Shown: positions 1 to 64,000 of the stretch, in pieces
Position numbering within the stretch: the first letter of the stretch is position 1
Layout: every line of letters starts with the position of its first letter
DNA from: Chrysaora quinquecirrha
Lineage: Eukaryota > Cnidaria > Scyphozoa > Semaeostomeae > Pelagiidae
Reading direction: 5' to 3'
DNA: 64,000 bases
Assembly: GCA_014526335.1 (NCBI GenBank)
Contig: JACTAT010000014.1
Span: 7,965,659 to 8,029,658 of the forward strand
Notes under the pieces: model-generated
Databases searched by the model: none
Told to the model about the DNA's origin: nothing
What the model saw: the letters and a program-made list of their open reading frames with translations, nothing else
Position numbers and translations under genes: made by a program

Positions 1-172
1 TCCTTTCTTCTATTCTCTGCCCACCACCATTCTTTTTCATTCGTATCCCCCCGTCTCAGGATCCTCATCTGCTCTCCACAATGAAAACTAAGTTCATCAT
101 CTCTCTCGGCTGTATAATCATACAGAGAACATACTTCACCTTTATTTGTACGACCAACACTTTCCTTGCAGT
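1..172 (-). CDS. ASPP exon: SH3 domain (partial)
   Basis: The exon begins after an AG acceptor at 174-173 and continues past the window edge. It reads KGEVCSLYDYTAERDDELSF, then a polar stretch and EKEWWWA, the classic SH3 ALYDY and WWWA signatures. The preceding exon ends with one base of a codon and this exon supplies the other two (phase 1), so the join is in frame. Confidence 0.88.
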
Positions 173-3100
173 CTAAAATAGAAATTGCACGAAATTAACT
201 TTTTCTGTTTTTTTTCTGTGTTTGAAGTATAGAAACATTTTATACCTGAGTTAGCATAAACTAGTTAGTTAGTTAGTTTATAACTGCTATACTAGCTTGA
301 GTTAATAACCCTCATATTTTTACTTTTGCCTTCAGAACATAGCAAAGTAAACAACGAAAATGGCAATTCTTCTAGTGAATTGAATCGGAGTACTGTTGCA
401 GAAAATAGCGCAGGCTTTGCTGCAGGAAATAAGATCAAAATAGTTGATAGACCACTGTAAGGCCGGTGGGGTTATACCGTCGAGAGGGGGTTTTGCGGGA
501 TTCGGGCTCTGGCTGTAAGGGGCGGTGCAAGCTGCCTAAAAGCAGGGTGGAGATGCGAGCGTAGTGAGTAAAAATGAGGTTCTGCTGGTTTCCCCAGGGA
601 ACAGATAGTCACAAAGAACAGAGTCAAAACGCCCTTTTCATGGCAAGTCTTAAAATCTTTGCCCTTTGAATTCTTTGATGCAGAATCCCTTTAAATTGCT
701 CAGTGCCCCCCTGAATTACGATGACTACAGCAACAAAAAAGAAACAAAGAGTAGTAGCAAGTGAGACGAAATATATAGACGACCACAAACTAAGCTTACC
801 GTGTAGATAACCAAAGCATTGATCATAGTTTTCTTCGAGACGTGAGCACTTTTCTGCGGCTGTTTGTCTATCAGAATATGTCATTGCGTAGACAGAAGCA
901 CCATGTTCAACCAAGAACTTGCACAGCTCCATATCATTGTAGAACGCTGCACAGTGAAGTGGGGTCCTAAAGGTAAGAAAAGACAGTTACAAGCCAAGAC
1001 TTTCTTCCATAAAGTTGCAGACGGGTCGTGGGAGGATAGGCGATCGTCCGAAAGGCTTTGCCAATTTAATGGAAACATGTTCCCAGCCCGGGTAATGTCT
1101 GTGCAGTACAGATGGGGGTGTGCAGTACGGTGGAGGATATTCAGTACCGTGGAGGATATCATCACTACAGTGGAGGGATATCATTAGTACAGTGGAGGAT
1201 GTCCAGTACGGTGGAGGACATTCAGTACCGTGGAAGGATATCATCACTACAGTGGAGGGATATCATTAGTACAGTGGAGGATGTCCAGTACGGTGGAGGG
1301 ATATCATCAGTACGGTGGATGGATATCATCATTACAGTGGAGGATGTTCAGTACGGTGGAGGGATACTATCAGTACGGTGGAGGGATATCATCATTACAT
1401 TGGAGGATGTTCACTACGGTGGAGGGATACTATCAGTACGGTGAAGGGATGTCATCAGTACGGTGGAGGATATCATAAGTACAATGGAGGACAGTACGCA
1501 AAACCTCGCAGGAAATCATAGATGGAAATTGAAATACTTACCATCCATTATTATCGGGTGAATTGATATCACATCCAACTTCAACCAAATATCTTACAAC
1601 TTCTTTGTGATTTCCACACACAGCATTGTGTAAAGCCGTTATACCTTCAGCATTGGCGAAGCTAGGATCAGGAACTTTATTTACAATGTCCTTCACAAGG
1701 TTCATCTCACCCTCCAGCGCAGCGTCAAGCAGGAGAGCATGAGGATCAAGCTGAATTCTCCCCCGTTTTTTGTTATCTCTCCCCGGTTTCTTCAATATAG
1801 TTGGCGGCATCTTTTCAGGGGGGACTGATATGATGACAGGCGTGATGGGTTTTTCGATTTCTGACGACTGGGAGAGATTGTCGTCATCTGATTGGTCAAA
1901 CGGTTGCTCATTAACGATATTATTCAAATAAGGCAATAGATCATTTTGTGTTGCACTGATCATGTCAATATCAGCAAAAGTCATTTCATACGCTTCGCCT
2001 AAATTGCCTGATGCTTCAATGTTATCACCCCCGTTCATAAGAGAAGTATCTTCTGGGCTTCTTGCTACGTCTGCCTCTTCTGGCGGGGGGTAATGATCCT
2101 TACCAATTTGCTTCATGACGGGTTGTTTCACAGCAGGCATGGCATCTTTAAATTGCTCTACCAGATCATGTACTGAAAGTTTGTTCAAATCATCATTTAG
2201 TTCAGTGAAATTCGGTTGTCTTGAATGTGAGAATGTTTGTACGAAGTCCACTTCTTCTTTTTCCAGGGGGCTCTGTTCGGATTGAGGTTCAGGCGCTGGT
2301 TTGACCTTTGGTTTTGGTGCAACTGGGGGTTTTGGCGGAAGCTGTGGTTTGCGCTTTTCTGGAAGTGGCGGGGGTAGATCAGGTTCTGGAATTTCTTCTG
2401 TCTCCGTTGTAATGTGTGTATTGTATTCATTGACAGGCATCAAATCATGCGAAGGTACCCCCGTCTGAAAATTCATAATTTCAGTGGCATCACTCTTGCA
2501 GGAGTCTTGGTATCTGGTTGCAATACCATTCATTGCGTCTTTGCAGACTGTCAGCTCACAATCAACGAATACAGCCGACGTCATTCTGTCAGACAATATT
2601 GGCGATGATGTACGGAATTCCGCCGTTTTCATCCATATTTCAGCGTCACTTCCACGTCGTCCGTCGCCAAAGACGTCAGTTGGCGAGCGTTCTTTGTCGG
2701 TTTTAGTGAGATCTACATCGGTTGATGCTATAGATGAGAGGGATGAGACTGAGGATGAGGGAGACTGTGAATTGAACTTCGTGGTCTTCTGCATGAAATT
2801 TGGTGAGCCAGGGTTAAGTTGGTTGGCAGAAGATGACCTAGGTGGGCCTAGGAATGGGCCATTGGTATTAACCTGCAAGAATGGTAAGACATCGGTTCGA
2901 GATCTTGGCAGATGTGGGCTGCTTCCATTGTTAGGTACAGCCTTGGGAACAGGAAGCGACTCATTGGATGGCGACTTTATCTGGGAGGCGCTAGGTAATA
3001 CTAGCGAATTTAAACTTGATTGGGAACCACGAGCAAATTCCGGGTAGTCATTTACAGTTGGCGGTCTATCAAATTCTCTACCATCCGGAGCAACGTAGAA

Positions 3101-5505
3101 CTTTCCTCTTCGGAAATAAGGGACCTGATTGGCTGGTAGCTTTCCCGGAATATCCATTCGACCGAGTCCATTGACAGCGGGAAGAGATTGTGTCCGGTCC
3201 ATTTGTAAAATGCGGTCAGTTGCTTTCTTCTTTTGCAGTGTATCAAAAATATACCCAGAACCGAATTTGTTATTTCCGTTAACATCACCACTAAGAATCT
3301 CAGATGAATTGGAAGTGTCCGAGTCATAATCGGACGGCTGATTCGGTTTTAGCTGTTTTCCAAGAAGATCGATCTTTCTGTTCAGTTCAGAAAGTTCTTT
3401 TCGTTTTTCTCTCAGAGTTGATTGCTGAAGATTTAACTGTTCTTCTTGTTGGTTATTTACTTCATTTCGAACCTGTTTATTGAGAAAAGCACGAAATAAA
3501 CTGAAAGTGATTTTTGGAGGAAACGAAAAGAGGTTTATTTCGAAACATTCAAAAATGACAAATACTATTGAAAAACTGAGAGGACGATACAGGTTAGTAA
3601 TGAACAAGATTAATTATTGCCTATTGCCATATTTTGTTGCCAATCTTTCTCCCAATATAAGCCACCAACAGACTACAAGCCTCGGTTAAATAAATATTTA
3701 TTGGGAATTCGGGATATCATTTTCGGTTTGAATAACTTTGTTACCAAAATTAAATTCAAATAGACTTACAGTGAGTTCTTTTCTAAGACGATCAAGTTCA
3801 TCCCGCGCGGCACGAATTTTTCTTCGGCGGTTAAGTTTTTCAGGAGTGACTCTTGCATTTGATAGGCCGTTTCTTCGATCCTCCAGTTGTTTCGTCAAGT
3901 TGTCAACTTTAGCAGCGGCGGAGACAAGCTCTCGTTGCTTTGACGTGAATATTTCTCGTACTCTTTCTAACTCATGGGCTGGAACAAGAATGAGAGAAAT
4001 ATTGAAAATACAAATTTTCTATAACACAGAGCTGACCCAAGTTAGAAAAGTTTTGCAGGCAATCTACCCGGCGGTTTACTCTATTCCTGGGTCTAAAGCT
4101 AAAGGATGCGGCGCAGCGTGATCACAGGTAAATAGTCTTGGGGACTCTTGTGGGACTGATGAAGAGCCAACAGTCAGGTAGTTCAGTAGGTTGAGCATTC
4201 CGAAATGGCATACAAGCCTATTGCGGCAGCAGTAGGTTCGAGATCTGTCCTAGTCTTATCATCTTTCACGTTTTCTTCAACAGTTTCTCTGAAGTAGGAA
4301 AATCTATTTTATGTAAATGTAACTTATGTCCTCTTGCACGATATGATCTTTCTAATCCTTCATTCTTTCTGTTAACGTCGATAGTTCTACGTCATACTCG
4401 AACTTTCTGTTAGAACAAAGTGGCATGAATAATTTCTAACTGCACAATAAATCATGTGACTTGTAAACACTATAACAACAAACTCTAGTAAATAAGGAAT
4501 CAGTCAGTAGGAGGTCAGTGTAAAGTCAGTGTAAAGTCAGTTGAATAAACATGATAGAGAATCGTCTCTCAAATGTCGTCTGAATCCGTGTGTTCTCTGC
4601 ACACACATAAAACTCATGCAGCAGCAAAGATCTTTCTGCTACGAACGATCCCGGTTACATCTCTAGGGGGGGGGCCTTTATACTAATACTTAGTATAATT
4701 TTGGTACGGCTATGTGCAGTCTATATGGGTGGGCTTTTGGTCCTGAAATTCTCTAAACATGGGTTTGATTTTAACCGGAATGCCATATCTCTCTCTCTTG
4801 CAGTCAGTCGATGCGACTAGGACTATTTTATGAATAGGGCGTTGATTATGTAACTGTTCTCCATGCAGCTCTATCGTTTGCCATAGTCTGCCAGGATTTC
4901 AGGTCAATCTCTCTGTGTTTCATGTTTCGCTTTGCCACATCTTTGAATCTACGTCTAGGTCTTCTCTCGTTTCTTTTTCCTTCAGCCAGTTGTGAGTACA
5001 GCAGTTGTCTTGGAAGCCGGTCGTTGTCCATCCTGTGCACGTATCCTATCCATATCAGATTCTTTTCGGTAAGGATATCTGCCATTCACGGCAGGTTGGC
5101 ACGACGCAGTATCCCCACATTTTTGTTATACCACTTGATGCTCATGATGTCCCTCAACCCGGGCTTAAAAGAAGCTGAACTATCAAAAAAAGCAAATTTC
5201 TACAAACCTAGCTGCACGTTATCAAATCTCTGTGAGTCAACTTCGTCTTGAACGAGTTTCATTTCTCTCAGTCTTCCAAGATGATTCTGGTAGGTTTCTC
5301 GAAGTTTCGAAGCATATGCATCATTTTGAGCTGGCTTTGGTGATCCCAGGGCTCCCTGTGGTGCTTTTTTCAACCCGGCTTGCATTTCTTTCAATCGCTG
5401 TTGCTTAACAATCAGCTCCTGGTTGTTGCGTAGTATTTGCTTGCGCTGCTTCTCAGCCATATTTTGAAGCTGTTGTAATGTCATTTGTGTTTTCAAGGGG
5501 TTTAT
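1..5505 (-). CDS. ASPP-family gene (ankyrin-SH3, p53-binding/PP1-binding), 3' part
   Basis: Five minus-strand exons (5208-5505, 3770-3978, 1542-3472, 800-966, 1-172) join in matching phases at GT/AG sites. The encoded order is coiled coil, coiled coil, long disordered proline-rich region, ankyrin repeats, SH3. That is the order of animal ASPP1/ASPP2/iASPP (TP53BP2 family), which bind p53-family proteins and PP1 through the ankyrin-SH3 end and modulate apoptosis and polarity. Recognition rests on strong similarity to the family: LLLDAALEGE, EGITALHNAVCG, WTPLHCAAFYND, AMTYSDRQTAAEKC and the SH3 core LYDYTAERDDELSF. The N-terminal RA/ubiquitin-like exon expected upstream of 5505 was not found, and the last part of SH3 lies beyond base 1. 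The five exons show no frame break. Introns carry a minisatellite and a LINE remnant. I cannot say whether it is closer to ASPP1/2 or iASPP. Confidence 0.93.
173..799 (-). other. ASPP intron
   Basis: Non-coding between the ankyrin and SH3 exons. It contains four tandem TAGT units near 262-278 and nothing else recognised. Stops occur in all frames. Confidence 0.7.
800..966 (-). CDS. ASPP exon: ankyrin repeats
   Basis: Acceptor AG is at 968-967 and donor GT at 799-798. The 167-nt exon encodes TPLHCAAFYNDMELCKFL followed by VEHGASVYAMTYSDRQTAAEKC, which is the third/fourth ankyrin region of ASPP proteins. The tryptophan codon before TPLH is split across the intron with the 1542 exon. Confidence 0.92.
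1106..1490 (+). repeat. Minisatellite (about 18-24 bp unit, GTGGAGGATATCATCA-type)
   Basis: At least 15 degenerate units built from CAGTACGGTGGAGG and ATATCATCA, within the ASPP intron. Open frames here in several phases are repeat artefacts. The reverse complement of the same unit occurs at 43.55 and 60.9 kb. Confidence 0.9.
1542..3472 (-). CDS. ASPP long central exon (coiled coil end, Pro-rich, ankyrin start)
   Basis: One open 1.93-kb exon. It starts at the phase-0 acceptor after 3473, in a Q/N/E-rich coiled coil (VRNEVNNQQEEQLNLQQ). A Ser/Asn/Pro-rich disordered stretch follows, then a proline cluster (EPDLPPPLPEKRKPQLPPKP) that would suit SH3 ligands. It ends with the first ankyrin repeats (EGITALHNAVCGNHKEVVRY, DINSPDNNGW). 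Just before the ankyrins is RIQL, at the place where ASPP2 carries the PP1-docking motif RVKF. Family proteins have one such central disordered region. The proposed frame also runs upstream of 3472, but that part is taken as intron because the AG acceptor and phase match the 3770 exon. Confidence 0.92.
3770..3978 (-). CDS. ASPP coiled-coil exon 2
   Basis: Acceptor AG at 3980-3979, donor GT at 3769-3768. It encodes AHELERVREIFTSKQRELVS, then AAAKVDNLTKQLEDRRNG and ARDELDRLRKELT, matching the family pattern QKQREL...KVDELTRQLE...ELDRLYKEL. It enters in phase 1 (the Ala codon is split) and leaves in phase 0. A diverged copy of its first half is found at 30.7 kb. Confidence 0.88.
4172..4253 (+). 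repeat. tRNA-like SINE head
   Basis: An A-box-like GTAGTTCAGTAGGTTGAGC is followed about 45 bases later by a B-box-like GTAGGTTCGAGATC. The cloverleaf does not close as a functional tRNA, so a tRNA-derived SINE remnant is preferred. It lies in the ASPP intron. Confidence 0.4.
4846..5170 (-). pseudogene. LINE C-terminal remnant in ASPP intron
   Basis: The minus frame gives IKWYNKNVGILRRANLP, a stop, then IWIGYVHRMDNDRLPRQLL, KRNERRPRRRFKDV and ANDRAAWR. This is the conserved C-terminal tail after the RT domain of many animal non-LTR elements (GHV.RM...RLPRQ...GRP..R..DV...AWR). It is a short dead fragment, unrelated to the host exons on either side. Confidence 0.75.
5208..5505 (-). CDS. ASPP coiled-coil exon 1
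   Basis: Acceptor AG at 5507-5506, donor GT at 5207-5206. It encodes INPLKTQMTLQQLQNMAEKQ and a long Q/K/E coiled coil ending RFDNVQL, comparable to the LTLAELQEMASRQQQQIE segment of vertebrate ASPP2. The upstream exon is not identified. A paralogous exon lies at 31512-31812. Confidence 0.85.
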
Positions 5506-7115
5506 CTATTTAAAGAAAAGACAGATTAGAAAACAGAAAAATAGGGACATTACTGACACAGACGATTTCGTATTTCATTAGCAAAAACTATATTCTCGTC
5601 CATATTGGGGCGCATGGAATATTTCCGAGTTGGAGGTTCACTAAAGTAAGGGGCCACCAAAATTTAGGGGTACTAAAACAAAAAGGACCGATTGAGAAAC
5701 ACACCTTGGCAAAGCCCCTTTCCCTGGTTTTCCCTCCTCTGCAGACGTCGTTTCTGTTCCATATGACCAACAATAAACCTTTTCCAAGGGCACTGGGTCT
5801 GCGAGAGATTTTTCTGGAAGATGGGAGATGTGTTGGGTAGGGGTTTTTATGGTAACAATGCATTTAGGGGTTCCTAGATAACAGTATTGACGTGATTGCA
5901 TTGTACATTGATAACTTTCGACATGCCAGCGCAAAAAGAACGGAAAAGTAAACGGGCGACTGGTAAGAAATACTCTACTCTTTTGAAATCAAATAGATCC
6001 TTAACTTAAAAGCAGTTTGGATCAACGTCTAGGAAAGATTTCCGACATATCGGCAATATGTACACTGTTAGGGCCGGATAAGGCGGGGGCGGGGGGTTTT
6101 CCCCAGAACTGATGTCTTACCATTTACCGAGCGTCGGAAGGCCATTGCAGATGTTCTTTTCTAAGCCCCACCCCAGAAAACTTTAGTACACTTTTTTTAA
6201 TAAGCAACTGGTCAATATGCAACTAGGGCTGAAATTTTTTTCAAATTTTTGGTCGAGATAGCTTTCTTTATACAATACATCTTTGCAAACTTGTTAGTTA
6301 CATTGAACATCAAGAAAAAGGACAAAAAAATTTTTTATGGGGTACCAGTCATTATGTGAGGGCTAAAAGACCAGATACGTTAAGGGACTTCGAGGATGGA
6401 CCAAAAGTCCAGGTGCGTATTTGTAATCGTATCTTACACGTATTCGTCTGCTCTATAAGAGGAAGCCGTGGGAGCAAAATATCAAACAAATACACAGAAA
6501 ATAACCACCCTTATTAAATATTTAGTATTTGTTGTGATCATCTGTAAATAACATCAAACAATAGATAGCAGGTTTATTAAATATGAAAACAGCGAGTAAA
6601 GCATCTATTATTACGTCATTAAAAATTTTCTGAAAGTGTGAATACGTCTCCTGCTAGTAATGTAATCATGACGCAATGCGGCAGCAGTGATAATACCAAA
6701 TACAGTACGACGAGTGTACAATAAGGTTAGAAATATTCACACATATTACGTAATTCACGCCATTCCATATTTGACTTCACGGATAACCACAAGAGGATCT
6801 AATATTCGATATCAGATTTTCGATGTGTTTGTTAAAAAGCTGAACAGTCCCCCGTCAGGTAGCTGAAGCGCCTGAGCACTGGCACATTTTGTAAATCAAC
6901 AAACATGCTTGAAGCTCGAAAGGCTAGAAGGTCGCTAAACCCTTTTTTAACAAGAAAATTTGTCCATTACACTCTGTTTTTAATAACAATATTGTTGATA
7001 GGAATATTCAGGCTCAGAATAATGTTCCCTTGACTTGAAACCAAATCAGATTTGAAAAAATAGAAATACTTTAAATACGTATATTCAGGCCCAAAATTAA
7101 CAATTCTTGAGAATA
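5506..7115. other. No gene seen; ASPP 5' intron or flank
   Basis: AT-rich sequence with no exon supported on either strand. It holds short GC-rich patches near 6060-6180 that look like old transposon ends. The N-terminal ASPP exon could lie here, but I could not locate it. Confidence 0.4.
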
Positions 7116-7416
7116 CACTCTTTTTTTTATAAGAAACTAAGATTTTTTTTCAGTACTCAAAGTTTCTTAGTTTTTGGACGATTTTGGTACTGAAAGTTTC
7201 TTAGCAGTTTCTTAGGGATAAAATTTTTTTAGTGCCAAAACAGGAAATTGACACTTAAATTTGACAAATAGAACAAACAATACAATTCACGTTTACATGA
7301 GCTGTTCTTTTTGTAAATATGACACTTTTGGTGTAACAGAGTACTGAAAGTTTCTTAGAAAATATTGATCTCAGTACTGAGTTTCTTATAAACGGGTTTC
7401 TTATAAAAAAAGAGTG
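7116..7416. mobile_element. MITE family 1 (TA-flanked, TTTCTTAG type)
   Basis: Ends are CACTCTTTTTTTTATAAGAA and its inverse, flanked by TA on both sides. Subterminal repeats of TTTCTTA alternate with CAGTACT. TA target duplication suggests Tc1/mariner-like mobilisation. An inverted copy lies at 13746-14078. Confidence 0.85.
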
Positions 7417-7574
7417 TATCGATGCTGGACGAAATTTATAATACATAGTCTTATGTATAGCAAAGAGTGTACAGTAGTGTAGTTTGGTAAGTTTTAGTTT
7501 GAGCAAGGTGAAAAATCACCATTTTCATTAGCTTTGAGAAAATCGCATACAGTAACCCAAGCACATTGGGTATA

Positions 7575-7942
7575 CACGTTTTTTTTATAAGGAACCTTTG
7601 GTCTGAGTTGAGGCTGGAGTTCCTTAATTTTTCAAAAAAATGAGGCTGAAAGTTCCTTATACTGTTCCTTGTCGTGGGATATTTATAAATACTTATTTTT
7701 ACAGTAAATCCATATAAACTATTGTTCATTTCTAACTTTAAGTATAAATGGAGCCTTTTTGGGGAAGAACGATAGGAAATACATTGTACTTCTGTTCCTT
7801 TTTCGTACAAACCGTCTTGTTCTTTGAAAAAGAGTTTCTTAGTTTTTCATCTGAGCCTCGACAGTTCCTTAAAGTTCCTTAATTTTTTGGGAATTTTCAG
7901 CCTCGAGTTCCTTATAAAGGTGTTCCTTATAAAAAAAACGTG
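7575..7942. mobile_element. MITE family 2 (GTTCCTTA + GAGGCT type)
   Basis: Ends are CACGTTTTTTTTATAAGGAA and TTCCTTATAAAAAAAACGTG, flanked by TATA/TATA. Several subterminal GTTCCTTA motifs alternate with GAGGCTG. It ends only about 20 bp before the next MITE. Confidence 0.85.
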
Positions 7943-7963
7943 TATATTGGGATTAATCAAGTA

Positions 7964-8348
7964 CAGTCTTTCTTTTTATAAGAATACTATAAATTTTGCC
8001 CAGCCTCGATATTCTTAAGAAATTTTCGTTTTGAGCCTGAACAAATTCTTAAAGTATTCTAATTTTTTCAAACATGTTACCATATGGTTTCAGGGAAACA
8101 TAATTAAAAGAAAAATTTTCTTATTACGAGGAAATGGTGGAGCGAAAGAAAAATTCAACTATTATAACAATAAGAATGTTGTTTAGCAATTATGAAGTTT
8201 CGTTTTAACATTGCAAAACAGGCAACTGCTGAAAAATGTGTTACAAATATGCGAGCTGAGGCTGAGCATATTCTTACAATATTTTTAAAAATTGGATGAT
8301 TCTGAGCCTGAATATTCTTATAAACAATATTCTTATAACAAAAGAGTG
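7964..8348. mobile_element. MITE family 3 (ATTCTTA + GAGCCTGA type)
   Basis: Ends carry TTTTTATAAGAATA and ATTCTTATAAC...AGAGTG, flanked by TA. Internal ATTCTTA and GAGCCTGAA motifs repeat near both ends. A second copy at 29310-29706 is nested in a pogo-like element. Confidence 0.8.
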
Positions 8349-8577
8349 TATTCAAATGAAATGAAAATAATTCGTTTTCAGGCTGAACTTATGCATTCAA
8401 AAAAGATAGAATCAAGACCAATACATGCAGGTACCAAAACAGACTGTCTGGCAGGTGTCCTGGTATCAATTCCACAAATCAACCAGCAAAATCAAACATT
8501 CAATACAGAGATGCCCAAATACATTCGCTAAAGACCGAAAGATATAAAACGTACATTATACTCTCAGGTGCCTAATA

Positions 8578-8945
8578 CACGCATTTTTTTATAAGGAAGT
8601 TCGGCTCAGGGTCAGTACTGAAAATTCCTTAACTGATAGTGAAAAATTGAGTACTCAATATTCCTTAGCAATTCCTTAACTTCTTACTTTGTGATTCTTA
8701 AAAACAACCAATGGTCAAGGAAATATAGGTCATAAAGGTTTCAGAAGACGAGTAGAAATTAATACTGATTGAAAACCATTGGCGATAAGTATTGCTTGCT
8801 CTGTTAATTCAATACTTCATTTTTTTAATCGAAATGCTAAGTTAAAGAAAAAGTCAGATTCCTTAGTAGTCTCCAGTCCAGTACTAGAAATTCCTTAAGT
8901 TTTTGCCAGCCCAGTACTACCTTCCTTATAAAGCACTTCCCTAAA
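8578..8945. mobile_element. MITE family 4, right end truncated
   Basis: Left end CACGCATTTTTTTATAAGGAAG after TA. ATTCCTTA and CAGTACT motifs alternate inside. The right side reaches CTTCCTTATAAAG but lacks the terminal T-run and TA. Confidence 0.7.
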
Positions 8946-9675
8946 CTTTCTTTTTAAACTCGATTCCCAGTAAGTCGACCATACTGAATCATTTAAGACA
9001 AGCAGCAAAATTGAAAAAAATGTTTGTGTCACGTCATTTATGACGTCATGATAACGTCAGAAAAAACCTTTTACCCTTTCGTGTTATAGCCACTCAACAT
9101 AAGGAAATGGCAAATATGGATAGAACATATCAAGAGCTTTCGATTGATATAAATTTTTATCACATTTCAGAGGTTACTGTATTTAAAATGATGTCATCAT
9201 AATTTGGTAGTGAGGGATGTTGGTGAAACAATTGTGCATAAATAACACCAGCATCAAACTTGGCAAAAATGGTTAGTTTGACACCCTGGACTCAGACTGA
9301 GGAATGCCCCCTGACTGGGACTAGGGTGATTGGTACCAGACCTCTACATAAGCTACAACCCTAGTTTTGCTGTAAAGTGTAATAACACACCTCTATAAGG
9401 GGGTTCAATAGAGAGTGTGCTTAATAGAGAGAGGGGCCCGAAGCAAGGAATCAGAGCAGAAGAGCAGTTGGCGACAGCAACATCTTCAGGACCAAACAAC
9501 AGGAAAATCAAAGAACCTGGCAATTTCTATGTGGACACTGATGTAGGCATTGATGTGGGCACTGATGATTTTGATGTAGGTATTTTCAGGGCCAAACCTT
9601 GGACCAAACCTATGGCAAATATAGCAATTTTGACAAGGGCACACCCCACTACCCTTGTCCTTCTAATGCCCTTTG
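8946..9675. other. No gene seen
   Basis: Intergenic-looking sequence between MITEs and the foldback element. No exon or recognisable repeat is supported. The plus-strand open frame near 9417-9686 has no family features. Confidence 0.4.
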
Positions 9676-10261
9676 GTATAATTTAAGATTCAAGATCCAA
9701 GATTCAAGATCCAAGATCCGAGATATTAAGATCCGAGAAATTAAGATCCGAGATATTAAGATCCGAGATATTAAGATCCGAGATATTAAGATCCGAGATA
9801 TTAAGATCCGAGATATTAAGATCCGAGATATTAAGATCCGAGAAATTAAGATCCGAGATATTAAGATCCGAGATATTAAGATCCGAGATATTAAGATCCG
9901 AGAAATTAAGATCCGAGAAATTAAGATCCGAGAAATTAAGATCCGAGAAATTAAGATCCCAGAAATTAAGATCCCAGAAATTAAGATCCCAGAAATTAAG
10001 ATCCGAGATATTAATGACGAACTTTTCGTTATTTAGCTTCTGTTTTACTATAAACATGTTTCTGCAATAAATTGCGGGGATACGAGGAGCTTCACACACA
10101 TGTACCCCGTCTTCCTTGTTCCCAAATAGGGTTTAGGGCCTGGTCAAAATAGGGTTCAGGGTGAAAATGGGGCTGTCTGTTTGCATCAGCAAAATGCAGC
10201 AACAATATCTATATTATTCTGTTCATCACATCAAGAAAATCACCGAGTTTCCTCAGCACTA

Positions 10262-10335
10262 CAGTAGCTCAGTGGGTTAGTAGGCGTGACGCGAACTATA
10301 CGGTCGCTGGTTCGATCCATGGTATCACCTTGTGT
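10262..10335 (+). repeat. tRNA-like SINE head inside the foldback core
   Basis: A-box-like TAGCTCAGTGGGTTAG and B-box-like GGTCGCTGGTTCGATCC are spaced as in a tRNA. I could not close a full acceptor stem, so it is listed as tRNA-derived rather than a tRNA gene. Confidence 0.45.
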
Positions 10336-10447
10336 TTTAGTTTATTAGTTTTAGTTTCCGAAAGATTTTTCTCCGATGAGCACTTCGTGATTGTTTTCGC
10401 GTGAAAATTAATAAAAAAATACAGAATAATTCTTGATAATTTTAATC

Positions 10448-10526
10448 TTGTTTGTTTTCTATTTTTAAACAATTCTCAAATTTGGCAGCCAAATTTGAGA
10501 ATTGTTTAAAAATAGAAAACAAACAA
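10448..10526. repeat. Perfect 79-bp palindrome
   Basis: Two 39-nt arms are exact reverse complements around a single A at 10487 (centre TTTGGCAGCCAAA). It can form a cruciform or hairpin and sits near the middle of the foldback element. Confidence 0.95.
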
Positions 10527-10876
10527 ATTTAAGCTAAAAATACAGTGACTTCATGTTGTCTATTCCATAGGCCTAAGTTATAAGTACAGTATAATATACT
10601 AGTATGTATAAACTGCCAAATATTGGATCTTAATTTCTTGGATCTTAATATCTCGGATCTTAATTTCTGGGATCTTAATTTCTGGGATCTTAATTTCTGG
10701 GATCTTAATTTCTCGGATCTTAATTTCTCGGATCTTAATTTCTCGGATCTTAATTTCTCGGATCTTAATATCTCGGATCTTAATTTCTCGGATCTTAATA
10801 TCTCGGATCTTAATATCTCGGATCTTAATTTCTCGGATCTTGGATCTTGGATCTTGAATCTTAAATTATACCATCC

Positions 10877-12390
10877 CGTTCAATGGAGAGAAGGGGTATA
10901 AAAGATATTCTAGAGTTTCCCACAAGTCTCACATGCTTCTTCTCATTCACTGACTCATTCATTCAAGGTTCCTCCACACTACACACATGCATAGAAGAAT
11001 CCAAAACCACAAATACAACATTATTCTTCCTAAATGGATTAGAAAAACCCTAAATAGGGAACTATTGTGGGTGCATAATTGTTTTCAAAGATAATCAAAC
11101 CTGATCAAAAACCATCAGTATAAAAAGAAGCTGCTCAGAGGTGATAATAAGTAACTGTTTTCCTTTGGTAGGAAAACCACTAAGATTAAGCTTATCAGTG
11201 TATTGGATTTCAGCAAGACAAAATCAACCATGTGTTGTACCAAATGCCACCCTATTGCAACATATCTGCTGCATCAGAACTGAACTTACTTCCAGGGTGG
11301 CCAAACAGCAAACAGAGGGCTAGAACACTGTGGCTCAAGTTAATTAAAATGTAACAGGAATAATCTTAGCATAGGCAAAATAGTGATGCTTATAGCCCAG
11401 TTAGAAGGGCAACTGACAGAATTTTGGTGTGGACTTGCCACCCAAGCTCAAAACACATTTGTGTTCTGCAGGAGCACAATGCTGGTGGGGCCAGGGTCCA
11501 TCCCCCCCCCCCAAGAATGAGAAAACAGTAAAAAATTGTCAGAAGCTTATAAACAATTGTTATTATTTTCAGGAAATTTTGGTTTCAAAACTTTGGTTTT
11601 TGCCATCAAAATCGATCTGTCAATGATTCCTAACTGGTAGGCTTGTCCTGGTGGAGCAGACTAGCAAAGTCCCTGTCAGTGCAAATTTTTCTATTTGAGA
11701 GTTGTTGTTATTGCTCTTGTATTGTAATTGTGTTGTAAACAGCTTGTGTCTGAGCAATAAATGTCAAGGGGAAAAAACAAACCTGCACATTAGTTTTTTT
11801 TACCTGGGTCCCCCCCAGGGGAGGCTTCACTCATTTAAGACTTGCAGTACTTTATGTGTCAGTTTGTGAGGGGACGGTCTTATCTTTGTATATACTTAAG
11901 CAAGTCAGTTTTGGTTATTTGGTTGTATAGAACTGGGGAGATTGTCTCTGTCATGATGTCAAAAGAGGAACAATTGTCAAATCAAATGAAGAGGCTCCTT
12001 ACCTTCCCTGCAGGTGGCATTGTTCCATCTGCCATTGACTCCAGTTGTTTCATTGTCTTCAGCATTAGTTGCAGCACATTTCAGTTTCAGCAATGTATCT
12101 TCAGGTTACTATGGAGAAGAAATTATTTTCATGAAAATTTGTTAAAAAGAAAGTCTTTTCACATGCCCCAGCCTAGTGTGTTCTGGTTGCTACAAAATCT
12201 GAACCTCTATAAACCAAGATTTCGAAATTGCACATACTTGAAAGCTTTTTATCTGACACTCTTCAGAAAATATACAGTCTTCTGAAATAACTGACTATAA
12301 GGCAGTATTATAAATAAATATCAGCTGTCTTGACCCTTTGTCCCTTATTTTTTCTCTACCAGTAACTAGATTAACCTGTATATAAAGTTT
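10877..12390. other. No gene seen
   Basis: No exon is supported on either strand. C-runs near 11505 and 11808 look like ends of a decayed DNA element. Short open frames show no domain. Confidence 0.4.
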
Positions 12391-12431
12391 TACTCCTTTT
12401 GGCACAATGGGCCATTGTGCCAAAAGGAGTA
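12391..12431. repeat. 41-bp perfect palindrome
   Basis: Arms TACTCCTTTTGGCACAATGG and its complement flank one G at 12411. Confidence 0.92.
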
Positions 12432-12794
12432 CACCATTTAGGTTTGGTTGGAAGGCTGGAGCATCGGCCCTTTTTGACAGGTGGGAAAATGATATCGATA
12501 TACCATTCCTGCTGGTTATACTGGAAAAATGCACAAAAAGTAGTAACTTGTAAGAGAAAACTGAAATTTTTGGGTAGCTAAAAATGTTTCAGAGCTTGAT
12601 TCATTCAAAACTTTCTTAAAAACATGCATGCCAAAAAATGGATGTGGGATAGATGGATGAAGGTACTCTATTGAATGTCCTCTAAAAAACAAGAGGCATT
12701 TTACTCCTGTTAAAAAAAATAAAGGGAGAGTTCATAGATGTCTAATCATTTTGTAATTTGGGTAGAACAGGGCATTTTTAGGGTCTGGTATACA

Positions 12795-13155
12795 CAGTGG
12801 CGTAACAGAGCAGTGTGGGGCCTTTAAACAAAATAGTGGTTTGGGGCCCCTATTTTTTAAAATAAGTTTACACACCAAGATTGCCTTTAAATGCAAATTT
12901 GTTTAAAGCGTTATACAATCTTCAAACAAAGCAAAAAAACCAACATCAACAAAACAATTATATAAAGATATAAAATCAGGTTAAATAGAAGATTTCTAGG
13001 AAGTTGTATTTTAAGTACCTTAGTGTGAATCTTTCTAAAAACGCTTATCCAAAAGTCCTTTTTACAAAATTTCAGGTGGGGCCCCTTTCGGAGCCAAATA
13101 TTTTGGGGGCCCTTAATTTTGTGTTTAAAGGTGCACACTGTGCGTTACGCCACTG
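12795..13155. mobile_element. hAT-type MITE with 8-bp TSD
   Basis: Terminal inverted repeat CAGTGGCGTAAC / GTTACGCCACTG. Exact flanking duplications GGTATACA lie at 12787-12794 and 13156-13163. Eight-base TSDs and CAGTGGCGTA ends are typical of hAT-derived elements. At 361 bp it is non-autonomous. Confidence 0.9.
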
Positions 13156-13745
13156 GGTATACAAAATTTCAAGGCAGTGCTTTGGATGTGGGTTTTCTTT
13201 GTCAACAAACTGAAACTAGGAAGGCAACAGATTCTGAATATGTTATACATAAAAAGAAAATGCAATGACTTCGGCAATTTTTATTGTAAAATCGTTCAAT
13301 AATCAGGTCAAAACACAAACTTGAATGTTGAGCCTTCATAAAATGCCAGAGACACTTCCTTGTCAAGAACAGAATACATTAGCACACCCCCCTGTTTCTA
13401 CTCCCATTCTTGAAATAATTTAATCCATTTATGAAAGACAGAAGAACAATAAGCTGTCAGATTCTTAACAAATAATCTTTGCATTTTTCCTTTCATTATC
13501 ATGTAATCAATGGCTTGTTTATCTCACTACTTTCAGGTCTGTATCCCCATTGAAGCCCTACTAGGCCGACACAAAAGGTGCATATTAAAGTCACATTTAT
13601 CCATTGTCTAAATGCTTTAAGTGTTAGAAAGTTTAAACATAAGGGCTAAATTTTAAATCTCTGCTTCTGAAAGTACCAGGTCAAGAGAATTAGGTCGGTT
13701 TCTAAGACAAAGATTAAGTACTATTTTTGCTAAACATAAAAAATA

Positions 13746-14078
13746 CACTTTTTTATAAGAAACCAGTTTATAAGAAACTCAGTACTGAGATCAATATTGG
13801 TTAAGAATTTTTCAGTACTCGACCAAAAATGGTAAGAAACTCGCAGGTCTCAATAATGTTGCACCATAAGTGTCTATTTTTACATAAAAAAAGGCTGATG
13901 TAAACATGAATTGTATTGCTTCTTCTATTTGTAGAATTTAAGTGTCAATTACCTGTTTTGGCACTTAAAAATTTTGATTCTAAGAAACTGCTAAGAAACT
14001 TTCAGTACCAAATTTATCCCAAAACTAAGAAACTTTGAGTACTGACCAAAAATCTTAGTTTCTTATAAAAAAAGAGTG
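13746..14078. mobile_element. MITE family 1, inverted copy
   Basis: The reverse complement of the 7116-7416 element, with the same internal motifs (CAGTACT, AAGAAACT) and TA on both sides. Confidence 0.85.
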
Positions 14079-14859
14079 TATTAAAGATACAGAAGGTAGA
14101 AATACGAGTTTAAAGTGGTGAACTGCAAATTAAAAAAACAAATACATAGATTCAAAAATGAAAATTGAAAAAGTAAGAAAAATTAATAATGTCAGTGGAC
14201 TGCTTAAAGTGAAATATAAGAGTCTTCATTTCAGTTTCAAGACATTTTACTACTATAGCCTAGTGATGGACTTAATTGTTCTTGTAATTATGATGCCTTT
14301 ATCAGGAATGTCAATTAGGAAGGAAGTGATCTTCATAATAACAAATGTCTTTACCTTCAATGATAATGCTTGTAGTGTAAATATACCTATATACGTAAGA
14401 TCTTTTAGTTCTGCATATGTAGTGGAATATCAGTATTTAGTCTTTAATCTTTTAGCTTATTTGCTGTTAGTATTGCAATTGAAAGATAGACTTAACTTTT
14501 TTGTTTAATGTTTTTTCAAGAATTGGTTTGTATTAGCTACTTTTCCTTTTAGATTTAGCTATTTTGTTGCCAACTTTAAAGAAACAATCCAAGTGATGGA
14601 AAAAAAACTACCCTACTACAGTGATTCATAGCCTCAAAGTTTTAATTTGTCTACAAACTAACCATCTATTTCCTTATTCATACAGTTTCTGTCCAAAAAC
14701 TGAAAAAATTTCTTTTTTGACCAAATATTCATATATAAAAAATTCTATAAATAAGCACATCTATCCTTTTTAGGGAATTTTCTTAGTGAAACCTTAAGGT
14801 AGCAGATATTGAACATTCAGGGGCATTTTACTCTAAAAAGAATAAATACTAAGAAACTA
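14079..14859. other. No gene seen
   Basis: AT-rich; one plus-strand open frame (14158-14508) has hydrophobic stretches but no recognisable family, good splice context or paralogue in the window. Confidence 0.4.
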
Positions 14860-15263
14860 CACACTTTTTTTTATAAGGAACCTACCTCAAGGCCTAGTTC
14901 TTAAAGTTCCTTATTTTTGCACCTCTTTTGAGGCAATTGTAGTTCCAAAAGTTCCTTAATAGTTCCTTAATTTTAACTGCACATACATTGGTCTTAACAA
15001 TAAAAGAGAGACATTTGCAAGTGAGCAAAGCTCGAGACTACTCAAAGAAACATTGGATACATGCTTAACGTACAATTTATGTGATTTTCAACTGCAAATG
15101 AATGGAACCGGCTTTCTAATTCTTGATTTTTTGCAGTGATAAAAGTATTCAACATTCAAAAGTTCCTTAATGATTTTCTCTTTAGTAGTATAAGTTCTTT
15201 AAATTTTCGGGCCTCCTACATGTAGGTTCCTTATAAAGTGGTTCCTTATAAAAAAAAAGCGTG
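14860..15263. mobile_element. MITE family 5
   Basis: Ends ACACTTTTTTTTATAAGGAACC and GGTTCCTTATAAAAAAAAAG, flanked by TA. GTTCCTTA motifs are interleaved with GAGGC. Inverted copies at 16733-17137 and 40526-40912 keep the same internal sequence. Confidence 0.88.
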
Positions 15264-16595
15264 TATTACCTATAGATATTCTTTGATATTTTGCAATTAA
15301 AACCAATATTTTCTTTATCTTTTGCCCAATAATTTCTGAATCAAGATCTGAAAGGGGACAGAAAAAGAACTAAAATGATCTGTGTTAAAAAAACAAAAAT
15401 TTCCCATCAAATGCATAAAACACAGACTAATGGCTTGACTTTGATCCCAGGGCCAACTCTCACACTGCAAGGAAAGAATTATTTAATTAAATTGGCCTTG
15501 TTTGGATAAAATTGTTCTAATCTGGACATCAGAAGTGTTTGCCATAAAAGTTCCGCATGATTCTGTTTACTGATTCTGATTCTGTCCTATCCATGCATGA
15601 GCCTCTAAATTTTCTACCCAGCTCACTATCCATACCACATAGATATCGACGAAAAATGAATATTTATGATTTAAGTAATGCACTGTAAGAAATTCGATGG
15701 TTTTCGGTTCACAATAACCGCTTTAGCTTACCTTTGGCAAAAGAAATGGTGCGAAGCAAGAATGTCAAAAACTCAAACGAAAAGTCGACTCCGATCGTTT
15801 ACTTTTCAAACTTATAAGGCACATAGCAGATAAAACTTGGCTTCAAATCATCCTTAACATATTCTCTGTTTTTTCATATGTTTTTACGATCTAATTGACA
15901 CATTACGAACAGCTGATCCGTCGTGACAGCATTGACAGTCAGACGGCAAAATCGACGGGCCTAAATTGAGATGAGGAAGGCAAACAAATATGGCTGACGT
16001 TACTTAGCGATCAGAATTTAGTTTACGTACCTGTTGGATATAAAATCACTGTCTTTATAGTTCTTGTAACATATATTTAATCCAGAGTTTGAAATGGACC
16101 GAGTGTAATGATGTTTTCCAGTGTTTAAATTGCGAAATAGTGTAGTAGAAGTTCGGCATGTAGTAATCTCTCACTTTCAGTCTCTGGAATGTGAGAGGAA
16201 CCGTGAAAGACGCCATAAGCACTAAAACAAACCGGGGGTAACATTCTTCTCAACGTGAACGGTCAAAGCCTTTACAGTATGGAATCGGGAACATTCAGAC
16301 AACAAGCGCTAGAACAGTGTACCTATGACACAGTTTTTGACACTTTATACAATTTTTGAATAAAAAACTCGATATCTTATGATTCCGACAAATTTCAATG
16401 TATCCTGTCGGCCGTTTATACCGAAATTATCTATTCTTCCCTTCTATCTTCACTGAATGTTGGAACGACAAGGTTTTTTTTGTAAAAATGCAACACACTT
16501 TGCTTGTTAATGTCTTTGTTCGCGTTCGCTTGCTTTTTATTTTACATTTGGTCTAATGGTCTTACTTACATATTCAGCCGACAAAATCCAGGCTC
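15264..16595. other. No gene resolved; possible promoter tract
   Basis: Less AT-rich than its surroundings near 15700-16260, with a plausible minus-strand donor (CCAAAG|GTAAGC) near 15730 and the plus-strand exon candidate just downstream. It could be a divergent promoter, but no coding exon is convincing. Confidence 0.25.
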
Positions 16596-16711
16596 GTGTT
16601 TTTACAAAATAGTTCTGCCTTGAAAGAACAAGAGATGTCTGAGTCGATGAGACCCCCTAATGGTCAGCGGAAAGGCAATATTGCAAAGTACTTATTTGGA
16701 AACCAACCGGA
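16596..16711 (+). CDS. Possible first coding exon, unidentified
   Basis: A plus-strand open frame contains MSESMRPPNGQRKGNIAKY and LFGNQPE, then a GTAAAC donor-like site just before a MITE. The peptide reads like a genuine N-terminus with a basic stretch, but I do not recognise it. No matching downstream exon was found, so this is only a candidate. Confidence 0.22.
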
Positions 16712-16732
16712 GGTAAACATCTTGAAGTGCTA

Positions 16733-17137
16733 CACGCTTTTTTTTTATAAGGAACCACTTTATAAGGAACCTACATGTAGAAGGCCCGAAACTTTAAAGA
16801 ACTTATACTACTAAAGAGAAAATCATTAAGGAACTTTTGAATGTTGAATACTTTTATCACTGCAAATAATCAAGAATTAGAAAGCCGGTTCCATTCATTT
16901 GCAGTCGAAAATCACATAAATTGTACGTTAAGCATGTATCCAATGTTTCTTTGAGTAGACTCGAGCTTTGCTCACATGCAAATGTCTCTCTTTTATTGTT
17001 AAGACCACTGTATGTGCAGTTAAAATTAAGGAACTATTAAGGAACTTTTGGAACTACAATGGCCTCAAAAGAGACCCGAAAATAAGGAACTTTAAGAACT
17101 AGGCCATGAGGTAGGTTCCTTATAAAAAAAAAGCGTG
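16733..17137. mobile_element. MITE family 5, second copy
   Basis: An inverted copy of 14860-15263, bounded by TA, with ends CACGCTTTTTTTTTATAAGG. Internal sequence around 16860-17030 matches the first copy base for base over long stretches. Confidence 0.88.
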
Positions 17138-17269
17138 TACAAGAAATTCAAGAAAATACAACAATATTGTTTTTACAGGACGAATCTATTCTTTCCTTTC
17201 CTGTTTTCCTTTTCTCTCACGAAATTCTGGACCTTAGGAGACGAATATTGAGAAATAGACTTTGCGGTA

Positions 17270-17510
17270 CACGTATTTTTCTTTATAAGAAACCCTTTAT
17301 AAGAAACCCAGACTCTCGAATGGCCAAAATTTTAAGAAACTCCAGTACTGGAATTTCTTTCACAGGAAGCAACGCATTTTTGTGACAAGCAGAGAAATTG
17401 GAAAGGCATATGCATTCAATGCATTAATGGGTTGGGAAGATCTTTCAGGTAGAAATACAATGTTGCCGATATACATACTGTATTCAAGAAACTCTTAAGA
17501 AACTTTCAGT
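17270..17510. mobile_element. MITE family 6, left part, interrupted
   Basis: After TA, the left end CACGTATTTTTCTTTATAAG is followed by AAGAAACTCCAGTACTGG-type motifs. It runs into the 8-bp target of the next element. A family-6 end in the opposite orientation lies at 42550-42645. Confidence 0.65.
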
Positions 17511-18670
17511 CCCGGCGGGTCCACTGCCATAAGAACTTATATACCATGTGTGTTCCCAAAATCTCTGAGAAAGGGTGCCAGATTTCATAGGAATCTAGGA
17601 CAGAGATTTTCAAAATAAGGGGTGTTTTATGGAGTCAGAGATTTTTTAAAAAGGAGTAAACTTCTGGTACAGTATAATAAAAAAAAGTGTTTGTATATTT
17701 TTTTTCACTGTTCTTTAAGCCAGATAATAACTAAAAACTAAGTAAATGTGAAGACTTAAACCCAATTGTAGATGTTTATTGGTGGTAATGTGTATGTATA
17801 CTGTATATGTGTGTACAATTTGGTAATATATATATTAATATATTTATATATATATATTAATATATTTACATAGATCATGCAATAGAATCCCATTTTCCCT
17901 AGTCATAAGGAAGATTAATTTTTGTTCAATTAATACATATGTGTATATACATATACAGAGGCTCTTAAAACTAACCTGACAAAGGTAGAACATACTTTAG
18001 AAATCAAATTTCAAATATAATATTCTCTGCTGCTACCCTACCACACTACAGCAAAATGAAAAATCTTACAGAGTTCATTGTAACTTTTTGCAGAGGTGAG
18101 GGATCATCATATTCAAACTTTTAACTTGTTTCCATTACACATGCTACAAAAGGTTTCTGACTGCTCCACAGACTTCCATGTTCCATTTGTTTGCTTGTTT
18201 TTTTAGCCTCTTAATGAAGAATGGAAAAACAACCTTTTTGTAGGAGAGGCTATTATTTGGCGGGAACTTTTCTCTCTCGGCCTGTATTGGGCCTAGTCCC
18301 TAACAGGGCTAGTCTAGGTCTTGTAGAAGTTTGCCTTGGTTATTGTTGGTGTTTTAAAAATCAATGTCAAACGTATGATAGCAGTTGGAAAAAGTTTTTA
18401 GAATTGTGTGGAGTACTGTTACAATCTATCTAATTGTTAATAATATTTTCAGCAAGTAAATATCTACTCACTAACCCAGTGAACAACTCAGTCTCAGACA
18501 AGACAATGACATGGCAAAACAATGGCAAAAGAAAGCCTTGGGGTCATATGTCACAGAATTGTCAGAGAAAAGGGGGTATGATTGTACTTTCTTTGTCAGA
18601 GATAAGGGGTCAGGATTATTTTTGGGAACTCACATGGTATATAAGTTCTTATGGAAGTGGACCCGCCGGG
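17511..18670. mobile_element. hAT-like non-autonomous element, 1.16 kb
   Basis: Inverted ends of about 50 bp start CCCGGCGGGTCCACT and differ at few positions. Exact 8-bp duplications CTTTCAGT lie at 17503-17510 and 18671-18678. The interior is AT-rich (TATATA runs near 17825-17870) and has no transposase-like frame. An 8-bp TSD supports hAT mobilisation. It inserted into a family-6 MITE. Confidence 0.88.
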
Positions 18671-18678
18671 CTTTCAGT

Positions 18679-19611
18679 ACTCAAAACTTGGGTACTCTTT
18701 TGCCCAGTCCCCAAGCCAGGCATGGGGATACTGTAAAATATGGACCAAGAGTGACGGGACGGGGCTACCCTAGGAGCTCTGGAGTTCGACTTCGCTTGAT
18801 ATCTCACAGATCAATGGATAGAGTTTAGAACACAGTAGATAGATTCAAATAGAAACACAGATTCATCAAATGAATAATATACAAATCACTTTCTTTCAAA
18901 AATTTTATTCTACAGTATCTAATATTTTTAGATTTTAATTTGCCGAACAAAAGCACAATTATTCCATCAATTTTTACACTTAAAAACCTTAAAAGCGTGG
19001 AAATACATAATACGTGTAGAAGTAGAGTTGGCAAATGCACAGTATTCATTACTAATTAAATTAAATATAAGTGTACTTATGATTATTTACTTACAAATAA
19101 AATAGGACAAAAACTATTGAGGCATTTCGAGCCTCGATTTACTTTAATCAACAGGCTGGTTTTTAAGGGTTTTTATAACCTCACCAGCCCCGCCCTCCAC
19201 CCTTCTAGTTTCTTATTTAAACTTGTGTTTATTGTTTCAGTATTCTACGTTAATAATAGTAATATGAAAATCGAGTATAGAAGATCAGCTTCGCATTTCT
19301 TACCAATGTACGTCTACTATAACAAAGCATACCTTGTTGGGACTCATAAGTTGGACATTTAACGATCCTTTATACAAGAAATTTATCATAGGGGTAATAA
19401 CGGGAACAAATGGAACAATATAACCATAGTGAATTTGGCAGGTGATAGCTAATGCGTACGGATTCTAACCTTGCGGAACCAAAGAGTAACGAAAAAGGGC
19501 GAGATACTATATAGCTACCTAAAATTGTACTCTGTTCTTAATATTCCTTAACTTATAACTCTCTGTGTTATGCTTACCTTTTAAGATATAACTTCTCTGC
19601 TTCCTATCAGT
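18679..19611. other. No gene seen
   Basis: Downstream of receptor gene A. No further exon of A and no repeat recognised; short open frames only. Confidence 0.4.
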
Positions 19612-19718
19612 CTAAGTTACCTTACACCAGCTAGAGGTACAGTTCTTTATGAAAGCGACAGGATTATCCAACGTGTCGTCCAACAGCTCAGAAACAGAGA
19701 TTCTTCTCTTCGAACAGG
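19612..19718 (-). CDS. Gene A cytoplasmic tail exon (tentative)
   Basis: From an AG at 19720-19719 the in-phase frame reads ACSKRRISVSELLDDTLDNP and 15 more residues to a stop at 19612. The basic CSKRR start after a TM suits a stop-transfer tail. The polypyrimidine tract is weak, so the acceptor is uncertain. Confidence 0.4.
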
Positions 19719-22700
19719 CTGACTTCCAAAACTTTGTAGTTTGCTAGTTTATCAACAGCAACATTTATAAATACAGAAAATACCTGCAAGGGCGGCAATA
19801 ATGCCAACGACGATTAAGACAATGTGCCACCACGTCTTTCCAAAACCTAAGAGAAAGAAATTTTCATTTATAACTTTGAATTGTTTATCAAATATAAGTT
19901 GCTTATAGAAATATCCTTCTCTAGAAATGCTCTAGAAATATATTTCTAGAGCTTCTTAAAATTTAAAGTTTGTTCTGGGGCTGTTTTTACTGTTATTAGA
20001 GCTCAAGGAGGAAGAAAAACATCAATTAGCCACCAACCCTCTGTGGTATTTCGAAATTCTAGCAGAAGCAGCGCCTTCATTAATTTTTAGATTTTGTCGG
20101 TCTAGAATCACTCTGGTAGTCATTTCGTAGTTCGAATATGCAGAATCTAACTAAGAGATTTGACTTTTTTACCAACCACAGAAACAAATTCCAAGTTGAT
20201 CATTTCTATAAAGGTCAACAAGTATCATTAAAGTATGCAAATTGTGTTAAACAAATTTCTCAACTGCACAATTTATCTTTTAGAACTGCACATTTTGTGT
20301 ATAACTACACGTTTATAAAATACCCTATGTCTAAACCTGAGCTGAATGGACAAAATATTGTTGGGTTTGTAAGACAGCAGTAAACAGCGAACGTGACACG
20401 GAGCATTGAAAAATTACAGGGGACATTAAAATAAGACGGGGAGTGGAAAAATGTGCTCTCTGGCTCTGGACAGATTTTCAATTGTTCTGCTGTTTTGTGA
20501 CTGAATTTTGAGCGGATGAGAACAGAGCGGAGAGGACCCTGAACCCAGGTGGGGGGGTCTCATTATACATTGGGTACTGGGGACGTGCCGCCCAAGGGTA
20601 TTGTTTTTCATGATTTTGGTATAAACATGGGTCTTAATTTGCCAAAAGTTGGTATAAATAAGGGTATCGATTTCTCGTAAATCGGTATCAACTTCATAAA
20701 AAACGGTTTCACTTTCGTTTGTTTTCACTTTTCTTGGTGGAATTTGATTCGAAGTGGCATATTATAGTGCATTTAAGCATACAAAATACGGTGTAGGAGA
20801 TGATATTTTCGTATAATTTTGGGTATACATTTCAGGAATATGGGTAGGCATTTTGTTGCTCGGGTGGCACGTCCCTATCCAACATTTAGTCAAGTACCCT
20901 CCCCGTTTGATCATGAAAAACGAGGGGAGAAAAGACACTGCACAAATCTCTATTCCCGAGGATAGGCATCTAAATAGCTATGTGGGGCTTCAAATGGCTT
21001 TAGGTTAGGAAAAGCCTACTGCAACTGTATAAAAACTTCTTGATATCAGTTACGTTACGTGTAAAAGAAAAATTAGAAGAAAGCAGTAAAATGTAGCTAC
21101 CAACCTGATGATTTTCCCGCACTTTTGCCTTTATCATTACCTTGGTCTTTCACTTGAACTAAATAAAAAAAGAAAACCATTTTACATGTTTCATGCCGAT
21201 CTCTGGGTAATTTAAAAATTGAGAAAAATTCAATGATTTTTGATAAATTCAGCATTCAGGTATCCTAGCATTGCAGCAGATAGAGGAGATGGTAGTTTTG
21301 AGGGTCCCTTAGGGATTCCAAGGAACATGGGAACATGCAAAATGCATCCGGGGAACCCCAGGAAACGTGGCCAAACTTAAAAGGGAACAAGGGAAGATCG
21401 GGAAACAGGGATTAGGTAAAATCCTCCCTGTCAAACCGCTTGATTATCAATTTAAAAAATAACGGTACAAAACTCTAGGGAACAAAGGAATTTTTTCAAG
21501 GGAACCGGGGAACTTGTAACCCCCCCTAAACTACCCTCAATTTTATATTTGGGAAAGAAGAAAAGAACAATCTCACAATTGCGATAATCTCACAATCTCC
21601 AGTACCACTATTAGGCCATTTCCGAAAAATTGGTTAGTTCAAGAACAAGAGATTTTGTCCTTTCTTGGCAGGGCGGGGGGGGGGGAGCAAGGGTCCAGAC
21701 CTTCATTTCCGAATAATAATTTGACGATTTATCCCTAAAAATAGTCCAGCTTCTCCCTTCTCCTGCGACTTTGTCTCGTAAAAAGTTTGGCCTTTCCCCC
21801 TTCTCTCTTCGCAGTTCCATCACCCTGTCTTGATAACCACTTTTCTGTGCTTCGCAAACTGCAGGAGAATCATACGGGAGAGCAAATTAATCGTCAACAT
21901 TCTGAAATACTGATGTTTATGACTACCAAATAAATTGATAGATTCCCGGCGAATTTCGATGCAAAATTATTATCATTGAAATGGTGCATTGTGCTGGAGA
22001 TATTTTGGAGCGGTTTGTCCCTCGTACAAGACGAATAAATAAAAAAATAACTTTTACCTTTGCAATTTCTTCCATCACCAACATAACCAGACTTGCAGCG
22101 GCAATAATACGAGCCAATGATATCGACACATTGAGCATTGGCAGGACAAACTGATGTTGGTAACGAACTGCATCCACTGAAATGAACACAGGTATGACCA
22201 TTGAAACGCTGTTTAGATGTACACAATGCTTTGATAACTTTGATGAAGTTAAAGTTTCCAAGTCTGTCAAGAGGTGTCTGAATGATACGGCTCAGGTCGG
22301 AAAGATGACATCGCTTAACCTTGTCATAATATTTCCTTGGCACACTGACAGCTTGTAGGAGATTAATCATATCTATATCACTCCAAGGTCCAAAGCTCTG
22401 TGCATTGTACAACGTCATTCTTGCCAATCCAGTCCCTCTACTTTTCGCTATCTCCTCGAGTGTCTTGAGTAGATTTTTTGACGACTGCGGCATAGAGAAC
22501 AACCACTTTTCCAGCAGTGCAGGTGTGAAGTCCTCGAGCCTTTTCTTTGCACCGTTATAAGACAACAAGACCCTGATATCATCGAAATTAGCAGAGTTCA
22601 AAAGATTTTCTTGAGATTTCTCTATTTTGAACATGGTAATCAAATCAGCATGGCTGATGCCTGAAATCATATTCCCAAACGTCACCAATGTAAGGTGGCC

Positions 22701-24998
22701 AGCAATTTTTTCTTTGATCTCCAACACTTGCATCGTTGTCCCAATAGAAACATTGTTCCACATGTATTTAAGTCCTTTGTACATATTCTTAATCATCTCA
22801 GCACCCAGCTTTGGCTTGACAAAGACATCCAAGAGATACGCGTACGGTGTTATTCGAATCCAGTTCAGAGGCACTTTCTTACTCAGTTTCTTGCTAAGTT
22901 TTTCAGGCAGCTCTTTAACTGTAATCTTCTTTAACGAAGCATTGATACTTGCATCAGAGAGGTATCTTGGGTATGGTATCATCCTGATTCTACTGCCAAT
23001 GTCCAACAAATTCTGACTGTCAAGTTCTTTTAGAGCAATGCTATTCTTGAAGGCAGGAATAACAATGGAAACTGCAGCATTTGTCTCCGCATTTGCAGAC
23101 ATGTTTAGTATTTCAGCCATGGAATAACGGGATAGACTTTTCACAGAAAGATTGAGGTAGCTCGCTATGCCGCCTATGGTAATGCCCTTTAGCAATGCTG
23201 GGTTTCTGATGAAATACATATTTTGCAGCTCGAAATCTCTTGATACGTTTATGCAACGCTGTAGTACTTCTGAAATTGAGTGGTTTGAGACAATACGAAC
23301 ACCACAAGCCATGGAAGACGATTTTAGCGGCGTCATTAAGGCGCTGTAAAGCATTGTCCACTTTGCAAAGAGAACAGAGCTTCTTGCTGATGCAATATCT
23401 TGTTCATAGCTACCAACTGACTGGGATTTTCCTTCTATTTTAGCCTTGGCATGTTTCAAACGAATACTGTCGATTCTCTTAACCTCGCTCTGACCAACGA
23501 ATTGCTGATAGTCACTATAAGAGAGTTCTTCAAGTGGGGACATTTTGTAGAAAGCCTCCGAAGTACTCTGCACGATTGGCTGAATAACTGCTTTAATCTT
23601 AGGATAGACGTCTGTCAGATATCTTTGCTTCTTCAACAAGGCGTCCGATGTTTTGAAGAAGCGAGCAATGGACTGTCCACCAACAGGCAACGCATTCAGA
23701 ACCTTAACTGTCTGCTTCTGGGTGTCCAGTTTTAGCGCCATGAACAGAAACTCCAGGAGAGGATAGGTGTAATTCTTGCCTGTGAGGGGTGGGTTGTTTT
23801 AATGCAGGCGTGGGAAACTTCCAACTGTGCAATGCTTGTTGAGTCCAACAGTCGGATCAGACTGTCTGATGGAGGCAATGGCAGTGCGTCGAGAAATCCG
23901 ATGGTTTTAAGTCGGTCAGGAGTAGTGCCAACTATCTGAAACCATGTTCTTCGTAGTAATTCTGGCAGTGAAGTATTTGTTTTGATGGCCACCTCTGGGA
24001 AAGTCATTTTCATGCGATCCAGTAGTCGTTGAACTTCGCTCTTTGGTCTTTGAGGAGATGGTGTAATTGACGTTACCAATGTCATATGAGTTGTCACAGA
24101 CGAGTTGGCTGAAATGAAGAAAATATTACCGCATTTAGAATGAATTATGAAGCGGTAGATCCAGTAAGTGCCACACCTTACGGCGAAAAGAAGGATGAAG
24201 AATGGTACGTCAGGATACCGTATTTATTCGATCAAGCGCCTGCCGCGCTTATCTAAAAATTTGCCTCAAAGAGAAGCAATTATTTGCAAATTTATGAATA
24301 AATTAACGAGTCAGCGAAAACCAAGTTTTGCAGCAACTGGCAAAAGGTGTCTCTTGACTCTTCCAATCAAAGAGCTTGCACATACACTATCAAAGAAGTG
24401 TCTGGGATACCCTGGGTTCCAGAGCCTCAAAGGGTTACAGGGAGTGGCAAAGGAGACACGAGAAAAATTTGGAGTAAAAACTCTTTGTCTGACAGAAATC
24501 TAAATATATAGACTTATTACATTATTCCCAGCACTCTTAAAACTGAAACTAATATCAAAACGAGAACTGGAGCGATCGTAGATCGAGCGTCCAGTAATGC
24601 AGCCAAACAGCGATAACAACGACTCGGGGAACAAGCCTACCAAATATACATGAAATTTACAAATCAGGCAAAGTGGGTCAAAGGTCCTGAAATCATGGCG
24701 CTACAAAATAAATTTTCACCTTGAAAAAGTACCTTAAAATGGAGCATCCCCATTATCCAACGTATTAGTGCCTCCCCCTGAGAGAGTCCGTACTAATACA
24801 ATAGAAATGAGTAGGCACGTCTCACACACATAAGAGGAGCAAGAGGAAGTGAAATTAAAAAATATGCCCCCAATTTTGAGACTTACTGGTAGTTATGTTA
24901 GTAGCTGCTAGGTTGCCATTTGTCGTATGGATTGAAATTAACCATAATATTGTTGCAACGAGAAGCATAATCTTCTTCATGTTTGCAATTTTTCTTTG
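19612..24998 (-). CDS. Receptor gene A: signal peptide, novel module, EGF, TM
   Basis: I read five minus exons with matching phases: 24887-24998, 22058-24108, 21105-21158, 19784-19846 and (weaker) 19612-19718. The first carries a signal peptide, MKKIMLLVATILWLISIHTT then NG. The second encodes an unrecognised module of about 600 residues rich in alternating hydrophobic helices and N-glycosylation sites, ending in a calcium-binding-type EGF (CPANAQCVDIIGSYYCRCKS). Next come a short polar linker, a TM segment (WWHIVLIVVGIIAALAG) and a short basic tail. The product should be a type I surface protein. It lacks the EGF-SEA exons of gene B. A one-base frame break lies near 23785-23800. I do not recognise the large module; no FAS1, LRR or Ig signature is visible. 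Confidence 0.72.
19784..19846 (-). CDS. Gene A transmembrane exon
   Basis: A 63-nt exon between TTAG and GTATTT encodes GFGKTWWHIVLIVVGIIAAL then AG. A 17-residue uninterrupted hydrophobic run follows a basic/aromatic border. Phase agrees with the exon before it. Confidence 0.7.
20549..20905. mobile_element. DNA element, ACGTGCCGCCC family, copy 1
   Basis: Inverted ends contain GGGTACTGGGGACGTGCCGC and the complement of GGGTGGCACGTCCC, next to G-runs. It lies in a gene A intron. The family also occurs at 28308-28703. Confidence 0.65.
21105..21158 (-). CDS. Gene A linker exon
   Basis: An 18-codon exon (VQVKDQGNDKGKSAGKSS) between TTTAG and GTTGGT, joining the EGF exon to the TM exon in phase 1 on both sides. 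Confidence 0.6.
21288..21530. mobile_element. Possible decayed DNA element in gene A intron
   Basis: Inverted ends GGTAGTTTTGAGGG and CTAAACTACCCTCAA bracket about 240 bp of GGGAAC-rich sequence. The ends are imperfect and no TSD is clear. Confidence 0.35.
22058..24108 (-). CDS. Gene A main exon: large module plus EGF
   Basis: Acceptor AG at 24110-24109, donor GT at 22057-22056. Reading starts TNSSVTTHMTL and ends in an EGF domain (CSSLPTSVC...CRCKSGYVGDGRNC). Against the B and C modules, conserved landmarks are TWFQIVGTTPD, SLIRLLDSTSIAQL, GKNYTYP, LTDVYPKI, a pair of cysteines 16 residues apart (18 in B and C) and TLVTFGNMISGISHADL. The exon is open in two frames with a single switch near 23785-23800, beside the runs GGGG and TTTT on the plus strand. 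Confidence 0.8.
24887..24998 (-). CDS. Gene A signal-peptide exon
   Basis: Begins after TTTTTTCAG; ATG at 24980-24978; donor GTAAGT at 24886. The 32 codons give a basic N-terminus, a hydrophobic core (IMLLVATILWLISI) and a polar end. The split Thr codon matches the main exon. Bases 24981-24998 are 5' UTR, so another non-coding exon lies upstream. Confidence 0.8.
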
Positions 24999-25009
24999 CT
25001 GAAAAAAGA

Positions 25010-25600
25010 AATTGTGTATTATCAATGTATGAATCTTGCATTGTAGCTAATTCCACAGTATTTCTGATCAATTAAAAATGTCTGCTGAACAGTATAACGT
25101 AAAACTTCGATTAAACGCCCGGATTGATTTTGAAGCTTCAAACTTCTACGGGGGCTGCGTTGGGGGGACATTAAAAAGAGTGAGGTGTTTATTTTCAAGT
25201 CAACGTTCTTGTATCAAGACTATCAATTACGAAAAGTCCTAAATTTGAATTTGATGAAGGTTAGTATAGAAAGGAAAGTAAAAACAAGAGAAAGAGAAAG
25301 CATGTTTTCAGCCTGGAGGACCTCCTTTAAGGTTTGCGTCTGCGCGCAGGCTAGTTTCTAACTTCTTCCATAAAAATCTTGATTTTAACCTTATTGAGCA
25401 ACTGAAAACGGCTAATGATGCAAAAAACACCTCATTTTAAGAAGGGCATTTATTAGAAGATGAGTTTAGAATAAGAGAGTGTTTACTACACAATTCAAGT
25501 TTCAAAGGGGCGTTTACTCGAAGCAGGCGTTTAGACGAAAGGGGAATTTAATTGAAGTAATATGGTATCGGTTATTTCAAAATGGATGCAATGAAGACTA
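25010..25600. other. No gene; decayed repeat upstream of gene A
   Basis: Imperfect inverted patches (ATTAAACGCCC near 25110, GGGGAATTTAATTG near 25540) suggest an old DNA element. Any 5' UTR exon of gene A would be here but was not resolved. Confidence 0.3.
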
Positions 25601-25779
25601 TCATGATAATAATAATGATTAAGAGGCAATGGCTAAATGATAATAGATGATGATGGCAGTGAAGATTTGATAATGCTGATTACCATTATCATTATGACGA
25701 TAATTGAGATTATTTTGGTTGCGATAAATAACTAGGATGAAGGTGTCATGATCACAATGATAATAATAATGATAATAAA

Positions 25780-26143
25780 TACCATTATGCTGGTGATGAT
25801 TTTGATGTTGATGATGATAATGATTATGACGACACGATGATGTTGATGATGATGATGATGATGATGATGAAGATTATGATGATGATGGTGATGGTGATGA
25901 TGTTGTTGATGAGGATGATGGTGACGGTGGTGAAAATGATGGTGATGATGATGATTATTATTATTATGATGATGATGATTATGATTATGATGTTAATGAT
26001 GATGACCATAATTATTATTATGATTATGATGATGACAATAATGATAATGCTGATGACGCTTAATAATGTCATGATGATGATGATAATGATTATGATAATA
26101 ATTATGAATATGATGATGATGATGGTGGTGACATGATGATGAT

Positions 26144-26191
<48 letters not shown>

Positions 26192-26415
26192 ATAATATTG
26201 ATCATGATGATGATGATCATAATTATTATTATGATTATGATGATGACGATAATGATGATGCTGATGACGCTTAATGATGTCATGATGATGACAATGATGA
26301 TTGTGATGATGATGATGGTGATGATGATAATTATGATTATGATGATGACGATGGTCATGACAGGTGGGTGATATGATAATGATGATGATGATGATGTGAT
26401 GGTGATGATTATGAT
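25780..26415 (+). repeat. (GAT)n microsatellite, about 630 bp
   Basis: Near-continuous GATGAT with AATGAT, TATGAT and GATGAC interruptions on the plus strand. Two imperfect higher-order copies of a roughly 230-bp block are visible (for example GATGACGCTTAATNATGTC at about 26053 and 26262). The poly-Met and poly-Ile open frames are artefacts. Confidence 0.95.
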
Positions 26416-26639
26416 AATTGAAAAACGGACTTTCTCATCCGTACGAGATGCGTTCCGCAAGGTTTGCAACACAGGCTGCGATGATTATAGTGATATTTGT
26501 ACTCACCAAAGTTACTAATGTTGTCCGAATTTCTTCTGCGAAGGCTGTGATGCTTAAAATTTATGTTCTTTACTTTCTCTATAATCCTTAAAAATAACAA
26601 AAGTGAATGATGAGAATAAGCTATGAATTTTAACAATAA

Positions 26640-27415
26640 ATTCTTATAAGACTTTAGTCAAACAAAGAAAAATTCTAGGAAAATTTTCAGACTCTTGATT
26701 TCGCCAGTCATCAACGCAGTTATTACTGATTTCAAGAAAATTTCCTAGAAAATATCATGAACTCTCGGAAGCTCTGAACTGTTCAGACTGTTCAAAAGGG
26801 CAAAAGGTAGAAATAAGGAAAACACCATGAAAACAGCTGGAATTTCGCGTCGCGTGTAAATGAAGGACAATTTCCTAGAAAATGACTAGAATTCTTAGAA
26901 TTTCGGACCTTCGAGAGTTCGCGTGTTGTAACGTTCGAGAGTTTGTATGTCGCAACGTTGGTATGTTACCCAATTTTTTATATAGGCTGAGGGCAGAAAA
27001 CTTTAATCTAGCGAAAATCTGACATTCAGAGAATTTACGCAAGTATGCAAATGTTGTACAGGTAAACTCAGGGAAAATTTATGTAAAGGAAAATTGTTTT
27101 AGCTAACCACGAAAATCTGATTTTCAACAACGCTTTAAAGCCCTGAAAAAGGGGTTTTCTTAGTCTGACAGAGTATTTGATTTTTAAGACTGGCTGTTCT
27201 GGTTCTTAAATTTTCGCCTGTTTTCAGGCTGAAATATTCATAATTTGTTTCTTAATTCCTGAGCCCTTATAGGGTACAATTTCTCACTAAACTGTACGGC
27301 GAGGCACCAAATTTGTTTCGATAGATAGGAACGTAACTCACTTGCTGACTTCTTTGCTATTAATTACGTTTGATTGTCTTGCTTTAGTTTTGATATTCAG
27401 CCCAATTTTCAATTA
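26640..27415. other. No gene seen
   Basis: Repeated AATTTCCTAGAAAAT / TTCTAGGAAAATTTTC motifs (26670, 26740, 26870) hint at an old element. No exon is supported. Confidence 0.35.
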
Positions 27416-27752
27416 CACTCTTTTTTCAAGAACCAGATAGCTTTTGCCGAGGCTCGATGTTCTTATTTTTTTAATAATTTGAGGCTCGAGTGTCCTTAAT
27501 GGTGTTCTTACTTCAACATTGATCTTTCTACAACTTCACATAACAAATTGCTTCTACGAACAATAAATGATAGTTTGGCACATTTTCTATATTTTTATGG
27601 CAATTGCATATATGTTAACATGAAATGAAAAGTCTAAAAACACATTTTCTTCTTTATTATTGTTCATCTGAGGCTTGACATATGACGTTGTTCTTATTTT
27701 TAGGCAAATCGACCCTCGATGCTCTTACAAAGTGTGTTCTTATAAAAAAGTG
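27416..27752. mobile_element. MITE family 7 (GTTCTTA + GAGGCTCGA type)
   Basis: Left end TA-CACTCTTTTTTCAAGAAC and right end GTGTTCTTATAAAAAAGTG. GAGGCTCGA/TGTTCTTA motifs lie near both ends. A left-end fragment of the same family at 56848-56910 adjoins the LINE. Confidence 0.75.
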
Positions 27753-28307
27753 TTCGCAATCAATATAAGCCCAGTCTTAGTTTGTTGTACAATTTCAGGC
27801 TCGTGTTTTTATAAAATTGTTCTTAAAAACAATGTAACACTTTGATATTTTATATAAATATGAACTTTATAGACTTACCAACAATAATCCTTCTTCTCTC
27901 TGAATCTCCACCAGTGTACCGAATAAAAACGCGTGTCTGCGAAGCTTTTATACTACGCAGTATTCCAAGAAAACAACATTATGCAAATTGGGGAAAAAAC
28001 CTTGAGAACAATAGGCTGGTTTCAGATTACACACAAATGCGACCAATAAGCTGACACTGAACACATGGAAGGATCTTATTGGTCAAGTCAGGGATTCCAT
28101 TTAATGATGTCATGATCTTATAAGTGAATGATGTAATGTGTTAAAGGTTCGGAAAACACTGGAAGGCCTAGAAGTTTCCATCAGCTGTAAGCTGTATCCC
28201 AAACTACTGTATCACATTATCTTTTGCAACACATGTAAACGCAAAGGAGTCTGTTACTCTCTGGACTCTGCGAGAAAGAGTAATTGTTAATCTATTAGCC
28301 CGTTGAG

Positions 28308-28703
28308 GGGGGGGGGGTACTTCATTGCTCAAATGACTAGACGTGCCGCCCAGTTTTTCCAAACCAACCCATGTCTACCCATAAATTCTGTTACTCGTGG
28401 TACCCATGTATAGAAAAAACAACAAAATTTTTTACCTATTTTGTACCAATATTTGAAATGTTTCAACCCAATTTAACGCCTGAGGAAACTCTAAATGCGT
28501 CGAAAAGTCACTTGCGCTGAAAACTAAAACGCACTTTTTATCAGGCTTTTCAAAGCAATGCATGTCTAAAATGTTGTATATATTTTACTACCCATGTGTA
28601 GAGATTCTTTACGAAAAATCAACCCATATGTAGGGAAATTGGCGCTGAAAAAGTTACCCATTTGGGCGGCACGTCTAGTATAACGAACAATGGAAGTACC
28701 CCC
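28308..28703. mobile_element. DNA element, ACGTGCCGCCC family, copy 2
   Basis: Ends GGGGGTACTTCATTG and CAATGGAAGTACCCCC are inverted, with CTAGACGTGCCGCCCA / TGGGCGGCACGTCTAG just inside. About 395 bp, non-coding. Confidence 0.85.
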
Positions 28704-28809
28704 GAGTCTATTAGGGGCTCCATAAAACCGTAGACTATCGTAAAACATAAGGAAACTAAAAAGCCAGAACTCCTTGAGCAAGTCGAACAAAGAAATCTAA
28801 ATGCCAATA

Positions 28810-29715
28810 CAGTAGTTATTCTCGATTATCCGGCCTACTCGGGACACGAGATTTTCAAAATGTGTGCGGATAATCCAACATTCCGGATAATCGAAAAATA
28901 TATAATCACAGCAAAAACCAGTTTACAAACTAACAAGATTACATTTTTAAGATTATTTTCCAAACAAAAAATTCTCCGCATTCTAGAGTATTTGAGGTTT
29001 TAGAGTGATTTTGTTCGGATAATCCAACATTCCGGATAATCGAAAAATATATAATCACCAGCAAAAACCAGTTTACAAACTAACAAGAGTAGCTTTTTAA
29101 GATTATTTTTCAAACAAAAAATTCTCCGCATTCTAGAGTATTTGAGGTTTTAGAGTGATTTTGTGATAATTTCTGCGTGAGATTTTGGTCTTCGAATGGT
29201 TTGTGCAAAGAAAAATAGAATATTCGCTAAATAATGTTTTCGTCGTTGAACATTTTTGACGGACCGGATAATCGAGGTCCGGATAAACGAGGGGTGGGAT
29301 AATCGAATACACACTTTTTTTTTATAAGAATACAGTCTATAAGAATATTCAGGCTCAAAATTGCTGAAATTTAAGAATTATTTAAGAATAATCTGAGGCT
29401 CAAGCTTGACGAGGATAATTTTTATTTCTCTGCGTTTTTTACACTGCACAATAAGTGTGATTGTCAGGCAACTGTATTTGTTTTGAAATGCATACATCCT
29501 GTCTGACTCTTTGATACAGTAACTCTTTTTATTAATAAAATAACAAATGACAAAGATTTGACTTATTTTCTCTTGATCTTCAGGCCAATTTACAACCTGG
29601 ATGATTAAGAATAATTTAAGAATATTTTCAGGCTCAAAATCGAATAAGCTTAAGAATAATCGAGGCTCGGCAAAAAATAAGGTATTCTTATAAAAAAAAA
29701 AGTGTGTAACTACTG
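28810..29715. mobile_element. Pogo/Tigger-like non-autonomous element
   Basis: The left end CAGTAGTTATTCTCGATTAT and right end ATCGAATA...ACTACTG are inverted and lie between TA dinucleotides (28808-28809 and 29716-29717). CAGT ends with CGATTATCCGG and TA TSDs are the pogo/Tigger pattern. The right terminal repeat is split by a family-3 MITE. A 149-bp internal block is tandemly duplicated (28867-29015 and 29016-29164). Confidence 0.85.
29310..29706. mobile_element. MITE family 3, nested in the pogo-like end
   Basis: Ends CACACTTTTTTTTTATAAGA and TTCTTATAAAAAAAAAAGTG plus TG, flanked by TA at 29308-29309 and 29707-29708. Removing it and one TA restores the pogo terminal repeat. Confidence 0.88.
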
Positions 29716-29716
29716 T

Positions 29717-30409
29717 AAAACTGTAGAATTCTGTGTTGTTAGGGACGGCTACGATGAATGGAAGACCATAAAATATCTATGAAGTATTTTAGAGACAGAA
29801 AAAGACATAAAAGAAGAAAGGGACTATCTGTTGATACCTTGAAATGCCAGCAAAATTTGCTTTCAAAGAATATTGAAAAAAGCGAATGGTAGACCTAAAC
29901 AAATGGAAGACCTAAACAAATATGGATCAGATAAAGTCTTGGCTAATAAAAAAAACAGTACATGAACTAACTGAGAGCGAATATGAGCGAAAGGGACGAA
30001 AAAGAACAGTGGTAAGGCTTACGCTTTGAATAAGACGGAAAAAGCCCATAAGAAGGAGAAGAGATAGGGGCTTTCTCTGCATATACTGACAGATGAAATT
30101 AAATAACACCATACGTGTGCCGAAGACACACCAAATATAGCAGGATCCAGGGCATGCTACCCCGGAAAACTTTTGAACATAATATCCGTAATGTTACCAG
30201 AATTGATCAAAATTGGGGGGGGGGATACTACAGTCACTCGCTTTGACCCGATCAAAGCAAGCAGGAGAATGTAATGTTTCACCAAGAAATCAACCAATTT
30301 AAGAAAAAATTGAGAAGTAATACACCGATTTTCATTTCTCAATCTTACTGCATAAAATTTCGTTTATGACTACAGGAATGGGTTTATCGTCAAGAAAACT
30401 GGTTTTATC
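29717..30409. other. No gene seen
   Basis: Purine-rich sequence without supported exons or recognisable repeats. Confidence 0.4.
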
Positions 30410-30485
30410 AATATACGTTTTAGTACGCTCCGTTTTGGGGTTAGGGTTGATACAATACAATTTGTTTTAGGGTTAGGGTTAATAC
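30410..30485 (+). repeat. Short interstitial TTAGGG-type repeats
   Basis: Two patches of GGTTAGGGTT separated by about 30 bases. They lie just downstream (minus sense) of the chimeric gene. Confidence 0.7.
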
Positions 30486-30576
30486 TATACTTTGATGACT
30501 GGCACCCCCGATGGTGCGATCTGGTTCTGGAGCTTTCTGAGTGTATTAATATCAATGCAGATGCAAAACATATATA

Positions 30577-31812
30577 TTAAGTATAGTAGATATCGTTACG
30601 TGTGTCGAGTTCCATTGGCGATCCCTTTGACTCCGCTTTTTGTTTCCTTTCCAAACTTTTGCCGTTTGCTTTTTCCTCTTCTTGCTGTTCCACTACATTA
30701 TCAACTTTCGCAGCTGCGGTAACCAGTTCCGTCTGCTTTGATGTGAATATCCTTTGCATTCTCTCCAAGTCGTGAGCTGAAAAAAGTAAGAAATATCAAA
30801 AGCATATAAAACAAAGCAAAAATTGATTCTCAAGTTTTCTTTGTGAGCTAGCCCTGGATTACTGGTGGGCGAGTTTTGCTCAGTGTCTAATTTCAAGTCC
30901 AATCGTAAATAGATGGTTGTTAACATTGTATTGTCTTTCACAGTGTTACGGGTTGGGATAAGCGTCAGGGATTGTGTTTAGGGTAAGGGCAAACGTCAGG
31001 GTGAGGGCTAGCGCCGGACTTGAGTTAGGTCGTGACTGTGAGGAACGTTGATAAGGATCCTCAAATAGGGTTTGGCGCAAAAAGAGAGAAGAAACGAAGA
31101 AAGGACAATTGCAATTTGCTTCCTTTTTCTCTTTTTGCGCCAAACCCTATTTGAGGCTCTGGAACCCAGGGTAGTCTAGCGGTACAGAGAGATAGTTGTT
31201 AGGTTAAGTGCAAGAGTTAGCGTTGGGGATGGGGATCAGGGTATGGGGCACATTTAGGGCTAGCGTTTTGTTCGTCACTGGGTGCCACTTTCACTTTTCT
31301 ATGATGCAAGGGCAAGGCCGTCGTCCGTCATAAGGCAGAGCGGGGCAAGGGGTAATATGATCGTACCGGGCTGTTAGGAGGTTTTAGGAGAAAGCATTAA
31401 GATAATTTCAATTTCCGCGCGTTTCTTGACAGCCCCGGCCCGGACTTCGGACCCCACCCTTTTAATGGTACTGCGGAGAGGTGTTTGCCAAAATACATTT
31501 TTCTACTATACCTAGCTGTGCATCGTCAAATCTTTGAGGCTCTACTTCATCATTATTGAGTTTCATCTCTCGCGGGCTTCCAACATCATTCTGGTGGGGT
31601 TCCCCATGATTGGAATCATACGCATCGACTTGATTTGATTTTGGTGATTGCTTGGATCTCTTCTCCACTCTCATCAACTCAGCACGCATTTCTTCCAACT
31701 GTTGCTGCTTAGCAGTAAGCTCCTGTTCGTTACGTTCTATTTGAAGACGCTGCCTTTCAGACATCCATTCAATCCGTTCTTCTAATGTCATTTGTGTCTT
31801 CAAGGTGTCTAT
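30577..31812 (-). CDS. Chimeric gene: ASPP-like coiled coil fused to receptor tail
   Basis: Two minus exons, 31512-31812 and 30577-30776, with AG/GT borders at the same places and phases as ASPP exons 5208-5505 and 3770-3978. The first reads IDTLKTQMTLEERIEWMSER and ends RFDDAQL; the second begins AHDLERMQRIFTSKQTELVT and AAAKVDN. After that it stops resembling ASPP and becomes the cytoplasmic tail of the B/D receptors (KANGKSLE...GSPMELDTRNDIYYT, stop at 30577). DNA beyond the stop also resembles the B and D 3' UTRs. No TM segment is present in what I can see, so the product would be cytosolic. It may be expressed or a pseudogene; upstream exons were not found. Confidence 0.75.
30940..31300 (+). 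repeat. Degenerate GTTAGGGT/GTTAGCGT tract with hairpin insert
   Basis: Loose TTAGGG-like units (TTTAGGGTAAGGGCAAACG, GGTTAAGTGCAAGAGTTAGC) in the intron of the chimeric gene. It is interrupted at 31059-31156 by two exact 29-nt inverted arms (CCTCAAATAGGGTTTGGCGC at the outer end) around a 40-base loop. Confidence 0.75.
31512..31812 (-). CDS. Chimeric gene, coiled-coil exon (ASPP paralogue)
   Basis: About 100 codons, open. Acceptor AACAG before 31812 and donor GTATAG after 31512. Q/E/K heptads (QRLQIERNEQELTAKQQQLE), then SPKSNQVDAYDSN; ASPP has SPKPAQNDAYASK at the same place. Confidence 0.8.
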
Positions 31813-31951
31813 CTGTTAGAGAAGTACGAAACTAATTAAGACACAAAAACCTCCGTTACTATTATAATTACACTAATTTGGAAAACCCATATGGGTTGGT
31901 TTTCGGCCCCATGATATAGGGTCCATGTCTACATTATAAGTGGGTGGGTTT

Positions 31952-33259
31952 GGCATACCGTAAAAACCAGACCCTAGGACGTGAGACCCCTGAGACCTTT
32001 AGGACCATTAAGTACTGACATCAAAAAGGACCGTTAACACCAGAGGGTATTCGCCTTCTAAGAACAATAGAAGATCGCAGTAGGCTGTCAGTCCGGGTTT
32101 TCTTAGTAATGGTTCTTCCGCTATTTGGCTGCTTGCCTTCTCGTGCGTCTCTCAGTCAATACTTTTTATTAATTAATCTTTGTTGTTTGAATATCTGTCG
32201 GCCCAAATAAAAACATTTCTTTTCAGTTTAATGCAATTTTAAGCATCGATAGATGCCTTAAAACTAGATTCTGGGTTCTTGAGATATTATCAAGGTGTGC
32301 AGCTGTCGTAGCCGCTTTTCATTCAAATCCACAAACTTACATATTGCATCGCGAGGCCAAACGAAGAATCACCCAACAAAGTCTTGTTTTGGTCTGGTTT
32401 GCTTTTGAGAAAATCCTGATTTTGAAACAAAAAATCTTGAAACAGTTTTTCGAAACTTGCTTTGTTCTTTTGTGAAAATTTAATAAATCTTGTCCAGTTC
32501 TGCATTGCAGCATCGCACCTCTACTTTACGTCGACAATTCACGATACCTATGTTTCGTATAAATTATCTTACGCATTTTAAGAAATCGAACAGAGGGGCG
32601 ATTCAGTCCTTGAAAATCTCGTACATCCTTGCTTGGAAAGCTATCGTTTTCACGGAAATCTTTGGAAGTCCTGTTGTCTTAGTAAAAATCTTTTTGAAAC
32701 GTGAAAATTTTCGACATGCGCTCTGGCTCTAATCATGCTGTAATGAATAGAAGTCAACAGCAAATCTCTTCTCTTAAAACTTATTTTGTTTTGGTCGCTA
32801 TAAAACATTGTTTTAGCCAAACAAGAAATCCCAAGAAATGGCTTCGCTGCAATAAAGGCAAATAAAGGGAAATTGATATAAATTGAGACCGAAACACCTG
32901 AAGGCAGACAGCCAAAACGAGCGCTAAAATAACAGACATCTATCGAAACTTAAAAAAATGCATTAACCTGAAAATAAATGTTTTTGTTGGGCCATAGCTC
33001 TAAGACAGTGAGGTATTCAATCAAACAACAAAAATCAATCATTAAAAATATTGACTACTGAGAGACACAAGAGAGGGCAGGCAGCCAACTAGCGGAAGTA
33101 CCACTACTAAGAAAACCCGGACTGACAGCCTACTGCGATCTTCTATTGTTCTTAGAAGGCGAATACCCTCTGGTGTTAACGGTCCTTTTGATGTCAGTAC
33201 ATAATGGTCCTAAAGGTCTCAGGGTCTCACGTCCTAGGGTCTGGTTTTTACGGTATGCC
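31952..33259. mobile_element. 1.3-kb element with about 220-bp inverted ends
   Basis: 31952-32180 and 33030-33259 are inverted copies beginning GGCATACCGTAAAAACCAGA, with only scattered differences. No transposase frame lies between them. The right end abuts a truncated gypsy pol frame. The interior near 32585-32720 matches the GGGGCAATTC/CTCGTACA repeat family also seen at 55.8 and 61.5 kb. Confidence 0.8.
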
Positions 33260-33261
33260 GC

Positions 33262-34817
33262 GTGACAGAGGTGGGATAGGTCAGTGTAGCAAAACTAGGG
33301 ATGAACCTGCGATAGTATCCTGCCAATCCTAAAATGGATCGGACCTGGGCTACATTCTGTGGTGTAGCTATTTTGGCGACACACTCTATTTTCGCTGGAT
33401 CTGTGTGAACTCCATTGGCTGACACTACGTGCCCTAAATACAAAACTTTCTCTGCACCAAAACAACATTTACTTGCTTTCACGCGCAAGTTATGGGTGCG
33501 GAAGCGGTCTAGGACCAATCTCAATTTCTCACAATGTTCTTGAATATTTGACGATGGTATGATTATATCGTCAAAATAACATAAACAAGTATCGTCCTGT
33601 AGACCAGAGAGAACGATTTCTATGGCCCTATCAAATGTCGCAGGAGCTCCAGACAAACCGTAGGGAAGCCTAACAAATTCAAATAATCCGTCCGGGGTAA
33701 CAAAAGCGGTTTTCTCCCTGTCCTCGGGGTGCATACTTACCTGCCAATAGCCCTGGCGGAGGTCAAGAGTACTAAATATCCTAGAACCATTTAGGGCATC
33801 TAATAGATCATCTACCCTGGGCAAAGGGTGGGCATCTCGGATAGTTATACTGTTGAGTTTGCGATAATCGACGCAGAATCGATAAGATCCATCCTTTTTC
33901 TTCACGAGAACAATAGGGGATGCCCAGGGACTTTGACTGGGTGTAATGACCCCTTGTTGTAGCATCTCTGAGATCTGTTTGCTCGTCTCTTCACGATACG
34001 CGTATGGCAGACGTCTTGGGTATTGGCGGATGGGTAATGATTGACCTGTATTAATCCTATGCGCTATCACATCTGTATGGCCTAAATCAGGCTGGAAAAC
34101 ATCTCTATACTGCGACAAGGTATCTAATAAAATGCTCTTATCACGCGAGGATAGTGAAGGGCTTAAGGCCGCTTTTAATTCATCCTGAACAGGTTTACTT
34201 TCTGCAGTACTACATACATAATTGCTATCAGAAAAAGGACCCTGTAGGGATTCCGCAAGAGGGCAAAAATCAGCGACTCTCTGGCCCGAAAACATTTCAA
34301 TATCAGAGCTCGCTGTATTCATAATTCGGATCGGAATATCATTACCACTTTTACCTGCATTACACACTGTGTATGCAACCTGTAAGGAAGAATGTAAATT
34401 AGCAGCTGGCCTAGGTGTAATCATACCCACCGTTTCGCAAACACTTCTAGAAACTGAACCAGTAAGGACAACCTCTGCCCTACTTGGGATTAGCACATTA
34501 GAAGACAAAGTCACAGGCACGGGTCCCCTTGATGGGGATTGGGTGAGAATCACGGAGCATGCATCCCTGTCACCCTTGAGAGGAGCATGCGATGCAGCCA
34601 ATTGTCCCGAAACAAATCCCGTGGGAGTAAGTGGAGTACTGCCATGAGATCCTGCCAAGAAATAACAACCCCCCTCAGCTACGATACTAAGGCCATTGCT
34701 AGTCAAAAAGTCCCACCCGAGGATACACTCAAGCGGAGGTTGCAAGTTTGAGCAAACCAAGAAATTACCTATATAGTGGACGGTTTCACCACTTAACAAT
34801 TGTAGGTTAGCCTGCAC
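33262..34817 (-). pseudogene. Truncated Ty3/gypsy pol (protease end and RT)
   Basis: An open minus frame holds a protease C-terminal part (CILGWDFLTSNGLSIV), then a reverse transcriptase: PWASPIVLVKKKDGSYRFCV, LDLRQGYWQ, VRLPYGLSGAPATF, the YFDD active site, and LGLAGYYRRFI. Gag, RNase H, integrase and LTRs are missing. The frame runs into the inverted end of the neighbouring 1.3-kb element, which marks the 3' truncation. It is a different lineage from the element at 49-53 kb. Confidence 0.85.
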
Positions 34818-35061
34818 TACCCCCCGAACGCTTAATGGTCACGCCCTTCAAACTCTCGCAAATACAGGGAAGCACCCTTTTTGCCCCCCCCATGAGTTTT
34901 ACGGCGTTTTTGGACAAATCTTGAGGACCATATTCTAGAAAAGTGGGGCGGTCCAGACCCCCCTTCCATCCCCCTTGGGTACGCCACTGTTATTAACGCA
35001 CGATAATATAACGATATTACAAGCTACGGTAGCTCTTAAATACATAAATACACAATCTAAC
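34818..35061. other. Repeat remnant
   Basis: Ends in GGGTACGCCACTG, resembling hAT-type CAGTGGCGTA termini. A last exon of the CD20-like gene might lie here or further left, but was not identified. Confidence 0.35.
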
Positions 35062-35355
35062 CTGAGATATTGTTTCCTTGTCAACAGAGCTACATCTTGA
35101 GGCGTCAATTTTGTAAGCATAAAATGTTGCTGTGCCAGCAAGTATAATTTCTAGAACCATTAGAGCTACAAATGTTGCATAAATGGCAATTCCAAGTTTT
35201 TTGTCAGGGTATTCACTGCATACAGTGTCTGTATTATAGGAGGAGACACACAATCCTTTCTTGTAGTATTCTATCCCAAGGCCTGCTATTATACTTTCAC
35301 ACAATGCAACGGAGGCACCAACAACTGCGAACGAAAGAATCATTGGGAACAGTTC
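35062..35355 (-). CDS. CD20-like copy 1, TM3-TM4 exon
   Basis: Acceptor TTCTTGCAG before 35355; donor CAG|GTTAGA after 35062. 98 codons, open. Confidence 0.7.
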
Positions 35356-36804
35356 CTGCAAGAAAATGTAAGACCATTAGTTTAACCATGCGTAGGGGGT
35401 GTAACTACTAGGTTTGGTGTTGGTAATGGATAATGGTAAGCTAAGGATTCTTTGCCAAAACAAATTAACCTCTGCACAAGGTCCGGCCAAACATTGCCAC
35501 TACTTTCCACTACTTTTTACGGTACTTTCCACTACCGTAAATGACGGAATCAGCACCCGGGGCACTTAATTAAATCTTCAACCTTTAGATGGGGCACTTA
35601 TTCAGCAGGGGCAATTATTCAAGCATGGGCGCTTATTAAATCTTCATATCAACATCAAATACATTCACTGTAAATAATAACTACCCCTAGTATGTTTATT
35701 TAATTTCGCTAGTTTCAAAAAGCGCCCCTTCAGATTACTGAATGACAAAATAACCGCCCCTTTTGTTTTAGGGGATGGTTATTCGGGCAAGGGCACTTAT
35801 TGAAAAAATACTCTTATACCGCGGTGCTTATTCGGCAGGGGCGGTTATTCGGCAGGGGGTGCTTATTGAAAAAATACTCTTATACCGGGGTGCTTATTCG
35901 GCAGGGGCGGTTATTCAGCAGGGGCGGCTAATTCCGTCATTTACGATACTGTAACTCTCAGGCTACACCCTTGTCACCCTGGGGTAATGGAGTGGTATAT
36001 CCCCACAAAATAGCGAGATCTCCCTGTTTATACAGTACCCACTAGCCTGCGTGCAGACTTTACTGGTAACTGCGGAGGAGAGGGGAATAGTCTCCAGGCT
36101 AAGTACCCACATAAGATAGCAAAATATAAAGTTATAGCTATTCAAAACTTAATTTGCTCACCGTATCATCTTTTCTTTGTCGTAACTGCACCAAGCAAGA
36201 ACTACAACAGATAACAATTGTTTCAAAATGAAACATGCCATTATCTGTTAACCCCGGTATTTCATATGGGTCATATGGGATATGACAGATGATAGAAATA
36301 GTTATACAAATGTGTATACAGACTCGTGTCTTTAAACTGAGCGTGGCAGGATTTTGACGGGGCTTGCTCGAGAGGGGCATATTTGAAATTTAACACATAG
36401 AGGGGGGCTTTTTCGAAAGAGGGTTTATTCATAAATGAGTACTTGACGTTTTGTTATGGTTCTCATCCTATCGAATATTAGAATTGTACAGTAAGCAGGG
36501 AATCGTTCAAGTCAAAAACGTAGCATTTGTAGTAAAGAAACAATCAGTCTACGAAAAAGCCTACCAAAAATCCGATCAGTATTCCAGAGCCAAATTTGTT
36601 CGCCCAGAAATGAAGTTTCACATATTCGGCAATACCAAAAAAAATACATATGAATCCAAGAGCCATTTGCATCAGTGAAACCATTGCTATCCATCTGGCA
36701 TGCTGCGTCTGAAGAACATGACTAAATCGTTTCCATTGTATAGGTGGCAACACGGTTTCTTGTACCGTTGTGCTTATACCACTATCTTTTGAATATTCTT
36801 GCAT
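35062..36804 (-). CDS. CD20/MS4A-like four-TM gene, copy 1
   Basis: Two exons recognised: 36565-36804 and 35062-35355. The first starts MQEYSKDSGISTTVQETVLP and reaches TM1 (WIAMVSLMQMALGFICIFFG) and the start of TM2 (FGSGILIGFLV). The second has TM3 (MILSFAVVGASVALCESIIA), a short loop with two cysteines (CVSSYNTDTVC) and TM4 (IAIYATFVALMVLEIILAG). Four TM segments with a cysteine loop between TM3 and TM4 fit the MS4A/CD20-like group, small plasma-membrane proteins. The family call is by topology and feel, not by a strict motif. A short middle exon (perhaps near 36150-36240) and the C-terminal exon are missing from my model. Confidence 0.6.
35524..35952. mobile_element. MITE with CGTAAATGACGGAAT ends
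   Basis: Left CCGTAAATGACGGAATCAGC and right GCTAATTCCGTCATTTACG are inverted. The interior is short repeats of GCTTATTCGGCAGGGGCGG. It lies in the intron of CD20-like copy 1. Confidence 0.85.
36565..36804 (-). CDS. CD20-like copy 1, first coding exon
   Basis: ATG at 36804. Donor probably TTTTTG|GTAGGC at 36564, since the same GTAGGC occurs at the matching place in copy 2. A later GTAGAC is possible. Confidence 0.6.
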
Positions 36805-37078
36805 TTTATAAGTAAGTTGCTCCCAAAAAAAAAAATGCGTAGTAATTTAGTAATTTGTAGAAAATTCTCAGCGAGTTTTTCCTCTCTTCAATCGTGCAAA
36901 AATTTGCAATCTGACTTGAAATGCTTTGGATCACGTTCTTATGCACTATACAAGGAATTAGAAGCGGGGGTGGCCTGCGTCTATGCTAAAACTATTGATT
37001 CCTCGTGTAAAACGGCGAGAAAGACAGCACGCTTGCTAAAGCGGGGGTGGGAAGAGGCTTTCGAATTGCCTAAATAAC
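36805..37078 (-). promoter_or_regulatory. Conserved upstream region, CD20-like copy 1
   Basis: 270 bp before the start codon match 41930-42225 upstream of copy 2 (shared blocks include TTTGCAATCTGACTTGAAAT and AAAGCGGGGGTGGGAAG). It therefore probably holds the 5' UTR and promoter. No specific factor site is claimed, and the plus-strand open frame here is not supported as a gene. Confidence 0.4.
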
Positions 37079-37105
37079 GAGACTTACTCCAAGTCTATTC
37101 TCAAA

Positions 37106-37212
37106 GTCCTTCTCTAAAGGTCCTCCATTCCGTAGAAACAAAGGAGAATGCGAGAGGAATATTTCTCTCGCACTCTACTGTGTTTCCACGGAATGGTGGA
37201 CCTTTGGAGAAG
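37106..37212. mobile_element. Hairpin MITE (about 50-bp arms)
   Basis: Imperfect inverted arms starting CTTCTCTAAAGGTCC and ending GGACCTTTGGAGAAGG, loop GAATATTT. A half copy is at 55628-55680 (CACGGAATGGCGGACCTTTG). Confidence 0.75.
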
Positions 37213-38047
37213 GATACTAAAGCCTCATTTTCATTCAAGTTATCTGAGCGAGCAGGCAGGAAAATTAAGTCAATGAAGTAGACTGACGGCATACGATGGA
37301 TTCAGCCCATTCCAGCCAATGATATATATCATAGATCCCATCCAAAATGGCCCAAAAACTGCCGCTGCCTCGCTTTCATTGCGGCCCCACATCTCGGGAT
37401 TTTATTTTTCATGATGTTGTCCGAAACAAAACACTGGAGAACTGAACAAATATTTTTTACGTAGGCCACTCTACTCCACAGTCCTCAATTTTAATGCATG
37501 CATATTTTCAATGAAATTTTCTACGTAATTGTCTGGGGGGTTTGTACGGTTATGTACCAGTCACAGCTGTCAGGTGTAGCAAACATATACCAACCCAACT
37601 TCACTCCTTTGATTCTTGATCCGCATCTGGGTTTAAAGGGGTTTAAATACCACCTTAGTCATTTGTTTCAGTCTTTTTCTGACGCTAACACAGCATTGTA
37701 ACCCTTCATATCAAAGCAGTAATTTCTTCAAAACTTGAATTAATATCATTTGAAGAGTTTTTTTCAAACAACGAGGGCCAAGTCCTGCAACAAAGACTCC
37801 TCATTAAAATGTTTTATGTGGTTCAGAACCACCTTGAAATTTCCTGACATCTTTATGCAAAATAGTGGTCACTCATGGCAATTTTTATGACACCAGCTTC
37901 AACGATGTTGTTGGTATTGTTAACTGCAATGTGTTTGATTAATGTCGAGGTATGAATCGTCTCCTATGAATGGTCTAGTTGGCTCTGTAATCAATTGCTT
38001 TAAGTAAGTACCACGCAAGTACCATACATATACATAAATAGCTATAC
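37213..38047. other. No gene seen
   Basis: No exon or clear repeat between the hairpin and the hAT-like element. Confidence 0.4.
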
Positions 38048-38805
38048 CCCAGGGGGACTTAGTACTTTAAGGTGACGTACCCGTTGGAAAATGCCACAAA
38101 ACCCAAAACCCTTAGCAGTAGTAGACAATAGCCTAAGCGGTAGTGCCTTATGGTAGTAACTTTTCCATAAGGCACAAAAAACCATACAATGATTGTTCCA
38201 TCAAAAATAATACTACTGTATAATAAATATAAAGGAAAAATGTTGTGATTTTGTGACTTTCTGGTTGCTAATTGCCAATCTTTCCAGCTTAACATATTGT
38301 ATTACTCGGTATTACACAATGACTTTGTGACGTCATTCCATTGTGTTCGAAAAATGCGGGGCTCCAGTCACCTTAGATGGAGTATCGAAATATATTTGCA
38401 CCATATACTCTAATTGTTGAATCTGCTTCTGCTACTTTCAGAGAAACTGCCTAGAAACTGCCGAGTCTAATTTGTTTAATTATTAGCGAGAAAAGAAGAC
38501 TAAGTTGTCTTTGCTTAAAAGTCTTTCACATTTAATTAGGTATAGCTTCTTGGTAGCTGCTTGTTCCCTTGTTGGTGGGATTGAGTGATTTGTCTCTTGA
38601 AATTATTGTAACAATCCTTCTAATCATATATCAATCAATAGGGCTTTATAAATATCCAAACCGGTGATTATAACAATTTTCATTCCCTTAGTGGCAGTAA
38701 ATTGAAAATTTTCCTACCCTTAGCGGTATTAAAATGCAGAATTCCGAACCCTAAATTTTCCGACGGGTACGTCACCTTGAACCACCAAGTCCCCTCCCCC
38801 CTGGG
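38048..38805. mobile_element. hAT-type element, 758 bp, 8-bp TSD
   Basis: TSD AGCTATAC at 38040-38047 and 38806-38813. Inverted ends CCCAGGGGGACTTAGTAC / CCACCAAGTCCCC...CTGGG, with AAGGTGACGTACCCGT inside both. No transposase. Confidence 0.88.
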
Positions 38806-38813
38806 AGCTATAC

Positions 38814-39536
38814 AAACTAGCCGTTGATACAAATGAATATATACAATATGCTTTACGTGATTAAGTATTATATGGTCTAAGTAACAATCAGTATTTCTTC
38901 GAAGCAAATCGCAGCTTACCAAAATCCTAGATGGAACAGTTTGGCGGTCTATTCCATACAATGATGATGAAGGGTTTGGCTTTGGCTTGGCTTGGTGTAA
39001 TTTCCATGCGTTGTTTGCGTCCCCTTAGAGTTGACCTGTGGATGGAAATTGCAGATGAAATTCTGTGACAGTCGCTGTTGGGTGTGTGTCTTGCCTTGGG
39101 TAAGGCGCATTCATTTTCTACAGAAAACCTCACCTCCAATTCCTAGCCCTTTTCGATACAAAAATGTATTCGTATCTGGTAGCCGGGTATGTTTATCTTG
39201 ACATGTTGGACGCTCAAACGCAATCATATAAGAAGTTTAGTGAGAAGATGGGCGAAACGAAAATGCGAAGTTTTTCTCATCACAGTTTGCTTCAAATATA
39301 CTCTAAATAAAAAGGGTCGCAATCATTGCATGAAACACTAAAGAAGTGGGTCTAAAATGATATTATCTGAGTGTGTTAACAAAATGCATATCGAAACCTT
39401 AGAAATGGGGATTTCTGGATGAGATGGGCAATTAGAAGCGGGAAAAATGGAAAGCAAAGGTGAGTAGGTTTGACTGGTGCATGTCCCTATACATTTGAGG
39501 GGCAAGTACCCCCCAAAGATAGATACAGAATCTTAC
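38814..39536. other. No gene seen; downstream of CD20-like copy 2
   Basis: The C-terminal exon of copy 2 is expected here or further left, but no exon with good borders was found. Confidence 0.35.
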
Positions 39537-41921
39537 CTGAGATGCTGTTGCTGTGTCATCAGGGATAAATATTAAGGCATAGACCATTGTTGTAACAGTA
39601 AATATCAATTCTTGAGCCATTAGAGCTATCAATGTTGCATATATTGCAATTCCAACTGTTTTGTTAGGGTATTCACTGCATACAATGTTCTTTCACGTTC
39701 CATAAGTATCACTGCACAATCCTGTCTTGTAGTATTTAATCCCAAATGTGGCAATCACAATTTCTCCCAATGATGCGATGCCAGAGATTAATGAAAATAT
39801 TAAGATCATGTTGGTTATGGCCTGAAAAAATCTGAGTTACAGTAATAAGAAGTTTGGGCGTATGGAAGAGCATATGTAGATTACTCAAGAATAATTTAGT
39901 GGCACCAACAGGAGGGCAGCTGGGGGCTCATATGCTGTAAAATTAGTACAATATATGACATGCACTTCAATCTTGCATCTTGAATCTCTCAACTGGGGTG
40001 CGCGCGACATTTTCCTGGAAATTGGCCGACATCATGATTCAGGGACTCTCTTCTAAGCTTCTAACGTGGATTCGAGTCGCTTTAGGGAGCTAGTCTATTG
40101 CAGCAAATATTGCTTCAAAATCATGTTTAGTCGGAGGAAAGACTTGAGTCCCAGCTTATCTGCTCTAGGAGGCATTGCACTAACTACTTTCCGTTTAGTG
40201 AGGTGAGTTGCTTGCATCTTGCTTCCTGGTTTCTGCAGAATCCTTTTCTCTCTTTTTTCCATTACACGTGAATTTGAACGACAAGTTGCTTGTCACACTA
40301 CCTCTTTTTAAGCGACTGCAATCCCGGTCGTTGCACTCGTACAGAGTTCACTTGCTCAAGATGTCTGCCATCTTCCAGAAAAATGTCGCACCGCCCCAGA
40401 CCTCTTCGAAAAGGTCAATTGTGGATTCGAATACCGTTTGATAAATTTAAAAAACCAGGTTAATCCCTGCTCCAAAATCAAACCATCACATCCCAAATTC
40501 AGTTATGCCAAGGTCCTCCACGATACACGCTTTTTCTTTCATCAAGAACCACTTTATAAGGAACCTAAATGTACAAGGCCCAAAAATTTTAAAAAGAGAA
40601 AATCATTATGGAGCTTTTCAATTTTGAATATTTTTATCACTGCAAACAATCAAGAATACGAAGCCGGTTCCATCCATTTGCAGTTGAAAATCGCAATAAT
40701 TGTACGTTACGCCTGTATCAAATGTTTCCTTGAGTAGTCTCGAGCTTTGCTTACATGTAAGTGTCTCTCTATTATTGTTATGGCACTGAATGTGCAGTCA
40801 AAATTAAGGAAATTTTAAGGAACTTTTGGAACTACAATTGCCTCAAAAGAGGTCCAAAAATAAGGAACTTTAACAACTAGACCTTTAGGTAGGTTCCTTA
40901 TAAAAAAGCGTGCACGTTGTGCTGAACAACCTTTAACAATCATTAAGTCATGTACAGCGAAATGTTTGGAGCGTTTGGTAGAAGCTTAATGAATTGAAAA
41001 ATACTTTGCCTACCAAACCATCGTAGTCGTTATTTCTTGTTCTTCTTGCGGTGAAATAACAAATAATGGCATCAAACAAGAACTACAACGAAGAAAAGTT
41101 TTTGTAAGAGGAATTCTCAGCGGGTCACTTCATTTCACTGTATAGCTGCATACATAAAGATACTTACTTGCTTACTTATCGCTTGGAGGGGCGTAAATGT
41201 TATATTGTCCGGCGGGGATATGCTGTGTCTCAGAGTATCGTTTTACCTGTTTTTACTGGTGTCGGGTATCTAACTGGGTCATTTTGTTTTGGCAGTTTGT
41301 TAGACGGGTACATTTCTTCTAGAGCGGGTTATAATTTCAGTAACCGGCTCTTTTGGGGTTATGGAAGTCAGCGAGTTACTATTTCAGTTAAGTAACACTC
41401 GGTTCCTTTATTGACCATCACCTGAAGGCGGATATGCTTTTACCAGATTTCTCCTAGGATAAGGGAAACATTTGGTAGGCACATCCCCGTACAAAATGTC
41501 GAAAGTGATACCCGATCCACCTAATAAGGAGATGAATGTCTGAAAACGGTACCCCGAGCAGCAGGTCCCATAGAAAAAATATGATACCCCTGGATCTGAT
41601 CTAATGTTAGAAGCGCAGTAGGTAGCAAATCATTCAAATTGAAAAGATATAGTGTGTAATAAAACAGAGAACAAATATGCCTACAACAAATCCGACAAGT
41701 ATTCCGGAGCCAAAATTTTTCGCCCAGAAATGAAGTTTCACATATTCGGCAATACCAAGAAAAATACATATGAATCCAAGAGCCATTTGCATCAATGAAA
41801 CCATTGTTATCCGCCTTGCATGATGTGTCTGTAGAACATCATTAGATGGTCTTCTTTGTATAGCTGGCAAAACGGCTTGTGGTACCGTTGTGCTTATACC
41901 ATCTTTTGAACTTACTTGCAT
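39537..41921 (-). pseudogene. CD20/MS4A-like four-TM gene, copy 2, in-frame stop
   Basis: Exons 41685-41921 and 39537-39821 parallel copy 1. The first reads MQVSSKDGISTTVPQAVLPA, TM1 (ITMVSLMQMALGFICIFLG) and the start of TM2 (FGSGILVGFVV). The second has TM3 (MILIFSLISGIASLGEIVIA), the cysteine loop and TM4 (ALMAQELIFTVTTMVYAL). In the loop, after TYGT and before KNIVCSEYPNK, there is a TGA codon (about 39690) where copy 1 has none, plus a few extra bases. Either this copy is inactivated or the base call is wrong. The downstream intron carries a family-5 MITE. I prefer pseudogene because the stop lies before TM4. Confidence 0.55.
40526..40912. mobile_element. MITE family 5, third copy, older
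   Basis: Same orientation as 16733-17137 but more diverged; the right TA has become CA and the terminal T-run is broken. It lies in the CD20-like copy 2 intron. Confidence 0.8.
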
Positions 41922-41929
41922 TTTATAAG

Positions 41930-42225
41930 TACTGTAAGTTGGTCTCAAGGAACAAATTTCGCAGTTATTTGCAGCAATTTCTCAGCGAGTTCTTCCTCTG
42001 CTTCAATCATCCACAAATTTGCAATCTGACTTGAAATGCTTTGGATCACGTTCTTACGCATTGCACAAGGAATTACAAATGGAGGTGGCCTGCGTCAGAC
42101 AATAGTTTATATGTTCAAACTATTCTTACATTAAACATTAATTCCTCTTAAGAAACAGCAAGAAAGGCAGCACGCATGCGTTCTAAAGCGGGGGTGGGAA
42201 GCGGCTTTCCAATTGCCTAAATAAT
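41930..42225 (-). promoter_or_regulatory. Conserved upstream region, CD20-like copy 2
   Basis: Matches 36805-37078 with one 50-bp insertion near 42110. Conservation only upstream and in exons, with diverged introns, suggests function or recent duplication. Confidence 0.35.
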
Positions 42226-43199
42226 TGATTTTATTCGTATGTATTTATTTATTCGTATTTATTCGCAATAAAACTAGTCAAGCATAGAATTTTTGAAAGA
42301 ACAAAAGTTTACGGTCTTTTCTCGAATGGGGAAGCGGCGGGTAGGAAATAATTGCGAAATCTATACTTTATACCTTGTATGGTATGGTACATTGTGTGGT
42401 GTTAGTTTTACAATAGTGACAAGTACATTAAATCACAATTACAAGTACATTAAACAAGTTAATTAAACTTAATTCACACTAACACTAACATAAAGCAACT
42501 TAACAGATTCCATCAAAGGACATTTTTCGCTATCTGAGGTGAAAAGTTTCCTACGTAGATTTCAGTACTGGAGTTTCTTAAATTTTTGGCCATTCGGGAG
42601 TCTGGACTTCTTATAAAGAGTTTCTTACAAAAAAAATACGTTACAAAAGGAGCTTGTGCGTTTTTTACTAAGAAACCATGTTTTTATCAAACTGTTGTAT
42701 GTACATATTTAAAACCTATATACAAGAAATCAGCATTTTCTTGAACACTTTTTCTCGTCCGTATTTCCAAAAGGAGCTGTTTGACATTTTTGCTAAAAAG
42801 AAAGGGTCTTATTTGAGGAAGGGGGGCAACTAGAACGGGCGCACGCCTCTCAGAGAAAGCTCGAAGAAATGGATTATGATATCCCTCCCCTCTACTGCAC
42901 ATCTGCAACAGCTTTTTAATACCCTATATGGGGCAGCATCCGCCGGCTGTTGGACAAGTCAAAAGGAGCCAATAGATTTAACTTTTAGCAAACATTTTAA
43001 CACAAACTCACAGAAAAAGTCCCAAAATCACTTCGTGCTGGTGTGGTGCACGGGAAGCCAGGACAGAAAAGAAAATTTATCACTTCTGCGAAGAATTTGG
43101 AAGTCTTGCAAGAGTTATATCGAGTGTGACCTGACTTGGGGGGATGTGACGTGAGGGAATGAAATTTCAAAATTCTCGACACCTAGGGTCTATTTCACG
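42226..43199. other. No gene; family-6 MITE end
   Basis: 42550-42645 is a MITE family-6 right end (GGAGTTTCTTAAATTTTTGG ... TTTCTTACAAAAAAAATACG). Otherwise no exon seen. Confidence 0.45.
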
Positions 43200-43204
43200 A
43201 CCAG

Positions 43205-43350
43205 TAACATTCAATTCAATTCAATCCAATTCAAATTTATTTGTAAAATACAAGTTTAGAAAAGAAAAGTTAAGTATAAAAATACTTGTATTCTACGCGA
43301 CCCAAGAGAAGCAAGCAAAACTTATCTAAGCTTGGGCCGCTAAATTAAAG
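43205..43350 (-). repeat. Possible LINE/SINE 3' tail
   Basis: Plus-strand (ATTCA)n near 43208-43232 followed by unique sequence looks like the pentamer tail of a minus-strand retroposon. No coding part remains. Confidence 0.35.
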
Positions 43351-43985
43351 TTTTAAAAGTAACATCAGCATCAATTGATATAACCAGACTGAATGCAAAG
43401 TCAAGAATAACGTTGGCAGCAGGCTCCTTGATTGGTAGCCCCACTACGAACGGGCAAAGACCAGGGTGAACGGGGCTGAAAACAAGAATCGTGTTCATGT
43501 CACCAAAAATCACATCTATATTTCCTTTGTTGACTGGAAAACACCCCGGACTGATGATACCCCTACACGTTACCGATGATAACCCTCCACGGTACTGATG
43601 ACAATCCTCCACGATACTTCGCATTCTCCACTGTACTGATGCCCTGAGTTTCCTAAGCAAGGAAATAACGCGCCTTTCAGGATTCTGAGGAAGAAAACTG
43701 GACTATCAGCAAGATCAGTCCACAAATCTAAGCAAAATGTATTCAAATTAGAGAAAAAACATACATGAATACTGTTAAAATACAAGCAATGCAGACAATG
43801 CGTAAAAAAAGCTATACAAACAGTAACAGCAGCACCAATAAATATTGCAGGTCCAAAGTGTTGGGAATAGGATCAAGACATTACGACAGCAAAAGTGAAA
43901 TAGGCTTAGGAATCTGTTAGCTCTCTGGCATCCTCTCTGTTCTTGAAAATACTTGAAAAAACAATTGATAAATGGCACCCCCGAT
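43340..43985. repeat. Segmental duplicate downstream of gene B
   Basis: Matches 60840-61640 downstream of gene D (shared blocks such as TACTGTTAAAATACAAGCAA and CCAATAAATATTGCAGGTCC). It includes a short version of the GTGGAGG minisatellite at 43552-43650. Confidence 0.85.
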
Positions 43986-44089
43986 GGGACCTAGGATGTT
44001 TCTAATCTAGTTGTAGAGCTTTCTGACCTGAAAATCAGGTGCATGTGCATTGCGTAAGAATACAGTACAAATATCAAGCGAAAAATTAA

Positions 44090-44283
44090 TCATTCCTTGG
44101 TATCGTAAAAATTGTTACGTGCACCGAGTTCCATCTGTGTTGGCGATGCCTTTTCCTGTGGATTATATGGGACTTCCAAATTCTTGCTGCTTGTTTTGCG
44201 TCGATGAAATACGAACAGCAGGATAAGTATCAAAAGTATTACCCCAATGACCACGATTGGTACGGCTATTTTCACAGCTTTGT
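44090..44283 (-). CDS. Gene B TM and cytoplasmic tail exon
   Basis: After CTTTCAG the exon reads NKAVKIAVPIVVIGVILLIL and ILLFVFHRRK: one TM and a basic stop-transfer. The tail contains KNLEVPYNPQEKASP and ends ARNNFYDTKE at a stop at 44090. NNFY is an NxxY-type motif, the kind bound by PTB domains. D has NNVY and the chimera NDIY. Confidence 0.85.
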
Positions 44284-47200
44284 CTGAAAGAAAAATGAGC
44301 CACACGTCAAAATCAGAAAAAAATACATCATTCCGTAAGACAGGTTTAAGACGCCATTTACACGAGCCTATTTTGATTGGTCCTGTGTAGAACCGTTCAA
44401 GTTTGGTGCACATATGTTTTGTAGAAATGCACGAGATTGATAGGCTTAGAACAGGACTCGAACCCGTGACCTGTGACTCTGTACGCCACTGCAAACTGAC
44501 CTAATTGGCCACAGGCTCTCTACGAGTCCTAGTCGTCTAAATCACCCATAATGCTCAGCTGTATCCGTAAATTTAAGCAGACTATGGCAGCCAATATTCA
44601 TTTCATATACGGCCTGCCAGGAAATAGAACTGCACTAACAAAAAGGCTCACCATGTCCTCCATCGCTAGAGTGGGCTAATCTGCTGAGTGAAACCTTTCT
44701 AGGAATCGCGGAGAACCAGTGGTCAGATAGCTCAGTTGGTATGGTGTTGGCGTTAAAGGCTAGAAGTCACTGGTTCGAGACATGACCTGGTTTTGCTACA
44801 CTATCTCTAATTATTTACACTACACATAATACTAATTTAATTGTAATTGCAATTGTAATTGTACTTGTAATTGTACATTATTTAATGTTAGTGTTTACAA
44901 TACATATTTTTGCATTATATTTAGCCTAAATAAAAACCTATCTTTGCGACGTTTGGGGGTCACCCCATTCCCTTCTTGGCTACGCCACTTGTGATATTTT
45001 TATTGGTGTAAAACAGCGCACTAAGCTTGCAATACAAAACTTGAATAACATACTGTCTTTTTCGACGCATGAGCCTCCCTTCATCTCGTAGTCGTCAATA
45101 CAATCGCATCTGTAATTACCATCGCCAATTAGAACACACCTTGAATTACGTCCACAGTCATGTCCAGATTGGCAAATATCGCTTGCTGAAAAAGAAATCG
45201 AAGTATGCCTATTTTACCATGCATGTAGGCCGTTTAAGATCATTATACATAGAAAGATTTAAAACACTGAACAACTTGAATCCCTCTTATATGAAGAATA
45301 TCTTTCAAACAAAGCAGATTAATTCGAAATCGAAATCGTAATTCAAATAACCTTCAGCACTGTGGACCAAATCAGATAACATTTGGGCCAAATAATATAC
45401 AATAACACACCCTATACCCTCCTGCCGACTTGTCCTGTTACCCTTTGTTTGCCTGCCATGCTTATTGTTGATTCGTTCAATTGGGTGGCAAAACGCACTA
45501 CTGAACAAAGATACTGACCTCTTCAGCAGTAGAAATTTTTAAACCGCTTCCCAAAATTTTTGCTCGCAATAAAATTTTACTGAACACTGAACAAGTCCCA
45601 ATATGAGTGGCCAAACGTGGAGAATATTTCTCATTGTTAAGACTTGTTCAATGAACATGTTCAGTACGTTTGGTCGGGGCTTTAGAACGCATAGGCCCCA
45701 ACATATTTCTGCCAAAGTACCCAACGATAATTTTGATATGTAAAGTTTTATCTCACCTTGAGCTGACGGTTGGCTGCTCTTAACCGGTTTAAATGCTTTT
45801 AGATTCGGATCATTCAGTGCTTCCACGGCTACGCTTTGAACAATAGATGTTGTCACATTCTGTGCGTTGACATCAACAACAACGTTATAATCAACAACGA
45901 TACTGCCTTTGGTTATGTCAGTAACAAGAACAGCCAAGAGACCAAATATATTTTTGACGAGTGTATCAAACAAGGCTTGTTCCACTTCAGCTTTTTTTGA
46001 GGTATATTCTTTCGATGTTTTGTCCTTGTATTTGTCGTTGTACGGTTGATCAAATTTCGTTCCAGTCACCTTGAAAAGCTTCGATTTCACATCCACGCAT
46101 TGGTTGTTCTTTAGAACTTGAATTGGTTTGGTGCATTTGCAAATCGCTCCTTTGTCAGGCACGTTCCTGCACTTTGAATTCGACGGACAGACTTTACTCT
46201 GGCAAGCATCTTGAAATAATAACAAAAAAGCAATTAAACTACAATAAGATTAAATAAACGTTTCATTGAGGTACATATTGTCAAGCTACGCGACCCACAT
46301 CAACGCTAGCGAATCTAATGCACTACTGTGGCGGTCTTATTAACTTACTGTGATAGATAAGCATTACTGTGGTGGGCTATAATACCTCATGTCACGGTGT
46401 TTTTTGCGTAGTGTGGTGGATACGCACAACTGCTGTGGCTTACTATGCTTGATGTAATGGGATATTACACATTATGTGGTGGTACTTTTACACACTGTGG
46501 TGGAAAAGCACTATAATGGTGGGCTATCATGCTTGATTTTACGGGTTCTCATTATGCTTGTTGTGGTGGTATTTTGCGCAGCATGTTAAAGACGCACTAT
46601 TGTTGTGGTTTATTATGCTTGATGTTATGAGTTATTATGCTTGTCGTGGTGGTTATTTTGCTTACTGTCTTAGATACGCAGTACTGTGATATATCAAACG
46701 CAAGAGCTCTTACCGTGACATGTCGTTCCATTGCCAGCAAAGCCTGTCTTGCAACGGCAAATGTATGAGCCAATGAAATCAACACATTGTGCATTAGCAG
46801 TACAGATAGATGCTGGTGCTGAGCTGCATCCACTGAATGCCACGCATGTTTTACCATTGAAATGCTTCCCGGCACTGCACCATGCCCTAACAACATCGAT
46901 GATGTTAAATTTCGCGATTTCTTGTAACGGTGTATGAATGACACGACTGAGCATGGAGAATTTCATTTGCTTCACTTCATCAAAGAAGCTTCTTGGTGTG
47001 CCAACGCTCTTTAACAGATTGTCGACATCAAGGTTGCTCCAAGAGCCGAATTTCTGCAAATCAGCGACAGTGAGGTCTTGTAGACTAACTTTTCGGCTTT
47101 TAGCAACAGAATCAATGCTCTCGAGTAGCATTGTGGACGATGCTGGCTGAGCATATACGAAGTTTGCTGCTGCTACTGGAGTGAAGTTATCAGCAGTAAC

Positions 47201-50200
47201 ATTCGATCCAGTGAGTTTCACCAGAACCCTGAGGTCCGTGATACGTGCTTTGCCTAAGATTACCATGTGTTGTGGCGTGACGTCAAAAAGAGTTGAGAAA
47301 TCAACACTGCTGATGCCAGATACGTGATGTGCAAGAGTAACCAGCGTCTGCTTAGCAAGAAAACTCGGGTTGACATCATACATCTGTCTTATTTTATCAA
47401 TAGTGGCATTATAGGCTATCAGTGCCAGTCCTTTGGCAATCCCGGTTTTAAGGATGTTTTTAGTGTCAAATATAAACATCTTGATAATATAAGGATATGG
47501 CAAGGTGTATAAAGCATTTAATGTAAGGTTAGCGTTCATTCTTTTGTTGAGAACCGGCAGTAGAGCTCCAAATGTCATATTGCTCAGTTTGTCCATGATT
47601 GTCTTGTTGTTAAGATAAGCAGGGGATGGGATCATGTCAACTTTTGTAGCATAATGCGAAAGAGTCATGCCGGCCAGATCAAAGTATTTGAGTTTATGAA
47701 TAAATGCTTGATAAGAAACGGAAACATTCAGCTTGGAGTCTGCGGATAGCTGGATTAAGACATTAAGCATCGAATAATTTGCAAAGTTTGCCAAAGGCCT
47801 TTGAATAAAGCTCGCCATTTTGCCGATTGATGTGCCGTTCATCAAAGAGTTTCCGGGCGCGCGGATGGGAAAGAATTTCGCCATTGGAAAGTCATTCGAT
47901 ACACCGATACATTTTTGAAGGACGGCTGACATGGTATACAATCCAAGTCGTGCGGGGTTGATTTTACAAGTTGAATAAGAGTTTTGCAGTGGGCTGAGGA
48001 ATGCCGTTGAAAGAACTGAGTACCTATGAAGCACTGTTAAGACGATAGCAGTTCCAATCGCTGTCGCATCTGCCACGGCCGCAGGGCCGTTCAAGTCAAT
48101 CGCTGATCTAGCGTATTTCAGTCGAAGACTTTCAATATGTTTAAACCCTGCTTCTCCCATCAGCTCTCTAAAAAACCTGTAGTTCAACGTTTGTCCAGGC
48201 AGCGTTTCGTAGTATCTAAATTCAGTTTTTTCTAGGGCATCAGGTAGATTTTTGCTGAGTTTTGGATAAACTTCTGTAAGATACCTAAGCTTTTTGAGAC
48301 CAGCATCCGTTGTATTATATAGATAGGCAATCGATGCATTGCCTCCTGGAAAGCCTCTAAGTGCAAGTGTTGTTAGATTGGCTGAATCCAGATGAAGAGC
48401 AGTATAGAAATACGTGAGAACTGAATAGTGGTAGTTCTTGTTAAGCAACGTTGGTATGCTAATTATTGGTTTGTAGGACTTAGCTTGTTCTGCAATGCTT
48501 GTTGTATTCATAAGGTGAATTAGAGCATTGGACGGCTGGGAGGGAAGCATTTTGTTAGTCCTAGTATGGTCAGTTGTTCTGGTGTTGCGCCAATGATGTC
48601 GAACCAGGTCATATTCAAGAGATCATTGAATGAGATCTTCATCAACGCTGCACGGGTGTGGAAAGTTTGCTGCATCTTTATTTGTAAAGACATCGTGTTT
48701 GTTGCTAGGATTGAAAGAAAACCGGAAAAATTCATTAGTCAAAAATAACACTGTATAACGTACTCTAAGGGATCTTGTTCGTTAAAACGAAAGTAAGTTA
48801 TAAACAGGGTATTTATTCTGTTCTCTAGCATTGGTCGTATAGTAGTTAGGACACATCAGAAAATACGTCTTGTTCGGGAAGCACGTGTATTCAAGTTATC
48901 GTATTCTTAACATGAAGTACTTATAATTTATGTGCATAAATTATACTAATTATCACTACATTGCTCCTCTTTTTTTTTTTAGTTCTAAAATAAATCTGAA
49001 ATAAATGTTACGACACGTCCAAGTTTACAGTCCTCTCTGCAGCTCTTTTCTTCAGGATAGGCTGGATGGTATTGGGTTACCATATCGCAAAACTGGAATT
49101 CGTGATCTTTGTGATCTGCGAGGAATATTTACGAATTGCTCATTCATTGGTTCTTTCTGTTTATTCTGATTTTCATCTTCGTCTTCTGACAGGCTCATAT
49201 CTTCTGCATCTTCAGCTGGTCTTACCTTTTTAAAATGAGATACATTTCTTGTAATTACTCTGTGATCATTCTTTGCTACAACTTTCGTTCCAGCTCTTTT
49301 CACAACAACATAAGTTTCTGGATTAAATTTCGGCGTTAGTTTATCTTGCTTCCTTTGCATGCATATAACTGTATCTCCTTTTGTAATATTAGATTCTTTG
49401 GTGTTGTGTTTTTGATCATAGTATTCTTTATTCCGTTCTTTACTCTCTATAATATTTTCTTTAGCTTCTGTATGTTTGTTGATGACTTTCTTTGATGGAA
49501 TCTCAGGTAGTTGTCCTCTTATCTTTCGATTAAACAATAATTCACTCGGCGATATCTTTGTTGTCACATGCGGTGTTGATCGATAATTCAGTAAGAAACG
49601 TTGCAACTCTTGTTTCCAGTTCTTTCCCTCTATCCTTGCTGTTTTAAGTACTTTTCCAATAGGCTTCATTATGCTTTCTGCATTGGAATTTGCTTGAGGC
49701 CATAATGGTGTACTTGTAATCCATTTGATTCCCAATGCTTGCGTATAACGTTTGAAATCTTCTCCGTTGAAAGGAGGGCCATTGTCTGACTTTAACTGTT
49801 CAGGAATTCCATGTGTTGAAAATATGCGATCCAGTTTTGGAATAACAGCTTTTGCTTGTGTTGACTTTACTATTTCTATTTCTGGGAACTTGGAATATGT
49901 ATCAATAACAACTAATAGATATTGTCCAGTTCCTGGTATTGGACCATAGAAATCTATTGCAACACTGTTCCATGGAATATCAGAGGTAGGTGTTGTTTGC
50001 ATTGGTTCTGGTTGATTACCTCTACCAACAGCTTGACACGCAATGCATTTTTCCAAAAGCTCGCGTACAGCTTGGTCCATTCTGGGGTACCAAATCTTTT
50101 CGCGTAACAAACTCTTTGTTTTCTCAATTCCCTGATGTCCAACATGTGCGAGTTTAGTAGCTTTTTCTTGTAACTTTTCAGGAATTACTATTCTACTTCC

Positions 50201-53200
50201 TTTCATGATGATATTGTTACTTTTATTCACTGTTAATTCATCTTTACAAAGTTTGTATGATCTTATTGAGGTATCTTTTTCATCCCAGTGTCCTGTTTTC
50301 AGTGCTGTTTTCACTTTTTGCAAAATGGGATCTTCACTGGTTGCTTTCTGTACCTCTTCTAGTGTCATGGACTTTGGTATTGTTTGGTGTATGATGTAAT
50401 TTACATATTCTTCTGCAATTTGTTCATGTTTCTTGTCATACTGCTTTGAATGTGAGGGATGTCGGCTCAAGTAATCTGCTTCATTCAGTATCCCTTGCTT
50501 GTAAGTAACATGAAAATTAAACGGTTGCAATCGTAGCATCCATCTTTCGATACGCGCAGGTGGTTTTGACCTTGGATTATTGAAAATTGCTTCTAGAGCT
50601 TTATGGTCTGTTACTATTTCAAATTCTTTGCCAATAAGAAATATACGAAAATGTTCAACAGCCCAAACTAGAGCAAGTCCTTCTATGTCCGTCTGTGAGT
50701 ATCTACTTTCTACTGAGCTAAGTGCTCTACTTGCATAGGAAATAATGTGATAATCTCCAACCTTGTTTCCTTTTTGTGCCAGAATTGCACTGATACCATA
50801 AGGAGATCCATCTACAATAACCATAGTCTTCTTATTTGTGTCAAAATATGACATAACAGGTGCTTCGGTGAGCTTCTTTTTCACTTCATTGAATGCTTTC
50901 TGTTCAGTTCTTGTCCACTTGAAAGCTACATTCTTTTAGTAAGTTCACGTAATGGTAATGTGATGTTAGCATAGTTTGCAATATAGTCACTGCATGTATT
51001 TGCCATGCCAAGAAAACTTCTTACTTCTGCAGCAGAAGTGGGTGGTTGAGCATTTACAAGACTTGACACACGGTCAGGATCTGGCTTTGTTCCATGCTCT
51101 GTAAATATTAGTCCATAGAATTTGATTTCAGGCTGTAAAATTTACATTTTTCCCTTTAGCTTTGACATTCAGGTGTGATAGTCTGTTCAGACAATCTTCA
51201 AGGGCTTTGTCATGTTCTTTTCTAGTTTTGCCATGTATAATGATATCATCTGCTATATTCTTTACCCCTTTGATATCACTTAGGTTTCTTTGTAGTATAT
51301 TCTGAAATAACTCAGCAGCACTGGTCGTACCATAATTCAGACGCTTATATTGGTATAAACCATCATGAGTTGAGAATGTTGTGATAAAACGGCTTTCTGG
51401 CTCCAGTTCCACTTGGTGATAAGCTTGCTTCAGGTCAATTTTTGAAAAGAATTTTGACCCATTGACTTCTGATTTGAAATCGCTTAAAGTTGGCATGATG
51501 TGCCTCTCTCTTTGTATTGCGTTGTTTGCTTCTCTCATATCAACGCATATTCAGATACCACCATCCTTTTAGGTATGCAGACAATTGGAGAAACCCAGGG
51601 TGTAGGCTGATCATTGACTTTTTCAATAATGTCTTGCTCTATCAGTTTCTTCAATTCTTTAGAGACAGCTTTCCTCATATGATAAGGAATTCTTCTTTGC
51701 GGCTGTACCACAGGAACAATATTGTCATTGATATGTAATTTGACCATCTGTCCTCTCAGTTTTCCTTCTCCTTGAAAGACAGTTTCATATTTGTTTATCA
51801 GGTTTTGAATGACTGCATCAGAACTTGCAGGAATTTTAGAACTACTTTGCCCATTTTCCTTTGTTTGCATTTCATCTGTTCTGACTTTTGCTTCAGACTC
51901 TGGGTCTTTGTGCTCGGTAGGAATGCTTTTTATTGTATTAACTATTTGTACTAGTCCCAAATCTTGTGCAGTTTTAGCACTTAATAAATTTCCTCCAGGG
52001 CCTTCAACAACATAGAAATGTGTGACTGCATATTTTGTTTTTGATTCCAGCATTGCTTGAAAACATCCTTTTAGCTTAATTGGTGTTGCTGCTCCATAAG
52101 CATAAATTTTGGTGTTAGTAGGCTCTAACTTTACATGATTCTGTAACTTGCCATATGTATCTGAGCTTACTAGATCCACAGAGGCTCCAGTATCAATGAG
52201 AAACTTGACTTCCAAACTTTCATTGATTTTCAGTGTAGTAGTTGGATCTTGTTTTCCTGGATTGCCAACAGCATAAACATAATCTTCTTCTGAGGAACTT
52301 ATGTCACTTTCTTGTTGTAATAGGCCTATGGCTCGTGCATTGTGTTTTGTAGTAGGAGTTGATTTCTTGTTTGCTGGCTTAGGCCTTGTGGTTGATTGAC
52401 CAGGCTTTGTTTTTGAACGGCAAACCTTTGCAAAATGGCCAGTTTTTCCACATTTTGAGCAAACGGCATTAGTTGCTGGGCACGGTGTGGCTTTGTGTGG
52501 AAACGAAAAACCACATCTGTAACAGAATTTCTCTGGTTGACGAATTTCTCTGACGTGCAAGTCTTCGAATTGTTTTTCAATACCGGACGCTTGAGCTGAG
52601 CTTGTTTCAAACTTTCTTCCATCTACGATCATATCTTTTAAAGAATATTCTTCATCACGTAGGGCCTTTCTTCGGATTCTTGCTGATGTTCCGTTGCAAA
52701 CAATTTGCATTTTGATTTCGAAATCGACATCATGAAATCGACAATGTGCAGAAAGTGTCCGAAGGCGAGTGTGAAATTCATCGATAGTTTCGTTTGGTTT
52801 CTGTTGTGCTTGACGGAAGGTATAAATTTCGAAAATTCTGTTTTACTCGGCTCAAAGTGTTTTGTAAGTGCATCGACGGCTTTTTGATAATCTTTACTAT
52901 CTCCTGTATCGGAGAGAGTTTTGAATATATTGTAAACTTCAGGTCCAGCTTGGTACAATAACAGCGCTCGTTTTCTTTCGTCCGACTTGATGTCCGCTGC
53001 CAATAAGTATGTTTCGAATCTTTCTAACCAATTTGTCCACCGTAAACCTGCATTTGTAACATCAGATTTTGGCTCAAAGATAGGCATAGGTATAATACTA
53101 CTGGAAGAAGCCATATTTCGAATGAATGCATTGATTTAACTTCGTTTATCCTCGTCGCCAATTATAGTAGTTAGGACACATCAGAAAATACGTCTTGTTC

Positions 53201-55268
53201 GGGAAGCACGTGTATTCAAGTTATCGTATTCTTAACATGAAGTACTTATAATTTATGTGCATAAATTATACTAATTATCACTACAGGTCGATATACATTG
53301 ATATTGTTTTTTATTTTCAAATAAACGCCTTTCGCTTTTAACTCTCACCTCGAGTAAACTCTCCCTTAGAATCTTAAATAGTTATTAAATGCCCTTAATG
53401 CCCAAGTTCTTAACTGGAGAAAATACGGTATAGAGAGCAGAATAGAAGATAGAAAACAAAAATGTAATAACTTACCAGGTACATTGATGTACCTTATAAG
53501 CTGTATGATGTTACCGCTTTCAAATCGCGACAATGGAATATTTAGAATCTGGCTAAAGCCTGAAAGACTGACTTGTTTCACTCCAATAAAATGAGGAATC
53601 TGCATTCCCATAACCATAACAAGTCTCAGGACCTCAGGATCACTCCAATTTCCATATGACTGTACAGCTTGAAGCGTCAGTTTTCCCAGCTCAGTTCCTG
53701 TCGAGTTTGCAACCATATGCAGCGTGTCCAGCAAGCGTGCAAGGCTAACTGGAAGAATATTAAGGAGAGGAGAGACTTCGGTTGGCTTATAGTCATTTAT
53801 AGGTTTTTGTATATTAGCATATTTCAGCAGGACACTACCGTCGGTGATCGATATCTTTTCAGTCGTATCATCTCCTTGCTGTTAACGTTAAAAAGCTTCG
53901 CGAATTCTTGCTCATTTACTCCCGCAATGTAATTAGCAAGGGTTACCAGCGTAAACCGCTGTAACACAGCGTTCTTTATTCCATACAGCTTTGCAATTTT
54001 ACCTATAGTCCACGTGGAAGCAACTGAGAAAAGTCCTTTCGAAACAGCGGCTTTAACTAACGTTTCGTTATATGGTGATAGAGCGGTTAGGATGTCTGGG
54101 AGCTGCGCTGACGCCAAAGCGTTGACGGAAACCCCCTTTTGTGTTGCAAGTTCTTTCATGGTGAGGTTCATATAGTGATTGGCCAAGTTCAACATCGCGT
54201 AATATACCTTGTCCGTCATGTTCATGATTCTAGGCCCAACTTCGCGGATTTTGATTGAGCTGAGCTCAACAAGGTTAATATTAGCTTTGTTTGCAGCTTC
54301 TATCAGAGGCCCCATGACGCTTTTTTGTCGTCGCATGAATTCCTCTGACATAAACTTCGTGATCTGTGTTATGTTATATTGGTTAAGTTCGTTGAAAGGC
54401 TTCTTCAAAAATTGGCTCGCTTCACCAAAATTGATACGAGAAGTTGGGAGATTAGATGGCATTATAATTGCTATAGGGAATTCTTTGGTAAAATTCATGC
54501 ATCTGCGTATAAGAGTATCGAAAGTCAAGGAGCCGATCATTGAAGGATTGATTCTACATTGCGAAAATGAAGTGTTGAGGGGTTTGGTGAAAATTTCCTG
54601 GAGACGACCAACTCGCCTTTTAACAGTCCCTGATAACAGCATAGTGAAGTTTGCTAAAGCAGATGAAGAAGCAGTCTGATCAAGTTCAATGGAAGAAAAG
54701 AGAATTATTGATCGAAGGCGCTCTATTTCTTTGTACGTTGCATGGCCAATAAACTGTCTTTCGTCGCTGGGAGATAGCTTCATCTTGAAATTGTTCAAGT
54801 AAGGGGACGATTCGGACTTTCTCAAAATCATTGGTGCAGCCTTTTTCAACATTTGATACACGCCAGTCAGATACATCCTTTGCATTAGAGTGGGAGTCGT
54901 GACATTAAGAAATGAGCCGATTGATATTTTCATTGAATTAAACGTCGAGAGAACTGCATGCGTGGCAGTTGTTTGATCCAGCATCAAAGCATTAACGAGA
55001 AAGCTCATAACTGAATAGTTATAATTCTTACCGGCCAGTGACTGGTAATTTGTAATGATTGGGTAGTTAGCTCGTAGTTCTGCTAGAGTCGTAAAGTTTA
55101 ACAAACGGATGAGTGACGCGCTGAAGTTTGCAGGGAAATAAGCTTCACTCATTGACAGGACGTATTCAGGTGTGTGACCAATGATCTCGAAAATGGTTTT
55201 GTTGAGCAAAGCCTCTAGAGATGTGTTTTCTGCTTTTGCGATGACAGGAAAGGTCTTAGCCAATTTCA
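44090..55268 (-). CDS. Receptor gene B: two large modules, EGF, EGF-SEA, EGF, TM, tail
   Basis: I join six minus exons: 53476-55268 (module 1), 46714-48704 (module 2 plus EGF), 45757-46209 (EGF plus SEA), 45054-45185 (EGF), 44090-44283 (TM and tail). A signal exon upstream of 55268 is not found, so five are actually placed. Module 1 ends by a GT donor exactly where module 2 would begin its EGF, in the phase needed by the module 2 acceptor, and has no EGF or TM of its own. I therefore infer one gene, with the gypsy element in that intron. The product is a type I glycoprotein of roughly 1,500 residues. SEA domains usually self-cleave and hold mucin-like chains together. Each module has one frame break. 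If the join is wrong, module 1 is a separate truncated paralogue. Confidence 0.65.
44440..44525 (-). repeat. tRNA-like SINE head
   Basis: Minus strand: TGGCCAATTAGGTCAGTTTG and GGGTTCGAGTCCTG, spaced as A and B boxes. It lies in a gene B intron; a partial counterpart is in the D intron near 63150. Confidence 0.5.
44715..44792 (+). repeat. tRNA-like SINE head
   Basis: GATAGCTCAGTTGGTATGG (A box) and CACTGGTTCGAGACATGACC (B box). Followed by TAATTG-rich low-complexity sequence to about 44880. Confidence 0.5.
45054..45185 (-). CDS. Gene B EGF exon
   Basis: 132-nt exon: ASDICQSGHDCGRNSRC, VLIGDGNYRCDC, DDYEMKGGSC. Six cysteines in EGF spacing. Phase 1 at both ends, as usual for shuffled EGF modules. 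Confidence 0.88.
45186..45756 (-). other. Gene B intron
   Basis: No exon or clear repeat inside, apart from a CAATTGGGTGG-type patch. Confidence 0.5.
45757..46209 (-). CDS. Gene B EGF-SEA exon
   Basis: 151 codons. It begins with an EGF-like domain (CQSKVCPSNSKCRNVPDKGA, then ICKC...C), followed by a SEA domain: LFKVTGTKFDQPYNDKYKD, then ALFDTLVKNIFG, and the strand IVVDYNVVVDVN. I do not see a clear GSVVV cleavage site; GSIVVDY occupies that place and may serve. The donor GTGAGA after 45757 is identical in gene D. Confidence 0.85.
46300..46690 (+). repeat. Degenerate minisatellite, about 115-bp period
   Basis: Recurring blocks TTATTATGCTTGATGTTATG, GTGGTGGTATTTTGC and GACGCACTATTGTTGTGG, three to four copies, fill the intron between the EGF and EGF-SEA exons of gene B. 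Confidence 0.75.
46714..48704 (-). CDS. Gene B module 2 plus EGF exon
   Basis: Acceptor CCTAG before 48704; donor GTAAGA after 46714. Starts TTNTMSLQIKMQQTF, ends in an EGF (CTANAQCVDFIGSYICRCKT). Landmarks shared with A and C: TWFDIIGATPEQ, IHLMNTTSIAE, NKNYHYSVLTY, LTEVYPKLSK, CKINPARL...CIGVSNDF, TLVTLAHHVSGISSVDFSTL. A one-base frame change near 48545-48550, at AAAA, breaks the exon. At least ten N-x-S/T sites. Confidence 0.82.
48838..48960 (-). repeat. 3' LTR of the gypsy element
   Basis: Preceded on the minus strand by a purine tract (48961-48980, A-run then GAGGAGCAA), the likely polypurine primer. Confidence 0.9.
49052..50884 (-). CDS. Gypsy RNase H and integrase
   Basis: RNase H (VIVDGSPYGISAILAQKG, ESRYSQTDIEGLALVWAVEH, VTDHKALEAIF), zinc-binding integrase N-domain (HVGHQGIEKTK and CIACQ), and the DDE core: D in AIDFYGP, D in KSDNGPPF, E in NSNAESIMKP. 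A further break upstream of 50884 (near 50935, at AAAA) separates it from RT. Confidence 0.88.
   Translation of the reverse strand: MKKKLTEAPVMSYFDTNKKTMVIVDGSPYGISAILAQKGNKVGDYHIISYASRALSSVESRYSQTDIEGLALVWAVEHFRIFLIGKEFEIVTDHKALEAIFNNPRSKPPARIERWMLRLQPFNFHVTYKQGILNEADYLSRHPSHSKQYDKKHEQIAEEYVNYIIHQTIPKSMTLEEVQKATSEDPILQKVKTALKTGHWDEKDTSIRSYKLCKDELTVNKSNNIIMKGSRIVIPEKLQEKATKLAHVGHQGIEKTKSLLREKIWYPRMDQAVRELLEKCIACQAVGRGNQPEPMQTTPTSDIPWNSVAIDFYGPIPGTGQYLLVVIDTYSKFPEIEIVKSTQAKAVIPKLDRIFSTHGIPEQLKSDNGPPFNGEDFKRYTQALGIKWITSTPLWPQANSNAESIMKPIGKVLKTARIEGKNWKQELQRFLLNYRSTPHVTTKISPSELLFNRKIRGQLPEIPSKKVINKHTEAKENIIESKERNKEYYDQKHNTKESNITKGDTVICMQRKQDKLTPKFNPETYVVVKRAGTKVVAKNDHRVITRNVSHFKKVRPAEDAEDMSLSEDEDENQNKQKEPMNEQFVNIPRRSQRSRIPVLRYGNPIPSSLS
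51128..51538 (-). CDS. Gypsy reverse transcriptase core
   Basis: Contains FSKIDLKQAYHQVELEPES, YKRLNYGTTSAAELFQ and the catalytic ADD in KNIADDIIIHGK. The frame changes again near 51145, at AAAAA in GGGAAAAATG (coding strand). Confidence 0.85.
   Translation of the reverse strand: MREANNAIQRERHIMPTLSDFKSEVNGSKFFSKIDLKQAYHQVELEPESRFITTFSTHDGLYQYKRLNYGTTSAAELFQNILQRNLSDIKGVKNIADDIIIHGKTRKEHDKALEDCLNRLSHLNVKAKGKNVNFTA
51535..52710 (-). CDS. Gypsy nucleocapsid, protease, RT start
   Basis: Zinc knuckles (CYRCGFSFPH...C and CSKCGKTGHFAKVC, a CX2CX4HX4C), aspartic protease with the active site FLIDTGASVDLVS, then the RT opening TPWVSPIVCIP. The frame breaks near 51565-51570 at AAAA, with a TGA close by. 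Confidence 0.85.
   Translation of the reverse strand: MQIVCNGTSARIRRKALRDEEYSLKDMIVDGRKFETSSAQASGIEKQFEDLHVREIRQPEKFCYRCGFSFPHKATPCPATNAVCSKCGKTGHFAKVCRSKTKPGQSTTRPKPANKKSTPTTKHNARAIGLLQQESDISSSEEDYVYAVGNPGKQDPTTTLKINESLEVKFLIDTGASVDLVSSDTYGKLQNHVKLEPTNTKIYAYGAATPIKLKGCFQAMLESKTKYAVTHFYVVEGPGGNLLSAKTAQDLGLVQIVNTIKSIPTEHKDPESEAKVRTDEMQTKENGQSSSKIPASSDAVIQNLINKYETVFQGEGKLRGQMVKLHINDNIVPVVQPQRRIPYHMRKAVSKELKKLIEQDIIEKVNDQPTPWVSPIVCIPKRMVVSEYALI
52638..53114 (-). CDS. Gypsy gag, N-terminal part
   Basis: ATG at 53114. Reads MASSSSIIPMPIFEPK and a capsid-like region (LRWTNWLERFETYLLA, RALLLYQAGPEVYNIF) up to a frame change near 52831-52835 at AAAA. The remaining residues of this frame are spurious. 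Confidence 0.75.
   Translation of the reverse strand: MASSSSIIPMPIFEPKSDVTNAGLRWTNWLERFETYLLAADIKSDERKRALLLYQAGPEVYNIFKTLSDTGDSKDYQKAVDALTKHFEPSKTEFSKFIPSVKHNRNQTKLSMNFTLAFGHFLHIVDFMMSISKSKCKLFATEHQQESEERPYVMKNIL
53163..53285 (-). repeat. 5' LTR of the gypsy element
   Basis: 123 bp, identical to the other LTR. The inside-adjacent minus sequence TTGGCGACGAGGATAAACG (about 53144-53162) is the likely primer binding site. Confidence 0.9.
53476..55268 (-). CDS. Gene B module 1 exon
   Basis: Acceptor TTTTAG before 55268, donor GTAAGT after 53476. Starts LAKTFPVIAKAENTSLEALL, then IFEIIGHTPEYV, SLIRLLNFTTLAEL, GKNYNYSVMSF, CRINPSMI...CMNFTKEF, TLVTLANYIAGVNEQEFAKL. It ends QLIRYINVP, just before where A and B modules enter EGF. 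One frame change near 53845-53860 (AAAAGATATCGATCA on the coding strand). Confidence 0.8.
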
Positions 55269-55785
55269 CTAAAATAAACGACCTTATATCATAAATCGTT
55301 GTAAAAAGGCTTAAACTATACGAGGAGCTTTTCCTAAAAATAATTGATAAATGAATTCTTAACCTCAAGATTGCACCTTTGCCATACTCTTACTGATGTT
55401 TACCTATCCCTAAAATTCGAGTTATCTAGAGCCCCTACTATTTGAACATGTATCACAGGGCATCATTGTGCAATGTAAAGTAAAGCACTCTAGAGTACAG
55501 TATACACAAATAAAAGCGAGATAAAAAATTTAGATAAAAATTACAATAACTTTTAATCGCGATTCCAAATAAGGTACGTCCTTGATTAAGCGTCCGGGGC
55601 TCATGACTGCGGGAAAGGTACAAGTCTGTTTCTCTCACACTCTCCTGTGTTTTCACGGAATGGCGGACCTTTGGAGAAAGACATTGAGAAATAGACCTGG
55701 GGCAAGTCTATAGCTAATGCTGAGCAAAGCTTCTGATATAGCGAAAATATCTAGGCAATTATGAAATATTTATTCCACGATAGTA
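55269..55785. other. No exon seen; hairpin-MITE half copy
   Basis: 55628-55680 carries half of the hairpin MITE at 37106. The signal-peptide exon of gene B should lie upstream of 55268 but was not identified; later insertions (55.8-59.6 kb) may separate it. Confidence 0.4.
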
Positions 55786-56046
55786 GGGGCAATTCGTTCC
55801 CTGAGAATCTTGAAGCTACACCCTTGCCGTTAGTTTATATAGATTCTTTGGATTTCACGGAAATTCTATTCATTAGAAATCCTTTGCCAACAGGAATCTC
55901 AGACGTCTTTTTGCAGGGTCAAATGGATTCTCTTCTTGAATCTCGTACACCGTTGCTCGAAAACCTATTGTTTTCACAGAAATCCCTTGCAAATCCTTTT
56001 GTTTTAGTAAAAATCTCGTACACCTTTTTGAAAAGTGAAATGCCCC
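55786..56046. mobile_element. MITE of the GGGGCAATTC / CTCGTACACC family
   Basis: Ends GGGGCAATTCGTTCC and GTGAAATGCCCC are inverted. Internal TTTTGTTTTAGTAAAAATCT and CTCGTACACC occur twice. Related copies at 32585-32720 and 61487-61612. Confidence 0.7.
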
Positions 56047-56229
56047 TGGGTCAAATGCAAATCGTCTAAAATGTTGGACCACTATTGATTTGTTGATTTG
56101 ACAATCGATGTTTGGTCGTTTCGCCGGGTCCTATAAAACTGCAAATACAATTCGAATATTCCACTAACAGAACTTTAAAATAAACTATAAATCTTATTTG
56201 AATATTTTGTTAACAGAATTTTAAGGGTA

Positions 56230-56353
56230 CTCTTAGGTGCCAAATAAACGGGGGATGGGAAATTTTTCAAAAATCTAATAAATGGGGGGTCCTAATAAGG
56301 TCCGAAAAGCTCAAAATTAATAAACGGGGGGACGTTTATTTGGCACCTAAGAG
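56230..56353. mobile_element. 124-bp MITE with perfect ends
   Basis: CTCTTAGGTGCCAAATAAAC and its exact inverse at the right. The short core has repeated AATAAACGGGGGG units. Confidence 0.88.
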
Positions 56354-56700
56354 AAAATGATTTACAAAAAAACAATTTTCAGACACGTACTTTGCAGTGC
56401 AGCCGATTCTTGAGATGTATTTGCACGCACGAAACAAGTGCACGTACTGAACAGCAGTGCTGCCCATACCACGTGAGAGATGGTAGGTAAATGCATCCTG
56501 CACACGTTATGCGAATGCCAATGCTAGAAAATAAGAAAGTTCTAACTTTAATTTCCTTGAATAGAACCAGTAGAGATTTTTTCATATTGAAATTAATTTT
56601 GTCTATTACTATTTTTATGGCATGCTCAACCTGCAAGGCCGTTGAAAGAAATCTCGGATTGGCAGGGGCAGGGAGGAAGGGCTGAACAAGTGAAAAGCAT

Positions 56701-58182
56701 TTGATAACGCGATTTTATGACGTCATACTATTGTTTTTGAGTTATTGGGGGTCAAGCCCCCCAGCGCCCCCTGCTTCCGACGCCCCTGATCTAAAAAGCA
56801 ACTCTTTTCTTCTATACACTATAACATTATATTCTTCCATCACTCTACACTCTTATGAACCAAATAATATTTGTCGAGGCTCCATGTTCTTCTTTTTGAA
56901 TAATTTGAGTCTGATTGAATCAGTATTCGTTGAAATTCCAATGTGTGATAATGACAAATTATTATGTGGAGTAGTATACAGAAGTCCTTCTCAAGACAAC
57001 CACGATGATCTGCGGAATTTGATAAAAATTGCTGCTGGTAATGATTATAAAGATTTGTTAATTTTCGGAGACTTCAACTACCCTGAAATTGACTGGTTGA
57101 GCCACTTAACACACACTGACCACGATCATCCAGCTTATTTATTTCTTAATGCTGCAGATGACTGTTTACTAACGCAGCATGTTGAAAATGATACCAGACA
57201 CAGGCAAGATCAAAGATCGAGTCAGCTTGACTTAGTATTTAGTTCAGACAGTGATTCCGTGCAAAAACTCGATTATCTTGATCCTCTTGGTTCAAGTGAT
57301 CACGTTATTATTCTTCTACAGTATAGAACTGAAAATACAAAAGAACACAATCCATATTCGGAAACAACAAGATACAAATATGACCATGGAGATTATATTT
57401 CTATTTCTGAAGAATTGAAGAGCACTAACTGGGACCTGGAATTTAAAGACATGAACGCCAACAGCATGATGTTACTTCTAGAATCAAAGCTTAACGTGGC
57501 AATTGAAAAATTCATACCTAAGTGTAATAATAACCTTGGAAAGTTTGACAGAACACAACCAGCGTGGATGAACACTTCGATTCTTAAGGTCTTAAAGAAA
57601 AAACATAACGCATACAAAAGATGGAACCTTACAAAAGCAAGAAAAGACTATCAGAGATTTAAAAAAATGAGCAATCTAACGAAATCGAAAATTCGTTCCA
57701 GAATAAAATCTTTTGAAAAAAATGTAGCTAAGACAATAAAAACTAACTGTAAGAATTATTGGAAGTATGCAAATTCAAAACTAAAGTTCAAATCCAAAGT
57801 TCCTGACCTAAAGGTCGGTGATAATAACTCGTATACTAGTTCTGAACAAGAGAAAGTCGACGTTCTAAATGAGTTTTTTACTTCTGTCTTCACTAAAGAA
57901 GACTTGACCAGTCTACCAAGTACATCGACAACTCTGCCATTAAATCTTGATTTCTTAAACAATGTTGAAATTTCGATAGATTCTGTACAAGAAGCAATCA
58001 TGTCATTAAATGTATCTAAATCTCCTGGACCTGATGGTATTCATCCAAGGCTTATAAAAGAAACTGCTGAATTTATCGCGTATCCGTTAAAATTAATATT
58101 TCAAAAGAGTCTAAACACAGGTATACTACCAAAATCATGGAAACTTGCTCATATTACACCAGTTTACAAAAAAAGGAAATAA
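56701..58182 (+). pseudogene. LINE frame 1 (endonuclease end, RT start)
   Basis: The coding part begins near 56912; the upstream codons belong to host sequence and the MITE. It ends after LAHITPVYKK where an A7 run shifts the frame. Confidence 0.8.
56848..56910. mobile_element. MITE family 7 fragment
   Basis: TACACTCTTATGAACCAAAT, then GTCGAGGCTCCATGTTCTT and GAATAATTTGAG. Matches the left end of 27416-27752 and is cut off where LINE coding sequence begins. Confidence 0.7.
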
Positions 58183-58819
58183 ACATGCCAGAGAAAACTA
58201 CAGGCCTATCAGTCTTACCTCGATCATTTGTAGACTTTTAGAGAAAATTATCAAAAACACCATAGTAACGCACATGGATAAATATGATTTGTTTTCACCG
58301 GAACAATTTGGTTTTAGATCAAGAAGATCTTGTGTATTACAGCTCTTAGAATTCTTAGAAGAAGTGACAGACTTACTAGATGCAGGACAATCTGTTAGCG
58401 TTATTTACTTCGACTTTGCCAAGGCGTTCGATTCTGTGCCTCATCGGCGTTTATTGAAAAAGATAAAATCATTCGGAATTGGAGGGAAAGTCTTAACATG
58501 GATATCTTCGTTTTTGTCAAATCGCAAGCAGCAAGTAGTATTAAATGGATATAAATCGTCGTGGACTTGTGTTACAAGTGGGGTACCTCAGGGAAGCGTA
58601 CTCGGACCCTTACTTTTCCTATTATACGTCAACGATTTGCCTGAAATTGTAAATAAATCAAAGGTCAAAATGTTTGCCGACGATTTAAAGCTTTACTCTA
58701 GCAATACCTCTGACGAAATCCAAGCTGAAATTAGAAAAATCGAACATTGGTCAAAAAAAGTGGCAACTTTCGCTCAATCAAGAGAAATGCAATGCACTAC
58801 ATCTTGGGAACAAGGCTGA
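58170..58819 (+). pseudogene. LINE frame 2 (RT core)
   Basis: Holds RT motifs 2-5, including the FADD box. A second A7 run near 58755 ends meaningful translation. Confidence 0.8.
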
Positions 58820-59495
58820 AAGATGTGGAGTTTATAATCTCTGGAATAAAGAAAAGAACTGTGATTCTGAAATATCGTCAGCTTCAGTGGTTAAAGATCT
58901 TGGTGTCTATATAGATGGAAAACAAAAATTTGAAAAGCAAGTAGGAGAATGTATCAGAAAAGCGAATGGGATGCTAGCTTCAATCAAAAGGACATTTAAA
59001 TATATGGACAAAGACGTGTTTCTATTGCTATACAAAAGTTTAGTAAGACCTGTGTTAGAATCATCTGTAGCAGTGTGGTGTCCCAACTTAGTCAAAGATA
59101 TTAAGTCTATCGAGAACGTCCAGCGTAGAGCAACCAAACTTATTCCCAAAATCAAAAACTATTCTTATGAAGAGAGACTAAGAGTACTCAATCTACCCTC
59201 ATTAGAATACCGCAGGAAACGTGGAGACATGATTTTGACTTATAAAATATTAAAAGGATTTCTAGACACTGATTCATCGATATTTTTTGACATCGCGCAA
59301 AGTAACACGCGTGGGCATGTACTGAAACTATTCAAAAAAAGATGTAACTCAAATCTGCGAAAATGTTCTTCTCACAAAGAATAATAAACGACTGGAATAA
59401 ACTCCCAAGTGAAGTTATTAATTGCTCAACTGTGAAACAATTCGAAATAAAATATGACAAATGCGAAGGAGTTAATAGATTTTTATTCAAGTAGT
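58756..59495 (+). pseudogene. LINE frame 3 (RT end, C-terminal domain)
   Basis: Thumb and C-terminal region (CNALHLGNKAERCGVYNL, VQRRATKLIPKIKNYSYEER). A further shift near 59363 precedes IINDWNKLPSEVINCSTVK and the stop at about 59493. Confidence 0.75.
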
Positions 59496-59615
59496 TTTAA
59501 AAAGCTGTAGTAATTAGAAATAATCCATGAACAGTAACTCTAGTTAGCTTAACAGGGTTTTGTAGGCCTGACGGCCTCTTCGTCCCTTATAATTATTATT
59601 GTATTGTATTGTATT

Positions 59616-60839
59616 TGCGTGCGAATGCGTGAATCTAAACTCCTGCGTGTCGCGTGAAATGCTTTGCTACGGCTCGTGATTTCGTGATTTACAGTGTTGG
59701 AGACATAATCGATAGGTTGCTTGAATGCAGGAATGCCCTTTTATCCATCTAACATTGTCAGCAAACTATATTTCTGTCATTCTCTCATATGATGAATTAA
59801 GTCCCCTAAGATCTTAATTTTATATGTTCCCTGTTACAAACTCGCCGTGGAAAGAATTTTTTAAAGCCAATCATTTAGATACACAAAGTTAAGCAGTCTA
59901 AATACAGATCCTGCTCAAAATTTCGGGGAGCAACGCATGAAGTTGTAGGCACGTGAAAATGAAACTTTATCGTGCGTGATTGCGTGAATTGTCGAAAAAT
60001 TGCGAGTGATCGCGTGATTTCGCACCTCTCTTGGGGGCCTCCTTTATCGGTGTACCTTAGGTGCACTAAGCGCCTTCGGCGCATATTATTCCATGATTAA
60101 AATTTGCGTACCTTCTTTACTGAAGGGGGAGGGCTGAACAGGTTATTTTTCACCACTGTGATTGTGTCTGAAGTTAGGTTGGATCCTAAACAAGACATGA
60201 TTTCAAATATGTGCCGCAAGCAGCACCTTTACGCAGCCCTGTGATTGTTGTAAATTAATGGTTTGAAGAACAGTTTCATTTAGTTTCAGATCATGGCCAA
60301 ACGTTTAGCCAGAACGCTAAATGAACTTAACAAAAGGTTAAAATTGATTTGGAATCAATTGAAAATACTTCTACCAGATACAGTACAGCGATTTTGTACA
60401 CGGAACAGAGCAGATACAAATAAACATATAGGCTTATATAAATACTGACCTTAGTTAAAACACTTCTTTTTTCGGAACTCGATTACGCTACGCCCAAGAA
60501 ATTTCTGATAACTTCTGTTTGATACGGCGTTGCCTCACGGTGCAGAGAATATAATTCACTACAAAATGATTTCGTAAGCAAAAATAAAAATAACTAGGCT
60601 ATGTATTGGTTCACCAAGAATAAGTCTGATTATCCGCAAACAGTAGACTACAAAAGAGTCTTCTGTTCTTTTCAAAGCTTCAGAATACTTAATAACGTTA
60701 CATTGAAATTTATTCAAAGCCTCTGTTTTAATTCTCAGCGGCTAAAGGTTGATTTTCTATGGCTCTTTCCACGCTTTTCGCATGACTTGCCTTTTTCGAA
60801 TAATTTAGGACAAAGGGAAGCGGAAAAGAGTGAAAATGA
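59616..60839. other. No gene seen
   Basis: A patch with GCGTGAATT/GCGTGATTTCG repeats (59625-60020) looks like degenerate simple sequence. No exon on either strand. Confidence 0.4.
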
Positions 60840-60914
60840 ACGCTGAAAACACAAGAATCGTGTTCACTCCACCAAAAAATCACTTGAAAAACTTGTTCAC
60901 CGGAAAACACCCCG

Positions 60915-61275
60915 TACTCATGATATCCCTACACGTTACAGATGATAACCCTCCACTGTTTAATCCTCCACTATACTTCGCGTTCTCCACTGTACTGATG
61001 ATAACCTACCTGTACTGATGATATCCATCCACAAATTATAACCCTCAACTTCACTGATGACAACCCTCCTGCACTGATCTTAACCCTCTACTGTACTGAA
61101 CATCCTCCACTGTACTGATGATATCCATCTACAAATTATAACCCTCAACTTCACTGATGACAACCCTCCTGCACTGATCTTAACCCTCTACTGTACTGAA
61201 CATCCTCCACTGTACTGATGATATCCATCTACAAATGATAACCCCCCACTGTACTGTACTGATGTTAACCCTCCA
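60915..61275 (+). repeat. Minisatellite, GTGGAGG family, with higher-order unit
   Basis: Units such as CCTCCACTGTACTGATGATA; a block of about 100 bp (CATCTACAAATTATAACCC ... CTGAACATCCTC) is repeated twice in tandem. It is the reverse complement of the 1106-1490 unit. Confidence 0.85.
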
Positions 61276-61486
61276 CGTGTTACGGGGTGAAAATATCGAG
61301 CGTTTCAGGATTCCGAGGAAGCAAACTGGTCTTTTTGTAAGATCGAACCTACGAATCTAAGTAATATGTATTCAAATTTAGGTAAGAATACTGTTAAAAT
61401 ACAAGCAATACAGACAATGCGTGAAAAAGCTATGTATAAACAGTAAAAGCAGTACCAATAAATATTGCAGGTCCAAAGTTTTGGCG

Positions 61487-61612
61487 AGGAGCATTTCACT
61501 CTGCAAAAAGGCGTACGAGATTTCCATTAAAACAAAAGGACTTTCAAGGGATTTCCAAGAAAACAATAGGACTTCCAGCAAAGGTGTACGAGATTTTCAA
61601 GGAGTGAATTGC
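61487..61612. mobile_element. Short MITE insertion (GGGGCAATTC family)
   Basis: Ends CGAGGAGCATTTCACTC and GAGTGAATTGCCCCTCG, flanked by TTTTGG copies (61481-61486 and 61620-61625, approximately). The duplicated locus at 43.86 kb has the uninterrupted site. Confidence 0.75.
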
Positions 61613-61660
61613 CCCTCGAGTTTTGGAATAGGATCAAGCAGATCATGACAGCAACACTGA

Positions 61661-62640
61661 AACAGGATTAGGACAAGGACAAGTGTAGAGACAGAGAGAA
61701 AGACGTATTTTGTTTTTAATCTAACTACCGAGAGGGGTTACGCCTACAAGGGATTTGGGATTTACATGTGCCGTGGAGAACCTGCCAAGTAAGTGGTTGA
61801 AAAGCGTGAAAATGTTTAACGGTCGATCTTTGGATCTAAAAAAATGAAGCCCTCAAATAGTGCTAAAATGTTTCATAAAAGTACATCATGTGTTTTCTAT
61901 TAGCTCTCTTGCACCCTCTCTCTGAAGCGAGTCAACAGGCTTTTTCTGCTGAAGAAAATTTAAACTCGGCCCTAGAATCGCCAATCGCAACAAATAATCT
62001 GAAAAGGCAAACTCGTAGCCTCAAACCCAGGCCATGTTCCCTAATCGTGACAAATAACCAGTGAAAGTCATCAGTATATTACCCATTACCGGGGATGGCA
62101 CATGTATACCATTCTTCCTAGAGGAGAAACCCTCATCTCGTTATACTTTCAGCCAGCTAAAGCAAGAAAAAAATTTGAAGCAGATCTGTGACAAATAAAA
62201 TGGAAAACAGAGGGGAAAAGATCGAGGGGATGGGAGAGAAGGTTATTGATTATCCAAAGGGGATGCCGAAAGAAGTTTGGGGAAGGGAGAAACGTTGTTG
62301 GAAGGGCTTGGTTGCTTTTATTTCCTGACCAGAAAAACTGCCAGAACATTTGAAATTTGAAATCTCATGAGAACAAAAGATTTGAACATTGCAGAACATT
62401 TGTAACCAACGTATGAGGGATGTGGTACGATAGTTTGAAGAATTTGTTTACGTTAATGATCTTTGTGTTTTAACTGCCATCACAATTAATTTGTCCCTTA
62501 ATTTTTCGCTATCATTTACAGCCCCACACAACTCGTCCTACCAGCTCATCTCTGTGAAGGAAATTACTCTACTCTTCGATCCTTGTCAAATGGCAACTCA
62601 GAGCATTTTAACAAAGCTACCTTTTGACAAATGGCACCTC
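61661..62640. other. No gene seen
   Basis: Downstream flank of gene D. No exon; purine-rich near 62190-62290. Confidence 0.4.
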
Positions 62641-62750
62641 CGATGGGACCTACGATGTTCATGATCTAGTTCTAGATCTTCTTGACTTGACAAACATTGC
62701 TGCATGTGTACTGCACTAGAATACAGTAGAAATATCAAATGAAAAATTGT

Positions 62751-62941
62751 TCATTCCTTTTTATCGTAAACATTGTTACGTGCACCGAGTTCCAACGATG
62801 TTGGCGATGCCTTTCCCTGTGCATCGTATGGCACTTCCAAAGTTTTGCATCTTTTTTTGTGTTGATGATGTATGATCACAAGCAGAACGAAAAGTACAAC
62901 CACAATGACAACGATTGGTACAGCTATTTTCACAGCTTTGT
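62751..62941 (-). CDS. Gene D TM and tail exon
   Basis: Acceptor TTTCAG before 62941, stop at 62751. Tail TLEVPYDAQGKASP ... NNVYDKKE keeps the NxxY motif of gene B. Confidence 0.85.
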
Positions 62942-64000
62942 CTGAAAGAAAAATGAAACAATATGCCTAAAAGGCATTCAACAAAACTACTAACACAGAA
63001 GACCGGCTTGGCTTTTCGTCCTACCATTTAGGGGGCGGGGGTGTTTTCCGCTTACACAAGCCATTTTGATTGGTCCCTTGTGGAACCGTTCCAATTTGGT
63101 ACACACAGGATTTGCAGAAAAATGAGACAACATTTAAAAGACTGGTAGGGCCAGAGCAGGACTCAGACCTGTGACCTTGCGTTGTTTTTGACTCAAAAAC
63201 AAAGCGATTGCTACTAAAAATCGTTTTTTCGGTGCTTTCGGCGCTCAAAATAATGCTGGATAGTCAACACCAACACGATGAACTAGAATAAAATGCATGA
63301 ATAACTTACTGCTCTTTTTAACGCAGTTGCCTCCCTTCATTTCGTAGTCATCAATACAATCGCATCTGTAATTACCATCGCCAATAAGAACACATCTTGA
63401 ATATCGCCCACAGTCATGTCCAGATTCGCAAATATCGCTTGCTGAAAGACAATATCAAATGTGTTAATTAGGGCCTGTTGGTATGGAGATTTTGCCGCTT
63501 TTTCCTGATGAAACGGGAGTCTCTTTATACGGAGATCCTGCCTTATATATAGGTTACTTAGTTACTTCTTTACAAAAAATCCGTTCATATTAGAAAATAT
63601 TCCCCGACATCTGGCATGAGCACTATCTTCTATGGCGTCACTGTCTTATCGAGCTGCTCGTGATAACAGAAGCTCAGCGACGTCGGAGTTTCAGCCCCAG
63701 CTACGGTAACGTCACAGCCAGGGTCGAGGTCTTGATTAGTTAACCTACTACAGAGATCCTAGCGACTGCCACTTAACAACCATTTCACCTTCACATCCAT
63801 CCATCCAGCAACGCCGCGGAAGAAATTTGCACATCATTAGGGAAAACAATGTTGGTTCCTGATATTTGTCTAATTACTGTCTACGCAACAAATATTGTCA
63901 TGCAAATGGTTAAAAACTTAGGGCGAGAATAAACAGATTATTGGGATATGTAAAGTTTTATCTCACCTTGAGCTGACGGTTGGCTGCTCTTAACCGGTTT
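62751..64000 (-). CDS. Receptor gene D, 3' end (SEA start, EGF, TM, tail)
   Basis: Three minus exons: 63967-64000+ (end of the EGF-SEA exon), 63310-63441 (EGF) and 62751-62941 (TM and tail). They copy the last three exons of gene B with the same sizes, phases and splice sites; the final 50 bases of the window match 45738-45790 exactly. EGF: ICESGHDCGRYSRCVLIGDG. TM: IAVPIVVIVVVLFVLLVII, then HHQHKKRC. The tail ends ARNNVYDKKE. No frame break in these parts. The gene continues to the right of the window; its large module is not visible. Confidence 0.85.
63310..63441 (-). CDS. Gene D EGF exon
   Basis: 132 nt, same borders as 45054-45185; differs by a handful of residues, for example ICES for ICQS. 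Confidence 0.87.
63967..64000 (-). CDS. Gene D EGF-SEA exon (3' edge)
   Basis: Donor CAAG|GTGAGA; KPVKSSQPSAQ as in gene B. Cut by the window edge. Confidence 0.75.

Follow-up and report, generated by a model that had tools for sequence, protein, structure and literature searches.

Genes and elements at the locus

The window, the whole stretch of 64,000 nt of jellyfish DNA that was analysed (C124:7965659-8029658 in the 328 Mb, 740-contig genome searched), holds an ASPP gene, a cluster of EGF/SEA receptor genes and a two-exon unit that combines sequence of both (hereafter the chimera). Along the minus strand, read 5' to 3', the order starts with receptor R3 and a receptor-like fragment and continues with a putative LTR element, receptor R2, two multi-transmembrane (multi-TM) genes a and b, and the chimera, followed on its 3' side by an EGF gene (23.8-22.1 kb), presumably mesothelin-like, and then by ASPP. 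The features are as follows.

62751..62941, minus: last exon of R3, a paralogue of R2; the gene runs past the window to about 66.8 kb
44090..44283, minus: last exon of R2 (TM plus tail), parent 2; the gene starts at about 48.5 kb
36565..36804, minus: 5'-most recognisable exon (80 codons) of multi-TM gene b, 79% to its paralogue at 42060-41599
35062..35355, minus: last recognisable exon of gene b, ending in the phase-0 donor CAG^GTTAGA (^ marks the splice boundary)
33237..34838, minus: open frame with a reverse transcriptase domain (PF00078, E 3.5e-33), between gene b and the chimera
31952..33259, no strand: inverted-repeat element of 1.3 kb whose terminal inverted repeats are long; 139 nt separate it from chimera exon 1, which lies downstream
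31812-31512, minus: chimera exon 1, 301 nt, a copy of ASPP coiled-coil exon A (blastn and splice comparison)
31511-30777, minus: chimera intron, 735 nt, with two repeat families inside
30776-30577, minus: chimera exon 2, coding part; its 5' part is ASPP exon B and its 3' part the receptor last exon
30662..30690, minus: breakpoint zone inside exon 2, where ASPP homology fades (limits set by eye)
30486..30671, minus: receptor-derived tail and 3'UTR (nhmmer, E 2.4e-14)
12003..12053, minus: first coding exon of ASPP, Rhopilema-like form (MKQLESMADGTMPPAGK), from tblastn with P0001/P0002 and an exon scan
5208..5505, minus: ASPP coiled-coil exon A, parent 1
3770..3978, minus: ASPP coiled-coil exon B, parent 1
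3472-1542, minus: ASPP exon C, the start of the ankyrin/SH3-coding region (C-E), which is absent from the chimera
966-800, minus: ASPP exon D, same region
172-1, minus: ASPP exon E, same region, cut by the window edge

The ankyrin-SH3 part of the window ASPP matches solved chains of ASPP2/53BP2 and iASPP. Over 186 residues of this part, its closest relatives are P0001 (EukProt; 90%), P0002, an ASPP of Rhopilema esculentum (87%), and P0003 (85%), followed by proteins of Hydra and Clytia and unnamed proteins at 72-76% (among the best 120 of 1107 matches), and in a tree of the full-length proteins the window ASPP groups with P0001, separately from P0002 and P0003 (support 100). The host is accordingly a medusozoan cnidarian. 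An RA/ubiquitin-like exon was not found by Pfam in 5.5-25.4 kb of the minus strand. A weak match to the N-terminus of P0001 (FHGS..SHIPETE; E 0.29) at 16176-16244, on the same strand, is perhaps an upstream ASPP exon.

The receptor cluster occupies 44.1-48.5, 53.4-55.3 and 62.7-64.0 kb and extends beyond the window to about 70.2 kb. Its members have a large ectodomain, which we take to be mesothelin-like, followed by EGF, SEA and transmembrane segments, with the SEA of R2 falling just under the Pfam cut-off, and a relative carries two such receptors (P0121 and P0122). The TM-tail exon of the receptors evolves fast (Ka 0.19, Ks 0.26); the R2-R3 ectodomain exons have a lower Ks (0.09-0.12), which hints at gene conversion. 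A receptor-like ectodomain gene at 21.9-24.2 kb (35% to R2) had no SEA or TM-tail exons behind it by tblastn. Between the receptor pieces, at 48.8-53.3 kb, lies a stretch that we take to be a probable LTR element; when translated, pieces of its two ends are 86-100% alike over 26-29 aa.

The multi-TM genes a and b, two copies located between the chimera and R2, share stretches of 79% and 72% identity. The two joined exons of gene b encode three hydrophobic segments above threshold and matched no Pfam family, including CD20; the MS4A/CD20-like label used for the gene is our assumption. In copy a (39.4-41.9 kb), the second of the recognisable exons contains a TGA in frame. The reverse transcriptase frame downstream of gene b is presumably gypsy-like, and the arms of the neighbouring inverted-repeat element are 100% complementary at 31952-31989/33222-33259 and 95% at 32024-32156/33057-33189. 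Further repeat-like tracts, open in several frames, occur at 9.6-10.1, 10.5-10.9 and 25.6-26.6 kb, and a search of the window with Rfam returned nothing.

Two sources of the chimeric exons

Chimera exon 1 aligned to the ASPP gene at 5510-5197 with 71% DNA identity over 318 bases (blastn, E 5e-39), and the ASPP-like part of exon 2 aligned to 4002-3900 with 73% identity over 104 bases (E 1e-8). The acceptor of exon 1 (AG^ATA) is in phase 0 and its donor reads CAGCTAG^GTATAG. The chimera splices CAGCTAG^GT to AG^CTCACGAC and ASPP splices CAGCTAG^GT to AG^CCCATGAG, with donor and acceptor at homologous positions and in the same phase. Between the intron of the chimera and that of ASPP, similarity was undetectable by blastn; the former contains sequences with copies throughout the genome (about 31322-31458 and 31056-31174) and a hairpin with arms at 31056-31090/31125-31159. 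In the spliced form, 166 open codons lie between the acceptor of exon 1 and a TAA stop at 30577-30579, with the ASPP-derived and receptor-derived parts each in their native frame and with two indels in the ASPP part, each of one codon (3 nt). The idea that these are ordinary alternative exons of ASPP was rejected, as the two sets lie 25 kb apart with a receptor-like gene between them.

A DNA profile made from the two last exons plus UTR of the receptors (44285-43925 and 62942-62555) matched the chimera at 30671-30486 (E 2.4e-14), with the next best match within the window at E 1.5. The tail scored 48.0 with R2 and 42.5 with R3 in pairwise alignment, where the highest scores among 500 mononucleotide shuffles each were 20.7 and 16.6; together with the profile, these values reject chance similarity. 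The homology continues past the stop codon into the 3'UTR, and in a three-way alignment the receptor stop has been lost from the chimera by a deletion of 35 nt, such that its own TAA and last residues derive from former receptor UTR. The same alignment contains a 6-nt in-frame deletion in the tail and a 13-nt deletion in the UTR, after the 35-nt one. The chimera has in common with R2 and R3 the end of the cytoplasmic tail together with the 3'UTR, whereas it has no EGF, SEA or transmembrane segment, ASPP sequence occupying that position. With the ASPP family (ASPP1/2, iASPP, APE-1) it shares the N-terminal helical/coiled-coil exons at the splice positions of the local gene, whereas the ankyrin repeats and SH3 domain are absent, the open frame stopping at 30577 in receptor-derived sequence, and amino-acid change is fast. 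Pfam found no domain in the 166 residues.

These results bear out the core of the first-pass annotation, which had described a chimeric gene that copies two ASPP coiled-coil exons with their splice positions and phases, switches to the receptor tail inside the second exon (now placed at about 30690-30662) and is open in both frames. Its statement that the 3'UTR follows the receptors also holds, with the refinement that the chimera's own stop is old UTR. The attribution to the p53 pathway does not follow, since only the N-terminal coil was copied and the p53 reading rests on the ankyrin-SH3 half, which is missing.

The same annotation had called the receptor part a putative signalling tail, which the comparison leaves unsupported. 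Identity of the tail to R2 is 62/89 in coding sequence and 56/86 in UTR, and to R3 63/89 and 55/89; over 27 codons, Ka 0.36 and Ks 0.46 against R2 give a ratio of about 0.8, and Ka 0.47 and Ks 0.24 against R3 a ratio of about 2, from few sites. No constraint on the tail is detectable, its coding sequence being barely better kept than its UTR. A conserved signalling motif was rejected, given this lack of constraint and the receptors of the relative, which end in SNAGIDYNR and SNAGVDYKR; an N-x-x-Y spacing is common to R2, R3 and the chimera tail.

Upstream of the chimera (31.8 to 44.0 kb), tblastn with R2, P0121 and P0122 gave no match at an E cut-off of 0.01, and Pfam found neither EGF nor SEA in 31.8-41.8 kb of the minus strand. 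The best score for an ASPP-like first exon in 31.8-44 kb was 10.3, compared to 67.0 for the true exon, and the upstream region had no DNA match to the 5' region of ASPP, nor was a promoter region found.

We favour, if only slightly, the reading that the locus holds a lineage-specific chimeric gene unit in which ASPP exon A and part of exon B are joined to the last exon and 3'UTR of a receptor. Such a chimera is of a known general kind, with a well-supported origin and a putative function.

Coding capacity and possible products

That the chimera was coding during most of its lifetime is moderately probable. The ASPP part has a pairwise Ka of 0.28 and Ks of 1.03 (ratio 0.27; bootstrap 0.14-0.48, with 2% of 1000 replicates at or above 0.5), and its differences from ASPP fall 39, 29 and 56 on the three codon positions of 137 codons. 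The ratio on the chimera's own branch may be near 0.5 or higher, as most of the amino-acid change lies on that branch.

The main alternative is that the fragment is dead or dying: part of ASPP was duplicated and fused to receptor debris, the product is no longer translated, and the frame stayed open by luck and through a recent loss of constraint. We regard this as a serious prospect that falls short of an even chance. It would not readily account for 166 stop-free codons in sequence where many codons would become a stop by a single change, for indels of 3 nt in both cases in the ASPP part, for intact splice sites or for a Ka/Ks below 0.5 in 98% of the 1000 bootstraps. Neutral distances (d) of 0.1 to 0.5 per site were compared; sister-species DNA would be needed to fix the one that applies to the chimera branch. 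In neutral simulations with ASPP codons, frameshifts not counted, the probability that 137 codons remain without a stop was 0.024-0.029 at d 0.2, 0.012-0.019 at d 0.25 and 0.005-0.009 at d 0.3 (0.005-0.03 over this range, which speaks against a dead fragment), while at smaller distances the open frame is less surprising (0.047-0.050 at d 0.15 and 0.12 at d 0.1). The argument from the open frame is inflated by the fact that the finding was picked for it.

Identity between the chimera and ASPP (78/137) is above the neutral expectation at d 0.5 (51; range, 41-60) and equals that at d 0.25 (81; range, 71-90). Likewise, the mean BLOSUM62 score of the replacements (-0.18) is somewhat milder than neutral at d 0.5 (-0.61; range, -0.96 to -0.26), a point against a dead fragment, and within the neutral range at d 0.25 (-0.88 to 0.0). 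Gains of Gly/Pro were also few (4 against a neutral median of 8, p 0.08) and hydrophobic gains somewhat few (p 0.11), while the hydrophobic positions kept (26/37) resemble the neutral median (28/36). After gapped columns and sites at which the window ASPP and P0001 differ had been dropped, none of seven tests for avoidance of change at ASPP-conserved sites was significant (p 0.12-0.34); sites conserved in P0002 were the same in the chimera at 58 and different at 35, compared to 12 and 11 for variable sites (p 0.25), and the rank correlation of change with ASPP conservation was weak (0.16, p 0.06). This near-neutral pattern favours a dead fragment, as do the tail that is hardly better conserved than UTR, the missing promoter and first exon, the repeats that flank and invade the chimera, and the decay nearby in multi-TM copy a with its in-frame TGA. 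If dead, the chimera shows how long a fused frame stays open by chance.

If the preferred chimeric gene unit is translated, its product would be fast-evolving and mostly helical, with up to 166 residues plus any contribution of upstream exons. AlphaFold predictions from the single sequence of each exon gave a helix at residues 10-54 of exon 1, with block pLDDT of 92-98 over residues 11-50, and a helix at residues 2-48 of exon 2. In the available text of a study of C. elegans, the N-terminal helix of ASPP localises the protein to epithelial junctions and its ankyrin repeats multimerise PP1 (PMC12543280). Another source, likewise in the text available, describes binding of PP1 by the RVxF motif and SH3 domain of ASPP and the connection of PP1 to RASSF8 and Ccdc85 by Drosophila ASPP (PMC6377682). 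By analogy, the coil of the chimera may be a functional equivalent of the worm helix. With the N-terminal helix present and the ankyrin-SH3 part missing, the most likely mode of action would be that of a decoy or negative partner of ASPP, a tentative proposal that we rate as rather doubtful, in which the chimera would occupy the docking partners of ASPP, or pair with ASPP, and bring no phosphatase. The receptor part would then chiefly supply an existing stop region and 3' end, and would not work as a signalling tail. If expressed, the chimera would be a new protein from fused parts of local genes in an early-branching animal whose genome still carries both parents close by, and a natural test of the ASPP N-terminal helix without the phosphatase-binding half.

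A further alternative, which we consider unlikely, is a three-part gene, in which the chimeric exons are the C-terminal exons of gene b and place the coil and receptor tail on the cytoplasmic side of the membrane. The first-pass annotation had the coil without a membrane anchor, but a phase-0 splice from gene b to the chimeric exons is feasible and would provide one. The donor of gene b is family-conserved, as CAG^GT(T/A)AGA occurs at the same place in five of nine paralogous loci (L017-L021; comparison over L017-L025, with L026 left out), of which L018 and L019 have identical translations; the more distant L022-L024 have a phase-0 GTAAGT donor nearby and L025 did not align. A phase-0 tail exon follows downstream in two of three paralogue loci scanned (L028 and L029, not L027; L030 was left out), and no such native exon was found behind gene b between 35.07 and 12.0 kb. 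The phase-0 acceptor of chimera exon 1 lies 3.25 kb downstream of the gene b donor on the same strand, and the reverse transcriptase fragment and the inverted-repeat element take up about 2.9 kb of this distance.

Several points weaken the three-part gene. By phase alone, about a third of all acceptors would match, reading through the donor gives gene b a stop of its own at 35019, and the upstream gene has just three hydrophobic segments and no Pfam family. The missing tail exon behind gene b may reflect only divergence, since a tail exon was also missed behind copy a (in the 2.6 kb scanned) and in L027. It is more doubtful still that the product is a multi-TM protein that lost its own last exon, ends in the ASPP coil and receptor tail, and acts as a membrane-anchored antagonist or recruiter of ASPP-PP1. 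If true, three unrelated neighbours would have entered one gene, and a modulator of the ASPP-PP1 junction complex would exist only in this jellyfish lineage.

Uniqueness, age and origin of the join

An assembly artefact or chance similarity has a negligible probability, because a misjoin of the parent loci cannot yield a join inside sequence about 30% diverged from both parents, the join sits within an 8.5-Mb contig, and the receptor profile (E 2.4e-14) speaks against chance.

Returning to the chimeric gene unit, a search of the whole genome with its protein found four places, two of them the chimera exons and the other two exons A and B of ASPP, with all 13 candidates scored. When the entire unit served as a DNA query, 40 of 107 candidates were scored; among the 64 matches listed, exon 1 matched itself and ASPP only, and the other 62 derive from the repeat-bearing intron. 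The tail DNA (30440-30675) matched only itself, the receptors being too diverged for such a DNA search. A protein database search, covering proteins of about 91-290 aa, gave 30 candidates and none at E <= 1; no database relative is expected for a lineage-specific gene, and the size range would miss longer gene models. No solved structure matched the chimera at E <= 1, and in the one library of literature searched no cnidarian ASPP chimera was described.

Of 139 sites, 18 distinguish the window ASPP from P0001, and here the chimera agrees with the window ASPP at eight, with P0001 at one and with neither at nine; where the two agree, the chimera has changed at 50 of 121 sites. Since the chimera sides with the window ASPP over P0001, the sequences indicate that the duplication probably postdates the split from P0001, with a tree support of only 60 for the chimera's place. 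The names gene17311, gene17313 and gene17315, given in the relative to ASPP and two such receptors, suggest that the receptor-ASPP neighbourhood is old.

The parents lie near each other on the same strand with the receptor upstream of ASPP, and the order within the chimera is reversed. From this arrangement, a local tandem duplication (or unequal exchange) is proposed, the junction of which would be the join, with breakpoints in a receptor last exon and in ASPP exon B; such a junction would be the simplest way to set ASPP 5' sequence before a receptor 3' end. The duplicated ASPP first exon that a one-step tandem duplication predicts upstream was not found. Further, the ASPP part looks more diverged at synonymous sites (Ks 1.03; bootstrap 0.64-1.82, from 84.5 sites) than the tail does (0.24-0.46, from 16-17 sites), a hint that the process took two steps. 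If the first exon was lost later, or if there were two joins in succession, the missing exon and the uneven Ks would be accounted for.

Chimeric genes from tandem duplication are known elsewhere, and Quetzalcoatl of Drosophila is reportedly one of them. In Drosophila yakuba, according to the available text of one report, tandem duplication has brought together the 5' end of a gene and the 3' end of a different gene, and the GE18453/GE18451 chimera described there likewise involves neighbouring genes and a 5'-to-3' join that ignores gene boundaries (PMC5460883). Unlike the Drosophila chimeras, the jellyfish join is old (about 30% diverged) and in a cnidarian host, and its second boundary and duplicated first exon were not found. 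Exactly where the receptor homology stops, at 30432-30490, there are two copies of a 27-nt unit with TTAGGG-like (telomere-like) sequence, a possible scar of break repair.
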